The notes beneath the pieces were generated by a model, which saw only the letters and a program-made list of their open reading frames with translations, ran no database searches and had not been told where the DNA came from. From the NCBI GenBank assembly GCA_016788565.1, contig JAEUSP010000101.1:1-64000 (forward strand): DNA of 64,000 bases. The letters run 5' to 3'. Every line of letters starts with the position of its first letter. Within the stretch, counting starts at the first letter, position 1. Both the position numbers and the translations under genes were made by a program. Shown piece by piece: positions 1-64,000 of this stretch. This DNA comes from Chlorobiota bacterium (GTDB lineage Bacteria > Bacteroidota > Ignavibacteria > OLB7).

Positions 1-3000
1 GCCGTTGGTGGCAAGACAGGTTCTGAAGCGGGGGTCGCGCTCCGCAACGTGCTGGGGCTGGTGCAGAAAGCATCGGGGCCGGCAGAAGCGGCAATGGGCA
101 GGCTGGGGACATCATCGAAAGAGTTGGGGCAGTTGCTAACCACGCAAGGGCTTGGGCCAGCACTTCAGAAGCTGCAATCAGGGATGAACGCGCTTGGGAC
201 AGATGCCGAGCGCAACGCCACGTTGATGACGATTTTTGGGACGGAGAACTCCGCTGCGGCGGGTATTCTGCTGGAGAACGTTGATAAGCTCGCGGAGTTT
301 GAATCGGGAATCTTGGCAGGCGAGCAAGGCATCGGCGATGCTTTTGCACAGGCCCAGGTAAGGATGGATACCGTCGAGTCCAAGATGTCGCGGTTCTCGG
401 CGCGGATGAAGGACTTAGCGATCACTGCTTTCGGTACGATAGGGGACGGGTTAGCAGGCTTTGTTGGCATTCTTGGCCAAGCGGCTCCGGCATTAGCTAC
501 GGTGTCGAATCTGAAACTCCTGATCCCCACCGATTTCAAGTTCGACACCAGCAAGCTGACCGGCACGCTTCAGGGAAAGTTGGAGGGGCTGGCAACATCG
601 TTCGGCCCTTCAGTCAAGAAGCGGTTTTCGGATGCACTAAGCGGGGCGTTTGACGCAAAGGATGCTGGGGCAAAACTGCGCACCGCGCTTGGCTCCATTT
701 TCCGTGACGGAGCGTCGGTGGCTGGCAAGCAGCTTGGCGGGCTTGGCAAAGGGCTTGCAGGGCTATCGGGGATTGCAAAGCAAGCGGGCGGCGGCATCGC
801 TTCCGGTTTTAAGGGGATTAGTGGATTCCTCGGCCCAGCCGCGCCGTGGGTTGTGGGGATCACCCTTGCGGTGGGGCTATTCACGCTCCTCTACAACAAA
901 AGCGAAAAATTCCGTGCGGCGATAGATGGGCTTGTCTCCAAGCTGAAAGCTGGGTTTGAAAAAGTCGTTTCCTCCGTTGGGCCGATTTTCGAGCAGGTAC
1001 TGGGGATACTCGGAGAAATCGGTGCGTTGATGTTAGACTTCCTCATCACACCGGTCGAGCTTTTGGTGGGGCTGCTATCGGGGGTTGGCGATGTGATTGG
1101 TGGCTGGCTTGCTCCATTGGTTGGAGCAGGTGATGCAGCCGGATTCTTCCAGAAGGTGATGGAGGGGATTGAGTTAGTGCTGGTGATGGTGAAGTCAAAC
1201 ATCGAGGGGCTAAAGGCGGCATGGGAATCGGTGAAGACGAGCATCGGGGACGGATTCGGCAAGTTATTCAGCGGCGATGTTGTTGGTGCGTTCGATTCCT
1301 TTACCTCCGTTGGTTCAAATGCCAGTGAAGCGTTCAACAACGCTTTTAAGGAGGGGATTGACAAAGGTGCAACAGAAATCGTTGCGCGGCATTTGAAGGA
1401 AACGCTGGAGAACGCTTCTAAATCTCAATCAAAATTCAAGCAGGCCGAGGAGCTTGACAAGCTGATTGATAAATACGAAAAAACGACCGACGTATTTAAG
1501 AAAAATCAACTTGCACTTGAAATTCAAAAAATCGCTCCAGCAGCGGTAAAGAATTTCAAGATGGTGGAGGATTCGCAAGGGAAGCTCGTCAAGGTGTATG
1601 ATGTCTCCATTGATGCTGCACGGCGGTTTGAGGAGCAGCAGCGAAATAGCGCGAAGAGCGCAGGAGAGGGGCTACCGGAAAACTTCCTCAACGGCATTGA
1701 GGCCCAGATCAAGCTCTACGATGATGCAAAAAAATCGTTAGCCGAACTTCAGGAACAGCGCGCCCAAAAAGTTGCTACTGGCGGTAGTACCGAGGATATT
1801 GACAAGCAGATTGCGGATCAAGTGAAGGGGATTGAGAAAATGAAAACCGAGGTGGAATCTCGGTTTGGTGAAGGGGTCAAACTGGGGCTGTTGAAAAATC
1901 TGCCAGAGGAAGGGGAGGAGCGGTTGCAGGCACTACGGCAGAAATTCCCCGTAGTGTTCTCCCAGATTGAATCGGATGCTGCGCAATCGGGAATTGGCAC
2001 GGCATTAACGAAAGCCGTTTCAATCAAGGGGGAGCTTGACAAAACCGGGTCGCTGAAAAAATTGGTGGAGGATTTCCGCAAGGCGGGAACCGAGGCAGAA
2101 AAATCGAGCATCGCAAAAAAAATCCAGGAGCAGATACCGGAAGCGGTGAATGCTGTTGGAACGTTTGTGGATGCCCACGGGAACATCCAGACAGCGTACA
2201 AGTTAGACGAGAAGGCTGCCGACAACTATTTCAAGTCCCAGGAGCAAGCACTTGGCGCAGATGCCGCCAGCAACGCCGTCAGTTTTCGGGAGCAACTGCT
2301 GTTGCTTGCCGATCAGTATGGCAACCTAAAACAGCGGATTGCTGAGACACGGGACAAGCTCAACAACTCGACCGATCCGGCAGAGCGTGCAAGGTATCGG
2401 CAGGAACTGATTCAGCTTACCGAGCAGGCGAACAAGCTCGGTGGGGCAATCGGGAAGACCGTCGTTGAAGGGCGGAAATTCGGGTTCGTCAAAGGGGATG
2501 TGAAGCAGGTTAGCAGTGAGCTTGGTGCATCCACAGAGCAGTCGGATGCCCTGACTGAGGGTATGGCGAGAGTAGGACAGGAGACTGATAAGGCGAAGGT
2601 TGCAGCGCAAGACCTTGGCGAGGCGTATGATGCAGCCGGGAAGGCATTGCAGGAGTCGTTGGATGCAAGCGTGCTGACCATCCTTGCCAACGAGGCGGAG
2701 ATTGCACGGCTGACTGGGGAGATTGCCCAGAACTTCAACAATCCCGTAGCGGTGGCCCAGATCAACGGGCGCATTGCGGAGCTACGGAAGCAGAACGACG
2801 AGTTGAAATCGCAATCGAAGGGGCAAGTCATCCAGATTGAGGAGAGGAAGCGGCGGAAAGATGTCATTGAGGTCGAGCTTGGGATACAAGACCCCAAAGC
2901 ACCGGAAAAGAAGGAGGGGAAAGGCAAAGATACCGCCGACGCGATTGACTTTAGTGACGAGCTAAAAAAAATTGCCGAGGATACCGCAAACATTATCACC

Positions 3001-5934
3001 GACATCCGGCTTGCAGGTGTTGAGGATGAGATAGCGAAGGAGAAAGCTATTCGCAGCCGTGCTGCTGACGACGCGATTGACCAAGCCAGCGAGAATCTGG
3101 CGGCGCAGTTAAAGGCGGTTGATGAAGCGAAAAAGGAGGGGAAAGCGATCACGCCGATTGAGGTGATGGTTGATGGGAAGCTGCGAAAAATCACCGCCCC
3201 CGACGAGATCAAGGATGCCTTCCGCCGGGCGACGCAGGATCAGATCAACGCTATCAGGGCGCAAGAAGGGGTGGACCTTGCCCGGATAGAGCAGGAGGGG
3301 TTAGAGAAAAAGAAGGCGGCGTTGCGGCAGATTGTCGCAGAGGAACGCAAAGCGGTTGCTGATAGCTACCGGGCAGAGGCAGAGGGACTTCAGAAGCGGT
3401 TGGAGTTGATAAAGGGGAACAGTGCCGATGAAATCCGGCTTCGGTATGAAATCAAGCAGCGGCAGATAGAGTTAGAGCGTGATGCAGCAACGGAGACGGC
3501 CCTTGCTGAAAACGATGTGTTTGTGGAGAATTACACCAATCTCCAGCAGTTGCAGCAGCAGTTAGACGAGACAGAGGACGAAGCAGAGCGGGAGAAAATT
3601 CGGCAATCTATTGCTCGGCAACGTGTTGCACTCGCCACAACGCGGCAACAGTTGTTGCAATCGAACGAAGTGCTGCTGGCAATCCAAAAAGATTTCGATA
3701 CGAAGAGCGGAGAAAACACCACCACAAAAGATCGTGAGTTATACCGGGTTCGGAATCTGGAGCGAATCGCTGCGATTAAAAATGCAGCAGAGCAGGAAAA
3801 AGAACTTGCGCTGTTCAACCTTCGGGATAAATACGAAGAGGAGTATTCCGCAGCAGTTGGGAATGCTGCAAAGCAAGAAGAATTGACGCGGAAGTTTCTT
3901 GAAGAGAAGCGAAAAATTGAGGAGGATTATCTCACAAAAACCGACACGTTATACAGGGTGTCCCTGAATTTCAGGGATGCACTGCTCGACGTATTTCTGT
4001 CAAAGCAGGAGCGGCAGAATAAAGCCGAAATTGATCTTGAGCGGGAGAAGTTAGACACCCAAGAAAAAGACCTTGCGGCCTCTCTCCACAAGCGAGAAAT
4101 CAGTTATCAGGAATACTCGGATAAGGTTGCCGAGTTGAACGAGCAGCGGCAGGAGTTAGAGAAATCGGGGGAGGTGCAGAACAGCAATTTATTGATTGCT
4201 ATTCGGGACAACACGCTGAAGGTGTTTGAGAAATTGGCGGAGAAGGAGCAGGCGAACAACGTAGAGGCAGCAAAAAAGGTTATTGACACAGGTGTCACCA
4301 CCGCACTGACAAGGGAGAAGCGGGAGCGGGAGAGCCGCAAAACATTTGAGAAGGAGCAGGAGTCATACAAAGAGGAGTTAGTGAAGTCGAAAAAAAGCGA
4401 GGTGGAGATCACCGAGGCTTTGCAGGAGCGGGAGGAGGGGTTTAAAACCGAGCAGACCAAGCAGGGGTTGAAAGAGGAGCAGGAAGCGGGGGATGCCCGG
4501 GTGGAGTTGTTAGAGCAGAGCGCGGCGACCATGGGAGTGCAGTTAAGCAAGCTCGCCCTATCTGGCAAGATCACTATGGAGGATGTGCAGGCAACGGTGC
4601 TTGGAACGGCATTTGAGACTATCCAAGCCTTGACCCTGTCCTATGCCGCCCCAATCCTTGCTTCTGCAACGTCATTCCTCGGCCCTGTTGCCGGTCCGAT
4701 TGCAGCGGCTCTACTCACCGGCGTGTTGCAGGGGTTACTCTCCACCGCTCGCGGGGCATTAGGGCTAAAGAAGGGGAAGGTCAAAATCAAAGGGCCGGGC
4801 GGGCCAGAGGATGATTTGATCCCCGCCAACTTGTCTGCGGGGGAGTCGGTACTAACGGCGAAGGCAACTGCTGCTGGGAGCAATGCGTCCATCTTGGAAT
4901 GGGCGAATGCTACTGGCCGGCCCATTGTTGAGAACCCCGAAGTGCTAAGTAGCATCCATATCGGGAGGTTCAGTAGTGGAGGGTTGATAGACGTACCGAA
5001 GGACAAAGGGGGAATCCTGCCGCCCTCTTTCAATGCAGTTCCGGCGGTATCCCCCGAGGCGAGAGGAACAGCGTTCAATTCCGTTCAACTATTGTCGTTT
5101 GCAACGCAAATCAGTGGTAAGAAATCACTGGGAGGGCTTGGAGGGTTGATAGATATACCGAACGTGCGGGGAGGGCTGTTCTTGGACATCATTGACACTG
5201 CTTCGCATCGCGTCGGTAAATCCTCCAATAGTGCGTTAGCAGATGACCCAAAGGACAAAGGGGAATTGCCAACTCAACAGGTGGCATCTGTTGAAAACGA
5301 TCTTGATAGCATACGGAGTTCGGGAATACAGCCTGAGCAGGTGATGAATGCGCTATTGACATCTGGCCGTAGCGATGAGCTTACACAAGAAGCGAAGGCA
5401 ATGCACGAATTGGCAAACGTGTTAAAGCAGTTCAACATCAGTTTCAGCCCCAGCTTGCCACGTCGTTTCAGCGAGGGGGCCGTTGCGATTGATGGGCCTG
5501 GGACGATGACTTCTGATTCGATCCCAGCATACTTGTCCTTCAAAGAATCAGTGATGACGGGCAAGGCAACAATGGCAGGAGGGGAGGGGCCGTTAGGGAA
5601 CGCCAACGTGTTCCGTTGGGCGAATGCTAATGGACAGAGCATCTTAGACTATCCGCCGCTCAAGGCGCGGTTAGCAGAGATGCCTATCATGCCAGACCTT
5701 GATAGAGATGCCTTGCAGGAGGTGTCTATCTCAATGATTGGAGGGAGGGTAAGTGATGCACAGTCTGATAGGAAGGTACGGCAGGTTGAATCGGAGAACA
5801 GGCAGATTCTGAAGACGTTGGAAGCAATTCATAAGGAGTTGACAAAGGATTCGGTAACGAAGGAGAACTCCAGTGGATACTCCATCACGAAGGTGTCAAA
5901 GAAGGTTCAGAGGGCGAAGGCAAGGAGGGGGTAG
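1..5934 (+). CDS. Phage tail tape measure protein (5' end off window)
   Basis: The reading frame is open from the first base, and the product starts in the middle of a domain typical of TP901-type tape measure proteins (residues GSEAGVALRNVL in the first 20 codons), so the true start lies left of the window. At least 1,977 codons remain. The protein sets tail length and is ejected with the DNA. A hydrophobic stretch lies near bases 820-890, followed by very long charged Glu/Lys/Gln coiled coil (about bases 1380-4500) and another hydrophobic segment (4620-4760). The C-terminal part contains a duplicated motif: a GPGGPEDDLIPANLSAGES unit near 4795 and a divergent copy near 5490 (SDSIPAYLSFKES), each followed by a WANA motif. 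I see no peptidase domain. Its position before the tail-tip and fibre genes fits the normal late order of siphoviruses. Confidence 0.9.
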   Translation, partial: AVGGKTGSEAGVALRNVLGLVQKASGPAEAAMGRLGTSSKELGQLLTTQGLGPALQKLQSGMNALGTDAERNATLMTIFGTENSAAAGILLENVDKLAEFESGILAGEQGIGDAFAQAQVRMDTVESKMSRFSARMKDLAITAFGTIGDGLAGFVGILGQAAPALATVSNLKLLIPTDFKFDTSKLTGTLQGKLEGLATSFGPSVKKRFSDALSGAFDAKDAGAKLRTALGSIFRDGASVAGKQLGGLGKGLAGLSGIAKQAGGGIASGFKGISGFLGPAAPWVVGITLAVGLFTLLYNKSEKFRAAIDGLVSKLKAGFEKVVSSVGPIFEQVLGILGEIGALMLDFLITPVELLVGLLSGVGDVIGGWLAPLVGAGDAAGFFQKVMEGIELVLVMVKSNIEGLKAAWESVKTSIGDGFGKLFSGDVVGAFDSFTSVGSNASEAFNNAFKEGIDKGATEIVARHLKETLENASKSQSKFKQAEELDKLIDKYEKTTDVFKKNQLALEIQKIAPAAVKNFKMVEDSQGKLVKVYDVSIDAARRFEEQQRNSAKSAGEGLPENFLNGIEAQIKLYDDAKKSLAELQEQRAQKVATGGSTEDIDKQIADQVKGIEKMKTEVESRFGEGVKLGLLKNLPEEGEERLQALRQKFPVVFSQIESDAAQSGIGTALTKAVSIKGELDKTGSLKKLVEDFRKAGTEAEKSSIAKKIQEQIPEAVNAVGTFVDAHGNIQTAYKLDEKAADNYFKSQEQALGADAASNAVSFREQLLLLADQYGNLKQRIAETRDKLNNSTDPAERARYRQELIQLTEQANKLGGAIGKTVVEGRKFGFVKGDVKQVSSELGASTEQSDALTEGMARVGQETDKAKVAAQDLGEAYDAAGKALQESLDASVLTILANEAEIARLTGEIAQNFNNPVAVAQINGRIAELRKQNDELKSQSKGQVIQIEERKRRKDVIEVELGIQDPKAPEKKEGKGKDTADAIDFSDELKKIAEDTANIITDIRLAGVEDEIAKEKAIRSRAADDAIDQASENLAAQLKAVDEAKKEGKAITPIEVMVDGKLRKITAPDEIKDAFRRATQDQINAIRAQEGVDLARIEQEGLEKKKAALRQIVAEERKAVADSYRAEAEGLQKRLELIKGNSADEIRLRYEIKQRQIELERDAATETALAENDVFVENYTNLQQLQQQLDETEDEAEREKIRQSIARQRVALATTRQQLLQSNEVLLAIQKDFDTKSGENTTTKDRELYRVRNLERIAAIKNAAEQEKELALFNLRDKYEEEYSAAVGNAAKQEELTRKFLEEKRKIEEDYLTKTDTLYRVSLNFRDALLDVFLSKQERQNKAEIDLEREKLDTQEKDLAASLHKREISYQEYSDKVAELNEQRQELEKSGEVQNSNLLIAIRDNTLKVFEKLAEKEQANNVEAAKKVIDTGVTTALTREKRERESRKTFEKEQESYKEELVKSKKSEVEITEALQEREEGFKTEQTKQGLKEEQEAGDARVELLEQSAATMGVQLSKLALSGKITMEDVQATVLGTAFETIQALTLSYAAPILASATSFLGPVAGPIAAALLTGVLQGLLSTARGALGLKKGKVKIKGPGGPEDDLIPANLSAGESVLTAKATAAGSNASILEWANATGRPIVENPEVLSSIHIGRFSSGGLIDVPKDKGGILPPSFNAVPAVSPEARGTAFNSVQLLSFATQISGKKSLGGLGGLIDIPNVRGGLFLDIIDTASHRVGKSSNSALADDPKDKGELPTQQVASVENDLDSIRSSGIQPEQVMNALLTSGRSDELTQEAKAMHELANVLKQFNISFSPSLPRRFSEGAVAIDGPGTMTSDSIPAYLSFKESVMTGKATMAGGEGPLGNANVFRWANANGQSILDYPPLKARLAEMPIMPDLDRDALQEVSISMIGGRVSDAQSDRKVRQVESENRQILKTLEAIHKELTKDSVTKENSSGYSITKVSKKVQRAKARRG

Positions 5935-5952
5935 AGAGGAGGATACCAATAG

Positions 5953-5996
5953 AGCAACATGGGGGGCTTGGCGTAAAACCAAGCCCCCATGTTGCT
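5953..5996. terminator. Bidirectional terminator hairpin
   Basis: A nearly perfect inverted repeat (AGCAACAT, G-run, CTTGG paired with CCAAG, C-run, ATGTTGCT) closes on a loop of about 7 bases between the converging tape-measure gene and the leftward gene at 6081. There is no long T-tract on either side, but position and stem strength suit a shared terminator. Confidence 0.7.
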
Positions 5997-6080
5997 TTGA
6001 GTGCTAAGTTTTTAATTCAATAAAAAAACAGCGCAACACTTCTGCTGCACTGTTCAAATCCCACCAAAGGTTCCATTGCG

Positions 6081-6479
6081 TCAATAAACAAGAGGAATTG
6101 TCAAGTCTGGGTTACGAAGCCGATCCTCTGAAATGAAGCATTTGTAATAACCGACAACCGGCCAAGAAGTAGCTTCCAATTCAGGGTCATACTTTGCCAA
6201 GTAAAATTCTCCTTCATAGAGTGTCACGACAAGGCCACCATGATTGAACTCCGCAGCAGAACTAACGACATAGATTTTTTCTATAATCAGTTCCCTCAAT
6301 TCCCCTTTAGACTGCTCAAATAAGTCAGGAAATTTTCCCGACTTTTCCGGGATAGTGATATAGGCTTCTAAGGACTGTGGAGGGTAATTGAAATCTCCCA
6401 CAATAGCCAGCGGAACAATTTCTTTATCCGCAACATCAAGAAATTCTTGGCGAGTAAGATGGCGTAACCGAATAGGCAT
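6081..6479 (-). CDS. Hypothetical phage protein, paralogue of the next gene
   Basis: 132 residues, not recognised. It is the last gene of a leftward block lying inside the rightward late region. Its N-terminus (LRHLTRQEFLDV) and a later segment (EGEFYLAKYDPE) resemble the gene immediately upstream at 6491-6868 (LRRIPREQFLDI and EDEFVICDYEPN), and both end in a NPDL-containing tail, so the pair probably arose by tandem duplication and divergence. No signal peptide or membrane segment is visible. The 11-base gap to its neighbour implies co-transcription. Function unknown. Confidence 0.7.
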   Translation of the reverse strand: MPIRLRHLTRQEFLDVADKEIVPLAIVGDFNYPPQSLEAYITIPEKSGKFPDLFEQSKGELRELIIEKIYVVSSAAEFNHGGLVVTLYEGEFYLAKYDPELEATSWPVVGYYKCFISEDRLRNPDLTIPLVY

Positions 6480-6490
6480 TGTTTGTCCTC

Positions 6491-6868
6491 CTAAAGATCA
6501 GGGTTGAGAATGTAATCAAGGGTCTCCTCTATCGCACCACCGAAGCCGTTTACTGTGGCGTAGCGTCCAATGTTCGGTTCATAATCGCAGATGACAAATT
6601 CATCCTCAACTTGTGCGATTACTTTCTTCCCTTTGCCAGCAAAGGAGTTGTACGACCCGATGACAATACCACCTTCTATTATGTCACTTAGCCCCTGTCG
6701 GCTCAACACCTCTTCGACGGTAAACACTGCTCCATGAACTGGTGTTTTCATCACTACGTGGCCAACTGTTTTGATCTCTTTGATCTTTGCGCTCTTCTCC
6801 TGCTTTGGTAGCGGGATGTCAAGAAACTGCTCACGCGGGATACGGCGGAGTTTAGCATACGTCTTCAT
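6491..6868 (-). CDS. Hypothetical phage protein, paralogue of 6081-6479
   Basis: 125 residues, not recognised. It shares the N-terminal LR-x-x-REQFLDI motif and a mid-protein E-x-EF-x-x-x-x-Y-E/D-P motif with the downstream gene and is co-directional with it at an 11-base gap. A Bacteroidota-type -7 box lies about 45 bases upstream of the start. The rest of the sequence is a mix of short predicted beta strands with no known motif. The arrangement looks like a small two-gene operon. Function unknown. Confidence 0.7.
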   Translation of the reverse strand: MKTYAKLRRIPREQFLDIPLPKQEKSAKIKEIKTVGHVVMKTPVHGAVFTVEEVLSRQGLSDIIEGGIVIGSYNSFAGKGKKVIAQVEDEFVICDYEPNIGRYATVNGFGGAIEETLDYILNPDL

Positions 6869-6912
6869 AGCATTCTTCTTGGTTGTGGTTAATGGTCGTC
6901 AAATGAACACCA

Positions 6913-6920
6913 CAAAGATA
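6913..6920 (-). promoter_or_regulatory. Candidate -7 box (TATCTTTG) for the 6868-6081 operon
   Basis: Read leftward the bases are TATCTTTG, matching the Bacteroidota TAnnTTTG consensus, about 45 bases before the start codon at 6868. No convincing -33 TTTG was found at the usual spacing, and the 33-base conserved module seen at three other phage promoters is absent. Confidence 0.4.
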
Positions 6921-6986
6921 ACAGTTCATTCAATCCCTGCAAGTGGTCTGCAAAAAAAATGATGCTTGGTGAGCTGCACTTCACAC

Positions 6987-7048
6987 CCTTGCCGAGTAGC
7001 TACCAAGAACGGCGGCTGCCGTGTGGCAGCCGCCGCAAGTCGGCAAGG
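6987..7048 (-). terminator. Two-tier hairpin after the exonuclease gene
   Basis: An outer 9-bp stem (CCTTGCCGA with TCGGCAAGG) encloses an inner 11-bp stem (CGGCGGCTGCC with GGCAGCCGCCG, four-base loop GTGT at 7021-7024). It lies directly after the stop codon of the leftward gene 7625-7050. On the minus strand the inner stem is followed by TTCTT rather than a long T-run. Confidence 0.6.
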
Positions 7049-7049
7049 T

Positions 7050-7625
7050 TTAGCTTGCGATGACTCCGTTCTTGCGAAGTGCGAAGTAGCAACGTTGCGC
7101 GGCTTCGGTGTCAGCAGTTGCGGAGTGTTCGTTATCGAACTTGTACCCGAACAACGTTGTGTGGAGTTCTTGAAGCGAAGGGTACTTGAAACCACGTTTC
7201 GATGGTATTGCGCAAAACTCGGTTGAGGCTTTCATCGTGCAAACAGCGGCTTTCTCTGTGATCTCGAAACCAAACGAACGAACGTGTTCGCAAGAGATAA
7301 CGTTGAGGTCATAGTTAAGGTTATGAGCCACAACAAGTTCGCATCCGTCGTAGTCGTCGGTAAAGGCTTCAAGAGCGGTTTTGATGCTCACACCTTCAGT
7401 CATTGCATACTCTTGGCTGATGCCGTGAATTGCTGATGCTGCTTCTGGAATTTCAAATCCCTCAGGGCGAATCACGAATGACTCTTGCTTAACAATACGT
7501 CCGTCCTCGGTGCAAACCGTCCATGAAAGCTCAACGATGCGTGGCCAGTTCTCTACGTCCGTTGCCGGAGCCTTGTAGTTCTTCGGAAGGCCAGTCGTTT
7601 CCGTGTCGAAGAAAATGATGTTCAT
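7050..7625 (-). CDS. DEDDh-family 3'-5' exonuclease (DnaQ/RNase T-like)
   Basis: 191 residues. The N-terminal FFDTETTGLP is the Exo I motif with the first two acidic residues. HNLNYDLNVI in the middle supplies the Exo II Asp, and HSATADTEAA near the C-terminus supplies the Exo III His and Asp of the DEDDh class. The protein therefore should remove nucleotides from 3' ends of DNA or RNA. The length suits a stand-alone exonuclease domain with no polymerase attached. It is transcribed leftward from a promoter carrying the conserved 33-base phage module (7666-7723), suggesting early or regulated expression unlike the surrounding structural genes. Role in phage biology (replication, recombination or host nucleic-acid degradation) is inference. 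Confidence 0.85.
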   Translation of the reverse strand: MNIIFFDTETTGLPKNYKAPATDVENWPRIVELSWTVCTEDGRIVKQESFVIRPEGFEIPEAASAIHGISQEYAMTEGVSIKTALEAFTDDYDGCELVVAHNLNYDLNVISCEHVRSFGFEITEKAAVCTMKASTEFCAIPSKRGFKYPSLQELHTTLFGYKFDNEHSATADTEAAQRCYFALRKNGVIAS

Positions 7626-7665
7626 TGTGTTGTTTTAGTTATCGTATCGCGATACCTTACAAGTA

Positions 7666-7723
7666 CAAAATTAACCCTTTTAGAGAGTAGGTGGTTAGTG
7701 AAATCGGACTTGTGTCAATCTTG
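7666..7723 (-). promoter_or_regulatory. Conserved phage promoter module, copy 1
   Basis: On the minus strand the conserved 33-base element (7691-7723; core CACAAGTCCGATTTCACTA then ACCAC) is followed by exactly 17 bases and TAATTTTG (7666-7673), a TAnnTTTG -7 box. It drives the exonuclease gene whose start is 41 bases downstream. Copies 2 and 3 at 8096-8153 and 29230-29287 have the same 17-base spacing. Confidence 0.75.
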
Positions 7724-7730
7724 GAACATC

Positions 7731-7750
7731 TGGGGGGGGCTGCCCCCCCA
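7731..7750. terminator. G8/C7 hairpin after the 8038-7757 gene
   Basis: T followed by eight G, CTG and seven C, then A, forms a compact hairpin just past the stop codon of the leftward 93-residue gene and before the next promoter. It probably ends that transcript. Confidence 0.5.
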
Positions 7751-7756
7751 GTGCAC

Positions 7757-8038
7757 TTAGCAAGTCAAAATCCCCATCTCCTTTAGCTTCCGCAACACGT
7801 TCTCCATCGCACGTACAACATCAGTAGTTGTTCCTCTTGGAATCTTTACCGCGATCCCTGCCGTTGCGCCGTGTCGAACAGTGTATGTGAACTCGCTTAC
7901 CTTGCCTTGAAGGTTATGCTTTACGCGCAACTCCATGTTCTTCACGAACTGTTCTGTTGTCCCCTTCCACCCCTCTTCCTGTTGCAATTCAGCGTAATCG
8001 TTTTCGTGAAGTGTGACCGTGATGCTTGCAGTTTTCAT
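7757..8038 (-). CDS. Hypothetical phage protein
   Basis: 93 residues, not recognised. The N-terminus MKTASITVTL followed by alternating polar residues suggests a small alpha/beta fold, and the last third is basic and helical (RAMENVLRKLKEMG). A good ribosome-binding site (AGGAG on the minus strand) sits just upstream of the ATG. It has its own copy of the conserved phage promoter module (8096-8153) and is followed by a G/C hairpin, so it is probably a monocistronic regulated gene. Function unknown. Confidence 0.65.
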   Translation of the reverse strand: MKTASITVTLHENDYAELQQEEGWKGTTEQFVKNMELRVKHNLQGKVSEFTYTVRHGATAGIAVKIPRGTTTDVVRAMENVLRKLKEMGILTC

Positions 8039-8095
8039 TGAACTCCTACTGAGTTAGTTTTTTGATTAACATCGAACTCCGATGTTTTACAAGTG

Positions 8096-8153
8096 CAAAT
8101 TTACGGCGATTGAAGAGCAGGTGGTTAGTGGAATCGGACTTGTGTCCATCTTG
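8096..8153 (-). promoter_or_regulatory. Conserved phage promoter module, copy 2
   Basis: The 33-base element (8121-8153) is followed leftward by exactly 17 bases and TAAATTTG (8096-8103). It contains the short inverted repeat GGAC-ACAA-GTCC. Relative to copy 1 it also shares bases beyond both ends (TGTTCCAAGAT before, CACTTGTAA after the -7 box). It serves the 93-residue gene ending at 8038. Confidence 0.75.
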
Positions 8154-8236
8154 GAACATTCAGTGGGGAGTGATTGCAGGGATAGCGTCATCCTGTCCAC
8201 AATGGAACATTCAGTGGGGAGTGATTGCAGGGATAG
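8152..8236. repeat. 34-bp direct repeat in the 8039-8407 intergenic region
   Basis: Bases 8152-8185 and 8203-8236 are identical over 34 bases (TGGAACATTCAGTGGGGAGT, then GATTGCAGGGATAG), separated by 17 bases. Shorter related pieces occur at about 8319 (ATGGAACACTCAATG) and near 28870-28890 (GAACGTTCAG and GGGGAGTGAT). The rest of the 369-base gap between the divergent genes holds the promoter module and no credible gene. Confidence 0.7.
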
Positions 8237-8407
8237 GTATGCCCTTCCTCTTGGTTGTCTGTGAGGAATCGGGAGCAAGAGAAAAAAAGAAACCGCCTAT
8301 TCTCTTTGCAAATCGCCCAAAATGGAACACTCAATGCCTTACGTAGTGTTATAGGTAGAGGGCATCACTTTTTGTGGGCGCATGGATCACCACCAGAATG
8401 TTAATTG

Positions 8408-8971
8408 ATGGCAGTCAGTCTTATTGGGAACACCGTTGTTTTTCGTGCATCATCAACCGATAGCCCAACAGCTTCGGGCTATCGCGAGTTGGAATTGTGG
8501 GTAGATTTTTTTGATGGTGAGCCGCAGCCGATTGGGGAAAATGTTGGCGAAGCCGATACAGGGGCAACATTGCGTGGGAGAACGTCAGTCCGTTGGCATT
8601 TTGATGCTGAATCACATCCCCTTGCTCGCAGTCGCTATGATGATCCAGATGAGATTTGCCAGCACTTCGGTGTTGGCCGCAGGCTGGTGGAGTTTATGAT
8701 GACAAATGGAACCCACCCTTACTTCTTCATCTACCGGACGTATCGAGATGGCACGAGTCATGGTGCAGGAGCAATCCCCTATGGAGGAGTAGATGAGAAC
8801 GGAGAAGTCAATGATGATGACAACACGTTTGGGCAAACCACAGACACGCCACCGGGCATTTTCCCTATGCGAGCAGTGTTAGATGGTGAACCGGAGTTTA
8901 CCACTACTGAAAGCGGGTTTAGAACATTGAGTTTTTCTTTGTGGGGGGAATCAATTACAACGTATTCGTAG
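8408..8971 (+). CDS. Phage tail-region structural protein (hypothetical)
   Basis: 187 residues from ATG 8408. I prefer this start to the TTG one codon earlier. Not assigned to a family. The product is rich in Asp/Gly/Thr and aromatic residues with many short beta-type stretches, as in tail-tip or baseplate proteins. It begins the resumed rightward late operon after the leftward block and is followed by a 664-residue tail protein. Confidence in coding is good from length and operon position. The role is inferred from context only. Confidence 0.7.
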   Translation: MAVSLIGNTVVFRASSTDSPTASGYRELELWVDFFDGEPQPIGENVGEADTGATLRGRTSVRWHFDAESHPLARSRYDDPDEICQHFGVGRRLVEFMMTNGTHPYFFIYRTYRDGTSHGAGAIPYGGVDENGEVNDDDNTFGQTTDTPPGIFPMRAVLDGEPEFTTTESGFRTLSFSLWGESITTYS

Positions 8972-9050
8972 CAGCATTGGCCGCCAAATACGGCATTACC
9001 AGCAGCATTAAATTCACGGCACTGCACCACCAATTTAAGACAGCATCATC

Positions 9051-11045
9051 ATGGCAGGGACGCAATTTGTTTGGCGGTATCGAACGCGGGGGAGCAGCCT
9101 TCACCCGTATGGAGTTCGCTATAAATTGATTATTCGGCCATCGGGGCCGCGAGAAACTTCATGGACAACAGTGGAAATTCCAGAAGATGCAATCAATATC
9201 CCTCAGTTGTCTGATTTATCACAAGTTTCATTTGGGGATTTATTTCTTGGGATGCCGGAATCCCCGCAATGGAAATTTCGGTTCCGCATGGATCAGTTGC
9301 AAGATGGGAGCTTATCAACGCTCCACAACAAGCTGTTGAAGGAGTCGTACATACAGTCGGGATCAGCCTTACCAAACATCCCTCGCAACTTTGCAACCAC
9401 CAATTTTTTTATGCTGTTATGGGACGAGGGAACAGGGAGCGAACCGGATACGGTGCTGTTCCAAGGGGCGCAATGGCGGCCGCAGGAATCCGAAGGATTA
9501 GTCCGCCCGACTACTGGGCAGCACTGGTTGGAAATTGATGTTATTGACATCAATAAGGCGATAATGGAAACAGTTGTGCCGCAGGACATTCAGTCTTACT
9601 TTTTTGATTCATACATCAAAAGCCAGCATTTGCCGAATTGGGGGTTGAATGGGAGTGGGAATGTCTATGACACCATGTACCGTGAAGGGGGGAATAATTT
9701 TGCTCGGTGCCAACGGATCAAGGCGGAATCCTCCAAGCTCCAACTTGCTCGGTTTTGGTCGCTGTACAAACTCTTTGAAGTAGTTGGGGCAATGTGCCGT
9801 TCAGCATACCGATATTATGTGCGTGATGCAGCGGCTTCCTATACATTCGTTGGAGTTGGGACAGGGAACACACCGTACGACGTATTCCGGTTCTACAAGC
9901 AAACCTATGTTCTGAGTTCCGGGTCAATACTACGTGGGAGTTTACTTGCCAATACAGCGATTTATTTCATTGGTATCATCTGGAATGATGGAGCAGTAGT
10001 AGATACCTATCCTGATGATGTTGGAAATATCATTGGAGGGTTTCTTTCAGAGAAAGATGATGGATTGTTTTCCTATAAGAATGTTTGGGAATTTATGGCG
10101 CATACCACCGCTGGGTGCAAGGTGCAATACTCGGGGACTTCATCTCCTGCAATGACGGTCACGTTTGCACGGCCTGGGGATCGTTCTGCAACACGGTCAT
10201 TGAAGCCAAGCGATTTCAAATCTGTTGGGATTAGCCCGACGGAGTTCCTTGAAATTCCCTATACAAGGAATATGAATATGATTGGCTCAGTAGAGGTTGC
10301 AGTGCGTGGGTTGGGGGGAGCAGACGAATTAGAAAGCACTATTGAAATTGATTACATCCCACCGTCTGTTGCTGATGGCCCGAACTTGGAATTTGCATTC
10401 CACAATTTGCCCAGCATTGGGGATAGTGACGACCGCTATGGATTGAACCCCGACGACGATACAGCGGTGAGTGAAGACATTGAAGAGCCGTACACGATAT
10501 GCGCGAGTTCGGGATTTAACTGCCGGTGCTTGTATTACTTTGAATGGCCTGGGAATGACCTCATCACACACTCCGACCAAATCCCAATTCGGGTGCATGA
10601 AAAAGTAGATTGGGAATGGGATTCTACGACGGTCTATAATGACGGGAAAGTTGTGAGTGGGTATCCAACCGAGTATGCCGGTTCTGGGCTAGCATCGCTC
10701 CAATTCGATTCTAAATTTTGGACACCACTACAAGCAGTCTATGCAGAAATCCAAAACACTGGTTGCGTCCCGTTTATTGTTGGCTACCGAATAGCCTACA
10801 CGTTTTCAAGGGATGGGCAGATCGGTTTTGAAGTTGAAATACCAATGGGGGTTGCTCCTCCTGATGCAGTTGGTGATTGGTATGATTTGAAGGATGAAGA
10901 TGGAAATTCAATTGGAGCAAACATCTTGTTGGGCGGGGGGGTGCAGTTCAATGATTTAGGGACGAAGGCATTTTACTTGAAGGGGGATTTCCAGATTGAG
11001 AACCCAACAGTAAAAGCGACGTTTTTGATCCCGGGTGAAGATTAG
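9051..11045 (+). CDS. Large tail-tip or receptor-region protein (hypothetical)
   Basis: 664 residues from ATG 9051. The 79-base gap after the previous gene contains no gene of its own. It is acidic and beta-rich with many Trp/Tyr, no signal peptide and no coiled coil. The composition and position between a small tail protein and the repeat-rich fibre gene suggest a tail-tip or distal-tail component. The C-terminus ends 30 bases before the next start, consistent with one late transcript. I do not recognise a specific family. Confidence 0.7.
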   Translation: MAGTQFVWRYRTRGSSLHPYGVRYKLIIRPSGPRETSWTTVEIPEDAINIPQLSDLSQVSFGDLFLGMPESPQWKFRFRMDQLQDGSLSTLHNKLLKESYIQSGSALPNIPRNFATTNFFMLLWDEGTGSEPDTVLFQGAQWRPQESEGLVRPTTGQHWLEIDVIDINKAIMETVVPQDIQSYFFDSYIKSQHLPNWGLNGSGNVYDTMYREGGNNFARCQRIKAESSKLQLARFWSLYKLFEVVGAMCRSAYRYYVRDAAASYTFVGVGTGNTPYDVFRFYKQTYVLSSGSILRGSLLANTAIYFIGIIWNDGAVVDTYPDDVGNIIGGFLSEKDDGLFSYKNVWEFMAHTTAGCKVQYSGTSSPAMTVTFARPGDRSATRSLKPSDFKSVGISPTEFLEIPYTRNMNMIGSVEVAVRGLGGADELESTIEIDYIPPSVADGPNLEFAFHNLPSIGDSDDRYGLNPDDDTAVSEDIEEPYTICASSGFNCRCLYYFEWPGNDLITHSDQIPIRVHEKVDWEWDSTTVYNDGKVVSGYPTEYAGSGLASLQFDSKFWTPLQAVYAEIQNTGCVPFIVGYRIAYTFSRDGQIGFEVEIPMGVAPPDAVGDWYDLKDEDGNSIGANILLGGGVQFNDLGTKAFYLKGDFQIENPTVKATFLIPGED

Positions 11046-11075
11046 AAAACCCATACAGAGTATAGAAGATCATCC

Positions 11076-13421
11076 ATGCTGAACCGACAACCGATAGGGC
11101 CACAATCCATAAGCAAGCGGCAAATTCATCAACTTGCTGCACCGGATGTTCGATCCTACAAGATTGCCACACAACTTCAAGGCGGTGCATCTGCAACCGA
11201 AAAAGGTGTGTACGTTGTTGATGCCGTGAATTATGGAACCAATCTTACGTTAAGTGGCGAACAAACAGTAGATGGAGTTGCTCTGACTGATGGAATGATT
11301 TGTTTGCCAGCAGGACAAACAACTGGAGCAAATCGTCGGCCATATATCGTTCGGACAGGTGCATGGGAAGTTGTTAGTGATTCACTTGACAAATGGCGGG
11401 TTGTCAAAGCGCGATATGGAACCAGTAATTCAGGGTTGTGGGAATTAACGAATGCCACCACCGTCACACTCGGCACAACGGCACTGACATGGGAGCGAGT
11501 CCCTCATGCGCAGCTAACGGCGGGGATGTTGCCCTATGCACTTTCATCTGGAGTGTTACGGGATAGCCGGTTGCAGATGAACGATGGGAGCAACGACGCT
11601 GTAATCGGATTGACCTATTCAAATTCGTTAGACAGTGGAGTTGTGACATCGTTGCTCTATGTCGGCGGAGATTTAGGAGCAAACCCTTCTGATGTCGTTG
11701 GTATTATTGGAGTGTCCAGCACAGCCTTTGGTGTCTATGGTGCATCGGAAGAATCTGTAGGTGTTTCTGGCTGGAGCGAAAATAACATCGGGGTGTTTGC
11801 AGAATCCACCAACGGCACACCGCTCTATGTCCGATTATCAGGCAACAACATTTCTGGGCAAGACCTTGGATATTTCGCCAACACTGGTTCCAATTTTTCC
11901 GGCAATGGAGTTCGGGCAGTTATTACCTCAAGCGGGCATGGCGTAAAGGTATTGCAGCAGGGGACAGGGAAGGGGGGAGAGTTTACGATCAGCAATGCCT
12001 CAAACTCTACTCATGCTGTTGATGCAACCACTACGGGAACTGGGTTTGCCATAAAGGGATATACCGAAGGGACAAACAGCGCGGGATATTTTCAGATCAA
12101 TAATTCCTCCAGTGCTGCCGCAGCGTTAGAAGCCACCACCAATGGCACGGGACATGCTTTCACAGCAACTCGGAATGTAGCCACGGGAACGAATGCTGTT
12201 GCCAACATCGCGCAATCTCATGCAAGCAGTGAAGCAGCAGGAGTATTGGTCACACAAGCCGGAACAGGATATGGATTGCGTGTTTCGCAGACAGGAGGGA
12301 ATGGACCAAACTCCAACGCCATTTACGCCATCATTTCTACAAGCTCGAACCAATCAGCCTGTATCTATGCTCAAACAAATGGGATAGGCCCGGGAGTGAA
12401 CGGTTGGAACACAAGTTCCGGTAACGGGTTGCAGGGGGATAACAACAGCACGGGCAATGGAGTGCAAGGGAACGCTGGCTCGGGGTCTGGCAATGGCGTG
12501 GCAGGACGTGGCGGAACAGGAAATGCTATCTATGGGCTAAACTCTAGCACCGGAAGGGCTGGGCGATTCACTCGCAATAGCTCGACGGGAGTTGGCTCGG
12601 CAGTGTTAGTCGAAGCACTCAGCACAAGCGACACACAGACCGCCTTTGAAGTGACCCATGCTGGAAATGGTACACTCATATCTGCGAGCTTCAGTTCCAA
12701 CAACGTGACTGCTGATATGGTCTATCTCACCCATAGCGGGAGTTCGTTTTCTGGCAATGGGTTTAGAGCATCTATCACCTCAAGTGGTCACGGTGTAAAG
12801 TCATTGCAGCAAGGGACAGGGAAAGCAGGGGAGTTTACTATCAGCAATTCCTCCAACACGAATGTGGCTCTTGATGCAGGAACAGATGGCAGTGGGATTG
12901 TTATCAAAGGGGTGACAACAGGGGCAGGCCGTGTATTCTACGGTGAATCCCAGTCGGCTGCGCCAAGTGATCCGTTGATGGAGTTAAAAAGCACCAACAC
13001 TGGCCATAACAAAGCCATTCTGAAAGTCAATCAGAAAGGGACGGGGAACATCTTTGAAGCATGGGATGATGCTACGGAGGTCTTCCGAATTTCCGATGGA
13101 GGAATCTCTCACGTCATGGGGGGAGTTACAGGGAAGCGGGTGGCAGTCACTGGCGCAACGCATACCATTGTAGCGGCATCGGTTATCATTGGAGTGTCAC
13201 CACCGACAGGGGGAACAACCCTGACGCTACCAGCAGCGAATCAAGACGGGCAAATCCTCATCATCAAGGATGAAGGGGCTATTGCTGGCACAAGGACTAT
13301 CACCATTTCCCGTGCTGGCTCAGATACGATTGAAGGGGCAACATCAACTACCATCACTGTTAATTCAGGGTATGTCATGCTTTGCAGCGACGGTGCAGGA
13401 ACATGGTATGTGATTGGGTAG
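11076..13421 (+). CDS. Tail fibre-like protein with internal repeats
   Basis: 781 residues. The N-terminal about 170 residues include a segment often seen in phage fibre proteins (WERVPHAQLTAGMLPYALSS). The middle is a long Gly/Ser/Asn/Thr-rich repetitive fibre. Two blocks are clear duplications: SNFSGNGVRAVITSSGHGVK with LQQGTGKGGEFTISN (around bases 11890-11990) and SSFSGNGFRASITSSGHGVK with LQQGTGKAGEFTISN (around 12740-12850). The C-terminal about 90 residues form a separate, less repetitive beta-type domain. Probably a trimeric host-recognition fibre; the receptor is unknown. Confidence 0.8.
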   Translation: MLNRQPIGPQSISKRQIHQLAAPDVRSYKIATQLQGGASATEKGVYVVDAVNYGTNLTLSGEQTVDGVALTDGMICLPAGQTTGANRRPYIVRTGAWEVVSDSLDKWRVVKARYGTSNSGLWELTNATTVTLGTTALTWERVPHAQLTAGMLPYALSSGVLRDSRLQMNDGSNDAVIGLTYSNSLDSGVVTSLLYVGGDLGANPSDVVGIIGVSSTAFGVYGASEESVGVSGWSENNIGVFAESTNGTPLYVRLSGNNISGQDLGYFANTGSNFSGNGVRAVITSSGHGVKVLQQGTGKGGEFTISNASNSTHAVDATTTGTGFAIKGYTEGTNSAGYFQINNSSSAAAALEATTNGTGHAFTATRNVATGTNAVANIAQSHASSEAAGVLVTQAGTGYGLRVSQTGGNGPNSNAIYAIISTSSNQSACIYAQTNGIGPGVNGWNTSSGNGLQGDNNSTGNGVQGNAGSGSGNGVAGRGGTGNAIYGLNSSTGRAGRFTRNSSTGVGSAVLVEALSTSDTQTAFEVTHAGNGTLISASFSSNNVTADMVYLTHSGSSFSGNGFRASITSSGHGVKSLQQGTGKAGEFTISNSSNTNVALDAGTDGSGIVIKGVTTGAGRVFYGESQSAAPSDPLMELKSTNTGHNKAILKVNQKGTGNIFEAWDDATEVFRISDGGISHVMGGVTGKRVAVTGATHTIVAASVIIGVSPPTGGTTLTLPAANQDGQILIIKDEGAIAGTRTITISRAGSDTIEGATSTTITVNSGYVMLCSDGAGTWYVIG

Positions 13422-13470
13422 TATATCACCACAATAGATTCATCAACACCAATGAAGTCAAGAAACCGCC

Positions 13471-13737
13471 ATGCAATACAGCCAATGTACACCAGAACAG
13501 CGGGTCGCCATTTTCAATGACCGGATTGAAGAATTAGAGCGGCAACACGTCGAGCGTGACATCACCATTACGGAACTACGTGGCCGGATCAACATTGCTA
13601 CTCAAAAGAAAGACAAGCTAAAGATTGAGAACTATGGCGTATGTCTTGAGGAAGCATTACGCGAACAAGAAGAAGTAGAACAAGTTATTCGGCTAACGGT
13701 TGCCGAACGGGATGAAGTGATAAAACAGGGTATGTAA
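13471..13737 (+). CDS. Small coiled-coil phage protein
   Basis: 88 residues, almost entirely predicted coiled coil (RIEELERQHVERDITITELR and later heptads through EEVEQVIRLTVAERDEV). There is no membrane segment or lipobox, so it is not an obvious spanin. It lies between the fibre gene and the holin. Function unknown. Confidence 0.6.
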   Translation: MQYSQCTPEQRVAIFNDRIEELERQHVERDITITELRGRINIATQKKDKLKIENYGVCLEEALREQEEVEQVIRLTVAERDEVIKQGM

Positions 13738-13811
13738 TCCCTTGCCAATGTTGAGATGTTGGCAGTGGGATAATTTGACAAGATATAGACAAGACCACCA
13801 CATAACGGAAC

Positions 13812-14129
13812 ATGAAAAAAACAACGCCACCAAAGGGATTTCATCGTCCACGAGTTCAAGCACGCAATGCAGAACAGACCTCAACAGCCACGATGGAAAG
13901 CATTCAAAACACCGAAGATATTGGGTTGCAGGATGCAGGTACGAAGGTACTTGATGCAACCCCGGACGAGTTACGGGAACAGCTACGAGAGCTAACCCAA
14001 AAAAATTGCTTGGCAGCCTTACAAGAGATAGAGGGCATCCTTGAACGGCGTGGATTGCGGATGTATCCGATAGTCCATGTTGAAGGGAATTCCGTCATCA
14101 ATTCCACCATCGCCATAGTCCCAAAATAA
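13812..14129 (+). CDS. Hypothetical phage protein upstream of the holin
   Basis: 105 residues. The first half is disordered and Thr/Gln rich. The second half has a helix (DELREQLRELTQKNCLAALQ) and a C-terminal beta-type stretch ending in VEGNSVINSTIAIV. It ends 7 bases before the holin start, so the two are translationally linked. Not recognised; a lysis-cassette accessory role is possible. Confidence 0.6.
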   Translation: MKKTTPPKGFHRPRVQARNAEQTSTATMESIQNTEDIGLQDAGTKVLDATPDELREQLRELTQKNCLAALQEIEGILERRGLRMYPIVHVEGNSVINSTIAIVPK

Positions 14130-14136
14130 CGGACCG

Positions 14137-14721
14137 ATGAAGCACGCCATCACCTCAACTCGCGACCGATACTTGATTCAGTTTCACCTCCTATTCGCAG
14201 GGTTCCCCGTGAAAGCACTGATTGGATCAATCATCGCTGTGATCGCACAACTGTTTTCAGTCGAACTGGAGCTTGTTGTGCTTGCTGGTTTTTTTCTCAT
14301 TGCAGATTTACTAACTGGTATCATCGCAGCCAAACGGAGAGGGGAAAAGATTAACTCTCTCTCCGCCAGACAAACACCGATAAAAGTCATTGAATACTTG
14401 CTGTTCGTGGCTTGCATGATCGCAATTTCCAACGTCAAAGCCTTCCAAGAATACTCATGGCTCCAGAGTGTTATTTCAAGTTTTGATCTGATTGGGTTCT
14501 CCATTGTACTTTGGATTGAGTTGGTTTCTGTCATCGAAAACGTCTTTGGGAAAACCCGGGCCAAGACCATTATTGGCTTGCTGACTGGCAAGCTAAAATT
14601 TCGCGACATGATTCAACCGATAGCCAACGAAAGCAAACAAGACGAGGAGGAGGGGCAAGAGAGTGAGGAGCCAACGGAGGGGGAGTCGTCTGAAACTGCA
14701 CACGATGCAGCGTCCAAATAG
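14137..14721 (+). CDS. Phage holin (phage_holin_4 type)
   Basis: 194 residues with three or four hydrophobic helices in the first 140 residues (for example ALIGSIIAVIAQLF, LVVLAGFFLIADLLTGIIAA, YLLFVACMIAIS). The motif DLLTGIIAAKRRGEKINSL followed by SARQTPIKVIEYL is the signature of the toxin-secretion/phage-lysis holin family. The C-terminus is a very acidic Glu/Ser tail. Holins permeabilise the inner membrane to time lysis. No endolysin is adjacent in this window. Confidence 0.85.
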   Translation: MKHAITSTRDRYLIQFHLLFAGFPVKALIGSIIAVIAQLFSVELELVVLAGFFLIADLLTGIIAAKRRGEKINSLSARQTPIKVIEYLLFVACMIAISNVKAFQEYSWLQSVISSFDLIGFSIVLWIELVSVIENVFGKTRAKTIIGLLTGKLKFRDMIQPIANESKQDEEEGQESEEPTEGESSETAHDAASK

Positions 14722-14817
14722 CAATTTGAAAGGGGAGTATTGGGCAGCGTTACCAGTGCTCCATTACTCCTCAATAAAAACGTTTACCACAACCTTCATC
14801 ACCAATTTTTCATCACC

Positions 14818-15465
14818 ATGGCAAATCCGAACGCCTTGTATTACAAGGGGATTGATCGCATCCTAAAAGGTCAAACAGACATTGATACCGACACCTTTAA
14901 GTGTGTGTTGGTGGATCTCGACGACTACGCGCTTGCAGTTTCTGGGGCAACAAATGCTACTCCGATTGTTGTGACGACATCAGCCACACACGGCCTTTCA
15001 ACAGGTGACAAGGTCGCCATTTGTGGAGTAGGGGGGAATACCAATGCAAATGGGGTGTTCTCCATTACCGTACTAAGTACCACGACGTTCTCCGTGCAGG
15101 ATGTCCGTACTGGCACTGACATAGCAGGGAGTGGTTCGTACACTTCTGGGGGGTACGTCATCAAGGTATCAATCGACGAATTTCTTTCTGACATCCCGTC
15201 TGGGGCAAGAGTTGCTACCAGTGCTTCGCTTTCAGGGGTGGCCGTCAGTCAGGGAGTTGTTGATTGGAGTGATTTCAGTTTTAGTGCTGTTACTGGCGAT
15301 GCTTCCGAAGCGATTGTCCTGTATAAGGATACTGGAACAGCATCTACTTCTGCTTTGGTTGCTCTCTACACCAACGGCACGAACTTGCCAGTTACCCCAA
15401 ACGGCGGTGACATCAACGTTGCATGGAGCAACGGGGCATCAAAAGCATTCCGCATCAACAACTAA
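14818..15465 (+). CDS. Phage structural protein with FCCH-like domain
   Basis: 215 residues from ATG 14818. The longer in-frame extension to 14740 is less likely because MANPNALYYKG gives a natural N-terminus. Residues about 45-85 (THGLSTGDKVAICGVGGNTN, then ANGVFSITVLSTTTFSV) match a small beta domain that recurs in phage tail proteins, annotated as ubiquitin-activating E1 FCCH-like. The neighbouring 826-residue gene contains a second version (TGHGYTTGDQVEIAGHATNT). It probably builds a tail or decoration structure. The 97-base gap after the holin holds no other gene. Confidence 0.7.
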   Translation: MANPNALYYKGIDRILKGQTDIDTDTFKCVLVDLDDYALAVSGATNATPIVVTTSATHGLSTGDKVAICGVGGNTNANGVFSITVLSTTTFSVQDVRTGTDIAGSGSYTSGGYVIKVSIDEFLSDIPSGARVATSASLSGVAVSQGVVDWSDFSFSAVTGDASEAIVLYKDTGTASTSALVALYTNGTNLPVTPNGGDINVAWSNGASKAFRINN

Positions 15466-15503
15466 CCACCGAGAAGACTTATTCACCACAACGATTCATC
15501 ACC

Positions 15504-15755
15504 ATGATTGATTACACCACACTTTCCGAAGAAGAGTTCCTGACTGTTCGCGCAACCGTCGAAGAGGAATCAGAACAACTACGACAAAGGAAATTGGCCA
15601 TCAAAGCCGAAGTCCTTCGACGCGAAGCGGGAGCATCCGTCAATGATTTACTGAAGAAATTGACCACAGAAGAGAAAGCTGTTCTACAAGCACTGGCGCA
15701 AGGCGTTGGATTAGATTCAGCAACATCTGAGGCAGTTGCTCCTCAAACGGACTAA
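15504..15755 (+). CDS. Small helical phage protein
   Basis: 83 residues from ATG 15504, which I prefer to the upstream in-frame start because that would overlap the previous gene. Almost all helix with charged heptads (EEFLTVRATVEEESEQLRQR). It has a Glu/Lys-rich middle and a short disordered C-terminus. Similar small coiled-coil proteins often accompany phage fibres as chaperones, but that is inference. Confidence 0.55.
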   Translation: MIDYTTLSEEEFLTVRATVEEESEQLRQRKLAIKAEVLRREAGASVNDLLKKLTTEEKAVLQALAQGVGLDSATSEAVAPQTD

Positions 15756-15770
15756 GGTAATTACTCCAAA

Positions 15771-15821
15771 TGGCCTCTCCCTATTTCTCGATTTCGGGAT
15801 ATCATCGATAGGGAGGGGCCA
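15771..15821 (+). terminator. Terminator-like hairpin
   Basis: TGGCCTCTCCCTAT pairs with ATAGGGAGGGGCCA (one G-T pair) around a loop that itself contains a TCGAT/ATCGA stem. It lies between the 83-residue protein and the beta-helix gene, 45 bases before the latter's start. Confidence 0.55.
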
Positions 15822-15865
15822 TGTTACTTTGACAATCAACTGCCTATCATTTCACCACACTCCAC

Positions 15866-18346
15866 ATGGCAACCCTGTATCTTGATTTTCTGAACGGGAA
15901 TGATGCCAACAATGGCTCCTCGTTTGCAAATAGATTTAAGACGTTCAATAGCGGTGCGACTGCTGCTCGAACGGCTCCAGGCGATACGATCCGACTGATG
16001 AAAAGCGAAGACCCTATTAGGGTAAAGGCTGTTCCAATATCGTTGGTATCCAGTACCAACGCATCTCCCATTTCCGTTGAAGTCACGGGGCATGGATATA
16101 CCACAGGCGATCAAGTTGAGATTGCCGGCCACGCGACGAACACCGCAGCAAATGGGGCATGGACAATTACCGTCACCGACGCAAACAACTTCACGTTAAA
16201 CAGCTCAACAGGGAATGGGGTTGGTGGAGCGACGGGAACGGTTCGACGACTGGCTACGGCAACATTTACCGACCTATCACCAACGGTGACGCTATCCGAG
16301 GCGGTGACAAAAACAATTGAAGCCTGCGAGAGTTCGTGGACAGCCAACACGAACGTGACTGCCAGTACCGTCGCCACACGCAAGGAGGGGAGTCTTTGTT
16401 CCCAACTTGCAGTTGCGTCAGGCTTCACCACAGGTCGGATAGGGCATAAAGCACTTGCAGGAGCAACGGATTATTCTGCTTATACCAAGATCACGTTATG
16501 GATTCGTGCGAACACAGCGGTGAGTTCTGGGGTGTTGCAGATAAAACTCTGTTCGGATACCGGAGGGACGACCGCCGTCAATACCATCACTATCAACGAA
16601 GCACTATCAAGCGGTTCTCTATGGCGGCCAATAGTGTTGGATAATGGAGGAGCGTTAGGGAGCAGCATCCAATCGGTGGCGTTGTATGCGTTGTCTGATC
16701 CGGGGGCAGTGACAATAGCACTGGATAATATCGAAGCCTGCAACGAACTTTCGTTGGTTTCTCTGATTAGCACCCAATCCAGTGCCACGTCACTTGAATT
16801 TTGGCCCGTGCAATCTATCAATGGAACAACGGTGAAGATTGATGCTTCATCCAATTTCAGTTTAGACATCGGGACAAACATTGGGTACGTGGGGGCTACG
16901 GCTTCCAGCGTTGCTATTTACAAGCGCGATCCCGTCCGAATCACATCCAACCAAGCAACCCAGGAAGCGGGGTCTTCGGGAAATCCAAATACCTACTCAG
17001 GTGGTTGGGATACAGCGGCGATGACATCGCAGGACGGTATGACGTTCATTGATGTTGCCGATGGTTCTTTTATTGGCGTAACTGCGGCTTCAGATTACAT
17101 CAATTTTGAAAAACTCGTAGTTGTTCGTGGCACGTATGGGTTCAACTGCACCGGAGGATTCCAGACACTAACAAGCTGCGGGGCAATAGCGACGGGGATC
17201 AACACAGGGACATCAATCGGGATACGGACATTGGGTGGCACAACCACCGATGTAAATGACTGCATGGCGTTGTGCGGGTATGCAGGGAATGCTGCGATGT
17301 CTGGATTTGATGCCAGTGCTAATTTGACCAACTGCACCGCTAAATCACTCCACACCAATACGAGTACTCTCCAAGGGTTTGTGGTGAGTGCAACGAAGTC
17401 AATACACTCCAACCTTGTTGTAGAAGGGTTGAAGGCGCTCAGTAGCGGGACGATATACGGCATCCGTATTGCTGCATCTGCCACCAAGATCACAACCGCA
17501 ACTGTCCGCTCACTCACAGGTGTATCAACAGGGACGTGCAATGGGGTGTATATCTCTACACATTCCAATGAAGTATCGGGGGTGACAATCTCTGCCATTG
17601 CAGCGGCTGGCTCGGCAACGTTCTCGGCTGTTGGATTGTTCATTGGCGGGGAGAACAATGTCATCCGCGCAATTTCATGTACAACAGAAACTTGCTCTGG
17701 TTCTGGCGGTGGATATGGTGTTGTGAATAGTATGGGGAACACCTACGGAGGGCAGCAAAATTGGATTTATGGGCTAACGACCACAGGGGCAAAAACAGCC
17801 AGTATTTACTCCACCAATTCGGGAGTCCTCTACGTTGATAATACCTCTTGTACTGAATCCACAAAGGTCGTCACTGATACTGGAGTTTTTACCAGAGTTA
17901 TCATCACACGGTACGAAGGTGATCCAGCGGACTACCGAATTTTCGAGGAGAATGCTACGGTTATTCGGACAGATACCGGCACAGTGGATACGGGGAGTTC
18001 GTTGTCTATTAAGCACTCACCATTATCGGCTCACACGGAGAATCGTCCTCTTCTACAAAAGACGATGCCAGTGGTGGTTAATTCTTCGGGAACTCTAACA
18101 CTCAACATTCGGGTACAGCGGTCTTCAACGAATGTGACTGCCCAACTCCGACTTCGTGGCGGACAAGCGAATGGGGTTGCAAGCGACCTTACAGATTCGG
18201 CCAGTGCGTCAGCGGGGTCATGGGAGACACTAAGCATCAATTGCTCTCCAACGCAGAAGGTTCCTATGGAACTTGAATTGCTTTCGTGGCAAACTGCTGG
18301 CAGCGGGGATGTATTCTGGGACACTGCTTCCATCACTCAATCCTAA
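15866..18346 (+). CDS. Beta-helix tailspike/fibre-like protein
   Basis: 826 residues. The N-terminus MATLYLDFLNGNDANNGSSF resembles the start of pectate-lyase-like, right-handed beta-helix proteins of phages and marine bacteria. Residues about 60-120 carry an FCCH-like beta domain (SVEVTGHGYTTGDQVEIAGH). The middle is Ser/Thr/Gly-rich with periodic short strands as in a parallel beta helix. The final about 150 residues look like a carbohydrate-binding-type beta sandwich (ITRYEGDPADYRIFEENATV and the following part). No catalytic residues can be assigned. Likely a receptor-binding spike. Confidence 0.75.
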   Translation: MATLYLDFLNGNDANNGSSFANRFKTFNSGATAARTAPGDTIRLMKSEDPIRVKAVPISLVSSTNASPISVEVTGHGYTTGDQVEIAGHATNTAANGAWTITVTDANNFTLNSSTGNGVGGATGTVRRLATATFTDLSPTVTLSEAVTKTIEACESSWTANTNVTASTVATRKEGSLCSQLAVASGFTTGRIGHKALAGATDYSAYTKITLWIRANTAVSSGVLQIKLCSDTGGTTAVNTITINEALSSGSLWRPIVLDNGGALGSSIQSVALYALSDPGAVTIALDNIEACNELSLVSLISTQSSATSLEFWPVQSINGTTVKIDASSNFSLDIGTNIGYVGATASSVAIYKRDPVRITSNQATQEAGSSGNPNTYSGGWDTAAMTSQDGMTFIDVADGSFIGVTAASDYINFEKLVVVRGTYGFNCTGGFQTLTSCGAIATGINTGTSIGIRTLGGTTTDVNDCMALCGYAGNAAMSGFDASANLTNCTAKSLHTNTSTLQGFVVSATKSIHSNLVVEGLKALSSGTIYGIRIAASATKITTATVRSLTGVSTGTCNGVYISTHSNEVSGVTISAIAAAGSATFSAVGLFIGGENNVIRAISCTTETCSGSGGGYGVVNSMGNTYGGQQNWIYGLTTTGAKTASIYSTNSGVLYVDNTSCTESTKVVTDTGVFTRVIITRYEGDPADYRIFEENATVIRTDTGTVDTGSSLSIKHSPLSAHTENRPLLQKTMPVVVNSSGTLTLNIRVQRSSTNVTAQLRLRGGQANGVASDLTDSASASAGSWETLSINCSPTQKVPMELELLSWQTAGSGDVFWDTASITQS

Positions 18347-18356
18347 GGAGGGAACC

Positions 18357-19652
18357 ATGGCATTACCCTTTGATCTGAACGGGTTGGATACGGTGTGGGG
18401 GGGGAGGGCATGTATCGCCAACACCTCCAAAGGGAGTATTGATCTTGGCTCGCTTGATTACAACGCCGCTGGCAACCCCTTTATTGCCAACAATGGGCCG
18501 TTGGATCAATCTGCATCCGTCAATGGTCAGGATAGCGTTGCAAGCGTTGGGGAGTTGAGTGTTTCGATCAGCGGAGGTGGTGGGTTGTCAGTTGCGATTG
18601 ATCCCTGTGATGCTGTCGTGAGCAGTGGGGGGATAAGCGTATCCACAACAGTTGCTGTTGGCCTTACTGCGTCAGATTCCATTGCTGAAGGTGGGGCAGT
18701 TTCTATTGCCACCAGCGTCGGAGTTGGATTACAATCTGGGGATGTTGTCTTTCAAACTGAAGGGGTGACAATTTCCACCCAGATTGCGATTGCATTGCAG
18801 TCTGGCGATGCTCTTTGCACCAGCGGCGACCTACTACTAACATCGGGTGGAATACTCCTATCGCTTGATTCTGCCAATGGGATTACCTCTGTTGATCCAT
18901 TGGCGATTAGTCTGGGAGCGGTGTCGGTGAGCTTGGGGAGTGTCAGTGGAGTTATTGGGGCGGATACCCTTACGATTTCGCCAATGACATCGGTGTCAAT
19001 CGCATCTGGGGGTGTGGTTACAGATAGCGGGGGCATTTCACTACAATCCGCGATCACCACCGGGTTGGAATCAGCAACAGCGGCGGGGGATGTGGGAGCG
19101 GTGGGATTCACCACTTCCATTTCATTATCCCTTGAAAGCATCGTCGCCATTAGCGATGCGAACGCACTATCAGTTTCTCCCGGGGCAATCAGTATCCTCC
19201 TTGGTTCAGTGGATACCATTGCAACCCTTGATGCACCAACGTTGGGATATATCCTCTCTGTTGGATTAGATGGGGCAACGGGGATTGCCAGCGTTGATGA
19301 CATAACCATTACTCCAACAATCTCGATCGTCATTGATCCGACCGTTGGCGTGATTGATGTTGGCGCAACAGCGGTAGCACCCGGGGCTGTCTCTCTTCAG
19401 CTTGAAGCATTATCGCTGGGTTCTGATAGTGGAGGGGTTTCCCTGTTGGTGTACTTCAAGAGTAATGCCCAGGCTACTTGGGGAAACCCAGAATCAACAG
19501 TAGGTGCATTTGGCTCCCCTGAATCTGTTGAAGGTGTGTTGTCCTGCAACGAACACGCTACCGTCAGTTATAGCAACCCAGCAGCCGTGATAGCGGCATG
19601 GGGGACACCGGACACCGTAATAGCCACCTACTTCACAGACGAACATTTCTAA
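18357..19652 (+). CDS. Repeat-rich phage surface protein
   Basis: 431 residues from ATG 18357, chosen because AAGGAGG lies directly upstream. After a short unique N-terminus the sequence is a run of about 23-26-residue units with the pattern G-G-x-S-V-S-hydrophobic-x-x-G-L-x-S-x-D-x-hydrophobic (for example GGAVSIATSVGVGLQSGDVV). About 12 units are visible, very poor in charged residues. The last 60 residues switch to four short units around WGNPES, FGSPES, YSNPAA and WGTPDT. It starts 8 bases after the spike gene and is probably an extended fibre or decoration. Not assigned to a family. Confidence 0.7.
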   Translation: MALPFDLNGLDTVWGGRACIANTSKGSIDLGSLDYNAAGNPFIANNGPLDQSASVNGQDSVASVGELSVSISGGGGLSVAIDPCDAVVSSGGISVSTTVAVGLTASDSIAEGGAVSIATSVGVGLQSGDVVFQTEGVTISTQIAIALQSGDALCTSGDLLLTSGGILLSLDSANGITSVDPLAISLGAVSVSLGSVSGVIGADTLTISPMTSVSIASGGVVTDSGGISLQSAITTGLESATAAGDVGAVGFTTSISLSLESIVAISDANALSVSPGAISILLGSVDTIATLDAPTLGYILSVGLDGATGIASVDDITITPTISIVIDPTVGVIDVGATAVAPGAVSLQLEALSLGSDSGGVSLLVYFKSNAQATWGNPESTVGAFGSPESVEGVLSCNEHATVSYSNPAAVIAAWGTPDTVIATYFTDEHF

Positions 19653-19685
19653 GCTCATTCCTTCACACTACCGATTGGAGATACC

Positions 19686-20075
19686 ATGAATTTTACCGAT
19701 GACGACGCACTACGCAGAGGGGACGATATTCGTATCCCCTTCACCTTGACAATCACCGATGTCAATGGGACGGAACACTTCCTCAGCGAAGTTGGATATA
19801 CCGACTACAAGCTCTGGTTTACGGTTAAGGCACAGCTATCCGATGCTGATAACGCTGCCCTCTTCCAGAAGACCACGACGGCTTCACAAATCGTTATCAC
19901 CAATGCCAGCCAGAACAAGGGATACGTAATTATCAATGCTGCGGACACCGTGAATTGTGATACGGAAACTGCATACTGGTATGATCTTCAGATCAAGACA
20001 ACGGCGTGTGGGATCAAGACGTGCAATGTTGGGAAGATCGAGTTCAAAGCAGATGTTTCGCGAGCTACTGCATGA
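19686..20075 (+). CDS. Small phage structural protein
   Basis: 129 residues with a strong Shine-Dalgarno region (TTGGAGATACC) before the ATG. It is predicted to be all beta (RIPFTLTITDVNGTEHFL and YWYDLQIKTTACGIKTCN). The pattern resembles N-terminal attachment domains of baseplate or fibre proteins, but I do not make a firm family call. It is the last gene of the rightward structural block, followed by hairpins and a terminator. Confidence 0.65.
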   Translation: MNFTDDDALRRGDDIRIPFTLTITDVNGTEHFLSEVGYTDYKLWFTVKAQLSDADNAALFQKTTTASQIVITNASQNKGYVIINAADTVNCDTETAYWYDLQIKTTACGIKTCNVGKIEFKADVSRATA

Positions 20076-20095
20076 CAGGGGATTGAGATAGGGAA

Positions 20096-20154
20096 GCAAC
20101 CGTTGGAGTACCAACAGTTGCAAGAGGGGCAACCGTTGGAGTACCAACAGTTGC
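20096..20154. repeat. Tandem pair of identical 26-nt hairpins
   Basis: Bases 20096-20121 and 20129-20154 are the same 26-base sequence, itself a hairpin (GCAACCGTTGG, AGTA loop, CCAACAGTTGC). Flanking G and C runs extend the second stem. They follow the last structural gene and may slow or stabilise the 3' end of the late transcript. Confidence 0.75.
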
Positions 20155-20296
20155 CCCGAAGTGCAGTCGTAAGGGCTAACCCTGAACTGCAATACAGGAA
20201 AACTTACAGGATTGGCACTACTGTTGGAGGCAAGTAGATCAATGCAAAATGCTAATCCGAATCAGCCCTCACTATCCACACATAGCAGAGCAAACA

Positions 20297-20332
20297 GCCC
20301 GACCAACAGGGGATTGGTCGGGCATCTTTTTT
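20297..20332 (+). terminator. Rho-independent terminator of the late operon
   Basis: GCCCGACCAA pairs perfectly with TTGGTCGGGC (10 bp, 7-base loop) and is followed by ATCTTTTTT. This is the best classical terminator in the phage part and closes the structural operon. Confidence 0.85.
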
Positions 20333-20363
20333 CATAAACAGCAAATGTAGCAGGATGTTATTT

Positions 20364-20407
20364 TTGTTATAGTGCTATAACAAGCGAAAATTTTCATAGT
20401 ATATTTG
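20364..20407 (+). promoter_or_regulatory. Promoter with palindromic operator
   Basis: A perfect inverted repeat TTGTTATAG-TG-CTATAACAA (20364-20383) is followed by 16 bases and TATATTTG (20400-20407), a TAnnTTTG -7 box. The palindrome sits where the -33 box would be, so a bound dimeric regulator would control the gene starting at 20463. A half-like site TTGTTATAG recurs at 21227-21235, before the next gene. Confidence 0.65.
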
Positions 20408-20462
20408 CACCACGACGGCAAACAAGTGCTTGCTGAAATCAACTAACAACAGGACAAACACC

Positions 20463-21221
20463 ATGGACGAGCTAAAAACTATCGCTGCAATGTTTTTACA
20501 AAGCTCCCTAAAGGAGATTACTACAAGTTATGCTGGCTGCTCCCAGCAGTATCGGGAGGAACTTGTCGGGGATGCTATTGCATGGGCAAAAGAGTTGGAA
20601 TTTGGGTTCTACTCAAGTCGGCGATACGTGCTTCATGTAGATAAGATTACATGGTTCCCGAGCGAAGATATTATTGAAGAGATTGAAGAGAAGAGCTTCA
20701 CAACATTTGCCGATGCCCAAGAATATACAACAGGGTTAGGCCAGCGGTACGGGATAGACCCGAAGGATCAATGCACGGACATCTACATCGTCGAAACCAT
20801 CAATAATCAGCATTCTACGCGCTATTTTAACTATACTGGCTCCGAAGTCTATCTTTCGCTCCATGATTGGATGCGGCCATGCAGATACCTCCAACCATCA
20901 GATTCTATCGGCTATGCGTTCCATTTCGACGACTTGGACGCATTGACCAAGAATGCAGAGTTTGCGAAGGCTTTAGATGGGATTCTGGAAGATTGGCATG
21001 CATATCCTTGGGATGCAGCCATTGAACTGGATAGGATCATCTCAGACTATGGGTTTGATCGTGATTTCTGTTTGAACTCGGTCTATATCGTCAAGATCAT
21101 CGTTCGTAAGAGTGATATGGAGGATAAGTTAGAGATACGCATGATTGACCCAGTGTATAACATTAACAGAGAGCGGGTTGCCCCAACGTTTCAGAGCAAA
21201 GTACGGTTCGAGAGTGAATAA
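20463..21221 (+). CDS. Hypothetical phage protein
   Basis: 252 residues from ATG 20463 with AGGA upstream. A longer in-frame start at 20430 would lie in the leader. Not recognised. It is rich in Tyr, Asp and Glu with mixed alpha/beta character (AIAWAKELEFGFYSSRRYVL; DDLDALTKNAEFAKALDGIL). No membrane segment or zinc motif. It is the first gene of the next rightward transcript and lies behind a palindromic operator. Function unknown. Confidence 0.7.
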   Translation: MDELKTIAAMFLQSSLKEITTSYAGCSQQYREELVGDAIAWAKELEFGFYSSRRYVLHVDKITWFPSEDIIEEIEEKSFTTFADAQEYTTGLGQRYGIDPKDQCTDIYIVETINNQHSTRYFNYTGSEVYLSLHDWMRPCRYLQPSDSIGYAFHFDDLDALTKNAEFAKALDGILEDWHAYPWDAAIELDRIISDYGFDRDFCLNSVYIVKIIVRKSDMEDKLEIRMIDPVYNINRERVAPTFQSKVRFESE

Positions 21222-21282
21222 AAATTTTGTTATAGCACTGCAACAAACAAAACAACGGCCCGTAGTAGAGAAATAACCTGAC

Positions 21283-21306
21283 GATGCCCGGCGAGTGCCG
21301 AAGCAC
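21283..21306 (+). repeat. 24-nt leader element, copy 1
   Basis: GATGCCCGGCGAGTGCCG followed by AAGCAC. It can form either CGGC-GAGT-GCCG or the overlapping GTGC-CGAA-GCAC stem. It lies 28 bases before the start codon at 21335. An identical copy precedes the next gene. Confidence 0.75.
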
Positions 21307-21334
21307 GAAGAACAAAAAACGTAAGGACACTGCA

Positions 21335-21607
21335 ATGAAAAACACAAGTACGGCCCCTGCCACATATCGGCTGGTAGTATGCGAATATCTCCCATGTATG
21401 ATTTTGGATGACTCCTTTGATGCAGGAGCATTTGAAGTAGCCCGATATGAGACGATTGCACTGGCACAGGCTGCCATTCATCAATACGTGCAAAAGCATG
21501 GATGGGACATCGAAGAAATTGAGGAAGTAACAGCCATCTATGGTATAGATAGCGAAGGGGAGCCAATCGAGGAGGTTTGCTTCAGCATTGACGGAACGCC
21601 TCTGTAA
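21335..21607 (+). CDS. Hypothetical phage protein
   Basis: 90 residues from ATG 21335 with AAGGA 8-12 bases upstream. The ORF can be extended to 21284, but that would translate the leader repeat. Not recognised. It is acidic, with an alpha/beta pattern (YRLVVCEYLPCMILDDSFDA; ALAQAAIHQYVQKHGWDIEE). It shares a 24-base leader element with the following gene, suggesting common control. Function unknown. Confidence 0.65.
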   Translation: MKNTSTAPATYRLVVCEYLPCMILDDSFDAGAFEVARYETIALAQAAIHQYVQKHGWDIEEIEEVTAIYGIDSEGEPIEEVCFSIDGTPL

Positions 21608-21634
21608 TAGGGGTGACTGCGGAAAGGATCAAGT

Positions 21635-21658
21635 GATGCCCGGCGAGTGCCGAAGCAC
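21635..21658 (+). repeat. 24-nt leader element, copy 2
   Basis: Identical to 21283-21306 and placed 29 bases before the start codon at 21688, almost the same distance as in copy 1. Confidence 0.75.
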
Positions 21659-21687
21659 ACACAAACGACTAACCAACAGGTGATACA

Positions 21688-23094
21688 ATGGCAAAGAATC
21701 TTAGTTCCCGCCCTTCACAAGAGGCAAAAGAAGAAGCACTGCTCGGAACCCATCACGGCTATACGATTTCGCTTCGCGAAGCAGAGCCATACAGCTACAA
21801 CCAAAAGTCTGTTGGTCAGCAGTATGTGATCGAAGGGCCGAAGAACGAAGAACTTATCAAGCATCTGAAAAGCGCAGGTGCGCGGTGGGATGGATATGCC
21901 AAAGCATGGACGATTGCCAAAAGCAAGGCATCGAAACTTGCCAAGGTCATTGAACAGTTGCCAGAGATTTTGGCTGGGCAGGTACAGATGATGAACAAGG
22001 ACATTGCGGCAGTTCAAGACTTACTCCGGCCATTGACGGGGTACAAGGTGGAGGACAAGCGGTGGTACAATCGGATCGCCGTCGAACTTAGCACAAACGG
22101 GACAGGGCTAACTATCTATGCCGACATCGGCCCTCGCACCGTAGAAAAGTTTGTCGGGATTGGCTGCAAGCAAGAGAAGGATCAATACCAGCATAAGACC
22201 TTCTGGCTCCCTCTTTCCAAGCACCAAGCCTTGCGCGACTTGATAGAGCGGCTGCCCAGTATCTGGACGGCATGGTCAGAGGAAACACGCCAACAGATCG
22301 CCGCTGTCGTTGGTATCTACGGAGCATATTCGGTCAATCGCGGGGGGCAAGGGCTATTGGTGAAAGGCCCCTATACCGAACCTTTCAAAGATGCGATGAA
22401 CTCCTTACGTGGCTATTGGGATCGTGGGAACCAGCATTGGATCATTGAGACAGCCTATGCCACACAATTACTCTTCATTATGGGGAAAGTTGAGCAGTGG
22501 CGTTCTGAGAGTGCGGAGCGTCATCGGGTTGCAGAGGAACAGAAGGAATCGGCGCGTAAAGCTGTGGCCGCAGAACGGGAAGCAGAAGATCAGCGAGTTG
22601 GGCGTATCTATGTCAGCGAGCGGAATGTTGAAAGAGGGTTTCAGTTGCCACGTGAGATTTGGCGCGAGGGGAAGCTCTACATCTTCGAGAAGCAAACCTA
22701 CGCAGGGAAGGAGTATGACGATGGTGATTGGATGGTGTCGGGGACCTATCTCGTGGCAACCGAAGAAGAGCAAGCCAAACGGGATGAGGAGATTCGCCAA
22801 CGTCAGCAAACGCGGCACAACCTCAAGGCGGCGAAATCAGAGATTAAGGAGATTGCAAGCCAAGTTGCGCAGGAGCAAATAACGACTTGGCCAGCATCAC
22901 CAAAGACCCGGCTTTTTGATTCTTCAGATCGTGATCCCTTTTGCTCAATCTACTTGATAGACGAGATTGAGGGTTCGGCGATAGTGTCGTTCAGCTTTAG
23001 CGATTACAGCAACGACTACACTGGGGCGATTACAGAGGAACAGATTCTACGGGTGAAGGAACTTGCCAGCATTATAGCTAAAGGAGGAGAGTAA
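21688..23094 (+). CDS. Phage protein with HARP-like motifs
   Basis: 468 residues. Two segments resemble the HARP (SMARCAL1-type) DNA-annealing module: LIKHLKSAGARWDGYAKAWT near residue 55 and FKDAMNSLRGYWDRGNQHWI near residue 235, each with the W-x-x-x-x-x-x-W pattern followed by a helix. No helicase motifs are present. A charged coiled coil (about residues 270-310) separates this from a C-terminal region of unknown fold. DNA or nucleotide binding is a reasonable inference; a specific role is not. The stop codon overlaps the next small ATG (TAATGA). Confidence 0.7.
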   Translation: MAKNLSSRPSQEAKEEALLGTHHGYTISLREAEPYSYNQKSVGQQYVIEGPKNEELIKHLKSAGARWDGYAKAWTIAKSKASKLAKVIEQLPEILAGQVQMMNKDIAAVQDLLRPLTGYKVEDKRWYNRIAVELSTNGTGLTIYADIGPRTVEKFVGIGCKQEKDQYQHKTFWLPLSKHQALRDLIERLPSIWTAWSEETRQQIAAVVGIYGAYSVNRGGQGLLVKGPYTEPFKDAMNSLRGYWDRGNQHWIIETAYATQLLFIMGKVEQWRSESAERHRVAEEQKESARKAVAAEREAEDQRVGRIYVSERNVERGFQLPREIWREGKLYIFEKQTYAGKEYDDGDWMVSGTYLVATEEEQAKRDEEIRQRQQTRHNLKAAKSEIKEIASQVAQEQITTWPASPKTRLFDSSDRDPFCSIYLIDEIEGSAIVSFSFSDYSNDYTGAITEEQILRVKELASIIAKGGE

Positions 23095-23320
23095 TGAACG
23101 TCAAGCAACTGAAGCCGCATCTACTCTATATCCTCCGAGATAAAAACGTCATTGATCCGCGAATTGAAGCAGCCCGATGGGGGTCGGGCTGCACGTCATA
23201 GAGAGGGCTTGCGAAGAGCTTTGCCGAGAGGGGGCGATGCAACGCGGACATAAAGTGTCCGAATTGATCCAAGAGATCACCTATTTTATGTACATCAACA
23301 AACCGGTCACTCAATCATAA
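23094..23320 (+). pseudogene. Small gene with apparent frameshift
   Basis: The frame starting at ATG 23094 (MNVKQLKPHLLYILRDKNVI) reads 35 codons and stops at 23201. The frame that continues well is different (GLHVIERACEELCREGAM, then VSELIQEITYFMYINKPV) and ends at the TAA at 23318-23320. The switch falls at the G-run near 23180. A one-base indel would give a single protein of about 75 residues. It may be a sequencing error, a decayed gene or a programmed shift. Confidence 0.45.
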
Positions 23321-23326
23321 CGGATC

Positions 23327-23662
23327 ATGCTACATCCATCGGAATTAGTCCAACACGCGCTCGCATCGGAATTCGGCTCTTTTTGGCGACCCGGGGTCTA
23401 TCATAGCCCATTGCCGGAGGATATTCTACCGTGGTATGCCACCGTAGTAGATTCAGGGCATTGCATCTTGTGCATCCTGCCGATGTTTTGGAAGCCAGAG
23501 ATGAGCCAGCATGAAGTTGCTGACTACCTTGTGTCAGTGCCAGTCAAGAGCGTGCTACGGGGGTATGAAATTCGGGAAGGAGTTGTTGTCCCAACATCGC
23601 CGTTGATACGGTACGACGCGAATCTTGGGCTGATAACCCCAGAAGAAGACACGGAGTATTGA
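23327..23662 (+). CDS. Hypothetical phage protein
   Basis: 111 residues, not recognised. It is hydrophobic in the middle (VVDSGHCILCILPMFW) but not clearly a membrane protein, and the C-terminus is acidic (GLITPEEDTEY). It starts a few bases after the frameshifted small gene and belongs to the same rightward transcript. Function unknown. Confidence 0.55.
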   Translation: MLHPSELVQHALASEFGSFWRPGVYHSPLPEDILPWYATVVDSGHCILCILPMFWKPEMSQHEVADYLVSVPVKSVLRGYEIREGVVVPTSPLIRYDANLGLITPEEDTEY

Positions 23663-23732
23663 TAGTATAGCGACCTAAGCCCATGCAAGTGCTGGGTACG
23701 GTTCATGGTTAGAACAGAGAGGAGATACACAA

Positions 23733-25106
23733 ATGGCAATCCTAAGTCAGCGCAACGGCGACCGTTGCATCACAACAACGATTGGAGAATTAACAGACCG
23801 TGCAGGATGGAATCATCCAGATGATTGGGGGATGCTTGGCTCCACAGAATGGCAGTGGAGCGATGAAATCAGATTCACCGAGAACAGAGATGGAATCTGG
23901 TTTGGGGAGCGTCAAGCAGATGACCGTGAATGGTATCTATGCTTTGAGGAAGGGTTTGGATTTGACAATCTCCCTCCACTTGATGGAGAATATCAACGAG
24001 AGAGTCGGTGGGATTGTTCCGGTGTGACAATCACCTACATGGTTAGCAATCGGACGGAAGGTTTTGGCGATTGTGGAAGAGTTGGAGCGGTGGATATACT
24101 CCAGATGTACACCGAATGGTTGGAGCGGGCATTAGAGCCGCATTTCCCGGGTGCATCAATTACGGTAGGGTTTTATCCATTGCGACGGTGGGATTACGAT
24201 GACGAAATCACCATCAACGGTGTAGAAGGGGATGACCAAAGGGAAGAAATCATGGGGATCATTTCCGATGTTGTCAACACCTTTGAGTATCAAGGGTTCA
24301 TCGAGGTTCCTTCGGTGGAGGAACTCCAAACTGCACCATATCTTTACTCCTTACCTTCTACCTTGGTTCAGAAGATCATTGCAGGAGAAGACCCGTATGA
24401 TCCGAAGGGGGATCACCGTGTTATACTCCGCGCGATACAGGAATATGATCCCCATGAGCCTATGACAGAGATAGCCCGTATCAGACAGCGGATTGCTGAA
24501 TCCAATGGGGAGTTGGATTATTTATGGAAGGTTGAAATGACCCAAGACACCATAGGAGGTGTTCATGCCCCGATGGCGCGAGCAGTCATTGAAGGGTTGA
24601 ATCCAAGAGCTATTTATGACGCATGGGACTACTTACAACTTCTTGAGGCAAAGCGAAACCTTGCCCGCAGAACGCGGGATGAACATCACGCGGAAGCAGT
24701 GCGGTTGCAGAGTCTGTTGGCGGCTGCAGAAGCCAACATGGCAAACGACGACCGTGTGATCGCAAGATACACTGCATCAATTACCAAAGAGATTGCTCTC
24801 CACCATCGGGGGGAGTCTCCACAATGGGATGCCTATCATGCTGCCGTAGAAGAGGGGAAGAAAACGAAAAGGGAGCAAGCGTATCACAAGGTTATTGCCA
24901 CCTTCGAGCATCTCTTGGAAATGGATGATCCCCGCGTTCGGAGAAGCACCAGCGGCAATCCTGTATTCGTTGCTGACGACGGGACTACCATAGCGCCGCC
25001 CGGAATGGGCTTAGGAGCGGGAGTAGAATACTGCCCAATAGGTTGGTATTTAGCGGAATTTGAGAAGAGGGATATTCGCTTAGTTGAAAGGGAAGTTGTA
25101 CATTGA
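23733..25106 (+). CDS. Hypothetical phage protein, 457 residues
   Basis: It starts at ATG 23733 with GAGGAG upstream. The first about 220 residues are Trp/Asp/Gly-rich beta sequence (DWGMLGSTEWQWSDEIRF). The middle has long helices (ARIRQRIAESNGELDYLWKV; AKRNLARRTRDEHHAEAVRL). The last 60 residues contain GNPVFVADDGTTIAPPGMG. No catalytic motif is recognised. It is the last gene before the degenerate repeat array and the TnpB-like gene, so the guide-RNA locus lies downstream of this operon. Confidence 0.7.
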   Translation: MAILSQRNGDRCITTTIGELTDRAGWNHPDDWGMLGSTEWQWSDEIRFTENRDGIWFGERQADDREWYLCFEEGFGFDNLPPLDGEYQRESRWDCSGVTITYMVSNRTEGFGDCGRVGAVDILQMYTEWLERALEPHFPGASITVGFYPLRRWDYDDEITINGVEGDDQREEIMGIISDVVNTFEYQGFIEVPSVEELQTAPYLYSLPSTLVQKIIAGEDPYDPKGDHRVILRAIQEYDPHEPMTEIARIRQRIAESNGELDYLWKVEMTQDTIGGVHAPMARAVIEGLNPRAIYDAWDYLQLLEAKRNLARRTRDEHHAEAVRLQSLLAAAEANMANDDRVIARYTASITKEIALHHRGESPQWDAYHAAVEEGKKTKREQAYHKVIATFEHLLEMDDPRVRRSTSGNPVFVADDGTTIAPPGMGLGAGVEYCPIGWYLAEFEKRDIRLVEREVVH

Positions 25107-25172
25107 GTTGTTGATGTACGTCGGCGGTATTGAATTACCGTCATGTTCTTTGAAATGCCGGGTGGAGAGACT

Positions 25173-25323
25173 GTTCCTCGCTTTGAGCGGGGATGTCCCG
25201 TTATTCACTCAGTTTTCTGTGGTGAATCCAAATCGTTCCTGGCATAAGCCGGGATGCTTCGATAAGGTGTTGATTTCATCATCAGCACATCAAGAGTTCC
25301 TCGCTCTGAGCGGGGAGTTTGAT
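25173..25323 (+). CRISPR. Degenerate three-repeat CRISPR-like array
   Basis: Three 28-base units begin at 25173, 25235 and 25296, spacings 62 and 61. Each starts GTTCCT and contains a short stem: CCTCGCT-TTG-AGCGGGG, CCTGGC-ATAA-GCCGGG and CCTCGCT-CTG-AGCGGGG. In unit 2 both arms of the stem have changed together, so pairing is kept. The consensus (GTTCC, GC-rich stem, GGGGATG) looks like type I-E repeats and resembles, in the same orientation, the intact array after the gene. The 282 bases between 25107 and 25388 hold no credible gene. Confidence 0.55.
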
Positions 25324-25388
25324 AATCTCCACCCGGCCATTTCAACCCCACCACATCATGCGCCTGCTATTCTACCAATCCACAAGAC

Positions 25389-27041
25389 ATGATTATCACC
25401 AAAGCATATCGAACGGAAATTTATCCGACGGATGAGCAGGCGATAGCATTCCGCAAGACCTGTGCGGCGGTGCGGTTTGTCTATAACTGGGCGTTGTGCC
25501 GCAAGATAGAAGCCTATCGGGATGAGGAAGCGAACCCAGAGCTTGTAAAAGAACTTGGCGCGAAAGTCCGTGAACTAAAAAAGACGTTGAAGCTGATTAC
25601 TCCTGACGAGGATGGGGGATTTGTCCACAAGAAAACAGGCGAAGTTCTCACCACTGAAAGCGTTGAGGAACTACGTCAATCTTTGCAGGAAACCCAGCAG
25701 GCAATGCAAGGCTTGAAGCCAAAATATCTTGGGCAATCAGACTTGCAAGGTCAAGAACTTGCGGCACTGAAAGAGAAAGAGCCGTGGTTAAAAGAAGTTC
25801 CCGGCATGGCATTGTTAGCAGCATTGCAAAACAACGACAGGGCGTTTAAGCGATTTGGTGATATGGTGAAGAAGGAAGGTGCAAGACCGAGGGGAAAGCG
25901 ATTGACCCGTCAGCCTGGTTTTTTGTACCGTTGGTTTGGCGCAGAGATGGTAGAAAGCGGCCAGATAGAGTATCCCAACCTTGAATACTATCCACGATTT
26001 CAAACTACACGGGATGGGCTGGGGGGCTTTAAGTTTTTCAGTGCCATTCGCGTAAAGCGACGTGAGATAAGGGTTCGCGGAATTGAGGGATATATTAAAC
26101 TTGCCGAGGCGGATGCTATGCCGCTACCACCACAGGATGCAGCTTGGATTGATGGGAAGGGCAAGAACGCTGGGATGTGGAAACAGGATGGAAGTTTTGA
26201 GTATCTCTCGCAAACACGTGAAGATAAATCGGAAGGACGGTTGCCAATAGGTCAGCGCAGATTTGCAAGCGGTGCGATTACTGAAGATCGGGGGCGATGG
26301 TATGTCTCGCTTACGTTCACCGAAGCCGTTCCAGACCTTCCGCCCCCCGATGGAGTTGATGTCCTTGCCGTGCATCTTGGATTGCAACGGCTGGCCACGT
26401 TTAGTGATGGATCGCACGTTCCTCGCCCAGCCCACTATGAAGAGAATGAAAAACGGTTAGCAAGACTAAACCGCTCGTTAGCCCGTGGACGGGAGGAAGC
26501 AAAAAAGGTAGGGAGGCGTTGGAAGCAGTCGAACGATTATCGTGAACGCCGAAAAGAAAAAGGAGACTTAGAGGCCCATATTGCAAACCAGCGAAAAGCA
26601 TTTTCGCATGAACTCACGGCACGGATCACCTCTCAAAGACCGAAGATTCTTGTGCTACATGATTGGGGGATTCAGGGGATGATGCGAGATGATGGCAAGC
26701 GTGTTGTGAAGAAGAAAAAGAGCAATGGGGAAGAGGTCGAATACAGTTATCGCGTGAACTTAGCAAAGCCCATTTCCCATGCGGCATGGGGGATGCTGAA
26801 TAACCAAATCAAGTACAAAGCTCAATGGCAGGGGATAGAAGTGGTCATCGCACCATCGGAGTTCGCCGTCACGCAACGTTGTTCTGCTTGTGGCGAACTC
26901 AATCAAGAGATGGGAAAGCCGAACCCGCCCGTGATGTTCCAATGCCCGTGTGGGAATAAAATGCACAGGGATGATAATGCGGCGAAAAATCTATGGTGGT
27001 ATGGCCACCAATATCTTGCTCAGACGACACCGAATGAGTAA
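25389..27041 (+). CDS. Nuclease-dead TnpB/Cas12-like RNA-guided protein
   Basis: 550 residues. The N-terminus (TKAYRTEIYPTDEQAIAFRK and FVYNWAL) is the TnpB/OrfB helix-turn-helix region. Residues about 320-345 align with RuvC-I, but the catalytic Asp is His329 (VLAVHLGLQRLATFS). The bridge segment LEAHIANQRKAFSHELT is typical. RuvC-II reads ILVLHDWGIQGM with His424 in place of the catalytic Glu. RuvC-III HRDDNAAKN keeps Asp528. A zinc ribbon has CSAC (498/501) and CPC (519/521, one residue shorter than usual). The protein should bind guide RNA and DNA without cutting, as in Cas12m, Cas12k or TldR repressors. It is longer than ordinary TnpB because of an insertion at about 45-170. A structured RNA and CRISPR array follow at once. 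No TnpA, cas1 or cas2 is nearby. The family call is firm; function and residue assignment by eye are inference. Confidence 0.85.
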   Translation: MIITKAYRTEIYPTDEQAIAFRKTCAAVRFVYNWALCRKIEAYRDEEANPELVKELGAKVRELKKTLKLITPDEDGGFVHKKTGEVLTTESVEELRQSLQETQQAMQGLKPKYLGQSDLQGQELAALKEKEPWLKEVPGMALLAALQNNDRAFKRFGDMVKKEGARPRGKRLTRQPGFLYRWFGAEMVESGQIEYPNLEYYPRFQTTRDGLGGFKFFSAIRVKRREIRVRGIEGYIKLAEADAMPLPPQDAAWIDGKGKNAGMWKQDGSFEYLSQTREDKSEGRLPIGQRRFASGAITEDRGRWYVSLTFTEAVPDLPPPDGVDVLAVHLGLQRLATFSDGSHVPRPAHYEENEKRLARLNRSLARGREEAKKVGRRWKQSNDYRERRKEKGDLEAHIANQRKAFSHELTARITSQRPKILVLHDWGIQGMMRDDGKRVVKKKKSNGEEVEYSYRVNLAKPISHAAWGMLNNQIKYKAQWQGIEVVIAPSEFAVTQRCSACGELNQEMGKPNPPVMFQCPCGNKMHRDDNAAKNLWWYGHQYLAQTTPNE

Positions 27042-27322
27042 GTTGGAAAGTATGAGTACCGGTCACAGCCAATAGGGTTCCCCTTGATGGCATAATCAGC
27101 CGGAATCTCGCTCTGCGTAAGCGGAGCAAAAGCCCCCCGGAGAGGCTAAGGTTCATGTCCAGAAATGGTGCAGGTGGGCCTCGATGAAGGGAGTCGGTGT
27201 TATGGGCAACCATAACAGGACTTAGGGAACTCTGTACTCTCAGAACGTTACGATGGGTTCGTACCGGCCAGAATCGCTCTTTGAAATGGACGGAATATGG
27301 CGATTGTAGAGCGATTTTAAGT
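27042..27322 (+). ncRNA. omegaRNA/tracrRNA-like scaffold
   Basis: The segment between the TnpB-like stop codon and repeat 1 is non-coding and highly foldable. Stems include GCTCTGC/GCGGAGC (27110-27128), AGCC/GGCT (27131-27147), GTTATG/CATAAC (about 27199-27215) and a 9-bp stem AATCGCTCT/AGAGCGATT (27272-27280 with 27308-27316) ending 6 bases before the array. It aligns with 38921-39186 beside the TnpB relic: GGAGAGGCTAAGG with GGGGAGGCAAAGG, AATGGTGCAGGTG with AATGGTGGCACAGGTG, GTTATGGGCAACCATAACAG with GTTATTGACAACAATAGCAG, and CGGCCAG in both. The 3' position relative to a TnpB gene is that of omegaRNA. Expression and processing are predicted, not shown. Confidence 0.7.
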
Positions 27323-27949
27323 CTTCGTTCTGCGGGTGCGGGGATGATGGGTTGATAGGCAGCCGAGGCGCACTCTAAATTGTCTTCGTTCTGCGGGTGC
27401 GGGGATGATGGCGTACTCATCGGCAACGGCGGAGCGACGTTTACCTTCGTTCTGCGGGTGCGGGGATGATGGCAGACAGGCAGCTACAGACTACCAACGG
27501 CGGCGCTTCGTTCTGCGGGTGCGGGGATGATGGTGTTTCTGGCGATAGCGGAGGAGCTTCGGGGCTCTTCGTTCTGCGGGTGCGGGGATGATGGCATTGA
27601 TAACGGAAAACGAGTTGCGCCAAGTTACTTCGTTCTGCGGGTGCGGGGATGATGGTGGTATGACCCTTGGCGGACACCATGCTGCCACCTTCGTTCTGCG
27701 GGGATGATGGCTACATCTACGTCGTCAATCGCCGCACCTTTGCCTTCGTTCTGCGGGTGCAGGGGATGATGGTCTCCTAAAAGTGAAGTGTGATCTGTTT
27801 TACTGCTTCGTTCTGCGGGTGCGGGGATGATGGCTACATCTACGTCGTCAATCGCCGCGCCTTTGCCTTCGTTCTGCGGGTGCGGGGATGATGGTGCAAG
27901 TTTCTCCTACTGAACCTCTCTTGTCTCCTTCGTTCTACGGGGATGATGG
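27323..27949 (+). CRISPR. CRISPR array, 11 repeats and 10 spacers
   Basis: Repeats start at 27323, 27384, 27445, 27506, 27567, 27628, 27689, 27744, 27806, 27867 and 27928. The standard repeat is 28 bases, beginning CTTCGTTCTGC and ending GCGGGGATGATGG. All ten spacers are exactly 33 bases. Repeats 7 and 11 have lost 6 bases (GGTGCG) and repeat 8 gained one A. Spacers 7 (27711-27743) and 9 (27834-27866) differ at one base. The hairpin TTCTGC-GGGT-GCGGGG needs three G-U pairs and therefore forms only in plus-strand RNA, giving the direction of transcription. The 61-base period resembles type I-E, yet no type I genes are present. I saw no spacer match within the window by eye. Confidence 0.92.
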
Positions 27950-28080
27950 GGTGGTCTATCCGAATAGAAATTCGGTCTGATTGTGCTGGGAAGCCTGGCC
28001 CTTCTACCTCTGCAATGCGAACGTCCATACATACTCCTGCACTATTGTAGCCCTCCCTGATCGCCAAGAATGAATCATTT

Positions 28081-28371
28081 ATGGTTGAAGTCGTATCCAC
28101 AATTACTCTCTATACAGCGAAGCAAGTTCTTCTCGAAGCGGGTTTCGATTGGGATGATCCCAAGCGGCAGCAAGTAGGGTTATCCACCTTACGACGTGGA
28201 AGAATTGGCGACCCTTATACAGGGACGGCCCCTTGGCTTGAAAAGGGGAAGCATTGGACACTGATTGGGGATCAAACACTTTATACGGAGGAAGGGAAAA
28301 CCGTCATCCTCCAACGGCTAAAAAAGATGCGGCGGCGAAAGAAGCCGGATGCTGATACCCAGGAAGATTAG
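28081..28371 (+). CDS. Small basic phage protein, excisionase/HTH-like
   Basis: 96 residues. YTAKQVLLEAGFDWDDPKRQ then VGLSTLRRGRIGDPYTG and a final basic helix (ILQRLKKMRRRKKP) suggest a small winged-helix or excisionase-like DNA-binding protein, but the match is weak. It lies 131 bases after the last CRISPR repeat in the same direction and is closed by a strong terminator at 28529. A regulator linked to the array is possible, not shown. Confidence 0.55.
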   Translation: MVEVVSTITLYTAKQVLLEAGFDWDDPKRQQVGLSTLRRGRIGDPYTGTAPWLEKGKHWTLIGDQTLYTEEGKTVILQRLKKMRRRKKPDADTQED

Positions 28372-28550
28372 GCGCACAAGTATGGCGAGAGGGGAAGATA
28401 GACAGCCAGTGCCACTGCTGCCCCCGCAATCCATACCAAAGGATCATTGCACTTTTCATCGCTGAAAGGTCGATCAACATCATCAAGGTGACACTTCACA
28501 CCGATGAACGGCAATGGTACTTTAACGAAAGATGCTGAGAATATCAGCAT
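28368..28550 (-). CDS. Possible small membrane protein
   Basis: 60 residues read leftward, ending with a plausible membrane helix (PLVWIAGAAVALAVYLPLSP). Its start lies inside the terminator stem of the opposite strand and no good ribosome-binding site is seen, so it may be spurious. Confidence 0.25.
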   Translation of the reverse strand: MLIFSASFVKVPLPFIGVKCHLDDVDRPFSDEKCNDPLVWIAGAAVALAVYLPLSPYLCA

Positions 28551-28560
28551 CTTTTTTTTT
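28529..28560 (+). terminator. Strong rho-independent terminator
   Basis: AGATGCTGA pairs with TCAGCATCT around a five-base loop (28530-28552) and is followed by an unbroken run of T to 28560. It would end transcripts coming through the CRISPR array and the 96-residue gene. Confidence 0.85.
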
Positions 28561-28666
28561 GCCCTTTCCGGCCACTTTTGGAAGTGAGGGAAATCCTACC
28601 TATTTTTTGCAAGGTGTTCGCTTGCTCACCATCGTTGAACACCCTCCCCGATCTACGGGAGAGAGC

Positions 28667-28701
28667 AAAAAAAAGTCGCCCTGACCGAACGTCAGGACGA
28701 C
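28667..28701 (-). terminator. Rho-independent terminator, leftward
   Basis: Read on the minus strand, GTCGTCCTGAC-GTTCG-GTCAGGGCGAC is followed by eight T. It points to a leftward transcript arriving from about 28760-29000, most likely the small gene at 28958-28761. Confidence 0.75.
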
Positions 28702-28760
28702 CACGTATAACAACCAAGCTCGGCAGAGCTATACTCATGGAGCATGGAAGTGTTGCCCGC

Positions 28761-28958
28761 TTACTCAAGGCGTAGCAACGTCGCAAGATACTGCAACACG
28801 CATAGTCCCACAAGCATTGCACGGTTGTCTGCACTGTGATACCGACAGGCAGTCACTCGTGGAATTGAACGTTCAGTTCTGGGGAGTGATCCACTCTCAC
28901 ACTCTGCACTGAATCGGGGATTGGTCTCCATATCCGAGAGGGGGATCGTGTGTCGCAT
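28761..28958 (-). CDS. Possible small phage protein
   Basis: 65 residues leftward, basic at first (SLPRTERSIPRVTACRYHSA) and hydrophobic at the end (AMLVGLCVLQYLATLLRL). The main support is the good minus-strand terminator 60 bases past its stop. No clear ribosome-binding site; family unknown. Confidence 0.35.
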   Translation of the reverse strand: MRHTIPLSDMETNPRFSAECESGSLPRTERSIPRVTACRYHSADNRAMLVGLCVLQYLATLLRLE

Positions 28959-29001
28959 ACCACCGCTACTTCTAAGGCTCCTACCAGTTCGTATCGCTAT
29001 C

Positions 29002-29032
29002 GCATTATATAACTGTTTCGGTTATATAATGC
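29002..29032. promoter_or_regulatory. Perfect 12-bp palindromic operator-like site
   Basis: GCATTATATAAC (29002-29013), seven bases, then GTTATATAATGC (29021-29032). It lies between the leftward 65-residue ORF and the rightward 64-residue gene, where a dimeric regulator could control both directions. Confidence 0.6.
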
Positions 29033-29074
29033 TCCCAATCCTCTTGCTCAAATCGCACACCAAACAGGAGTCCC

Positions 29075-29269
29075 ATGACTGCAATCCCTGATCTGCAACG
29101 TGCCGCTGACCTACTCTCCGAAGTTTTTTGCTTACTGCATTCCAACGCAATTCAGCCATTACAGCCCCGAAACGCTGAATCTGACGACTGTATATGCACT
29201 GAAATGCCTGTCAAGTGTGACGGATGTAACAAGATGGACACAAGTCCGATTTCACTAACCACAATATAA
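29075..29269 (+). CDS. Small Cys-containing phage protein
   Basis: 64 residues with a good ribosome-binding site (CAGGAG, 7 bases before ATG). CICTEMPVKCDGC gives four Cys in a CxC...CxxC arrangement that might bind a metal. Its last codons overlap the conserved promoter module of the next gene, so the coding call is uncertain. Confidence 0.4.
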   Translation: MTAIPDLQRAADLLSEVFCLLHSNAIQPLQPRNAESDDCICTEMPVKCDGCNKMDTSPISLTTI

Positions 29270-29287
29270 GTGATTTAGTTATATTTG
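29230..29287 (+). promoter_or_regulatory. Conserved phage promoter module, copy 3
   Basis: The 33-base element (29230-29262; GGACACAAGTCCGATTTCAC within it) is followed by exactly 17 bases and TATATTTG (29280-29287). The spacer carries an inverted repeat AATATAA/TTATATT. It reads rightward into the gene at 29364, the opposite orientation to the two copies near 7.7 and 8.1 kb. Confidence 0.75.
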
Positions 29288-29363
29288 TAGCGTTGATTGC
29301 GAGTGCGATTAACACGTATAACAACCACTCAAAACTGGCTTAACAGCCAAGGAGCAACAAGCA

Positions 29364-29990
29364 ATGTTTAACGGACAAATGACCAGCACCCAGCGCGCAA
29401 ACGCAGAAGTGTACGCCCTGCAAATCGTTGAGGGATTGAAAGCGAATGGCGTTGAGGTGACAGGTGCAAACTTCAATTGGATGGTCAATGATTTGCCGTT
29501 GCCGCTGACCTTTAAGGCACACAATAACCAACAGCGTTATGAAGCCCTGAACGGCGGGAAGGTAGTAGCAACGGTTCGCGAGTTCACGACGAACAAAGCT
29601 GAATCATTCAAGGAGACGAAATCGGGGTTAGAGATTGAAGCAATCGTCGCTGAAATCGTTCGCGTGATTGAGCAGGATGGGCCAGTGTTGCAGTTGCGCC
29701 AGCAGCAGTTGGAATTGATGGAGCAGGCAGCGGGAAAGGTGCAAGCAGCACAACAGATTCTTCAGTCAGTCCACGAGGGAGCGTATGTCGTTGGCTCAAT
29801 CGCAAAGACCGATAACGGCAAAGTCCCGGTCGTCAAAGTTCAAGTCATGGGGTTGCCAGCACAAGGGGTTGAAGTGTTTGCCACGGCACTGGCTCAACTG
29901 ATTACGAAGTACAAGGAGAACGCTTGGGCAAGCGATGCAAAGTTGCGCGAGGTGTTGGGGTTAGCAAAGCAAGCGAAGAAGGAGGGATGA
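29364..29990 (+). CDS. Hypothetical phage protein
   Basis: 208 residues with CAAGGAG upstream. The N-terminal part is alpha/beta (AEVYALQIVEGLKANGVEVT), followed by long Gln/Glu-rich helices (QDGPVLQLRQQQLELMEQAA) and a Lys-rich C-terminus. Not recognised. It is driven by copy 3 of the conserved promoter module and precedes a DUF932 gene, a context usual for early phage or plasmid genes. Confidence 0.65.
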   Translation: MFNGQMTSTQRANAEVYALQIVEGLKANGVEVTGANFNWMVNDLPLPLTFKAHNNQQRYEALNGGKVVATVREFTTNKAESFKETKSGLEIEAIVAEIVRVIEQDGPVLQLRQQQLELMEQAAGKVQAAQQILQSVHEGAYVVGSIAKTDNGKVPVVKVQVMGLPAQGVEVFATALAQLITKYKENAWASDAKLREVLGLAKQAKKEG

Positions 29991-30005
29991 TCTGAGTAAG
30001 GGAAA

Positions 30006-30027
30006 GGGGAGGGCGCAAGCCCTCCCC
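30006..30027 (+). terminator. GC-rich GCAA-loop hairpin
   Basis: GGGGAGGGC-GCAA-GCCCTCCCC, a perfect 9-bp stem with a GNRA loop, 15 bases after the stop codon at 29990. No T-run follows. It may be a terminator or an mRNA 3'-end protector. Confidence 0.5.
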
Positions 30028-30092
30028 CAATTCCCCCACATGAAGCGATAAAGCACAATCACGTATCAACAACCACTTACTCAGGATCAATC

Positions 30093-31145
30093 ATGTATCA
30101 AGGCAAAGTATCTATCCAAGACCTCGCAATCGAAGTTCAGCGTCAGCATGAGCAGCGTTTAGACCTAAAGGCGGGGACAAAGCAAATGACCATGAGAGAT
30201 GGGAACACTCTTGTGATCGGCAATCACCCCGACCACGTTTTCGGGATCAATGATGTTGCGCACCGGCAGATCAGTCAGCACTATCATATTCCGGCGGAGT
30301 TCTACGACCGACTGAAGATTGGAACTCCACAACTCCTTGACGGGTTAGTCAACGGTCTGGGGGGGATTGAGGAGTCGCGTCGGTTGGTGAGAACGTTAGA
30401 TGGCCGTGTCCGAGCGTTTCTGTCGGATCGCTATCGCGTCATAGATAACCACGACGTATTGGAGGGCGTGTTGCCAGCATTGATAGAGTTAGGGGATGAA
30501 TGGGAGATCAATTCATGCGAGGTGACGGAGCGCAAGTTGTACCTAAAGATCACGTTCCCTTCATTACAGCGCGAAGTGAAGTTGGATGATGTAGTTCAGT
30601 TCGGCCTTATCATCTCGAACTCTGAAGTAGGCATGGGGAGCGTTCATGTCGCGCCGTTCTGCTTGCGATTAGCTTGCACGAACGGGATGACGATCAACCA
30701 GCTTGCCAAACGGCGCAACCACATTGGGCGCAAGACCCAAGAGAGTGTAGAGGACACAACCTACTATTCGGATGATACGCTCAAGGCTGATGACGCTGCA
30801 TTCATCCTCAAACTTCGGGATTCTATTCGTGGGTTGTTGCAGGAATCCGTCATTGCGGCACAAGTAGAGAGGTTTCAGCTTGCGGCTGCCGAGGAAGTTG
30901 AAGCCCCACCGATGCAGGCTGTTGAGGTGCTGTCAAAGGTGTCTCGGCTAAGTATGGGCGAAGAGCGGTCGGTCTTGAATCACTTGGTTCGAGGTGGAGA
31001 TTTATCAGTCTGGGGATATGCCAACGCCGTCACGCGGACGGCGCAAGATGCTGGGACGTATGACCGTGCAAGTGAGTTGGAGGAGTTAGGCGGCCAAGTT
31101 GTAAATTGGTCAGCAAAACACTTCAATCCAAGGAGCGGCGGCTGA
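30093..31145 (+). CDS. DUF932 phage/plasmid-like protein
   Basis: 350 residues. The central segment RVRAFLSDRYRVIDNHDVLE followed by PALIEL and the later CLRLACTNGMTI are the characteristic motifs of the DUF932 (phage/plasmid-like TIGR03299) family. Length fits the family. These proteins are common in large phages and plasmids, but their biochemical role is not established. There is a 27-residue basic/helical N-terminal extension before the conserved core. A strong hairpin follows the stop codon. Confidence 0.85.
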   Translation: MYQGKVSIQDLAIEVQRQHEQRLDLKAGTKQMTMRDGNTLVIGNHPDHVFGINDVAHRQISQHYHIPAEFYDRLKIGTPQLLDGLVNGLGGIEESRRLVRTLDGRVRAFLSDRYRVIDNHDVLEGVLPALIELGDEWEINSCEVTERKLYLKITFPSLQREVKLDDVVQFGLIISNSEVGMGSVHVAPFCLRLACTNGMTINQLAKRRNHIGRKTQESVEDTTYYSDDTLKADDAAFILKLRDSIRGLLQESVIAAQVERFQLAAAEEVEAPPMQAVEVLSKVSRLSMGEERSVLNHLVRGGDLSVWGYANAVTRTAQDAGTYDRASELEELGGQVVNWSAKHFNPRSGG

Positions 31146-31163
31146 CGAATTCATCAACGGATT

Positions 31164-31188
31164 CGGGGGCGGAGTTCGCTCCGCCCCG
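31164..31188 (+). terminator. UUCG-loop hairpin
   Basis: GGGGCGGAG-TTCG-CTCCGCCCC, a 9-bp stem with the extra-stable UUCG loop, lies between the DUF932 stop and the next ATG at 31194. It leaves no space for a ribosome-binding site, so it either ends the upstream transcript or limits translation of the HTH gene. Confidence 0.6.
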
Positions 31189-31193
31189 ATATT

Positions 31194-31496
31194 ATGCCAG
31201 ATCAAACAACGATAGCCGCGAAAGAGTTAAACAGCCAGCAGACACCTACTCAGGATGAAATTTCTGAAGAGTTAATGTTGGAGTTCGTCAATGACGCATT
31301 TCGTGCAAGCGGACTAACACAAAAAGAGGTAGCCAGTGCATTAGGGATAACACAACCTGCCGTGCATTTGGCACTACGCGGCGTTGCTGGGCAGCGTGCT
31401 ACTATGGTTCGGATATTTAACACTTGGCATCCAACATTACAGGTGGAGCAAGAACCAATTATTCGATACCGAATTAAGCGTCGAGAAGCTAAGTAG
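31194..31496 (+). CDS. HTH (Cro/C1-type) transcriptional regulator
   Basis: 100 residues from ATG 31194, or 73 from ATG 31275. The helix-turn-helix ASGLTQKEVASALGITQPAV is clear and of the XRE/Cro-C1 type. The C-terminal about 30 residues are basic. The upstream start has a strong hairpin where the ribosome-binding site should be, which favours the second ATG or an unusual initiation. Possible repressor of one of the palindromic operators; this is inference. Confidence 0.75.
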   Translation: MPDQTTIAAKELNSQQTPTQDEISEELMLEFVNDAFRASGLTQKEVASALGITQPAVHLALRGVAGQRATMVRIFNTWHPTLQVEQEPIIRYRIKRREAK

Positions 31497-31559
31497 AAGA
31501 GATTCTATTTGGTGGGGTCAATACCAAAACTCGCAACGATTGACAATCAGGGAATATCT

Positions 31560-31612
31560 GGAGCAACGTCGAAGACCATAGCCTATGGCTAAGTATTCAC
31601 TACGGTTGCTCC
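31560..31612 (+). terminator. Branched hairpin after the HTH gene
   Basis: GGAGCAAC (31560-31567) pairs with GTTGCTCC (31605-31612) and encloses an AGCC-TAT-GGCT stem. A pyrimidine-rich stretch follows. Probable terminator of the HTH transcript. Confidence 0.45.
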
Positions 31613-31673
31613 TATTTCCTTCGTTCCTCCTCCAACTGTTCGGGGTCATTACAACCTACAAACAATGCACACC

Positions 31674-31853
31674 ATGAAAATCAGAGGAACTTGGATACAC
31701 GACGATATAGGCCCAATACTTATCACGGCTGGATTATTTATTGTCGTCATTACGGCATTCATAATAATTCGCTATTGTGGCCCAATCATTATCACCGTTT
31801 CGATTGATGCTGGCAATTACTTCGGGAGCATCTTAGCATCATCAAACCCATAG
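31674..31853 (+). CDS. Small membrane protein
   Basis: 59 residues from ATG 31674 (an in-frame ATG also exists at 31665). A long hydrophobic segment GPILITAGLFIVVITAFIII and a second weaker one (GPIIITVSIDAGNYFGSILA) suggest one or two membrane spans. It stands alone between hairpins. Function unknown. Confidence 0.45.
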   Translation: MKIRGTWIHDDIGPILITAGLFIVVITAFIIIRYCGPIIITVSIDAGNYFGSILASSNP

Positions 31854-31867
31854 TGAAGGCTGCAAAT

Positions 31868-31904
31868 GTTCCAAGTTTTACCGCTCTCTTTTTTTACTTG
31901 GAAC
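31868..31904. terminator. Hairpin between small genes
   Basis: GTTCCAAGT pairs with ACTTGGAAC around a 19-base loop that ends in a T-run. It could end the small membrane-protein transcript, although the T-run is inside the loop rather than after the stem. Confidence 0.35.
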
Positions 31905-31974
31905 TTTACTAAAAAAAGGATAAGTTTACACATCCTAAAAACAGCAACCGTAAACACTAACCGAAGGTCTTATC

Positions 31975-32289
31975 ATGGCACAATACTCTTGCGACGACAT
32001 TGAAAAACCCCTTGACCCGATTACTGATAATCATCCTATCCGTGGGTTCTTAGATAGCGGGTTCTTATACCCTAAATCAGTGAAGGTAATTACTGAAACC
32101 ACTTTGGTGTTAGTCTGGCGAAATACTTACGGGTTCGCCCGGTTGGACGAATTAACCGAGAATGTTCGTGCGGTGCTAAAAAACTGGAAGGTGGTATCAA
32201 CAGAAAATGCGGTAGGGTCAAGAGGGTTAGAAATTCATATCACCATCGAGCAGGTGTCGGGAGAAAAATTGATTGAAAAACGGAAGTAA
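31975..32289 (+). CDS. Hypothetical phage protein
   Basis: 104 residues, not recognised. It has an alpha/beta pattern (SVKVITETTLVLVWRNTYGF; LENVRAVLKNWKVV-like helix) and a basic C-terminus. It is a single gene between two intergenic gaps. The 148 bases that follow contain G/C-rich runs but no clear gene. Function unknown. Confidence 0.55.
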   Translation: MAQYSCDDIEKPLDPITDNHPIRGFLDSGFLYPKSVKVITETTLVLVWRNTYGFARLDELTENVRAVLKNWKVVSTENAVGSRGLEIHITIEQVSGEKLIEKRK

Positions 32290-32437
32290 TGCAATTCCTC
32301 CTGCGGCTCCTCTGAGGGAACTACTCACTCCCAAAGGGGGGGCTGCGGGGGGATACTACTTCCAAACTGCAACCAGCCACAGCACGTTGTTGAATTGCAG
32401 CGGAGATAGAGAAATTCAACGGTAGTCCGAACCTACT

Positions 32438-32806
32438 ATGTCAAGCAACATCAAACCACGTATAACAACAACGCTAACGAAGAGAACTATGCAATTCGCA
32501 ATTCAACCACTGCCTAACGGTTCTTATACCACAGAACCCGGAGAGTTACTTCCACCTTTTGCCCGTCCGTATGATCGGTCATTGGGTGCAACACCGAAAC
32601 AGCAATTTATTCGGGCTGAACTTCACCGCCGTGCAATGGAGCAAGAAGAGCAAGAGGAATTTCGTAAAGAAATCATCCATGACCGTTTCCGCGAGATGGA
32701 CAGGCACTTTGGGCGTGCTATCATTTGGGGGATGCTTTTCAATGCAATTCTGGTTGGTGTGATCGCATTGATCTTGGCGTTGCTTGGGGTTCACGCCCCA
32801 TGGTGA
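32438..32806 (+). CDS. C-tail-anchored small phage protein
   Basis: 122 residues from ATG 32438, or 105 from ATG 32489. It has a charged helical middle (RAELHRRAMEQEEQEEFRKE) and a single C-terminal membrane helix (GMLFNAILVGVIALILALLG). The orientation suggests a cytosolic domain tethered to the inner membrane. Function unknown; superinfection or host-takeover roles are possible but unsupported. Confidence 0.55.
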   Translation: MSSNIKPRITTTLTKRTMQFAIQPLPNGSYTTEPGELLPPFARPYDRSLGATPKQQFIRAELHRRAMEQEEQEEFRKEIIHDRFREMDRHFGRAIIWGMLFNAILVGVIALILALLGVHAPW

Positions 32807-32938
32807 TGCACCACCACAAGCATCATGCTGGCACAAGAGAGTAAAGACTGCAACCCAAAGTAGGTGCAGACATCCCCTATGCAATCGTGTGGGGCGCAAT
32901 ATCTACCAATAACCAATTCATGCAACAGGAGACACATC

Positions 32939-34030
32939 ATGGGCTTAGTACAAGAACGACCACAAGTGACATTTCTGAATGTCAATCTGGGAAAACTTCG
33001 GAACAAAAAGAAGGGGATTGAAGCACCGGGATATGAGGGGATTATTACTGGCATCCAGTTGATAAAGAAAATAGACCTCGATGGAAGGGATAGGCAGGAA
33101 TTACAGATACGGATGTCAGACCCAACCGACACAACAAACCCCAACGTGATTATCAGTGGGTTGTTTGAAACTATCAATGGCGTAACTGTTTGGGCAAGGA
33201 TGCTGATTGCCCGCTTATTAAAGGCGACACGCGAGGGAACGATTGGACAAGGATCACTGATTCAGCTTGGGGCATACACACCCAAGCAAGATTCAAAAGC
33301 CACCTGCATCAGTTTGCGAGTGCCTGGCGATGCTTCGCCAATTCGAGGCATTGAATTACCAACGGATGATGCACTATTAACGCGGGGAATCATCCGTGAC
33401 GGGATTACTGAACTGGCAGCTATTTACGGTGATCTTAGCAAGAATCTTCCAATTCATGCACATGGCGAAGATGGAGGATATGATGACAATGGGCATGAAG
33501 AGGAATATGAAGAGTATGATCCGGTTCTGAAGAATCAATCAGCAGCCCCAGCAGTGGTAGCACCACAACAAATGGTAGGATCAACTTCGGCAGTTCAGCC
33601 GGCTGTTGCGCAACGTTCTGAGCCACAAGAAACCGATACGGCATCTACTGAATTCCTGTATGGAGAATTTGAACGATGCGCGAAAAAAGCCTTTGGAGAA
33701 TCATGGGAATCTGCTGCCGATGACTTTGTCATTGAGATATTCAAAGACCAGATATTGTTTGCAGCCAACATGACGCGGGAGCAATTGGTGGTGGCTTTAA
33801 CAAAACTCCGAGAGGATTTGAAATTGCCGACACTGGGTGACGCGGAAATGATTTGGAAAACAGCCCAACAAAGAAAATGGACAAGACCTGCATTTGACGG
33901 GCTGTTGGGACATTACGAATTGAAGAGTGAATATGAAGTCCCGACCATAGCATTTCGGCAATTTATGGGAGATGTTCGGAACGTTGAAATTATGCAGGGC
34001 TTTTTGAAGGCAACGGCGAACGTCACCTAA
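32939..34030 (+). CDS. SSB-like / replication-associated phage protein
   Basis: 363 residues from ATG 32939 with CAGGAG upstream. The first about 150 residues have the strand pattern of an OB-fold single-stranded DNA-binding domain (GYEGIITGIQLIKKIDLDGR; VTVWARMLIARLLKATREGT). An acidic, disordered linker follows (EEEYEEYD and a Gln/Ala/Pro stretch). The C-terminal about 130 residues are helical. The domain plan (OB fold, acidic linker, helical partner domain) suggests a phage SSB or recombination mediator. The family was not identified with certainty, so treat it as a hypothesis. Confidence 0.55.
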   Translation: MGLVQERPQVTFLNVNLGKLRNKKKGIEAPGYEGIITGIQLIKKIDLDGRDRQELQIRMSDPTDTTNPNVIISGLFETINGVTVWARMLIARLLKATREGTIGQGSLIQLGAYTPKQDSKATCISLRVPGDASPIRGIELPTDDALLTRGIIRDGITELAAIYGDLSKNLPIHAHGEDGGYDDNGHEEEYEEYDPVLKNQSAAPAVVAPQQMVGSTSAVQPAVAQRSEPQETDTASTEFLYGEFERCAKKAFGESWESAADDFVIEIFKDQILFAANMTREQLVVALTKLREDLKLPTLGDAEMIWKTAQQRKWTRPAFDGLLGHYELKSEYEVPTIAFRQFMGDVRNVEIMQGFLKATANVT

Positions 34031-34064
34031 GCGCCGAACAATATTTTTTGAGGTGCAGGAACAA

Positions 34065-34122
34065 GGGTCGGGCGAGAAAATCCACCACAGCAACACCGGG
34101 GATCGCCCGACCCATCCCCGGT
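34065..34122 (+). promoter_or_regulatory. Mutually exclusive hairpins (possible RNA switch)
   Basis: GGGTCGGGCGA (34065-34075) pairs perfectly with TCGCCCGACCC (34103-34113). ACCGGGGAT (34095-34103) pairs perfectly with ATCCCCGGT (34114-34122). The second hairpin's loop is the first one's 3' arm, so only one can form. The segment lies 25 bases before the start codon at 34147. Confidence 0.55.
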
Positions 34123-34146
34123 TATCACACTAAATAGGAAAACGCA

Positions 34147-34431
34147 ATGGCTACACTTGATAAGGATATTCAACGAACGTTGTATCGGGTTCCAGTTGGT
34201 TTTCAATTATTGGTATATGCTGAATCTTCGGAATCAGCTACTGACGTAGCGGCTGAAGAGGCCGAAGCATTGGGGGAAAGAATCCACACCCATATATCTG
34301 TTGGAACCCCTATTGAAGTTTCATCATCGGGACAAATCCCGACAGTTTGGAAAGATAAAATTCCTCTAACGGATGCCATTGACTTTTTAGAATTGACCTC
34401 CGAAGAATTGCTATCGAAGGAGAGAGAGTAG
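34147..34431 (+). CDS. Hypothetical phage protein
   Basis: 94 residues, acidic, with a beta-rich start (RTLYRVPVGFQLLVYAESSE) and a helical, Glu-rich end. Preceded by AGGAAAA at a good distance. The two alternative hairpins upstream suggest transcriptional or translational control. It is followed by the tRNA-like fold at 34441. Function unknown. Confidence 0.55.
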   Translation: MATLDKDIQRTLYRVPVGFQLLVYAESSESATDVAAEEAEALGERIHTHISVGTPIEVSSSGQIPTVWKDKIPLTDAIDFLELTSEELLSKERE

Positions 34432-34440
34432 CAAGGGGTA

Positions 34441-34494
34441 GGAGTGCTTATGGCAAGGTCGTCCAATGATTGTGGTTCGATACCACACACTCCA
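34441..34494 (+). ncRNA. Minimal tRNA-like structure (54 nt)
   Basis: GGAGTG at the 5' end pairs with CACTCC near the 3' end like an acceptor stem. TGTGG-TTCGATA-CCACA (34471-34487) is a perfect T-arm with a canonical TTCRANY-type loop directly before the 3' acceptor strand. Only 23 bases lie between, enough for one arm (TTATGG with CCAATGA, one bulge), so a normal D-arm plus anticodon arm is impossible. It may be a tRNA relic or a tRNA mimic. Confidence 0.5.
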
Positions 34495-34634
34495 CAACAA
34501 TCGCACACAACCAAGGGCAGAACAGACTGGTTCGGGAAGATCGTCAATTTCTAAATCTGATGATCGGACTCGTAAGGGGAGCACTGGGCGATAATGTTCA
34601 TCCAGTCGTTATCGCAGCCCATGGACGTGGTTGC

Positions 34635-34657
34635 TGCCAAGCAAGAGCTGCTTGGCA
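34635..34657 (+). other. 9-bp hairpin in gene-free stretch
   Basis: TGCCAAGCA-AGAGC-TGCTTGGCA, extended by GTTG/CAAC with one mismatch on each side. The stretch 34495-34923 holds no gene I would defend; the hairpin is its only clear feature. Confidence 0.45.
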
Positions 34658-34923
34658 CAACAATAGACCGAATCAAGTGTAAGGGTGAACCAGCATTGCT
34701 CTATGCTCAACCAAGGGGCTTCTCTACGTCTCTTGCATTGATTGTTCCCCTCGTTCAGTCTTGATGAGGCCCCCGCAAAGTGTCCATAGATAGCCTCAGC
34801 GCATGGAAGCCGTCGGTGATGCGATTGTTGTTGGTTCGGTTGCTTGTTGCAATAGGGGATGTATTGGTTTTCCCTGATGTAGGTCGCTCCTACACCGAGC
34901 CGCAAAAAAGGAATCAAGCATCT

Positions 34924-35283
34924 ATGGCACGAATGATCTATAACCCATTGTTCAAGACGCGGATTGTCCAATGGGGGGCAGAAGAGTGGGGTGTTGAAGT
35001 GATACTCCGAGGTTGGTTCAAACGGTGGGAGGTTCTGCCAACCTTTGACGTGACGGAAATAGAAGATCGAATCCTTATTCAAGTTCTGGCACTGAAATTC
35101 CGAAGCATTTATAACGCCCATGCTTTGCGGAATACTATTGCCACCGAAGAATTATTCCATGAATATGTTGCTCGAGAAACGCTGCGGGTTCAACGCGAGA
35201 TACAGCTGATACTTGGTGTTGAGCCAGCACCATGCGAAGTGAGTAGCGATACGAGCGAGGATGAGATACAGAGATCATCTTAA
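34924..35283 (+). CDS. Hypothetical phage protein
   Basis: 119 residues from ATG 34924 (AAAGGAA upstream). The frame can be extended to a GTG at 34780, but that part has unlikely composition. Trp/Arg-rich N-terminal half (RIVQWGAEEWGVEVILRGWF), helical C-terminal half and a Ser/Glu/Asp tail. Not recognised. A 25-base phage repeat lies 8 bases after its stop. Confidence 0.5.
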   Translation: MARMIYNPLFKTRIVQWGAEEWGVEVILRGWFKRWEVLPTFDVTEIEDRILIQVLALKFRSIYNAHALRNTIATEELFHEYVARETLRVQREIQLILGVEPAPCEVSSDTSEDEIQRSS

Positions 35284-35290
35284 TCTCCAA

Positions 35291-35315
35291 CCCAGGTAGG
35301 GTGAAGTCACATCCG
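35291..35315 (+). repeat. 25-nt element shared with the TnpB-relic RNA, copy 1
   Basis: CCCAGGTAGGGTGAAG followed by TCACATCCG. The same sequence begins the segments at 38368 and 38924 near the broken TnpB gene. Here it stands alone in the leader of the gene at 35348, so it may be a detached scaffold-RNA head or an independent regulatory motif. Confidence 0.7.
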
Positions 35316-35347
35316 GGGTCCATCATAGCATCAACAAGGAAAAGCCA

Positions 35348-35644
35348 ATGAATTCTTGCAAACACACTCTCCATGAAGATATTCATCCGATTGAAGGTGA
35401 AACGGTTAGGACGATTGCTTGGTGTAACGATACCAATGGGGATGTTGTACACTGGGAAGAATTCACGTTTGAGGGAATCACACTCTATCGGGTTTGGTGG
35501 GGATATTACACTGACAACATTCTTGTACGTCATGGAATGATTCTGGCAGAGGTACAAGAAGCACGAAAACTCTACCATGAAATTGTGTTCCGAGGAGGGT
35601 GGCGAAATAATCCATTATACGATCCTACGGCAAGAGGGGTTTGA
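35348..35644 (+). CDS. Hypothetical phage protein
   Basis: 98 residues with AAGGA upstream. Contains several His/Cys early (CKHTLHEDIH) and many aromatic residues (WEEFTFEGITLYRVWWGYYT), suggesting a small compact beta fold. Not recognised. The leader carries the 25-base element also found beside the TnpB relic. Function unknown. Confidence 0.55.
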   Translation: MNSCKHTLHEDIHPIEGETVRTIAWCNDTNGDVVHWEEFTFEGITLYRVWWGYYTDNILVRHGMILAEVQEARKLYHEIVFRGGWRNNPLYDPTARGV

Positions 35645-35669
35645 GTCCTTTAACCAGCAAACGATTTTT

Positions 35670-35742
35670 CAACGCTGAAATGTTCCGGCTATGCTGTAAC
35701 GCAGGCTGTAAGAGTTTATAGGGTTCGTTGCCCTCAGCGTTG
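35670..35742 (+). other. Long-range inverted repeat with T-arm-like hairpin
   Basis: CAACGCTGA (35670-35678) pairs with TCAGCGTTG (35734-35742), and AGGG-TTCGTTG-CCCT sits directly before the 3' arm. Length and layout recall a decayed tRNA, but the loop lacks the conserved A and no normal anticodon arm is seen. Confidence 0.35.
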
Positions 35743-35789
35743 CATGACACCACTGAATAGATAGGGGAACCAACCAATGAAACTATACC

Positions 35790-36083
35790 ATGAACATTGC
35801 AAAAATCAGCGAGCTTGTTGATAATCATTACGAGTTATTGGCGACGCTGAAAGAAATCGAAGATTTGATAGATGCTCCTAACCTTGTGCATACCAAGTTG
35901 GCTGGGGAGCTTCCAAATGGCAAGCGGATTGAAATTGCGATTCTACCACAACTTGCCAGATTGATCCTCCATCACCAAGCTGAAATTCTCCGTTTGCAGT
36001 TGGAGCAAATCCCAGATAGCATTCGGCAGCAGACAGCAAACACCACGCCGAGGTTAATAGCTGGGAGCATTAGTCCCGAATAA
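35790..36083 (+). CDS. Hypothetical phage protein
   Basis: 97 residues. Mainly helical with a short central beta segment (AGELPNGKRIEIAILPQLAR). Not recognised. It is co-directional with the HTH gene 33 bases downstream. A start at ATG 35790 has only a weak ribosome-binding site. Function unknown. Confidence 0.5.
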   Translation: MNIAKISELVDNHYELLATLKEIEDLIDAPNLVHTKLAGELPNGKRIEIAILPQLARLILHHQAEILRLQLEQIPDSIRQQTANTTPRLIAGSISPE

Positions 36084-36116
36084 ACAGCCCTTGGAATCAC
36101 TGCCCAAAACAATCCC

Positions 36117-36569
36117 ATGCAAGACGTACAAGAACCAACGGAAAGCCACATTGTTCAAACGTATCTGCGGGGGCATTCAATCCGGCAGATAGCATCAACC
36201 ATGGGTATAGCCCCATGGACAGTTAGGAGAATCCTTCAACAGCGGACTACACTTCGCTCACGCGGTGGAGCAAACCGGGTTCATAGAACGAAAGTATCGC
36301 TGACATACTCCATTGTTCTTCGTGTGAAGATTGATAGAGCAACCTATGCTGATTTGTGTACAGAACTCCGGATTAGCCGAAAAACGATTAAACGATATTG
36401 GGATAGTGCTTACGGCAAAGCCGTTCGGGAATTTGTGTTCTGCGAGCGATTAGGCCAAAAGAAGAAAGAGGTAATCCAACGACTTCGATTAGAGCGAGTT
36501 CCTGATGCCGTCATCGCAAGGACAATCGGGGTAAGAATTAGCGATCTACGGAAAACTGATTTCCCATAG
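36117..36569 (+). CDS. Multi-HTH DNA-binding protein
   Basis: 150 residues with at least two helix-turn-helix segments: GHSIRQIASTMGIAPWTVRR near the N-terminus and TYADLCTELRISRKTIKRYW in the middle. A third, weaker one may lie near the end (VPDAVIARTIGVRISDLRKT). The pattern resembles resolvase- or transposase-type HTH repeats without a catalytic domain. Likely a DNA-binding regulator. It lies 32 bases before the RNA ligase gene. Confidence 0.65.
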   Translation: MQDVQEPTESHIVQTYLRGHSIRQIASTMGIAPWTVRRILQQRTTLRSRGGANRVHRTKVSLTYSIVLRVKIDRATYADLCTELRISRKTIKRYWDSAYGKAVREFVFCERLGQKKKEVIQRLRLERVPDAVIARTIGVRISDLRKTDFP

Positions 36570-36601
36570 ATCACACACTTTCATTCAGGAGAAATAAAGC
36601 G

Positions 36602-37666
36602 ATGACCATTGATCTTTCAAATATAGAAGAGATGGTTGCTGCTGGGTATGTCACCACACGGAAACATCCGGACAACGACCTAACTATCTACAACTATACT
36701 GGTAAAGCCCAACATGAACGGAATTGGAACAGCATTACAAGATTGTGCCGTGGGTTAATCCTCAATGCAGAAGGGAGAGTTATTGCTCGTCCATTTGAGA
36801 AGTTTTTTGAGTACACCCAACTTGAACCCGGGCAAATACCGAATGAGCCGTTTGAGGTGTATGAAAAGTTAGATGGATCATTAGGCATTCTCTACAAGTA
36901 TGAAGGGAAAATTGCCATAGCAACTCGTGGTTCATTCGATAGTGTTGGGGCAAGGAAAGGGACGGAGTGGATCACATTTGATCCTTCCATGTATTCCCGT
37001 CTATTGGAGCGAGTTCCTGATGATGTTACTCTGCTCTTTGAGATGATAGGAGGGCATCGAATTGTCCTTGATTATGGGCAGCAACAACGATTGGTTTTAT
37101 TAGCAGCCATTGATAACGCAACGGGCAAAGATTTGCCATTACCAGATATTGGCATTGAACGAATAATCCGATATGAAGGGATGACAACCATTGATGAAGT
37201 ATTGAGACATCCTTTTATTACCAATACCAAGTATGAATTTCTGAAGGAAGGATTTGTTGTGAGATTCAATAGTGGTCTTCGGATTAAGGTGAAGAACCCA
37301 GAGTATCAGCGACTCCATACATTGATGACAGGAACGACTTCCCGCACGATATGGGAGCGTGGTAGGTCAGCAAAGTACCAAGAATCGCTTTTGGAAAACG
37401 TGCCGCCAGATTTTTCAGCATGGGTAAAAGGCCAGTTGAAAACATTAAAACAAGAGTATGCGCATCATTGGCAGAAGTATTTTTCACTCTTCGACGATAT
37501 TCTTGAACGAAGAGACGGTGAAAGCCCTATTCGCACTTCTGCGGACATTATCCCTTTGCTAAAGCATCACCCTAAGAGTAGAATCCTATTTCGTATGCGT
37601 GACATCCACGAAGCGATCTGGGAAGAAATCAAACCAGAAGACGCAACATTCTCCGATATTCACTAA
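36602..37666 (+). CDS. RNA ligase (T4 Rnl1-like nucleotidyltransferase)
   Basis: 354 residues with AGGAG upstream. Nucleotidyltransferase motifs are in order: I is EKLDGSLG with Lys89 as the AMP-accepting residue, preceded by TRLCRGLIL; motif III region LLFEMIGG (Glu147); IV is EGFVVRF (Glu216); V is RIKVKN (Lys229/Lys231). The enzyme should join RNA ends in an ATP-dependent reaction. In T4-type phages such ligases repair tRNAs cut by host defence nucleases. Here a 54-base tRNA-like fold lies 2 kb upstream, which makes that role attractive but unproven. The C-terminal about 110 residues are helical and specific to the subfamily. Confidence 0.85.
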   Translation: MTIDLSNIEEMVAAGYVTTRKHPDNDLTIYNYTGKAQHERNWNSITRLCRGLILNAEGRVIARPFEKFFEYTQLEPGQIPNEPFEVYEKLDGSLGILYKYEGKIAIATRGSFDSVGARKGTEWITFDPSMYSRLLERVPDDVTLLFEMIGGHRIVLDYGQQQRLVLLAAIDNATGKDLPLPDIGIERIIRYEGMTTIDEVLRHPFITNTKYEFLKEGFVVRFNSGLRIKVKNPEYQRLHTLMTGTTSRTIWERGRSAKYQESLLENVPPDFSAWVKGQLKTLKQEYAHHWQKYFSLFDDILERRDGESPIRTSADIIPLLKHHPKSRILFRMRDIHEAIWEEIKPEDATFSDIH

Positions 37667-37682
37667 CTACAGAGTGTAGAAA

Positions 37683-38090
37683 ATGGGAACGCTATTCACG
37701 TTAGGTTATGATGAATGGGATATTGAAGAGATTGAAGCAGCAAGGATAGAGTGCGATGCTGGGATCATGGATATTCGATGGAGGCAATTCTCCCCAAGGA
37801 GAGAGTTCCAACTGGAAGAACTGTTGAAACGGTGGGAAGGGAATTATCTGGAAGTTCCCCAACTTGGGAATACGGCAATTTCTGGTGATCCTCGTATCTG
37901 TGACCTTGAAAAGGGGATGAAGATATTAGGGCAATTCCTCCCAACCAACAACGTGATCCTTTTATGCCGCTGCGCATCACTGGAGCAATGCCACAGAGGA
38001 ATGATTGCAGAGGAAGCAAGGCAGCGATTCGGTTGTGAAGTTATTCATCTTTCTCCACCAAAAACAGTCACACCACCAACCTTCCAATAA
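37683..38090 (+). CDS. DUF488 family protein
   Basis: 135 residues. The signature VILLCRCASLEQCHRGMIAE near the C-terminus (Cys, Cys and the CHR motif) and the N-terminal TLGY start identify DUF488. The family is widespread in bacteria and phages. Its biochemical role is unresolved; the conserved Cys and His may be catalytic or metal binding. It starts 16 bases after the RNA ligase stop and is probably co-transcribed with it. Confidence 0.8.
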   Translation: MGTLFTLGYDEWDIEEIEAARIECDAGIMDIRWRQFSPRREFQLEELLKRWEGNYLEVPQLGNTAISGDPRICDLEKGMKILGQFLPTNNVILLCRCASLEQCHRGMIAEEARQRFGCEVIHLSPPKTVTPPTFQ

Positions 38091-38095
38091 GAATT

Positions 38096-38360
38096 ATGGT
38101 TGTTATCCGTACATACAAGACGCTACTGCTTCCTAACGAAGAGCAACTACAACAACTCCAGACAATAGCACATGGAGTGAAACTTGTGTGGAATTGGGCC
38201 CTTGCTGAACGGATTAGAGCATATCAGCTGAAAGGGGAAACGATTTGGCAGGAGAAAACGCCGGTTTGCCTGTATCAATCCTGACTGCAAGCACGTAGAA
38301 TTGCGTGAGAGGAACTCCGCAAAGAATGTCAGGGATTTTAGTGATCCGCAAACGGATTAA
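38096..38360 (+). pseudogene. TnpB pseudogene, internally deleted
   Basis: The first 55 codons (TYKTLLLPNEEQLQQLQTIA; VKLVWNWALAERIRAYQL) are the TnpB N-terminal domain. After base 38261 the frame shifts by one and codons 38262-38360 encode a TnpB C-terminal tail (FACINPDCKHVELRERNSAK then NVRDF), the zinc ribbon and the RuvC-III NAA region in degenerate form. The whole RuvC core is missing, so this is a relic with a large internal deletion. It belongs to the same protein superfamily as the intact gene at 25389 but is not a recent copy of it. The omegaRNA-like sequence follows. Confidence 0.75.
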
Positions 38361-38367
38361 GAATCAA

Positions 38368-38410
38368 CCCCAGGCAGGGTGAAGTCACATCCGAACCTGC
38401 CTATGGCAGT
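38368..38410 (+). repeat. Truncated copy of the TnpB-relic scaffold RNA
   Basis: CCCAGGCAGGGTGAAG, TCACATCCGAACCTG and CCTATGGC repeat the start of the longer RNA-like segment at 38924. Similarity is lost after about 40 bases. It stands directly after the TnpB relic, where the original omegaRNA head would be expected. Confidence 0.65.
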
Positions 38411-38579
38411 GAAAGCCCTTTGGCCGGGCGATTAAAAGTGGAAGTCAATAAGATAGCATCACACCCATCATATGCGAAATACACCATCAACATCAAACAA
38501 TACGATTGCATTGCGGAGAGCTTCCTATCTTTCCAATACAACGCCAAGTATCACTGGGAAGTCCTCACGCAAGAACGAT

Positions 38580-38897
38580 ATGCCGACATTACACAACAAG
38601 CAAGGGAAAGTACTGCTCCGAACCGAGATTATCACTCGGGAATCGCTCATGCGGGTTTGCCAGCTGATTATTGCTTCTTCTGGTGAAAGCCAACGGGCAT
38701 GGGCAGCAAAGGTTGATGTTTCAGAGCAAACGCTCTCGAATGCTATTAACCATGCAGCACCAGCCAAAGATTACGTCCGGGAGCGGATCATCAGCCACCC
38801 CGTGTTTGGCCTTAGAGAACATCTGGTAAAAACGGCCAGATACATCATTGCCGATGAAGGTGAGAGTATGAACGGAAAGGAAGCAAGCAAAGAATGA
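38580..38897 (+). CDS. Small HTH-like protein between duplicated RNA heads
   Basis: 105 residues from ATG 38580; in-frame ATG 38472 gives 141 but has no ribosome-binding site. The segment SGESQRAWAAKVDVSEQTLS then NAINHAAP is a likely helix-turn-helix. The sequence sits between two copies of the scaffold-RNA head (38368 and 38924), as if it had been inserted or duplicated into the TnpB element. A short overlapping ORF in another frame (38420-38686) is less convincing. Function unknown. Confidence 0.5.
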   Translation: MPTLHNKQGKVLLRTEIITRESLMRVCQLIIASSGESQRAWAAKVDVSEQTLSNAINHAAPAKDYVRERIISHPVFGLREHLVKTARYIIADEGESMNGKEASKE

Positions 38898-38920
38898 CAG
38901 AAGAGATAATCCCCCAGAAG

Positions 38921-39186
38921 CTATCCAGGTAGGGTGAAGTCACATCCGAACCTGTCTATGGCGGCGGTAAGCGCATAGGAAGAAACGCCCATGGGGAGGC
39001 AAAGGTGCATGTCTAACATTGGAAGCAATGGTGGCACAGGTGAAGAGGTGAGTCTGAGTTATTGACAACAATAGCAGGGACAGGGGACCACCTACGTAGC
39101 ACTGTAACAGGTGTGAGGTTTGGCGGCCAGTCGCAAGTAGAACGGTGGGACATCAACACCTCCTGCTGCGCAGGTGTGATTGACGG
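38921..39186 (+). ncRNA. omegaRNA-like segment of the TnpB relic
   Basis: It begins CCAGGTAGGGTGAAG-TCACATCC, continues through CTATGGCGGCGGTAAGCGC and ATAG, and shares ordered blocks with the scaffold beside the intact dead TnpB-like gene (see 27042). It ends with a hairpin ACACCT-CCTGCTGCGC-AGGTGT followed by GATTGACGG (39156-39186), which resembles the CRISPR repeat (TTCTGCGGG, GATGATGG) in place and sequence. A guide, if present, would start at 39187. The gene it served is broken. Expression is unknown. Confidence 0.6.
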
Positions 39187-39522
39187 CCCACGTCACTGCG
39201 ATTGAGAAAGATAGTGCTGCAAGGTGAGAAAGACAGACGGTCGGAATTCAGCATCGAGACACAATTGTCCCGATGTACAGGGTTATAGATCAAGTCAAAC
39301 GATAAGGTGGTGATAGCGGGGATTATGACACCAGACAAGGCTCGTATAGCACCAGTCAGAATCCTTATCATACACAAGATGGGCATAACATGAGGATGGA
39401 TGCTACCGAGTAACCCCAGAATCAGACGGATATTCGATTGATATTCGATTAGAGGGAAGTGGGGGTAGAAATTGGCGAATTTTCTACAAAAACGTAGGCC
39501 GCGAACATACAGGAAGAATGGT
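39187..39522. other. Phage-host transition zone without credible genes
   Basis: No ORF here has a convincing start or motif. GC rises, and host-type dispersed repeats begin at 39523. The phage or TnpB-element right end must lie in or near this stretch, but I could not identify a duplicated attachment core. Confidence 0.4.
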
Positions 39523-39562
39523 GAATGTCGAATGCCGAATGTCGAATGTCGAATGCCGAATT
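39523..39562. repeat. Heptanucleotide repeat (GAATGYC)
   Basis: About five tandem 7-base units GAATGTC/GAATGCC. The same unit recurs at 40671 and 46356. Confidence 0.85.
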
Positions 39563-39615
39563 GGATTTTGCGACTGACCGCTGACAATACTGAAGAGAAG
39601 CCACCGCGAACGCAG

Positions 39616-39664
39616 CCCTCCGCTCATGCTGAGCCCCGTCGAAGTATGAGTGGAGCCACCGAAC
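39616..39664 (+). repeat. Dispersed 49-bp hairpin element, copy 1
   Basis: CCCTCCGCTCATGCTGAG, CCCCGTCGAAG, TATGAGTGGAGCCACCGAAC. CTCCGCTCAT can pair with ATGAGTGGAG. Other copies: 46429, 46660, 47892, 50691 (inverted) and 60981. Confidence 0.85.
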
Positions 39665-39672
39665 CGAGAAGC

Positions 39673-39811
39673 ACCGTCATCGCGAGGAGCGTTGAGCGAC
39701 GTGGCGATCCCACGGGTGGCAGTGTATCCGATGCTTGCACAGAAACCCGCGAGATGGGCTATCGCCGCTGCTTCGCGGTGCTTCGTCGAAGATTCCTCGC
39801 GATGACGGGGC
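39673..39811. repeat. Long imperfect inverted repeat, copy 1
   Basis: ACCGTCATCGCGAGGAGC at one end and TTCCTCGCGATGACGGGG at the other enclose about 100 bases with further self-complementarity. A second copy is at 47949-48084. Elements of this type (GTCATCGCGAGGAGC...) are common intergenic repeats in this bacterial group. Confidence 0.75.
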
Positions 39812-39852
39812 GATGACGGTGATGTGAGTTTCGCAGAAATCCTCTTCCCCCT

Positions 39853-40563
39853 TCACGAAAACAACCTCCGCAGCAGCTTCCGTTTTGCTACCGGAAGCAT
39901 TGTCTCGGCAAACGGGAAGTCTAAATCGGTTTGGAAAATGTAGGTGGCCGGGTTCGGAAGCGAGCGGTTCTCGGCAATCAGCAGCATCTTCAGCGATGCC
40001 GCCGTCATTCCAAGCTCACTCAGCGAAACGGTTTTGATGGAGGTCGTCCGCAGATTGCGGTAGCGTTGGTTGTTGCTGGTGAATATGCTCACCTCATATT
40101 GAATCACGTGCAGCACCCCTCGCTGTAATTCAGGAACCAGCAGGTATCCTTCTTCAACGTAGGAAGGGAGCAGCCCAACGTGATCGAGCGTGAGGTGGTC
40201 GTCCACAAAATTGAAGATCGTTTGCCCTTCCTCGATTGCCCGCTGCATCAGCGGCATTGCCCATCGGATCAGCTCCTCCACCGCCATCAAGTCATCGTTG
40301 CTGAACGCTTCGTTCTGGTAGATCACCCGCTGCGATTGCAGATCAAGCCCGGTAATCCGCCCGGGAAGCTGGTCGCGAAGGTTACTGCTGTTGTCGGTGA
40401 TTGCCCGGAGCGTTGCGTACAACTCCATCAACTCCGAAAGGGTTGGATAGATGCGGTTGTGGGTGAACTCCTGCCGAACATGGCGAAGTCCGTCCAAGAT
40501 GCGGTAGCGGCTGGCCTCGAAATCCCTGCCAGCAGAAAGGAAGGTTTGTAGTGTGAGCGACAT
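39853..40563 (-). CDS. Hypothetical bacterial protein
   Basis: 236 residues, not recognised. The product is mainly alpha with a C-terminal beta part (RNLRTTSIKTVSLSELGMTA; NPATYIFQTDLDFPFAETML). No signal peptide or membrane segment. It is the first host gene to the right of the phage and stands alone between repeat-rich intergenic regions. High GC and host codon use mark it as chromosomal. Function unknown. Confidence 0.75.
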   Translation of the reverse strand: MSLTLQTFLSAGRDFEASRYRILDGLRHVRQEFTHNRIYPTLSELMELYATLRAITDNSSNLRDQLPGRITGLDLQSQRVIYQNEAFSNDDLMAVEELIRWAMPLMQRAIEEGQTIFNFVDDHLTLDHVGLLPSYVEEGYLLVPELQRGVLHVIQYEVSIFTSNNQRYRNLRTTSIKTVSLSELGMTAASLKMLLIAENRSLPNPATYIFQTDLDFPFAETMLPVAKRKLLRRLFS

Positions 40564-40670
40564 AGCTGCCTCTCGGTAGAATCTCCGTGGAAGTAGTTGA
40601 ACCGTCCGTAAAAATTATACGAAAGAAGCACCCCGCAACGCAAGTCCCCCGCGCCGCTTTTTTTTCGTTG

Positions 40671-40758
40671 GAATGCCGAATGCCGAATGCCGAATGCCAA
40701 ATGCCGAATGCCGAATGCCGAATGCCGAATGCCAAATGCCGAATGCCAAATGCCGAAT
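40671..40758. repeat. Heptanucleotide array (GAATGCC/AAATGCC)
   Basis: About twelve 7-base units. It is followed at 40771-40809 by a second heptamer family (TGACCAC/TGACTAA) of the kind seen again at 50553 and 59437. Together they fill the gap before the giant secreted protein. Confidence 0.9.
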
Positions 40759-40916
40759 TGCTTCTTCCAACTGACCACTGACCACTGACTAATGACTAAT
40801 GACTAATAACCACCCCCCGATTCCCCCACTGTGAGTGTTCTGTGAGTTCCCTTTCCCAGCTTTACCGCCACACAACGTTCCATTCACCAACAGAAAGGGA
40901 GAGTAGAGAGAACACT

Positions 40917-43900
40917 ATGAAATCGCTACGATTGCTGCTTGCGCTGTGGGCTATCGCGCTGGCAGGGCTTACCACCAACGTGCTGGCTTCCGGGCTTACT
41001 CCGGTTGCCGGGCATCCCAGAATCTTGCTGACCTCGGCGGTGAAAACCACATTGGTCGCGAAGAAAAACAGCAACGACCCAACATGGCTTGCGCTGAAAT
41101 CAAAAGCCGACGCGCTGCTGAACCAAACCATCGTCCAGTTTAAGTACAACACCTACTCCAACTGGTACTCCAACTCCATCTACTTCGAAAGCAACGGCTC
41201 AGGCTGGATGCACGCGGCGTTCACGCTTGGGCTTGCGTGGCAGGTTAGTGGCGACACCAACTACGCCAACAAGGCGGTTGCGTTGGCCGATGAAATCATC
41301 CGCGCCGATGCCGACCCCGACAACCAGGGGCTTGGCAAATCCCCCATCACGCTCGATCGCTCCTACACCTCGCGCCATCTGGGCCCGGCCGTGGCGGTGC
41401 TGTACGATTGGTGCTATGCTCGCCTTGATTCTTCTCGGAAGGCAAAGCTGCGTGCTGTGATGGTCAAGTGGTTCAACCACCTTCGGAACGGCTCGGCCTC
41501 AAGCGATGTCTATCAGAAAAACGGCCCGGCAACGGGGGCCTGGTTCGGCTCGCACATGATCTGCGCCGCGTGGATGGGCTATGGGATCAGCGGCGACGAC
41601 ACCGCCGCTCAACGGATGATTGACTGGGCGCGCGCCCGATTCGATGGCACGCAATCGGCAACCCTTTCCGCCAGCGATTACCCCGCCACCCACCGGATGC
41701 AAGGCTTTACCGGAGGAATCAAATCGTGGTTCGGTTCGCGGTGGGGCGTGCCTTCAACGGTGCAAGGGGCTACCGGCGCGCCGATGAAAGGGGGGATGTT
41801 CCCGCAAGGCTGGTGGTACGGCAACGCCGAATTTGGCCGAATGGTGGATTACATGATGGTGGTGAAATCAGCAACCAATGAGGACCTGGTTGGCAATTAC
41901 CAGAGCTACCTTGCGGACATTTTTGCGGCGCACCGCCACGCCACCTTGCCTGGCAACCTGCTGATTGACCCCAACGGCGAGTGGCGCGGAAGTCAGGGGG
42001 CCGTTGTGGAGCGTGGGCTTCCGGCACGGCTGGCCACCGCGCTTGCTGGGGTGGCAAACATCGGCGCGGCTGCGGCGCATTTTGCTTGGAGCGAAATCCC
42101 CTCACCCGCCAACTCCGTTTCCGGCGTTAGCGTTGCTGCGTTGCAACCCTGGGAAGATTTTCTGTACCGCAACACCTCGGCTACCGGCTCAACCGTTGCG
42201 CTCCCCCTTTGCTACACTGGCTTTGCGCCAAACTATCCGGCGGCAGCGGCGGGGAACGGGGCAATCCCGTATTTCACCATGCGTTCTTCGTGGGGGGGCA
42301 ATGCCGTCTGGGCAAGCGTGAATATGGGGGCGCAGGTGTATGATGAGTTCATGCACTACCAAGCTGGGCATATCGAAGTGGCAAAAGGGAATCACCGTTT
42401 GCTGATTAGCCCAACAACCTGGAAAGGGGACTCGTCGGGGCTGGGCGTTACCAGTTTGGGGCCGGTGATTAGCGACCACTCCGGCGCGAAAAACACACTC
42501 TATTTCGGTGACTTCGGCGACTACCAATCCACAAGCTCCACCCGCGTTGGTGGCCAGGGGCCGCACGGCAAGGATAAAGTTGTGGCCCAGGAGATGAACC
42601 CCAGCTACAGCTACATCAGTGCCGACCTTTCCACCGCGTACAACAACATGGATTGGCCACGCTCGGTTGGCGACACCACCAACCGGAAGCTCGATTACTT
42701 CTACCGAAACTTCGTCTATCTGCGCCCGGCTAACCTGTTTGTGGTGTATGACCGCGTAAAAGCGTTTGCCAGCAGCAACGCCAACGGCGCGTACAAAAAA
42801 CGGCTGCGCTGGCATTTCCCAACGCAGCCGCTTGTCAGTGGAAGCAGCATCAGGGTAGATAACAGCGATGCCCGTTTGTGGCTGCAGACGTTGCTTCCGG
42901 CAAACCCAACCATCACCACCAGCAGCTTGGTGAGCAACCCCGATAACACATGGGGAGCGTGGCTGAACTACCTGTTCGCCAGCAAAAGCTACCGCGCCGA
43001 AGTGAGCAACGCCGCCAACCCGCTGCAACAACCATTCCTGACGGTGATGCAGGCGGGAACCACCTCACTTTCGGAACCAACGTCCGCGCTCTTCTACACC
43101 ACCGACTCGCTGATGATTGGAACCACCATCGAAGCCGCCAACGGGAACGAGTACGTGGTGCTGTTCAACAATCGCACGGGGCAAGTTCCCCAAGCCATCA
43201 CGTGGACCAGCTACTATCTGCCAAGCTCCATCAACGCAACGCACACCGTGTGCGGGCTTGAGCCAAACACTGCCTACACCCTTGATCTGCAAGGAAGCCT
43301 TCTGGTGATTGCAAAAGACCCCGCCGGGGGGCATGTATCCACCCCGGCTGGTGTGTTGCAGTTCACCCCGCCCGGTGGAACACCGCAAGTGGATGGAAAC
43401 GACGATGGAGATGATGAAGGCAACGGCGGAAATAATGGAGGTGGAGACAATGGAGGTGGAGACAACGGCGGTGGGAACAACGGCGGAGGTGGCGACAATG
43501 GAGGTGGCGGAGACAACGGCGGTGGAAACAACGGCGGTGGAAACAACGGCGGCGCAATCATTGCTGGCCACCCGCGACTGCTGCTGACCCCGGCAATCAA
43601 AACCACACTGCTTGCGAAGGTGCAGGCCAACGACCCAACCTGGACCGCGCTGAAAACCCGTGCCGATATTCTTCTGACCTATCCGATCACCCAGTACAAA
43701 ACCGCAACCGCCTACAACTGGTTTGCCAACACCATTTTCTACGGCTACCAGGGTGAGGGGTGGTACAGCGATGTGATACCGCTGGCGTTCGCCTGGCAGA
43801 TGACCGGCGACACCAACTACTGCAACAAGCTGCTGGCCATTGCCGATGAGTTCATCCGTGCCGAGTACGACCCGGCCAACCAGCCGCCAACCGGGCGTTC

Positions 43901-46271
43901 GCCGATGACGTTGGGGAACGCATTCCCTTCGCGCTATGTGGGGCCGGCGGCGGCCATCATCTTCGATTGGTGCTACGACCGGCTTGGCCCGGCCCGCAAA
44001 AACCAGATGGTGGGCCTGTTCAATCGCTGGTTCGATTCGCTGCGTGTGCCGGGGGGAAGCGCGTATGAGAACAACGGGCCATCGAACGGCAACCACTACG
44101 GCGGCCACATGGCGGCGGCTGGTTGGATGGGCTATGCCAGCCACGGCGATAACCCACGCGCCCAGCATCTGATTGATTGGGCAATCGTCCGCATGGACGG
44201 AACGCTAACCCCGAACCTTGCCGCAACCGACATCCCCGCCAGCAATCGCAAGCAAGATTTTGAGGGGGATGTGACGAACTACGTTGGCTCCATCTGGGGC
44301 ATTCCAAGCTCGACGCCGGGCATTCACGGCGCGCCGTTCCGGGGTGGGCACAACTTCCAGGGGTGGGCGTATGGCAACGGTGAGTTCAGCCAAATGATTG
44401 ACCTGCTGCAGGCAATGAAAACCGCTGGCGGCCCAGACTTCTTCCAGCAATATCCGGGCTGGTTCAGCGGGATGTACCGCTCGATGCGCCACGCGCTGAT
44501 GCCAAGCCGATTTATGATTGACCCAATCGGCGATTGGGGCGGCAACAACGCCGTGGCAATCCAGCCAGGGCTTCCGCACCGGTTATCGTTTGTGCTACAA
44601 TCCACCCCCGATGGCCCAGCCGCCCAACATTTTGCCAACGTGGAAATGGCCCAAAATCATGCTTGGAATTTCTACGCCCAAGATGTGCGGGTGATAGAGT
44701 TGCGCCAGTGGGAAGCCTTCTACTACCAAGACTTCACCCGCCCAGCAACGCCGGCGGTGATGCCAACATGGTACAACAACATCAACGCCGTACGGCCAAA
44801 CGGAAGCAGTCCGAACGGCGCAATTCCGTACTACATCATGCGGAGCGGGTGGGACACCGGTGCGGTGTGGGCATCGCTGCAGATGGGGAGCGCGAAGTGG
44901 GGCGACCACCAGCATCTGCACGCGGGGCATCTGCACATTGTTCGCGGGCGCGACCAGCTTCTGATTAGCCCAAGCAACTGGAAAGGTGGGCCAACGGGGT
45001 TGGGAATTGTTGGCAACGGAATCGGCTACACCGACTACTCCGGCGTGAAAAACACACTCTTCTTTGATGACTACGGCGACTACCAACGGAAGTCCAGCGG
45101 GAACATCGGCGGGCAAGATGTCTATGGCTTCGACCGCCCCGTGGCCAACGAGTTCACGGAGGAGTACGGCTACGCTCGCAGCGACCTCACGTCGGCCTAT
45201 AACTACGCTGGCTGGAATCCGGCAACGCAATCCAGCACCCAAATGTCCGACACCACACAACGGAAGCTGGAGAAGTTCTACCGGAACTTCCTCTACCTGA
45301 AAGAGCCAGGCATTTTTGTGACCTACGACCAGATAAAAGCCAAGAACAGCACCAACCAGTTGGGGCAGTATCGGAAGCATCTGCGCTGGCATTTCCCCGA
45401 CCAGCCAACAATCAGCGGCAACAGCATCCGTGCCGACAAAGGTGCCTCGCGAATTTGGATGCACACCGTGCTTCCGGCAACCGTGGGCTTCACCAAATAC
45501 AGCTTGCAGAACAACAATCCGGACAACACCTACAACGATGCCAGCTTGAACTATTTGTTCGTGAGCAACACGTGGCGGGTGGAAGCGCGCGACACGCTGA
45601 ACCCGCTGGAAATGCCCTTCCTGACGGTGATGCAAGCCGGGCCGGCAAACCTTGCGGAGATGACCACCGGCGCGTTCGCCACCACCGATTCACTGATGAT
45701 CGGATCGCGCATTACAACCGATGCTGGCCAGGAATATCTGGTGCTGTTCAACAACCGAACGGGGGTGGTTCAGCAAGCGATTACCTCCACGAATTATCCG
45801 CTGCTTGGCGCGGCAAGCGCAACGCATCTGCTGTGCGGGATGGTGCCGGCAGGGAAGTACCAAATCGCGGTCAGTAACGGCGTGGTGACGGTGGCGCAGA
45901 ATGCTGCCGGAACGTTTACCGCTTCGGCTGGTGGTGTGCTCACGTTCCAGCCATCGGCGGTGTCGGGTGCGGCAAAGGCGGTTCCGGGGGAAATATCTGA
46001 GTTCAGCAAGGCGCAACTCAGCCTGAGCGTTTTCCCGAACCCGAGCAATGGGGTGGCAACTGTCAATTTCCGTTTGCCAGAATCAGGAAAAGTGGAAGTG
46101 CGGGTGTTGAACGTGTTGGGCGGGGTAGTGGCGCAGTTGGTGAATCGCTCGCTTCCGGCAGGCGTTCACGCCGTTGAGTGGAATGGCGAAGCGGAACCGA
46201 CGGGAACCTACCTTGTTGAAATCTCCGCCGGAAGCCGCCGCGCAGTACAAAGACTGGTGCTGACGAACTAA
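40917..46271 (+). CDS. Giant secreted protein: two heparinase II/III-like halves plus T9SS sorting domain
   Basis: 1,784 residues from ATG 40917, chosen because MKSLRLLLALWAIALAGLTT is a clean signal peptide. Residues about 32-825 and 879-1690 are two homologous halves: each begins AGHPR-hydrophobic-LLT and repeats landmarks such as YNNMDW/YNYAGW, TTNRKL/TTQRKL and LRWHFP. The fold resembles alginate-lyase/heparinase II/III proteins (helical toroid plus beta domain); a catalytic Tyr/His pair was not assigned. A pure Gly/Asn/Asp linker (about 826-878) joins them. The last about 80 residues (VFPNPSNGVATVNF ... GTYLVEISAGSRRAVQRLVL) are a type A T9SS sorting signal, so the protein is exported and probably surface-attached. 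Likely polysaccharide degradation; substrate unknown. Confidence 0.85.
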   Translation: MKSLRLLLALWAIALAGLTTNVLASGLTPVAGHPRILLTSAVKTTLVAKKNSNDPTWLALKSKADALLNQTIVQFKYNTYSNWYSNSIYFESNGSGWMHAAFTLGLAWQVSGDTNYANKAVALADEIIRADADPDNQGLGKSPITLDRSYTSRHLGPAVAVLYDWCYARLDSSRKAKLRAVMVKWFNHLRNGSASSDVYQKNGPATGAWFGSHMICAAWMGYGISGDDTAAQRMIDWARARFDGTQSATLSASDYPATHRMQGFTGGIKSWFGSRWGVPSTVQGATGAPMKGGMFPQGWWYGNAEFGRMVDYMMVVKSATNEDLVGNYQSYLADIFAAHRHATLPGNLLIDPNGEWRGSQGAVVERGLPARLATALAGVANIGAAAAHFAWSEIPSPANSVSGVSVAALQPWEDFLYRNTSATGSTVALPLCYTGFAPNYPAAAAGNGAIPYFTMRSSWGGNAVWASVNMGAQVYDEFMHYQAGHIEVAKGNHRLLISPTTWKGDSSGLGVTSLGPVISDHSGAKNTLYFGDFGDYQSTSSTRVGGQGPHGKDKVVAQEMNPSYSYISADLSTAYNNMDWPRSVGDTTNRKLDYFYRNFVYLRPANLFVVYDRVKAFASSNANGAYKKRLRWHFPTQPLVSGSSIRVDNSDARLWLQTLLPANPTITTSSLVSNPDNTWGAWLNYLFASKSYRAEVSNAANPLQQPFLTVMQAGTTSLSEPTSALFYTTDSLMIGTTIEAANGNEYVVLFNNRTGQVPQAITWTSYYLPSSINATHTVCGLEPNTAYTLDLQGSLLVIAKDPAGGHVSTPAGVLQFTPPGGTPQVDGNDDGDDEGNGGNNGGGDNGGGDNGGGNNGGGGDNGGGGDNGGGNNGGGNNGGAIIAGHPRLLLTPAIKTTLLAKVQANDPTWTALKTRADILLTYPITQYKTATAYNWFANTIFYGYQGEGWYSDVIPLAFAWQMTGDTNYCNKLLAIADEFIRAEYDPANQPPTGRSPMTLGNAFPSRYVGPAAAIIFDWCYDRLGPARKNQMVGLFNRWFDSLRVPGGSAYENNGPSNGNHYGGHMAAAGWMGYASHGDNPRAQHLIDWAIVRMDGTLTPNLAATDIPASNRKQDFEGDVTNYVGSIWGIPSSTPGIHGAPFRGGHNFQGWAYGNGEFSQMIDLLQAMKTAGGPDFFQQYPGWFSGMYRSMRHALMPSRFMIDPIGDWGGNNAVAIQPGLPHRLSFVLQSTPDGPAAQHFANVEMAQNHAWNFYAQDVRVIELRQWEAFYYQDFTRPATPAVMPTWYNNINAVRPNGSSPNGAIPYYIMRSGWDTGAVWASLQMGSAKWGDHQHLHAGHLHIVRGRDQLLISPSNWKGGPTGLGIVGNGIGYTDYSGVKNTLFFDDYGDYQRKSSGNIGGQDVYGFDRPVANEFTEEYGYARSDLTSAYNYAGWNPATQSSTQMSDTTQRKLEKFYRNFLYLKEPGIFVTYDQIKAKNSTNQLGQYRKHLRWHFPDQPTISGNSIRADKGASRIWMHTVLPATVGFTKYSLQNNNPDNTYNDASLNYLFVSNTWRVEARDTLNPLEMPFLTVMQAGPANLAEMTTGAFATTDSLMIGSRITTDAGQEYLVLFNNRTGVVQQAITSTNYPLLGAASATHLLCGMVPAGKYQIAVSNGVVTVAQNAAGTFTASAGGVLTFQPSAVSGAAKAVPGEISEFSKAQLSLSVFPNPSNGVATVNFRLPESGKVEVRVLNVLGGVVAQLVNRSLPAGVHAVEWNGEAEPTGTYLVEISAGSRRAVQRLVLTN

Positions 46272-46292
46272 CCGAAGGCACTGGTTGGTGGA

Positions 46293-46340
46293 ACCCGAAG
46301 GAGCACGCCCCACCAGGGGTGGCTTCTTCGGGTGTTTTTA
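46293..46340 (+). terminator. Terminator of the giant secreted protein gene
   Basis: CCCGAAG (46294-46300) pairs with CTTCGGG (46326-46332), with CCCC/GGGG pairing inside, followed by TGTTTTTATT. Confidence 0.75.
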
Positions 46341-46355
46341 TTCTGGGGCGTTGCC

Positions 46356-46381
46356 AAATGTCGAATGTCGAATGTCGAATT
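46356..46381. repeat. Heptanucleotide repeat
   Basis: Three to four units of AATGTCG, the same family as 39523 and 40671. Confidence 0.8.
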
Positions 46382-46428
46382 GGTTCTTGCAACTGACTAA
46401 TGACCAATGACCACACCCCCGAACATCG

Positions 46429-46477
46429 CCCTCCGCTCATGCTGAGCCCCGTCGAAGTATGAGTGGAGCCACCGAAC
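46429..46477 (+). repeat. Dispersed 49-bp hairpin element, copy 2
   Basis: Nearly identical to 39616-39664. Confidence 0.85.
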
Positions 46478-46659
46478 GCAGCCCGTCCCTGCCTGCCCTC
46501 ACCCCCTGCCCTCTCCCAAGCAGGTGATAGTGCTGGTTGCCTCACATTGGTGGGGTGGGAGAGGGAGCCAAAGCGAAGAGTGAAGAGTGAGATGGGAAGA
46601 GTGAAATGGAGCAAAGCCAGAAACCAACTAATGACGAATGACCACACCTCCGAATCCCG

Positions 46660-46709
46660 CCCTCCGCTCATGCTGAAGCTCCGTCGAAGTATGAGTGGAG
46701 CCACCGAAC
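46660..46709 (+). repeat. Dispersed 49-bp hairpin element, copy 3
   Basis: As copy 1 but with GAAGCTCC in place of GAGCCCC in the loop. Confidence 0.8.
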
Positions 46710-46763
46710 CCGCGCCCCCCTGCTTCGCTCTGGCGAGCTTCGCGTCCCCCCAAGTTTGGGGGA

Positions 46764-46900
46764 TTTGATGCCACCAGCTTGAGATGTACCCGTTGTACAG
46801 GCTCACCGTCTGGCTCATCTCATAGCTGAATAGCACATAACCACTCACACTCGCGCTGTTGAACACCGATTGGTTGATCCCAAACTTCCGCAGAATAAGA
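46764..46900 (-). pseudogene. Remnant of a protein C-terminus
   Basis: Read leftward, about 45 codons look protein-like (LRKFGINQSVFNSASVSGYV; MSQTVSLYNGYISSWW) and then run into dispersed repeat sequence without a proper end. No start is present. Possibly the broken 3' part of a gene whose rest was replaced by the AT-rich island next to it. Family not identified. Confidence 0.35.
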
Positions 46901-46982
46901 ATTTCATTAGAATTACTTAGTAGGTTGTGACTGAGGTAGAGTCAATACGCTAATATTAAATCCTGCACAACTTCATGTGTAC

Positions 46983-47519
46983 CTATTCTTGAACAGAATT
47001 ACACTCGATATTAATTTTACTGTTTTTATACAAATACAAAAAAGGAGATTGACGAAAAGCATGTATTGCCCTATTAACATACACTCTATCTACATATAAG
47101 TAAAGCCACATCCCATCATTTGCCATAAAAGTTATAAAGTCAATATCTACCCAGAATAATTTTTCATCGCTTAATATAAATGAATTAATTTTGTTAAAAT
47201 ACCATGATATGTTTTCAGTATTTAAATTACTCAATACATACAAACAACCAAGTTGAAATTTTTGATCAATAAAAAAATCAAAAAAAACCTTCAATTTAGC
47301 ATTATCAAGAATTGATATTGAATATTTATTATAGGCATCATTTTTAAATATTTTAAAAAATGAAAAAGGTTCTGGGTTTTCAGTAATTAAAAACATATTT
47401 TGCCGATATAAGCCAGCAATTAAATTTGACAGAAAATCGGCAACTGCAAACTGATACAGCCTATACTCTTCAATCGAATAAGTTGTTAGTTCTATCTTAA
47501 TCCAAAATTTGTCTTTCAT
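46983..47519 (-). CDS. AT-rich orphan gene, likely horizontally acquired
   Basis: 178 residues, not recognised. The gene is strikingly AT-rich, with many Lys/Asn/Phe/Ile/Tyr codons, in a GC-rich chromosome. It is aromatic-rich and acidic-neutral (FAVADFLSNLIAGLYRQNMF; KLFWVDIDFITFMANDGMWL), without signal peptide or clear membrane helices. It is flanked on one side by a gene remnant and on the other by two MITE-like elements. Small AT-rich singletons next to broken genes are often immunity or toxin-linked proteins, but nothing in the sequence proves this here. Confidence 0.65.
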   Translation of the reverse strand: MKDKFWIKIELTTYSIEEYRLYQFAVADFLSNLIAGLYRQNMFLITENPEPFSFFKIFKNDAYNKYSISILDNAKLKVFFDFFIDQKFQLGCLYVLSNLNTENISWYFNKINSFILSDEKLFWVDIDFITFMANDGMWLYLYVDRVYVNRAIHAFRQSPFLYLYKNSKINIECNSVQE

Positions 47520-47559
47520 CGTTACTTCCTTTGGTAAGCGTTCATACTCGGCGCAAATT

Positions 47560-47648
47560 AGAGTTGTTCTGAAATTGATTTTTGGGTATGCCGGAGCCTT
47601 GTAGTTACTGGCTTCGTGACCACGAAAAACTTATTTGGGAACAACTCT
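47560..47648. mobile_element. 89-bp MITE-like element, copy 1
   Basis: Terminal inverted repeats AGAGTTGTTC and GAACAACTCT bound an 89-base sequence without an ORF. ATT on both sides may be a 3-bp target duplication. It differs from copy 2 at three positions. Confidence 0.7.
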
Positions 47649-47772
47649 ATTGATTTGCGAAACACTACTCAGCCGGGTGTGCTATGGATGCGCTTCGCAG
47701 GCCTTCGGCTCCCGCTTTCGCGGGAATGACAGTGATTGAGTTTTTCGCAAACCACTCTGTTGGGAGTATAAT

Positions 47773-47861
47773 AGAGTTGTTCTGAAATTGATTTTTGGGC
47801 ATGCTGGAGCCTTGTAGTTACTGGCCTCGTGACCACGAAAAACTTATTTGGGAACAACTCT
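47773..47861. mobile_element. 89-bp MITE-like element, copy 2
   Basis: Same length and terminal inverted repeats as 47560-47648, three substitutions, flanked by AAT on both sides. The 124 bases between the copies carry a CCCGCTTTCGCGGGAATGAC hairpin of a well-known dispersed type. Confidence 0.7.
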
Positions 47862-47891
47862 AATGACTAATGACCACACCGCCGAACCCCG

Positions 47892-47940
47892 CCCTCCGCT
47901 CATGCTGAGCCCCGTCGAAGTATGAGTGGAGCCACCGAAT
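47892..47940 (+). repeat. Dispersed 49-bp hairpin element, copy 4
   Basis: Nearly identical to 39616-39664. Confidence 0.85.
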
Positions 47941-47948
47941 GGCGAAGC

Positions 47949-48084
47949 ACCGTCATCGCGAAGAGCGACAGCGACGTGGCACCGCGAAGCAGCGGCGCAA
48001 GCCCATCCCGCGTGTGGCAGTGTGTCCGATGGTCTCTCAGCCAAGCGCGAGATTGCTTCGTCGAAGACTCCTCGCGATGACGGG
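47949..48084. repeat. Long imperfect inverted repeat, copy 2
   Basis: Same ends as 39673-39811 (ACCGTCATCGCGAAGAGC and CTCCTCGCGATGACGGGG), following a 49-bp element exactly as copy 1 does. Confidence 0.75.
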
Positions 48085-48152
48085 GCGATGACAGGACGTG
48101 AGGTTCGCAGAAATCCCCACGTCCATTTTTTCTCCAACATTCCTCACCTCTA

Positions 48153-50480
48153 TCACTTCCGCCGCACCCCCAGCACCACTGCCCCGCCAATCGCCAGCAC
48201 CAGCGTTGCAATCGTAATCCATTTTCCGGTCCCGTAGGCGGCGGACTCGAACCGAAGCTCCACCGTGTGGTTCCCAGCGGGAACGGCGATTGCGCGAAGT
48301 GAGTAGTTGCCGGTGAGCAACTCCGTTTCCGCGCCGTCCAGATAGACGTGCCATGCCGGATACCACACCTCGCTCAACAGCAAAATCCCCGCTTTGTCGG
48401 TGCTGACGTTCACCTCAATCCGCGACGGGTCGTAGTGGTTGATGGTGGCGGTTCCGCTGCCGGTTCCGTCCGGTTTTACGCTTGGCTCTTTTTCCAGCAA
48501 CACCGTTTTGGAAAGATCAATCTCACCGCTTCCCAACATTTTTTTGATTGCCCCGGTGTCGGCCACGCGGTAGTCGTACAGCATCCGAGCATGGGGGAAT
48601 GCTGTGGCCCGTTCGGCAAGGCCAACGCTTCGTGTGGCGGGGTCAATCCGCACGGCGTAGCGGATGTTCATCAGGTCGTAGGCGGGTTCGTAGTTGCCTG
48701 GCTGCCCGGCGGCTTGGGCCGGGGGGACGCGCCGTGCAAGCAGCAGTGGGTTGTAGCCTTCAAACAGCATAATCTGGCTGTACGGCCCCTGGTTCCGCTG
48801 CATCAGCATCGCCCCCGATTCCCGCATCTTCACCCGAAACAGCTTGTCGGGGGCGGAGGCTTTCAACATCGCGAACTGCTCGTCGTTCCGTTGATAGACT
48901 TGCTCTGGGTTGTTCGGCGAGGGGTTCTGCTCCACGCCGAAGGTGAACAGATCAATCGCCCCCAGCAGCAGCAACGCCACCGCCGCGCCGGCCCCGGGCA
49001 TCTTCCGTTTCAGCCCGGCCCAGATCACCACGATTGCGCCAAGCCCAATCAGCAGCGGCGCGATCCCGGCGGCTCCGGTTGCTTTTGCGGCTTCGGCAGG
49101 GGCGTTGAACATCCCCCCCAACGTGCCGCTTACCGACAGCACCCCAATCAGCGCAATGATTCCGCCAACAATCCAGGTTGTTCGCATCAGCGGGGCCGTC
49201 TCATCGTCGGAGCGGATCACACGTTCCAGCCCCACGCCGGCAAGCAACGCCGCCCCTAATCCAAAAAAGAGCATCATGCGGGTGGGAACGCGGAAGGTGC
49301 CGAACAGCGGCAGTTTGTTGATGATCGGGTGGATGATGAAGCTATCCCCCAACGCATACAGCAGGCTGAACACCGCCATCCCAGCAATAAACCAACGCAG
49401 CCCGCCAAGCCGTTTGGATACCAGCCCCAGCGCGGCCAGCAGCAGCGTCACAACGCCAACGTAGATGCAGGTTTCCCAGAAGTAGAAGGTTTCCGGGCGG
49501 TACCAGTACTCCATCCCTTGCGGTGTGTTCCCGGTGACAACGCCAAAAAATTTGGGGACCACCAACGTCACCAAATGCCCGAAGGTGATGGAGCCTTCCA
49601 GCGATTTTTCGTAGCTGCTGGCGGCGCGTTCGCTTAAGCCGGCTAACTCCTGGGCGGGCATCAGTTGGATTGCAAAAATGCCCGCGCCAATCACCACCAC
49701 CAGCAGCGCAATGGCCGCCCCTTTCCAGACGCTGGCTTTCCGTTCGGCATCCTGGCTGCGCAGGTCGCCAACCAGCATGAAGGCGGCAAAGCAGGCCATG
49801 TAGAAAACCATGAACAGCGCCGATTGCGGGTGCCCGCTCAGCATCGTCAGGCCAAGAATAATCCCGGAGAGAATGCCATGCAGCCAGCTTCGTTCGGTGA
49901 TGCCCTGGTAGAAAAACATCAGCACAAACGGGAACCATGCAAGGTGGTAGATCATGTTCGGGTGGATCATGTGGGCCACCATCATTCCGCACAAGCCCCA
50001 GGCAATTCCGCTGAAGATTCCGCCCCACTGCCCAATGCCCAATTTCCGCGCCAGCTTCCACGCGCCAATCATGGCAATCGGGTAGTGGATCACCACAAAA
50101 AATTGGGCAAGCCGTGCGGTTAGCTCGCCGCCGCTGAACAGATACATCAGCAGGTGGCCGGGGTAAAAAAAGCCGTTTTGGAGATCGGCCAAGAAGGGCA
50201 TTCCGCAGAAGGCGTAGGGGTTCCAGAATGGTATCACCCCTTCGCTGAAGTTGCGTGCGGCAAAGACTTCGTGGGGGAAGAACTGCTCCAGAAAATCTTC
50301 CCACAAGAAACCGTTACCGAACAAAAACGGGCTGAAAAACGCCAGCGTTATCACCACAAAAATGCCGTAGGCAACGTAGTTCGGTGGTTCGTACAACGGC
50401 GCGGCGGCGGCTGGTGTGCGGCGCGGACTGCGGACGGTGATTGGTTCAAGTTCCCGTTTCTTTGAAGGCTGTTTTGCCAT
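48153..50480 (-). CDS. YfhO-family polytopic membrane protein
   Basis: 775 residues. An N-terminal basic tail is followed by about 12-13 membrane helices (first: YVAYGIFVVITLAFFSPFLF). The motif LWEDFLEQFFPHEVFAARNF after helix 1 and NPYAFCGMPFLADLQNGFFY are the YfhO/GT-C-like loop motifs. The C-terminal soluble part has the family's LLLSEVWYPAWHVYLDGAE and GNHTVELRF. YfhO proteins are thought to act as GT-C-type glycosyltransferases on envelope polymers. Substrate here unknown. A final helix at the very C-terminus (WITIATLVLAIGGAVVLGVR) is visible. The gene is a single leftward unit bordered by repeats. Confidence 0.85.
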   Translation of the reverse strand: MAKQPSKKRELEPITVRSPRRTPAAAAPLYEPPNYVAYGIFVVITLAFFSPFLFGNGFLWEDFLEQFFPHEVFAARNFSEGVIPFWNPYAFCGMPFLADLQNGFFYPGHLLMYLFSGGELTARLAQFFVVIHYPIAMIGAWKLARKLGIGQWGGIFSGIAWGLCGMMVAHMIHPNMIYHLAWFPFVLMFFYQGITERSWLHGILSGIILGLTMLSGHPQSALFMVFYMACFAAFMLVGDLRSQDAERKASVWKGAAIALLVVVIGAGIFAIQLMPAQELAGLSERAASSYEKSLEGSITFGHLVTLVVPKFFGVVTGNTPQGMEYWYRPETFYFWETCIYVGVVTLLLAALGLVSKRLGGLRWFIAGMAVFSLLYALGDSFIIHPIINKLPLFGTFRVPTRMMLFFGLGAALLAGVGLERVIRSDDETAPLMRTTWIVGGIIALIGVLSVSGTLGGMFNAPAEAAKATGAAGIAPLLIGLGAIVVIWAGLKRKMPGAGAAVALLLLGAIDLFTFGVEQNPSPNNPEQVYQRNDEQFAMLKASAPDKLFRVKMRESGAMLMQRNQGPYSQIMLFEGYNPLLLARRVPPAQAAGQPGNYEPAYDLMNIRYAVRIDPATRSVGLAERATAFPHARMLYDYRVADTGAIKKMLGSGEIDLSKTVLLEKEPSVKPDGTGSGTATINHYDPSRIEVNVSTDKAGILLLSEVWYPAWHVYLDGAETELLTGNYSLRAIAVPAGNHTVELRFESAAYGTGKWITIATLVLAIGGAVVLGVRRK

Positions 50481-50552
50481 GGGTTGGACGCAATGAAAAT
50501 GATATGGAGGTTGTTGGGGAGTTGGTTGTTTTGCTGTTAGGGGGGGCGGTAT

Positions 50553-50626
50553 GGTCAGTGGTCAGTGGTCAGTGGTCAGTAGTCAATAGTCAGTAGTCAG
50601 TAGTCAGTGGTCATTAGTCATTGGTT
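50553..50626. repeat. Heptanucleotide array (GGTCAGT/AGTCAGT)
   Basis: About ten 7-base units in the 486-base gap between the divergent yfhO-like and xseA genes. A related array (AGTCATT) lies at 50760-50800. The remainder of the gap is pyrimidine-rich CACTCTTCA repeat and the inverted 49-bp element. Confidence 0.85.
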
Positions 50627-50690
50627 GGTTTCTGGCCTTTGGCTTCATTTCACTCTTCACACCTCACTCTTCACTCTTTGCTTTGGCTCG

Positions 50691-50739
50691 GTTCGGTGGC
50701 TCCGCTCATACTTCGACGGGGCTCAGCATGAGCGGAGGG
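50691..50739 (-). repeat. Dispersed 49-bp hairpin element, copy 5 (inverted)
   Basis: Reverse complement of the 39616-39664 element. Confidence 0.8.
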
Positions 50740-50966
50740 CTTGGTTCGCGGTGTGGGGATTGGTCAGTAGTCATTAGTCATTAGTCATTAGTCATTAGTT
50801 GGTTTTGGCTTCATTTCACTCTTCACACCTCACACCTCACTCTTCACTCTTCACTCTTTGCTTTGGCTGGGTTCGGAGGCCTCGGCTCCTATTTCCTCCT
50901 TCCTCCTTCCTTCCCCCCGCTCTCAAGCCCGCCAAATATACAGCCCAATAGTTAAGTTCGCGGCCT

Positions 50967-52202
50967 ATGGTTATTCGTCGCGCTTCGGAAGCACCGCCGG
51001 TTACTCAGTCTCAGCCAGAAATTCCAACCGTCAGCCAGTTCACCCGTGAACTTCGCGAGGTGTTGGAGTTGGGATTCCCGCAGGTGTTGGTGCAAGGTGA
51101 AATATCTGGATGGAACCGCGCTGCCAGCGGCCACACCTATTTCACGCTAAAAGATGAAGGGGCATCGTTGGGATGCGTGCTGTGGCGTGGGCGGCAGCTT
51201 CGCTACGCAATTCGGGATGGAATGAACGTGGTGGCTGGCGGGCGCATCACCCTGTACGAGCCACGCGGCCAGTATCAGCTTGATTGCATGACGTTGGTTC
51301 CGTTGGGCCAGGGGGCGTTGGCAATGGCGTTCGAAGCAATGAAGGCGCGGCTGCTGGCCGAAGGATTGTTCGACCCTGAACACAAACAACCACTGCCGCA
51401 ATTTCCGCGCACCATCGGCCTTGTCACCTCACGCGATGGCGCGGCCCTGCGCGACATCCTTACAACGCTCCGCCGCCGGATGCCGTTGGTGCGAGTGATA
51501 CTCTATCCAACATTGGTGCAAGGGGCGGCTGCCGCTGCCGAGATTGCTCGCGGCATCCGAACGCTGAACAAGGTTGGAGGGATTGACGTGATGATTATCG
51601 GGCGCGGCGGCGGTTCCCCGGAAGACCTGTGGGCGTTCAATGAAGAAGAGGTTGCGCGGGCGATGTTTGACTCCAACATCCCGATCATCAGTGCCGTTGG
51701 CCACGAGACTGATTTCACCATTGCCGATTTCGTGGCGGATCTTCGCGCACCAACGCCAACCGCCGCCGCCGAGCTTGCCGTGCGCGACAAAACAGAGGTG
51801 ATGGATTTGCTGGAAGGAATGACCCAGCAGATGGGCGACCAAGTTTCCACCATGCTCCGTTTCCACCAGCGGGAATTGAACGCTTTGCTCCGTAGCCGTG
51901 GGTTTGCGCGGCCATCGGACCTGATCCGCACCCACGAGCAGCGGCTGGATGAACTAACGCACCGTGCGTGGCGTGGCCTGCGGGGAACGTTGCGCAGCCG
52001 GGCCGAGGGGGTGCGCATGGCAGAGTTGGCGTTGCAAGCCTTGAACCCGGCGAACGTGCTGCGGCGCGGCTACGCAATCATTGCGCGGGAAGGAATTCCC
52101 CAAACCGGCATCACCCAAATCCCGGAGGGGACGGAGATCACGATAACAATGGCCGATGGCCAGCGCGGAGCAGTGGTTGGAAAGCAGAAGGAAGGGGGGT
52201 GA
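50967..52202 (+). CDS. xseA: Exodeoxyribonuclease VII large subunit
   Basis: 411 residues. The N-terminal OB-fold domain (VSQFTRELREVLELGFPQVL; VQGEISGWNRAASGHTYFTL) is followed by the catalytic domain with FPRTIGLVTSRDGAALRDIL, IIGRGGGSPEDLWAFNEEEV and ISAVGHETDFTIADFVADLR, all diagnostic of XseA. A coiled-coil region and a short C-terminal part follow. Exonuclease VII degrades single-stranded DNA in both directions together with several XseB subunits. No xseB is in the window. The length is slightly under the common 440-460 residues, mostly in the coiled-coil part. Confidence 0.93.
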   Translation: MVIRRASEAPPVTQSQPEIPTVSQFTRELREVLELGFPQVLVQGEISGWNRAASGHTYFTLKDEGASLGCVLWRGRQLRYAIRDGMNVVAGGRITLYEPRGQYQLDCMTLVPLGQGALAMAFEAMKARLLAEGLFDPEHKQPLPQFPRTIGLVTSRDGAALRDILTTLRRRMPLVRVILYPTLVQGAAAAAEIARGIRTLNKVGGIDVMIIGRGGGSPEDLWAFNEEEVARAMFDSNIPIISAVGHETDFTIADFVADLRAPTPTAAAELAVRDKTEVMDLLEGMTQQMGDQVSTMLRFHQRELNALLRSRGFARPSDLIRTHEQRLDELTHRAWRGLRGTLRSRAEGVRMAELALQALNPANVLRRGYAIIAREGIPQTGITQIPEGTEITITMADGQRGAVVGKQKEGG

Positions 52203-52244
52203 GGTTGTGGCCTTCTGATATTTACGCAGCAACTCCACCTCTCT

Positions 52245-52290
52245 TTTCTCCCCTCTGTGCCCTCTGTGCCTCTGTGGTTTTTTCTCACTT
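52245..52290. repeat. Dispersed CTCTGTGCCTCTGTGG motif
   Basis: Tandem CCCTCTGTG units followed by GTGGTTTTTTC in the xseA-wecB gap. The same motif occurs at 56895-56985 in both orientations (CTCTGTGATTTTTTC and CCACAGAGGCACAGAG), forming a long-range inverted pair there. Confidence 0.65.
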
Positions 52291-52301
52291 CTTCGCTCAC
52301 G

Positions 52302-53414
52302 CTACATGCGCTGCTTACTCCACCGCTCCACCTGCTTCAGGATTTTGGTTGCCGCGTTTCCCCGTCCAAAGGGGAAACGCTTGCGCGACATCGTTCGGTA
52401 GAGCGATGCGTTGGTAAGCAACGCGCCCGCAGCTTCGGCAATCGCCCCCGACCGCAACGGCACAATCATCCCGCTTCCCGATTCCACCACTTCCTCACGT
52501 TCGGTTTCGGTCCGCAGCACCAGCAGCGGTTTCCCCAACGCGGGCGATTCCTCCTGAAGCCCACCACTATCGGACATCACAAAGAAGGAGCGGGCAACAA
52601 GGGAAATGAACTCGGGATAGCCCAACGGAGCAATTGGATGGATACGAGGATGGGATGGCAAATGCGCATCAACAGCGCGCCGCACGTGGGGATTGGGATG
52701 AACCGGAATCACCACCGCAACATCCGAAAACCGCTCCACCAGAAGCCCAACCGATTGCAGTATCTGCGCCTGGGGCTCGCCAAAATTTTCGCGGCGGTGA
52801 GTGGTAACAACAACAAGGCGGTTCTGGGGATCAAGGCCCGGAATAGTGGGCATTGCAACCGGCTGGCTGGCCGTGATCTGCTGCAACGTATCAATCACAG
52901 GATTCCCCGTGACGGCAATCGCTTCGGGGGGAACGCCTTCGGCCAGCAATCGGTGGCGGTTGGCGTTGGTGGCGGCGCAATGAAGCGTGGCAAGCTGAGT
53001 AATCACCCTCCGGTTCATCTCCTCCGGAAATGGGCTGTAGCGGTTGTTCGTTCGCAAGCCGGCTTCAACGTGGGCCACCGGAATTTTCTGGTGGAACGCC
53101 GCCATTGCCGCCGCCATTGCCGAGGTGGTATCCCCCTGCACGATGACCAGATTGGGTTGCGAAGCCGTTAGCACCGGTTCCAACTTTTCCATCACCCGTG
53201 TTGCCAGGCGCAGCGGGCTTTGTCCGCGCCGCATCACCTGCAATCGGGTGTCGGGGGCGATTCCGAACAGTTGCAGTATTGGCCCCACCATTTCGGGATG
53301 CTGGTCTGTAAGCACCACCCGCACGCTGCACCACGTGGCAGTGCGGAACGCCGCGATAACCGGAGCCAACTTCACCGCTTCGGGGCGGGTGCCAAGAACA
53401 AACAGAATGGTCAT
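52302..53414 (-). CDS. wecB: UDP-N-acetylglucosamine 2-epimerase (non-hydrolysing)
   Basis: 370 residues from ATG 53414 (MTILFVLGTRPEAVKLAPVI). I reject the longer in-frame extension because it is low-complexity. Motifs include LVIVQGDTTSAMAA, VAHVEAGLRTNNRYSPFPEE, MNRRVITQLA, VVVTTHRRENFGEP and SDSGGLQEESPALGKPLLVL, the standard signature of the family. The enzyme interconverts UDP-GlcNAc and UDP-ManNAc for surface polysaccharides. Convergent with xseA and divergent from the FIST gene. Confidence 0.93.
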   Translation of the reverse strand: MTILFVLGTRPEAVKLAPVIAAFRTATWCSVRVVLTDQHPEMVGPILQLFGIAPDTRLQVMRRGQSPLRLATRVMEKLEPVLTASQPNLVIVQGDTTSAMAAAMAAFHQKIPVAHVEAGLRTNNRYSPFPEEMNRRVITQLATLHCAATNANRHRLLAEGVPPEAIAVTGNPVIDTLQQITASQPVAMPTIPGLDPQNRLVVVTTHRRENFGEPQAQILQSVGLLVERFSDVAVVIPVHPNPHVRRAVDAHLPSHPRIHPIAPLGYPEFISLVARSFFVMSDSGGLQEESPALGKPLLVLRTETEREEVVESGSGMIVPLRSGAIAEAAGALLTNASLYRTMSRKRFPFGRGNAATKILKQVERWSKQRM

Positions 53415-53708
53415 GGAGTCAGGTTTTGGGAAGACAGTGTTTTGCTGCGCAACGGCGTTCATCCAAAGCAAGATACAAGAGCGTGAGGTAGAAGTGGAAG
53501 AAGGGGAAGGAGAGCCGAGGCGAGGATGACTTTTTTGTGAAGACCTGCTGGGATAATCACCATGCAATTGTCCGAAAGAAAAGAGTAGTTTTGGCGCGAC
53601 CGAAATGCCTGCTTGCCGACAGCATATCGGTTAGCCGTGATGCCTGCCGCTTCCATATTCTTGGAAGAGCATCATGCTTCAACTTCCTTCCAAATTCGCA
53701 CACCTGCC

Positions 53709-54857
53709 ATGAAGATCGAACAGCAACAATGGATGCCGAACTCTGGGTGGCTGGGCGCATCTGCCGTCTTGCAAGGCCAAGCGCAGCTTGTGCTATCGTT
53801 TGGCCAGATTGAGGCAGTTGAAGACCCAAACCGCTACGGCGAACTTCGCCAACGCTACCCGAACGCTCACATCATCATCTGCTCCACATCGGGGGAAATT
53901 TTTGGGGAAGCAGTCTATGATGACTCCATCACCGCTACTGCCATTGCCTTCAACGATTCTACGCTGATTGCTGCCAGCTTGAACATTGCTGATTTCCCCG
54001 ACAGCAACAGGGCCGGAAGAGAGCTTGCCGGGATGATCCCCGCCGAAGGTTTGGCGCACCTGTTTCTGATTACCGACGGCCAGTTGGTGAACGGTAGCGA
54101 GGTGGTTGCAGGGGTCAGGGCCGTCATCCCCGATACTGTTGCTGTGACCGGCGGGCTTGCCAGCGATGGCGCACGTTTCACCCGCACCCTTGTTGGCCTG
54201 GATTCCCCACCAACCGAAGGGACGATGGTGGCCGTTGGATTCTACGGGGCGAACCTGCGGGTTGGATATGGCACAATGGGGGGGTGGGATTCGTTCGGGC
54301 CGGATCGCGTCATCACCCGCTCGGAACGGAACGTCCTGTATGAACTTGATGGCCAATCGGCGTTGGCTCTCTACAAAAAATATCTGGGGGAGCTTGCTGC
54401 CGACCTTCCCGGCTCGGCATTACTGTTTCCGCTCAGCCTTCGCACCCCCGACCAGCCAACACCGGTGGTCCGCACAATCCTTTCCATCAACGAAAACGAC
54501 GACAGCATGGTGTTTGCCGGGGATATGCCGCAAGGCGCGTACGCCCGTTTGATGAAAGCCAATTTCGATCGGCTGATTGATGGCGCATCGCACGCGGCAG
54601 CCGAAAGCTACCAGACAATTGGAACTTCGCAGGCCGAACTTGCTATTCTGATTAGCTGCGTGGGGCGGAAGTTAGTGCTGGGGCCGCGTACCGAAGAAGA
54701 AGTGGAGGCGGTGCGTGAAGTTGTTGGCCCGGCCACCATCCTAACGGGGTTTTACTCCAACGGCGAAATCTCACCGCTTGGTTCCTCTGTCCGGTGCGAA
54801 CTCCACAACCAAACCATGACCATCACCACAATTTCCGAGCTACCAGTAACGGCGTAA
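53709..54857 (+). CDS. FIST-domain sensor protein
   Basis: 382 residues from ATG 53709; in-frame codons to 53613 lack a plausible start signal. The N-terminal FIST domain is marked by HIIICSTSGEIFG, HLFLITDGQLVNGSEVVAGV and VTGGLASDGARF. The FIST_C domain follows with SALALYKKYLGELAADLPGS, SCVGRKLVLGPRTEEEVEAV and GFYSNGEISPLG. FIST proteins are thought to sense small ligands in signal transduction. Here the gene is followed 58 bases on by a PAS histidine kinase and then a response regulator in the same direction, which suggests one signalling operon with FIST as input. The ligand is not known. Confidence 0.9.
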   Translation: MKIEQQQWMPNSGWLGASAVLQGQAQLVLSFGQIEAVEDPNRYGELRQRYPNAHIIICSTSGEIFGEAVYDDSITATAIAFNDSTLIAASLNIADFPDSNRAGRELAGMIPAEGLAHLFLITDGQLVNGSEVVAGVRAVIPDTVAVTGGLASDGARFTRTLVGLDSPPTEGTMVAVGFYGANLRVGYGTMGGWDSFGPDRVITRSERNVLYELDGQSALALYKKYLGELAADLPGSALLFPLSLRTPDQPTPVVRTILSINENDDSMVFAGDMPQGAYARLMKANFDRLIDGASHAAAESYQTIGTSQAELAILISCVGRKLVLGPRTEEEVEAVREVVGPATILTGFYSNGEISPLGSSVRCELHNQTMTITTISELPVTA

Positions 54858-54915
54858 ATCATATCCAAACTCAACATCCAAATTCAACATCCAAATTCAA
54901 CGCAGTGGCGACAGG

Positions 54916-56433
54916 ATGAATAACCCGCTTCTACAACGTCAGCTAAAAAAATACCTTGGCCAGGCCGGGGCAATTCCCGATGGAATGGAGCAATTGTTGG
55001 AAGCGATTAATCAATCCTACAACCATTATCAAGCCGACCGAGCATTGATTGAACGCTCGATGGACCTTAGCTCGCAGGAGTTGCTGGAAGCGAACCTAAA
55101 ACTAAGCCGCGATGCCGAACGCCAGCGGCTGTTGCTGCGCAGCCTCAACGAATCGCTGCGTGAACTGCGCCCCGCAATCAAGCATCAGGAAAGCGACAAT
55201 CAGGAGGAAGATATTCTTTCGGCAGCGGATTTGCTCCGGTCGGAAATTATGCGCCGCCGCGAAGCCGAATCGAAATTGCAGGAGAGCGAAGGGCGGTTCC
55301 GATTGTTGGCCGAAAATTCCAGCGATATTATTGTTCGTGCTTCCGATGATGGAGATTTTTTATACGTTTCCCCAGCATGTTTGGCAATAACCGGATATAC
55401 TCCGGAATCGCTGATTAAAACTTCATTGTATGACCTGTTCCACCCTGACGATATTCCCGAAGTCAAAAAAATGGTGGATGACATGGATGCGGGGATGGAT
55501 CGGGTTACCAACACAGTGCGGGTGCGTTGCAGCGATGGCCAGTACTGCTGGTTGGAATCCACCGTGCACGCAATCCGCGACCTCGATACTGGGATTGTGC
55601 TGGAGTATCACAGTGCCTCGCGCGATGTTGGCGAACGAAAACTTGCCGAGGAAAATATCAGGCAATTAAATGAAGAATTACAGCAAGCCAACGTATTACT
55701 GACCATCGAGCGTGACCGTGAAAAGGAGCATGTTCGTGAGTTAGAAGCATTGAACCAGATGAAAAGTGAGTTCGTCAGCAGTGTCTCGCACGAGCTTCGC
55801 ACGCCGCTTGCTTCGATTATCGGTTTTGCACAAACTATTTTGCTTGATTCAGAGCTTTCCCCCAGCCTTCAACGGGAATTTCTTCAGATTATTTTGGACG
55901 AAGGGAAACGGCTTTCCAAGCTCATCAACGATCTTCTGGACCTTGCACGTATTGAAAGCGGAAGGGCAATGATGGAAAAAGGGACGTATGACCTTGCGCC
56001 GATTATCGAGCGTGCCGTGCAATCCGTTGCAATGCAGGCTGATGCAAAATCAATTAGGATTACCGTCGGTTTATGCAAGCCAGAAATTATCGCTGATTTT
56101 GATGAAGATCGGATGTCGCAGATTATCATCAACCTTCTCAGCAACGCGGTGAAGTTCACCCCCGACGGAGGTGTAATTACCGTGACAGCCGATAGCACCG
56201 CAACCGAAGTGAGCATCAGCATCCGCGACACCGGAATGGGAATTCCCAACGAAGCACTTCCGCATTTATTCGAGAAATTTTTCCGCGTGCACCGCCCCGG
56301 GTTAGATATTCGCGGGACAGGGCTTGGGCTTGCTATTGTTAAACAGTTGGTGGATATGCACGGCGGTGTTATCGCTGTTGAAAGCCGTGTGGAGCAAGGA
56401 TCAACGTTCACTATTCGCTTCCCACAACCATGA
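54916..56433 (+). CDS. PAS-domain sensor histidine kinase
   Basis: 505 residues, soluble. The N-terminal about 120 residues are coiled coil. A PAS domain lies at about 123-245 (SEGRFRLLAENSSDIIVRAS; YVSPACLAITGYTPESL). HisKA contains FVSSVSHELRTPLASIIGFA with phospho-acceptor His292. HATPase has QIIINLLSNAVKFTPDGG (N box), DTGMGIP (G1) and GTGLGLAIVKQLVDMHGG (G2). No membrane helices, so it senses a cytoplasmic signal, plausibly passed by the FIST protein encoded just upstream. The stop overlaps the start of the response regulator gene by four bases (ATGA), so translation is coupled. Confidence 0.93.
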   Translation: MNNPLLQRQLKKYLGQAGAIPDGMEQLLEAINQSYNHYQADRALIERSMDLSSQELLEANLKLSRDAERQRLLLRSLNESLRELRPAIKHQESDNQEEDILSAADLLRSEIMRRREAESKLQESEGRFRLLAENSSDIIVRASDDGDFLYVSPACLAITGYTPESLIKTSLYDLFHPDDIPEVKKMVDDMDAGMDRVTNTVRVRCSDGQYCWLESTVHAIRDLDTGIVLEYHSASRDVGERKLAEENIRQLNEELQQANVLLTIERDREKEHVRELEALNQMKSEFVSSVSHELRTPLASIIGFAQTILLDSELSPSLQREFLQIILDEGKRLSKLINDLLDLARIESGRAMMEKGTYDLAPIIERAVQSVAMQADAKSIRITVGLCKPEIIADFDEDRMSQIIINLLSNAVKFTPDGGVITVTADSTATEVSISIRDTGMGIPNEALPHLFEKFFRVHRPGLDIRGTGLGLAIVKQLVDMHGGVIAVESRVEQGSTFTIRFPQP

Positions 56434-56846
56434 GCACACAACGTCAAGTTCTGATTGTTGAAGATGAGTCCAGTATGCAGATTTTGCTCCGGCACTTGCT
56501 GCTCCGTTCTGGCTACGTCGTCACGTTAGCCTCGAACGGATTGGAAGCCAAAGAAATTCTGGGGAAGCAACGTTTCGATTTGATCTGCTCCGACGTGATG
56601 ATGTCAGGAATTGATGGAATCCAGCTTTGTTTATGGGCAAAAAATAACGAGCAATTGCGCGACATCCCATTTGTCATTCTTTCCTCGCGTGCACAGCAGG
56701 GGGAAAAAGAATTAGGGCTTCAGGCAGGTGCCGATGCGTATTTAACAAAGCCGTTTGACGTACACGACCTACTGGCAACGCTACAGCATTTCCTCCCGAT
56801 TGAGGACGACGTATCGCCACCGCCGCAAAAAACCGATGATGCTTAA
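56430..56846 (+). CDS. Single-domain response regulator
   Basis: 138 residues, a receiver domain only. Acidic pair Glu11/Asp12, phospho-acceptor Asp55 (FDLICSDVMMSG), the conserved Ser85 region (VILSSRAQQ) and Lys107 (YLTKPFD) are all present. There is no output domain, so it must act on a partner protein or in a phosphorelay. A short Pro/Asp tail follows. It overlaps the histidine kinase gene by four bases and is its obvious partner. Confidence 0.93.
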   Translation: MSTQRQVLIVEDESSMQILLRHLLLRSGYVVTLASNGLEAKEILGKQRFDLICSDVMMSGIDGIQLCLWAKNNEQLRDIPFVILSSRAQQGEKELGLQAGADAYLTKPFDVHDLLATLQHFLPIEDDVSPPPQKTDDA

Positions 56847-57095
56847 ATACTTGAGTCTGTAATTGCTGTTGGAATTGTACCGACCTCTCTTCTTCCCCTT
56901 CTCTGTGTCCTCTGTGATTTTTTCCTCTTCAGAAGCGAAGAAGAGATAGAACCACAGAGGCACAGAGATCACAGAGGGAAGAAAGAGAGTTGGAGTATTC
57001 TTGGAAGAGCGATGCTTGCTGTTGTTAGCTGAGCCAAGCAGTTTGCAAGAACAGAAGCCAATTGGCCTGCAAAGTGAATTCCGGTAGGCCGAGCT

Positions 57096-58334
57096 TCACA
57101 ACCGTATTTTCCGCAACGCCTGAACCCGTTGCAGCAGTGGCGGATGATCGTAGTTTAAAAACACAAAAAAACGATGCGGGGTAAGGTTGGAAAGTGAGGT
57201 GCGGCTTAATTTTTTTAGTGCTGCAATCAGCGGTTCGCTGCTTCCGGTGGTGGTTGCGGCGTAATGGTCGGCCTCAAATTCGTTGCGGCAGGAAATCTGC
57301 TTCATCGCGATTCCCAACAGCAACTCCACCGGGGCAATCAGCATCGCAAAAAAGATCAACCCAGCATAGATTGAGGTCTGCTCCATAAAAAACGCATCGA
57401 ATAATCCACGGTTATCCAGCACCACGGAAAGAAGCAGAAAAAACGCTCCAGTATGAAGCACGCTTACCACCATCCCTTTGGTGATGTGGCGAAGTTTGTA
57501 GTGGCCGACTTCGTGGGCAACCACAGCTTCAAGCTCGGTCACGTTGTGCGATTCGAGGAGGGTGTCGAACAAAGCAATGCGGCGGTTGCGGCCAATGCCG
57601 GTGAAAAATGCGTTTGCTTTGCTGGAACGGCGCGAGCCATCAATCACAAAAATGTTGGCGAGTGGAAAACTAACTTTGCGTGCGTAGGCCATCAATCGCT
57701 CTTTTAGCTCAAGATTTTCCAGCGGCTGGAACTTCATAAATAATGGCATAATCCATGCCGGAGCAATCAGTGTCAGTATCACGGTAAACGTGGTAGCTGC
57801 CCCCCAACCGTACAGCCACGCCATCGGCCCGGCAGTGTCGAACAGGTAAATAATCCCAGCCAAAGCCGGAATGCCAATTGCCCCGCCCACCAGCAAGCCC
57901 TTCAGCCGGTCAGCAATAAAAGTGCTGGCGGTGGTGCGGTTAAAACCAAACCGTTCTTCGATAACAAAGGTGCTATAAATGGAGAATGGAAGCGAGATAA
58001 TCATTTGTGCCAGCAGCAATATCCCGATATATGCAACTCCGGTCCAAGTGGTTCCAAGCTCCCAGCCGCGCACAATGTTGTCCAAAAAATTAAAGCCCCC
58101 CGCAAACCAGAAACCCAGTATCAACAAAAAATCGAAGGTGTTGGTTATTAACCCGAACCTGGTTGTCACCCGGGTGTATTCTTGCGAGCGGCGATAGGCA
58201 TCGGCATCATAAACATCAACAAATTCTTCTGGCAGATCGGGACGCAACGCCCGCAAGTTTAGCAGGTTGGCAATAAGGCTTAATGTGTACTCTGCTACCA
58301 GTACAGATAGAATGGTAATGGCGTAGATGTTCAT
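57096..58334 (-). CDS. M48 (Ste24/HtpX-type) membrane metalloprotease
   Basis: 412 residues with about seven membrane helices. The zinc motif is HEVGH (His274, Glu275, His278) and the third ligand Glu354 lies in NEFEADHYAA, the order of M48A Ste24-like peptidases. IDGSRRSSKANAFFTGIG before the HExxH is the typical substrate-cleft segment. The family removes tripeptides in eukaryotes and takes part in membrane protein quality control in bacteria. The gene stands alone, leftward, with the SDR gene divergent. The 249-base gap before it contains an inverted pair of the CTCTGTG repeat. Confidence 0.9.
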   Translation of the reverse strand: MNIYAITILSVLVAEYTLSLIANLLNLRALRPDLPEEFVDVYDADAYRRSQEYTRVTTRFGLITNTFDFLLILGFWFAGGFNFLDNIVRGWELGTTWTGVAYIGILLLAQMIISLPFSIYSTFVIEERFGFNRTTASTFIADRLKGLLVGGAIGIPALAGIIYLFDTAGPMAWLYGWGAATTFTVILTLIAPAWIMPLFMKFQPLENLELKERLMAYARKVSFPLANIFVIDGSRRSSKANAFFTGIGRNRRIALFDTLLESHNVTELEAVVAHEVGHYKLRHITKGMVVSVLHTGAFFLLLSVVLDNRGLFDAFFMEQTSIYAGLIFFAMLIAPVELLLGIAMKQISCRNEFEADHYAATTTGSSEPLIAALKKLSRTSLSNLTPHRFFVFLNYDHPPLLQRVQALRKIRL

Positions 58335-58551
58335 GGCAGTACAGAACGTTGGTTAGAAAGGCAGGTCGGTCGGCTGCAAAAGTAACAAGAATGTGACGCG
58401 ATTCCTTGTACACTCCAATATCTGTTATTGGCCATCAAGTGCTCCCCATTGCCGTGTTGCTGCCGAAGTGCAAATTGTGGTGGCGGCAATGGATGCTGCC
58501 ATTCGATTTCCCTTCTTCTTCAGCATTGCTGAACCTTACTGCTGACCCTCG

Positions 58552-59325
58552 ATGATCCTTGATTTGAACGGCGTGCGCGCACTTGTTACCGGCGGCGCGC
58601 GCGGAATTGGACGCGCTATCAGCATGGCACTGGCCGCAAGCGGTGCGCGGGTGGCCATCAACTACCGGAACAATACCGAGGCCGCCGAGGAACTTGGCCG
58701 CAAACTTGGCGAACGCTACTTCGAGCACATGCTGCTCCGCGCCGACATCACCCAAGAACGGTTGGTTGCCACGATGCTGAAGCGGATTGAAGAATCGTGG
58801 GGCGGCTTGGACCTTCTGGTGTTGAACGCTGGGGTCTGGGTTCCGGGAACCTTCGGCGCGATGACCCTTGCCCACTGGCGCGAGACGATCAGCACAAACA
58901 TGACCGGGGCCTTCATCGTTGCCAACGACGCGCTGCGGCTGATGGCGCTGGGGGAATCTTCCGCGCCAAAGCGAATCATCTTCATCTCCTCCACAGCTGG
59001 CATCCGTGGCGAGTCGGGATACAGCCACTATGCCGCCAGCAAAGGGGGATTAATCGCCCTCACGAAATCGCTGGCGGTGGAGCTTGCTCCGTTGGGCATC
59101 AACGTTAACTGCGTTGCCCCCGGATGGATCCGCACCGACATGACCGCCGCAGCATTGGCCGAGCCTGCAACAAGAAAAAACATTCAGAAAACGATACCGC
59201 TGGGAAGGGTTGGCGAGCCGGAAGAAGTGGCCGCAGCGGTGGTGTTTTTGGCCTCGCGCCAAGCATCGTTCATCACCGGCCAAACCCTAAGCGTCAACGG
59301 CGGCGCGCTGCTGGTTGGGGGGTGA
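58552..59325 (+). CDS. Short-chain dehydrogenase/reductase (FabG-like)
   Basis: 257 residues. The Rossmann motif VTGGARGIGRAIS near the N-terminus binds NAD(P). LNAGVWVPG is the NNAG-type motif, and the active-site Ser with Tyr-x-x-x-Lys is seen as ISSTAGIRGESGYSHYAASK. The C-terminus FLASRQASFITGQTLSVNGG is characteristic of 3-oxoacyl-ACP reductase-like SDRs. The closest functional guess is a FabG paralogue or a polyol/keto reductase; without fatty-acid genes next to it I leave the substrate open. Confidence 0.9.
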   Translation: MILDLNGVRALVTGGARGIGRAISMALAASGARVAINYRNNTEAAEELGRKLGERYFEHMLLRADITQERLVATMLKRIEESWGGLDLLVLNAGVWVPGTFGAMTLAHWRETISTNMTGAFIVANDALRLMALGESSAPKRIIFISSTAGIRGESGYSHYAASKGGLIALTKSLAVELAPLGINVNCVAPGWIRTDMTAAALAEPATRKNIQKTIPLGRVGEPEEVAAAVVFLASRQASFITGQTLSVNGGALLVGG

Positions 59326-59436
59326 AACATGAAAAAGCGGACTTGAGCGTCATGGCAAGGGACGAACAACCGTACGGCTTGGGCACATTATCGGTCCTTC
59401 CCCAATCCAACAACCGAAACTCGAAGCCCAATGTAA

Positions 59437-59464
59437 GTCAGTTGTCAGTGGTCAGTGGTCAGTT
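59437..59464. repeat. Heptanucleotide repeat (GTCAGTG)
   Basis: Four units of the GTCAGTG family also seen at 50553. Confidence 0.75.
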
Positions 59465-59539
59465 GCAAATGAAGAAATTCTGCGCGAAGAAGAGAGCGAA
59501 AACTATTCTTTGACTCGATAGTCCCAATCGCCCTCAATT

Positions 59540-59605
59540 CCCGAAACCCGAAACCCGATTCCCGATTCCCGAAACCCGATTCCCGAAACCCGATTCCCGA
59601 TTCCC
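59540..59605. repeat. Heptanucleotide array (CCCGAAA/CCCGATT)
   Basis: About nine 7-base units just before trxA. The unit differs from the GAATGCC and GTCAGTG arrays but has the same length. Confidence 0.9.
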
Positions 59606-59653
59606 AACGACCTCAATAACTCATAAACATTATCCAATAGGAGACACGCCAAC

Positions 59654-59983
59654 ATGGCAAAGGAATTCACCGACGCTAACTTCCAAGAGGAAGTGCTGAA
59701 CGCAAACGAACCAGTTCTTGTTGATTTCTGGGCAGTCTGGTGCGGCCCCTGCCGCATGATCGCTCCAATCGTCGAAGAGCTTTCCACCGAATACGCCGGC
59801 AAAGTCAAAGTCGGCAAAGTAGATGTGGATGCCAACCCAGAAATTTCGATGAACTACGGCATTCGCTCAATCCCCACTCTGCTGGTTTTCAAAGGGGGAA
59901 AAGTGGTGGAGCAGATTGTTGGTGCGGTCCCCAAAGGCCACATCGTGAAAGCGTTGGAAAACCACATGGCAGTGGCGGCCTAA
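59654..59983 (+). CDS. trxA: Thioredoxin
   Basis: 109 residues, standard length. Active site WCGPC in [15 protein letters not shown], the buried Asp in VLVDFWA, and the cis-Pro in [13 protein letters not shown] are all present. AGGAG lies upstream. A cytosolic disulfide reductase. A strong terminator follows, so it is monocistronic. Confidence 0.96.
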
Positions 59984-60009
59984 CCTGCGCAGCATCGCAA
60001 CCGACACAT

Positions 60010-60034
60010 CCCCGAAGAAGCTGTTTCTTCGGGG
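60010..60034 (+). terminator. Terminator after trxA
   Basis: CCCCGAAGAA-GCTGT-TTCTTCGGGG, a 10-bp stem, followed by ATGTTTTG. Confidence 0.8.
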
Positions 60035-60133
60035 ATGTTTTGTAATGGCGGAGCCACCGAACCGCAAAGGCACTACTCCACAGTTGTTGAGCAATGCCAG
60101 TCAGCCAATATCACGTCACACAAGCAACTCATC

Positions 60134-60850
60134 ATGGATATTCATAATCGGGTAGTAATCATCACCGGCGCAAGCTCTGGAATTGGCGCAGCTACGGCGC
60201 GGATGTTCGCCAACGAAGGTGCCCGCCTTGTGCTTGCAGCGCGCCGGGAAGGCGCGTTAAATCAAGTTGCAGCATCGCTTCGGCCCGGCACCGAAGCGAT
60301 TGTGATCCCAACCGATGTTGGCGATGAGGAAGCGGTGAAAAACCTTGTGGATCAAGCCCTTCAGCGATTCGGGACCATTGACGTGCTGGTGAACAACGCT
60401 GGCTACGGGGCGTTTGCGCCAATCACCGATCTGTCCGCCGAAAAGTTCGATGACATTCTTCGTGTGAACCTGCGCGGGGTGTTCCTTTGCACCAAGTATG
60501 TGCTGCCGCATTTTTACCAGAAGCAAGCAGGCTCGGTGGTGACAGTGAGTTCGTTGGCGGGGAAGCATGGGTTCAGCAACGGCGCGGCCTACTGCGCCAG
60601 CAAGTTCGGGGTGATGGGGCTGATGGAGTCGGTATTTCACGAAGCTCGCAGCCATAACGTGCGGGTCATCACGCTAACGCCTGGCTCGGTTGATACTCCA
60701 TTTTTTGATGGTGCCGGGGTTCCCGTCCCCAACCGCGACCGTATCCCGCAGGCTGATGAAATTGCCGAGGTGATACGCCTTGCGGTGGCCTTGCCAGAGC
60801 GCACGCTGATTCGGGAATTAGATATCCGCCCAACAAACCCGAAAGGGTAA
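60134..60850 (+). CDS. Short-chain dehydrogenase/reductase
   Basis: 238 residues from ATG 60134. The extension to 60035 would read through the trxA terminator. Motifs: IITGASSGIGAATARMFA (cofactor), VLVNNAGYGAFAP, and VVTVSSLAGKHGFSNGAAYC followed by ASKFG (catalytic Ser, Tyr-x-x-x-Lys). The C-terminal PGSVDTPFF is typical of classical SDRs of the serine 3-dehydrogenase/YdfG type. Paralogous to the SDR 0.8 kb upstream but only distantly similar. Substrate unknown. Confidence 0.9.
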   Translation: MDIHNRVVIITGASSGIGAATARMFANEGARLVLAARREGALNQVAASLRPGTEAIVIPTDVGDEEAVKNLVDQALQRFGTIDVLVNNAGYGAFAPITDLSAEKFDDILRVNLRGVFLCTKYVLPHFYQKQAGSVVTVSSLAGKHGFSNGAAYCASKFGVMGLMESVFHEARSHNVRVITLTPGSVDTPFFDGAGVPVPNRDRIPQADEIAEVIRLAVALPERTLIRELDIRPTNPKG

Positions 60851-60980
60851 GTGGAATTTTGGAGCAGCCCGAATGGCGCAGCAGGAAACGTGAGGTTATC
60901 AGACCAAAGAAAAAATCCGCACAAAATCATGGCTCATCTACTGTTAGTGAGTAAAGTATGATGTAAGCTACCGAACAGCG

Positions 60981-61027
60981 TCCCCGCTCATGCTGAGCCA
61001 CGTCGAAGTATGAGCGGAGCCACCGAA
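60981..61027 (+). repeat. Dispersed 49-bp hairpin element, copy 6
   Basis: Divergent copy (TCCCCGCTCATGCTGAGCC, ACGTCGAAGTATGAGC, GGAGCCACCGAAC). Both arms of the stem carry GCTCAT/ATGAGC, so pairing is kept. Confidence 0.75.
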
Positions 61028-61093
61028 CCGAGGGATTGCCGATTTCCCATTAACCGTTTTCCCCCTTCGCACGCTACTTGAGATAAGTCAATA

Positions 61094-62590
61094 TCACCGG
61101 CTCCGCTGGGAATTTTTCCGATAAAACCAATACACCGGAAGCCCAATCGCCACCAGTATCAACCCGAACAGCGATTTAATAATTGCAGGCTGGCCAGCCG
61201 CGGTAGCAATCGAATAATCGTTCAAGTCGTTGTAAATCGTCAGCCCCAGATAGAGCACAGCGAACACCACAAAAATGGCCGGAATTATTGGGAATCCAGG
61301 CACACGATACGGGCGGGGATGATCCGGCATCCGCCGCCGCAACACAAACACCCCCCACGCGCCAGCCGCGTAAAAAATCCAACTCACAAAAATCAGCATA
61401 TCGGTCAGCGTATCGAACGACCCGCTGAACAGCAGCATCACGCTCCAAAAACACTGCACCACCAGCGATGCCGCAGGGGTGTGAAATCGTGGGTGAGCAT
61501 TTCCCAAAAATCGTGGAAAAACATTTTGGCGGGCCATTGAAAAATAGACCCTTGCGCTGGCAAGAATTGTCCCGTTAGTGGTCCCGAATGTGGAAATCAT
61601 CACGGCGGCGGCAATCCATTTATCGCCACCTTCAAAAAATTTGGAGGCGACATCGGCAGCCACTAATTCCGAGCCAGCCATTTCCTGCATCGGCAGCACG
61701 TACAGGTAGGCAAGGTTGATTAAAATATAGATGGTAATGACCGTCCCCATTCCATAAATCAATCCTTGCGGAATTACCCGTTGCGGCTGGCGAATTTCGC
61801 CAGCGATGTAGGTGACGTTATTCCAGCCATCATACGCCCAGAACGCTCCATCCAATGCTTTTGCGATTGCCAGCGCGATTGCCACCGCGCCGATCCCTTG
61901 CACCGCAGTGTTGCTTGCCGCAGCGGTGAAATTTCCTGCCGAACCAACCCCTGGCATGGTAAATGCCAGAATTGCCAACGCCACAATGGCCGCTACTTTC
62001 GCCACCGTGAAAAAATTCTGGATCATTCCCCCAAACCGCACGCCGATGTAGTTGATGATTGTCAGCAAAATAATCAGCCCTGCGGCAGCCAATTTTATTC
62101 CAATATCCTTCAGCGGTTGGATTACGCCAATTCCGGGAAGGGTGAACGCAAGCGATTCGGTTGCGGGGGATAAATGGGGCAGATCAGCAAAACGGGTGAA
62201 GTATTCCGCAAACACGTAGGCGATGCTGGCAATCGAACCGGTTTGGATTACCGCAAACACTCCCCACCCGTACAGGTAGGCAAACAACGACCCGTACATT
62301 TTATCGAAATAAATGTACTGCCCTCCAGTTTCTGGGATCATCGAAGCAATTTCGGCGTTGGTGAGCGCGCCGAACAGGGTGATAATTCCGGCAAGCAACC
62401 AGACTCCAAGAAGCAATTCCGGCAAACCCAGCCCAAAGCCCACAAGGTCGTTTGCCATCACCCCAGGCTTGCGGAAAATTCCGGAGCCGATCATTGCTCC
62501 AACAATAATCATGGTGGTGGTGAACAGCCCCAACGCTGGAAGCAAATTCCGTTTGGGGGATTTATTTTGTGTGGTTGGTTCTGGTTGCAC
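61094..62590 (-). CDS. APC-superfamily amino-acid permease
   Basis: 498 residues with 12 predicted membrane helices. TTMIIVGAMIGSGIFRKPGV in helix 1 is the unwound substrate-binding signature of APC transporters. FWAYDGWNNVTYIAGEIRQP in helix 6 to loop 6 is that of the LAT-type branch. An inner-membrane transporter for neutral amino acids or related compounds; substrate not determinable from sequence. The gene is leftward and is followed on its 3' side by the dispersed repeat element. No adjacent biosynthetic genes give further hints. Confidence 0.9.
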   Translation of the reverse strand: MQPEPTTQNKSPKRNLLPALGLFTTTMIIVGAMIGSGIFRKPGVMANDLVGFGLGLPELLLGVWLLAGIITLFGALTNAEIASMIPETGGQYIYFDKMYGSLFAYLYGWGVFAVIQTGSIASIAYVFAEYFTRFADLPHLSPATESLAFTLPGIGVIQPLKDIGIKLAAAGLIILLTIINYIGVRFGGMIQNFFTVAKVAAIVALAILAFTMPGVGSAGNFTAAASNTAVQGIGAVAIALAIAKALDGAFWAYDGWNNVTYIAGEIRQPQRVIPQGLIYGMGTVITIYILINLAYLYVLPMQEMAGSELVAADVASKFFEGGDKWIAAAVMISTFGTTNGTILASARVYFSMARQNVFPRFLGNAHPRFHTPAASLVVQCFWSVMLLFSGSFDTLTDMLIFVSWIFYAAGAWGVFVLRRRMPDHPRPYRVPGFPIIPAIFVVFAVLYLGLTIYNDLNDYSIATAAGQPAIIKSLFGLILVAIGLPVYWFYRKNSQRSR

Positions 62591-62767
62591 GGTAATGCTG
62601 GATTGATATTTGCGCGGTATTCAGAATCTGCCAAATATCTAACGGGAAAATATCCAGAAAATATCTGGCAAGAGAGGGAAAGAGGGGAAGGATTGCCCGG
62701 CAACGACCACAGGTGAGAGAGAGTGCGGCGAAGCCAGCGTGGGGAAGGAGTTCGGTTGTTTCGGATG

Positions 62768-63259
62768 CTACGCAAACTGCTCCAGCACACGAGCCGGAAT
62801 CAGCCACTCCAGAGTTCCGCGCACTTGGGGGCGGAATCCGTCGGCGGCCACGGCGGCCACCGTTGCTGTTCCCATCTCGGCTACAAGCTCGCCGCGTCCG
62901 CACAGCCCCGACAGCGCTTCGCCGATTGCTGGTTGGTGGCCAACAAGCATCAGCCGTTGCGCGTCGCGGTGTTCCTGGATCAGCTGGGAAATTGTGCCGA
63001 ACGAGCCATACGGGGCAAGCCTTGCATCGGTTAGCACAGGATCAGCGATCTCCAAAATCCGCGCAACGATTTCGGCGGTTTGCTGGGCGCGGAGCAGTGG
63101 GCTTGCAATGATTCTATCCAGCCGAATCCCCAGTTGCAGCAGCCCTTTGGCAACCAGCGCCGTTTGCAGCGTCCCTTGTTCGGATAGCGGGCGTTGGCTG
63201 TCGCTTGTTCCCGGTTCCGCAGGGTTGGCGATTCCGTGGCGCATCAGATAGATCAGCAT
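62768..63259 (-). CDS. sixA: Phosphohistidine phosphatase SixA
   Basis: 163 residues. LIYLMRHGIANPA holds the RHG catalytic histidine of the histidine-phosphatase superfamily. IASPLLRAQQTAEIVARIL and LMLVGHQPAIGEALSGL supply the second Arg and second His. The length and the LVGHQP motif are those of SixA, which dephosphorylates His-containing phosphotransfer domains. It starts 34 bases after the Gln-rich gene, so the two may share a transcript. Confidence 0.88.
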   Translation of the reverse strand: MLIYLMRHGIANPAEPGTSDSQRPLSEQGTLQTALVAKGLLQLGIRLDRIIASPLLRAQQTAEIVARILEIADPVLTDARLAPYGSFGTISQLIQEHRDAQRLMLVGHQPAIGEALSGLCGRGELVAEMGTATVAAVAADGFRPQVRGTLEWLIPARVLEQFA

Positions 63260-63292
63260 GGGTAGCCCGTTGAAAAAAGTCGGTGGCGTTGT

Positions 63293-64000
63293 TTACGGTG
63301 TGGTTTTTTCCTGGCCCACATTCTTTACTTGTGGTTCGGCTGATTGCTGCGACTGCTTTTCGGAAGCCGTTGGTTGCTCAACCTTTGGGGCGTTGTCGGA
63401 AGAAATATCTTGAACCTGAGGTTGGTTCTGCGGCGTTTCTTTCGGTGCGGTTTGCTGCGCCGATTGCTGTGTTGATTGCTGTGCTGAGGGTTGCGATGAC
63501 TGTTGCGGCGTGTGCGGTTCTTGCGGCTCGATTGGTGTTTGTTTTTGGCCAATCTCATCCTGCTGCGCACGCATCAGCGCTTGGGTATCCACCACCGCTT
63601 CGGCTGGCTTGTTTTTGATGTAGCGGCGGCCATAACTGAAGTTCCGGCGCTCCCCTTCCACATCGCTGAACGCTTTCCGTTCGTCGCTCATGTAGCGGTG
63701 AACCTCCATCGCTTTTTGTGGCTGCTTTGTGGCGTTGTAGGCGTTCATCAAGATTTGCTCCACGCGGTCGCGAATCTCCTGGCGGCGTGGGCGTTCTTGG
63801 ATTTGAAGCCACGCTTTCTGCTCATACACCGGCTTGATGACCGCCAGCGCAGCCCGGGGCTGGCGTTGCGATTCGGCGCGGCCCACCACGCTTTCAATTT
63901 TTGGGTAGGGGTCGTATCGGCCCAGGTCGTCCACGTGGCTTCCTAACTTGCGGATCAGTGAGTTCACCGCGGTGTTCATCTGGTCGGGGTCGGGGATGTC
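63293..64000 (-). CDS. Gln-rich protein, N-terminus off window
   Basis: The frame is open to the right edge (codons before Met at 63979 read DIPDPDQ), so the true start may lie outside. About 235 residues are visible. The first 130 are helical and basic with repeated Arg/Gln/Glu and may be a TPR-like or DNA-associated domain (AALAVIKPVYEQKAWLQIQE). The last 90 are almost pure Gln/Ser/Pro/Thr, disordered. Function unknown. Confidence 0.6.
   Translation of the reverse strand, partial: DIPDPDQMNTAVNSLIRKLGSHVDDLGRYDPYPKIESVVGRAESQRQPRAALAVIKPVYEQKAWLQIQERPRRQEIRDRVEQILMNAYNATKQPQKAMEVHRYMSDERKAFSDVEGERRNFSYGRRYIKNKPAEAVVDTQALMRAQQDEIGQKQTPIEPQEPHTPQQSSQPSAQQSTQQSAQQTAPKETPQNQPQVQDISSDNAPKVEQPTASEKQSQQSAEPQVKNVGQEKTTP

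Follow-up and report, generated by a model that had tools for sequence, protein, structure and literature searches.

A prophage locus in which a predicted nuclease-dead TnpB, a scaffold RNA and a CRISPR array may form one gene-silencing unit

What might a phage do with a TnpB-like gene that is followed, in the same direction, by a structured non-coding stretch and then by a CRISPR array? An original prediction described such an arrangement in the window analysed here, which spans the first 64 kb of contig C133 (72 kb), part of a genome of 4.58 Mb that is 100% complete. Its outline was confirmed: the gene, the foldable non-coding stretch (predicted at about 280 bases, found to be 281 nt) and an array of 11 repeats with a period of 61 all lie on the + strand, the scaffold abutting repeat 1 without a gap (Table 1). 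The degenerate array noticed 5' of the gene is real as well, comprising three type I-E-like repeats at ~61-nt spacing, and the phage setting was borne out by tape measure, RNA ligase and holin-like genes, which, together with DUF932, occupy the left 39 kb of the window. From ~40 kb onward the DNA has the appearance of bacterial chromosome, and the phage region is most likely a prophage truncated by the contig end. No terminator-like site was detected on the + strand between the TnpB-like gene and repeat 1, and a strong intrinsic terminator 3' of the array may mark the end of the unit. The locus itself is devoid of cas1-cas2, the sole Cas1 match of the genome residing on a different contig. Beyond the original prediction, the analysis revealed a predicted anti-repeat in the scaffold, a second, decayed locus at 38.1-39.2 kb, a host type I-E system whose repeat is identical over one half, and spacers matching host genes.

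Table 1. Positions of the features discussed, numbered along the 64-kb window
Feature	Position	Strand	Basis
Decayed type I-E-like mini-array, three repeats (25171, ~25235, ~25296)	25171-25321	+	Host-repeat alignment
TnpB/Cas12-like protein, 550 aa, RuvC dead by sequence	25389-27041	+	Pfam, PADLOC, NCBIfam, alignments, AlphaFold
RuvC-I Asp replaced by His329 (codon CAT)	26373-26375	+	Alignment
RuvC-II Glu replaced by His424 (codon CAT)	26658-26660	+	Alignment
RuvC-III Asp528 kept (codon GAT)	26970-26972	+	Alignment
OmegaRNA/tracrRNA-like scaffold, 281 nt	27042-27322	+	Fold; homology to 38918-39187
Predicted anti-repeat CUCUGUACUC-U-CAGAACG; partner 27326-27343 of repeat 1	27230-27247	+	Ensemble fold, shuffles
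CRISPR array, 11 repeats, ten 33-nt spacers	27323-27949	+	Period 61
Spacer 7, host gene-family match	27711-27743	+	Best site 3/34 mismatches, first 12 nt perfect
Spacer 9, one base off spacer 7	27834-27866	+	Sequence comparison
Strong intrinsic terminator, possible unit end, 3' of array	28527-28555	+	Terminator scan
Remnant of another such TnpB; its N-terminal ~55 codons run out of frame into the C-terminal finger	38096-38364	+	phrog_506, translation
Further copy of the scaffold, with homology to 27042-27350	38918-39187	+	Homology score 97 (at most 51 in shuffles)

A TnpB-like protein with substituted RuvC residues

In line with the kinship originally proposed, profile searches place the protein in the TnpB/Cas12f/V-U group. 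Pfam OrfB_IS605, HTH_OrfB and Cas12f1-like_TNB as well as the NCBIfam model guided_TnpB each matched above cut-off, and the best PADLOC profile was Cas12u4 (9.5e-51), with further matches to Cas12f, Cas12u2 and others. The AlphaFold model (pLDDT 73.6, from a shallow alignment) has the TnpB/Cas12 fold, and Foldseek ranked ISFba1 TnpB first (best PDB match, E 4e-21), followed by ISDra2 TnpB and then LaTranC, Cas12f, Cas12p and Cas12m. An insertion of ~70 extra residues on the REC side (~aa 46-115) was modelled as confident helices. The OrfB_IS605 and TNB domains and the RuvC-Zn finger layout typical of the TnpB superfamily are present; the active DED is absent. In all 29 aligned relatives, RuvC-I is D, RuvC-II is E and the third position is acidic wherever it is readable; the phage protein alone has His at both RuvC-I and RuvC-II. 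Replacing Glu by His requires at least two base changes. The cysteines of the CxxC..CxC Zn finger are intact, as are other invariant residues, the codon composition agrees with that of the adjacent phage genes, and an open frame of 549 codons would be expected by chance with a probability of 8e-14. Judged by these alignments, the TnpB is almost certainly nuclease-dead.

Scaffold RNA, anti-repeat and array repeats

Together with repeat 1, the scaffold is predicted to fold at -113.7 kcal/mol (z = -3.0), with 0 of 100 shuffles being as stable; it matched no Rfam family, nor did the region as a whole yield a weighty match. The fold contains a 17-bp helix between the anti-repeat and repeat 1, with ensemble pairing probabilities of 0.84-1.0, and positions 4-21 of the repeat are paired into the scaffold in both the minimum-energy and the ensemble structure. 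A near-continuous 17-pair helix at a probability of at least 0.8 arose in one of 400 shuffled scaffolds, a statistic that concerns a single helix whose position, having been spotted in the minimum-energy fold, was partly chosen afterwards. Computed in trans, the anti-repeat pairs with the phage repeat at a ddG of -8.7 as opposed to -0.8 for the host type I-E repeat, which cannot make the helix. By their identity to repeat 1, the other full-length repeats should pair with the anti-repeat as well, and the trans pairing of repeats 7 and 11 is weaker. Total repeat-scaffold duplex energy was rejected as proof of an anti-repeat, as it did not exceed that of shuffles. Because the repeat is G-rich, the total number and energy of pairs are unremarkable; the anti-repeat claim is founded on one helix being so long and so certain. 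Likeness to the Un1Cas12f tracrRNA was dropped as being no better than shuffles. The scaffold is very probably a TnpB-type guide RNA, and it is likely to act as a tracrRNA by pairing with the repeats.

A second, decayed copy of gene and scaffold lies at 38096-39187. The N-terminus of the relic protein matches the phrog_506 transposase and its C-terminal finger reads FACINPDCKHVELRERNSAKNV, the third Asp being gone too. Its scaffold has a covarying anti-repeat (39089-39100) and a repeat-like 3' end (~39157-39187), and the helix CACCUACGUAGC:GCUGCGCAGGUG can form at the homologous place with 11 of 12 pairs and different letters; an anchored test gave p = 0.006 when weighted by bond strength and 0.034 by count. 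This recurrence, along with an anti-repeat that pairs with the array repeat and not with the host's, supports the view of the original prediction that dead TnpB, scaffold RNA and array are one unit. The RNAalifold structure of both scaffold copies was not trusted, since MAFFT misaligns the helix. Sequence homology between repeat 1 and the 3' end of the second locus is weak (506 of 5000 shuffles did as well) and is not claimed, a further array 3' of the second scaffold was unconvincing, and the guide of the second locus had no match in the host. The two scaffold copies are the only ones found in this genome and 396 genomes of the phylum. We found no close relative of protein or scaffold in 391 genomes of the class, the 396 phylum genomes or IMG/VR, and no close sister phage via the neighbouring genes; the locus has a single known instance, attested by its DNA sequence, and the linkage of gene and array is seen once.

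The array repeat (CTTCGTTCTGCGGGTGCGGGGATGATGG, 28 nt) is identical in eight of 11 cases, repeats 7 and 11 being short by 6 nt (22 nt) and repeat 8 measuring 29 nt. The geometry agrees with that of type I-E arrays, in which repeats measure 28-29 nt and spacers 32-33 nt and the period is 61 nt. The host encodes RNase III and a complete I-E system comprising cas3 (HD and helicase motifs), cas8e, two cas7e, cas5e, cas6e and cas1e, a cse2 candidate recognised by position and a cas2-like ORF, with arrays on contigs C74 and C18 whose repeat, CTGTTCCCCGCATGTGCGGGGATGATCC, likewise recurs every 61 nt. Phage and host repeats have GTGCGGGGATGAT in common, forming the 3' half, and 0 of 5000 shuffles were so similar. 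The 5' half of the phage repeat is unlike that of the host and contributes seven Watson-Crick pairs to the anti-repeat helix; the repeat hairpin amounts to -7.5 kcal/mol, compared to -14.3 kcal/mol for the host, and a strong hairpin of the Cas6e type is lacking. We infer that the 3' half was retained so that the host machinery could acquire spacers, and that the 5' half evolved to suit the scaffold. The proposal that a transposon guide RNA acquired an array is plausible, whereas a purely TnpB-derived repeat does not hold, its 3' half being that of host I-E. Because the phage repeat shares this half and the 61-nt period, the host system probably supplies spacers to the phage array. An A as first base is rare in the spacers of both (one of 38 in the host arrays, none of ten in the phage array), which is consistent with one common acquisition machinery, the numbers being too few for proof. 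Spacers of the host arrays had no match in the phage region. The upstream mini-array is older than the downstream array. Local alignment of its three repeats to the host repeat scored 34, 24 and 26, their hairpins range from -11.6 to -12.7 kcal/mol, and with a host-type 5' half they are nearer to the host repeat than to those of the downstream array. The middle one carries a compensatory stem change, from CCTCGC/GCGGGG to CCTGGC/GCCGGG.

Spacer targets and the use of the array

A spacer search against phage and host genomes, suggested in the original prediction, returned host genes for two of the ten spacers. Spacers 7 and 9 have matches in four paralogous genes of the host (E about 1e-6) and in one gene of a sister species, in a stretch coding for the conserved DTNYIYVVNRRTF. 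The paralogues have open frames of up to ~1800 codons, with a stop in one copy, and at least one carries a type IX secretion sorting domain. Over the first 12-18 nt, both of the best sites in the host match perfectly, and ACCAA precedes every site. For the other eight spacers, matches in the own genome, class genomes, phages and plasmids, and for two of them also in IMG/VR, stayed at chance level. Because at least one guide, which occurs twice, aims at a four-gene host family, the most probable purpose of the array is to silence host proteins that are secreted or sit at the surface; that host genes are the intended targets is conceivable and somewhat short of an even chance.

The reading we favour, as reasonably probable from the sequence evidence, is a phage-encoded, RNA-guided system derived from a domesticated TnpB that would bind DNA without cutting it. 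That the array serves the dead TnpB is a claim we hold with similar, fair confidence. One transcript would contain the dead TnpB, scaffold and array. The anti-repeat would pair in cis with repeat 1, as computed, giving a single-guide omegaRNA-like RNA, and in trans with the other full-length repeats, giving tracrRNA:crRNA duplexes that host RNase III probably cuts. The dead TnpB would carry these RNAs to targets adjoining a short 5' motif and, without its catalytic acids, remain bound and block transcription, like Cas12m and TldR. Host I-E Cas1-Cas2 would load the spacers, as suggested by the host-array 3' half and the 28+33 geometry retained in the repeat. Given the dead TnpB, the scaffold-repeat pairing and two guides matching host genes, the phage probably uses the system for switching genes off and not for cutting. 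Counting against this reading, a plain I-E array would show the same geometry and repeat 3' half, there is one locus only, and for eight of the ten spacers no target turned up. A bolder version, which we regard as doubtful, is a multiplexed prophage repressor, in which the scaffold has turned tracrRNA, chimeric repeats are tuned at one end to the scaffold and at the other to the host I-E acquisition machinery, and guides supplied by host Cas1-Cas2 silence host surface-protein genes. If true, one locus would display how a transposon guide RNA turns into a tracrRNA and an array, repeat 1 serving in cis as the omegaRNA end and later repeats acting in trans, and a phage would own a CRISPR system for repression instead of cutting, maybe stocked by an unrelated host immunity.

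The geometry and the shared repeat half are equally what one would expect if the phage carried a I-E array run by host Cas6e, Cascade and Cas3 against other phages, with the dead TnpB an unrelated neighbour. The host I-E locus is complete, including HD-Cas3, a I-E-like mini-array lies just 5', and examples of viral mini-arrays relying on the host's system have been described (PMC11656645). These mini-arrays, however, have host-identical repeats and one or two spacers (PMC11656645), whereas the phage array, alike in the repeat 3' half and 61-nt period, differs from them and from type I-E arrays in the repeat 5' half, the weak hairpin, the partner protein and the scaffold. Its hairpin is 7 kcal/mol weaker than the host's, repeats 7 and 11 lose yet more, and the anti-repeat would be left unexplained. 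Moreover, spacers 7 and 9 match several host gene copies with perfect 5' seeds, which Cas3 should punish. An active Cascade-Cas3 using this array would attack its own chromosome and a dead effector would not, which is the main argument that the array is not for Cascade, although survival despite self-matching spacers might also be due to mismatches or an anti-CRISPR. We consider this account unlikely.

The half-matching repeats, in a phage whose host has an intact I-E system, would also suit a decoy, i.e. an array RNA whose imitation I-E repeats would sequester Cas6e/Cascade or Cas1-Cas2 of the host and so protect the phage, with targeting by its spacers being incidental. Single-repeat RNA anti-CRISPRs are known (PMC11656645), but a decoy has no need for eleven repeats with distinct 33-nt spacers and accounts for neither dead TnpB nor scaffold, making it very improbable. 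Slightly less credible still is a single omegaRNA ending at 27322, the start of repeat 1 being its guide, by which the dead TnpB would bind the array repeats in autoregulation, with no store of guides. TnpB guides do start at the very end of the scaffold, the point that repeat 1 adjoins here; yet positions 4-21 of this repeat are engaged in the scaffold helix, and a matching helix closes the second copy. To the same slight degree one may credit a decaying relic, composed of a dead TnpB, a leftover omegaRNA and an old array without present function. The second copy is a relic, repeats 7, 8 and 11 are damaged and the upstream array has decayed, but the 550-codon frame is intact in spite of a substitution requiring at least two base changes, and the retained finger and invariant residues and the eight identical repeats speak against it as well.

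Relation to described systems

TldR proteins are dead TnpBs, often prophage-borne, with a guide RNA just 3' that is aimed at host genes; in some clades dual guide RNAs are produced by RNase III cleavage, and copies that have decayed may go on supplying gRNAs (PMC13418256). The inactivated RuvC is common to both, but a TldR locus has one guide and no array (PMC13418256), whereas the phage locus has 11 repeats, ten spacers and a predicted anti-repeat. Cas12m (type V-M) is array-guided, blocks DNA without cutting and occurs also on plasmids and prophages (PMC11013384). Because it blocks without cutting, it offers by analogy a strong functional parallel, be it by descent or convergence. GoCas12m has a 'Roof' at 50-124 and the RuvC residues H322-D497-D590, the first Asp being replaced by His (PMC11013384); the phage protein likewise has His for the first RuvC Asp and a helical REC insertion at the same position, a candidate counterpart of the 'Roof', but His and Asp at positions 2 and 3, where GoCas12m is acidic. 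V-M systems dispense with a tracrRNA, in contrast to the anti-repeat predicted here, and no Cas12m-named model was among the PADLOC matches. Type V-N (Cas12n, V-U4) corresponds to the best PADLOC profile, Cas12u4, and is TnpB-like with a tracrRNA plus array, the former sitting within the cas12n mRNA (PMC11641405). Its AA-containing 5' PAM compares with the AA preceding the host target here, but V-N has an active RuvC and cuts DNA. The locus is therefore not a TldR of the described kind, given its array, not V-M, given the missing profile match and predicted tracrRNA, and not V-N, given its dead RuvC. Type V-K (Cas12k) likewise lines up a dead effector, a tracrRNA and an array in one direction, which makes the layout less unprecedented than the original prediction supposed; nothing marks the locus as V-K, as Cas12k was absent from the PADLOC matches and no Tn7-like transposition genes were recognised among the window ORFs scanned. 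The most fitting label is an unclassified phage system that is V-U-like, inactivated and, by prediction, equipped with a tracrRNA. Some 50 independent associations of TnpB with arrays have been inferred, and RuvC was lost several times (PMC12669027), so this class of event is known. Dead type V effectors and dead phage TnpBs are likewise each on record, whereas their combination with an array and a predicted anti-repeat did not turn up in the literature searched.

Among TnpB-to-Cas12 intermediates, TranCs can be guided by omegaRNA-like RNAs as well as by those of an array, and LaTranC is an active nuclease. The phage protein resembles LaTranC (PDB 9jfo, 9jfq), its fourth-best structural match, in lying near the TnpB/Cas12 border, with sequence similarity limited to the C-terminal part.

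Further features of the prophage

The same phage carries another TnpB-plus-scaffold locus, in which only both ends of the TnpB gene are left and the first part of the scaffold occurs in two copies, with an ORF lying between them. Upstream of the main locus, three hairpins spaced ~61 nt apart, with a compensatory change in the stem, resemble a decayed I-E mini-array of the host type that is the phage's own. Because the contig begins within the tape-measure gene, the remaining prophage parts are presumably located on other contigs.

Coordinates of the features (C46, C119 and C130, other host contigs; L040, stretch with the host I-E cas operon)
Feature	Location
Contig start, tape-measure gene	1-5934
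Hairpins	25171-25321
Second TnpB-plus-scaffold locus	38096-39187
Scaffold first part, copies	~38371-38400; ~38926-38955
141-aa ORF	38472-38897
cas7e frames	L040 5136-8143
Host family matched by spacers 7 and 9	C46:22199; C130:129703; C130:69832; C119:5481
Two TnpB genes, uncultured phage	LR745208.1, 404814-413596

Host genes

The four long proteins of the spacer-matched family are possibly a phage receptor. A type IX sorting domain was recognised in one of them, and the copy at C130:129703 contains an internal stop. In the host I-E operon, cas7e is present as two reading frames that overlap each other, one of 394 aa and one of 664 aa, apparently the result of a tandem duplication.

TnpB genes in another phage

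An uncultured 485-kb phage carries two full-length TnpB genes inside 9 kb, both with intact catalytic residues.
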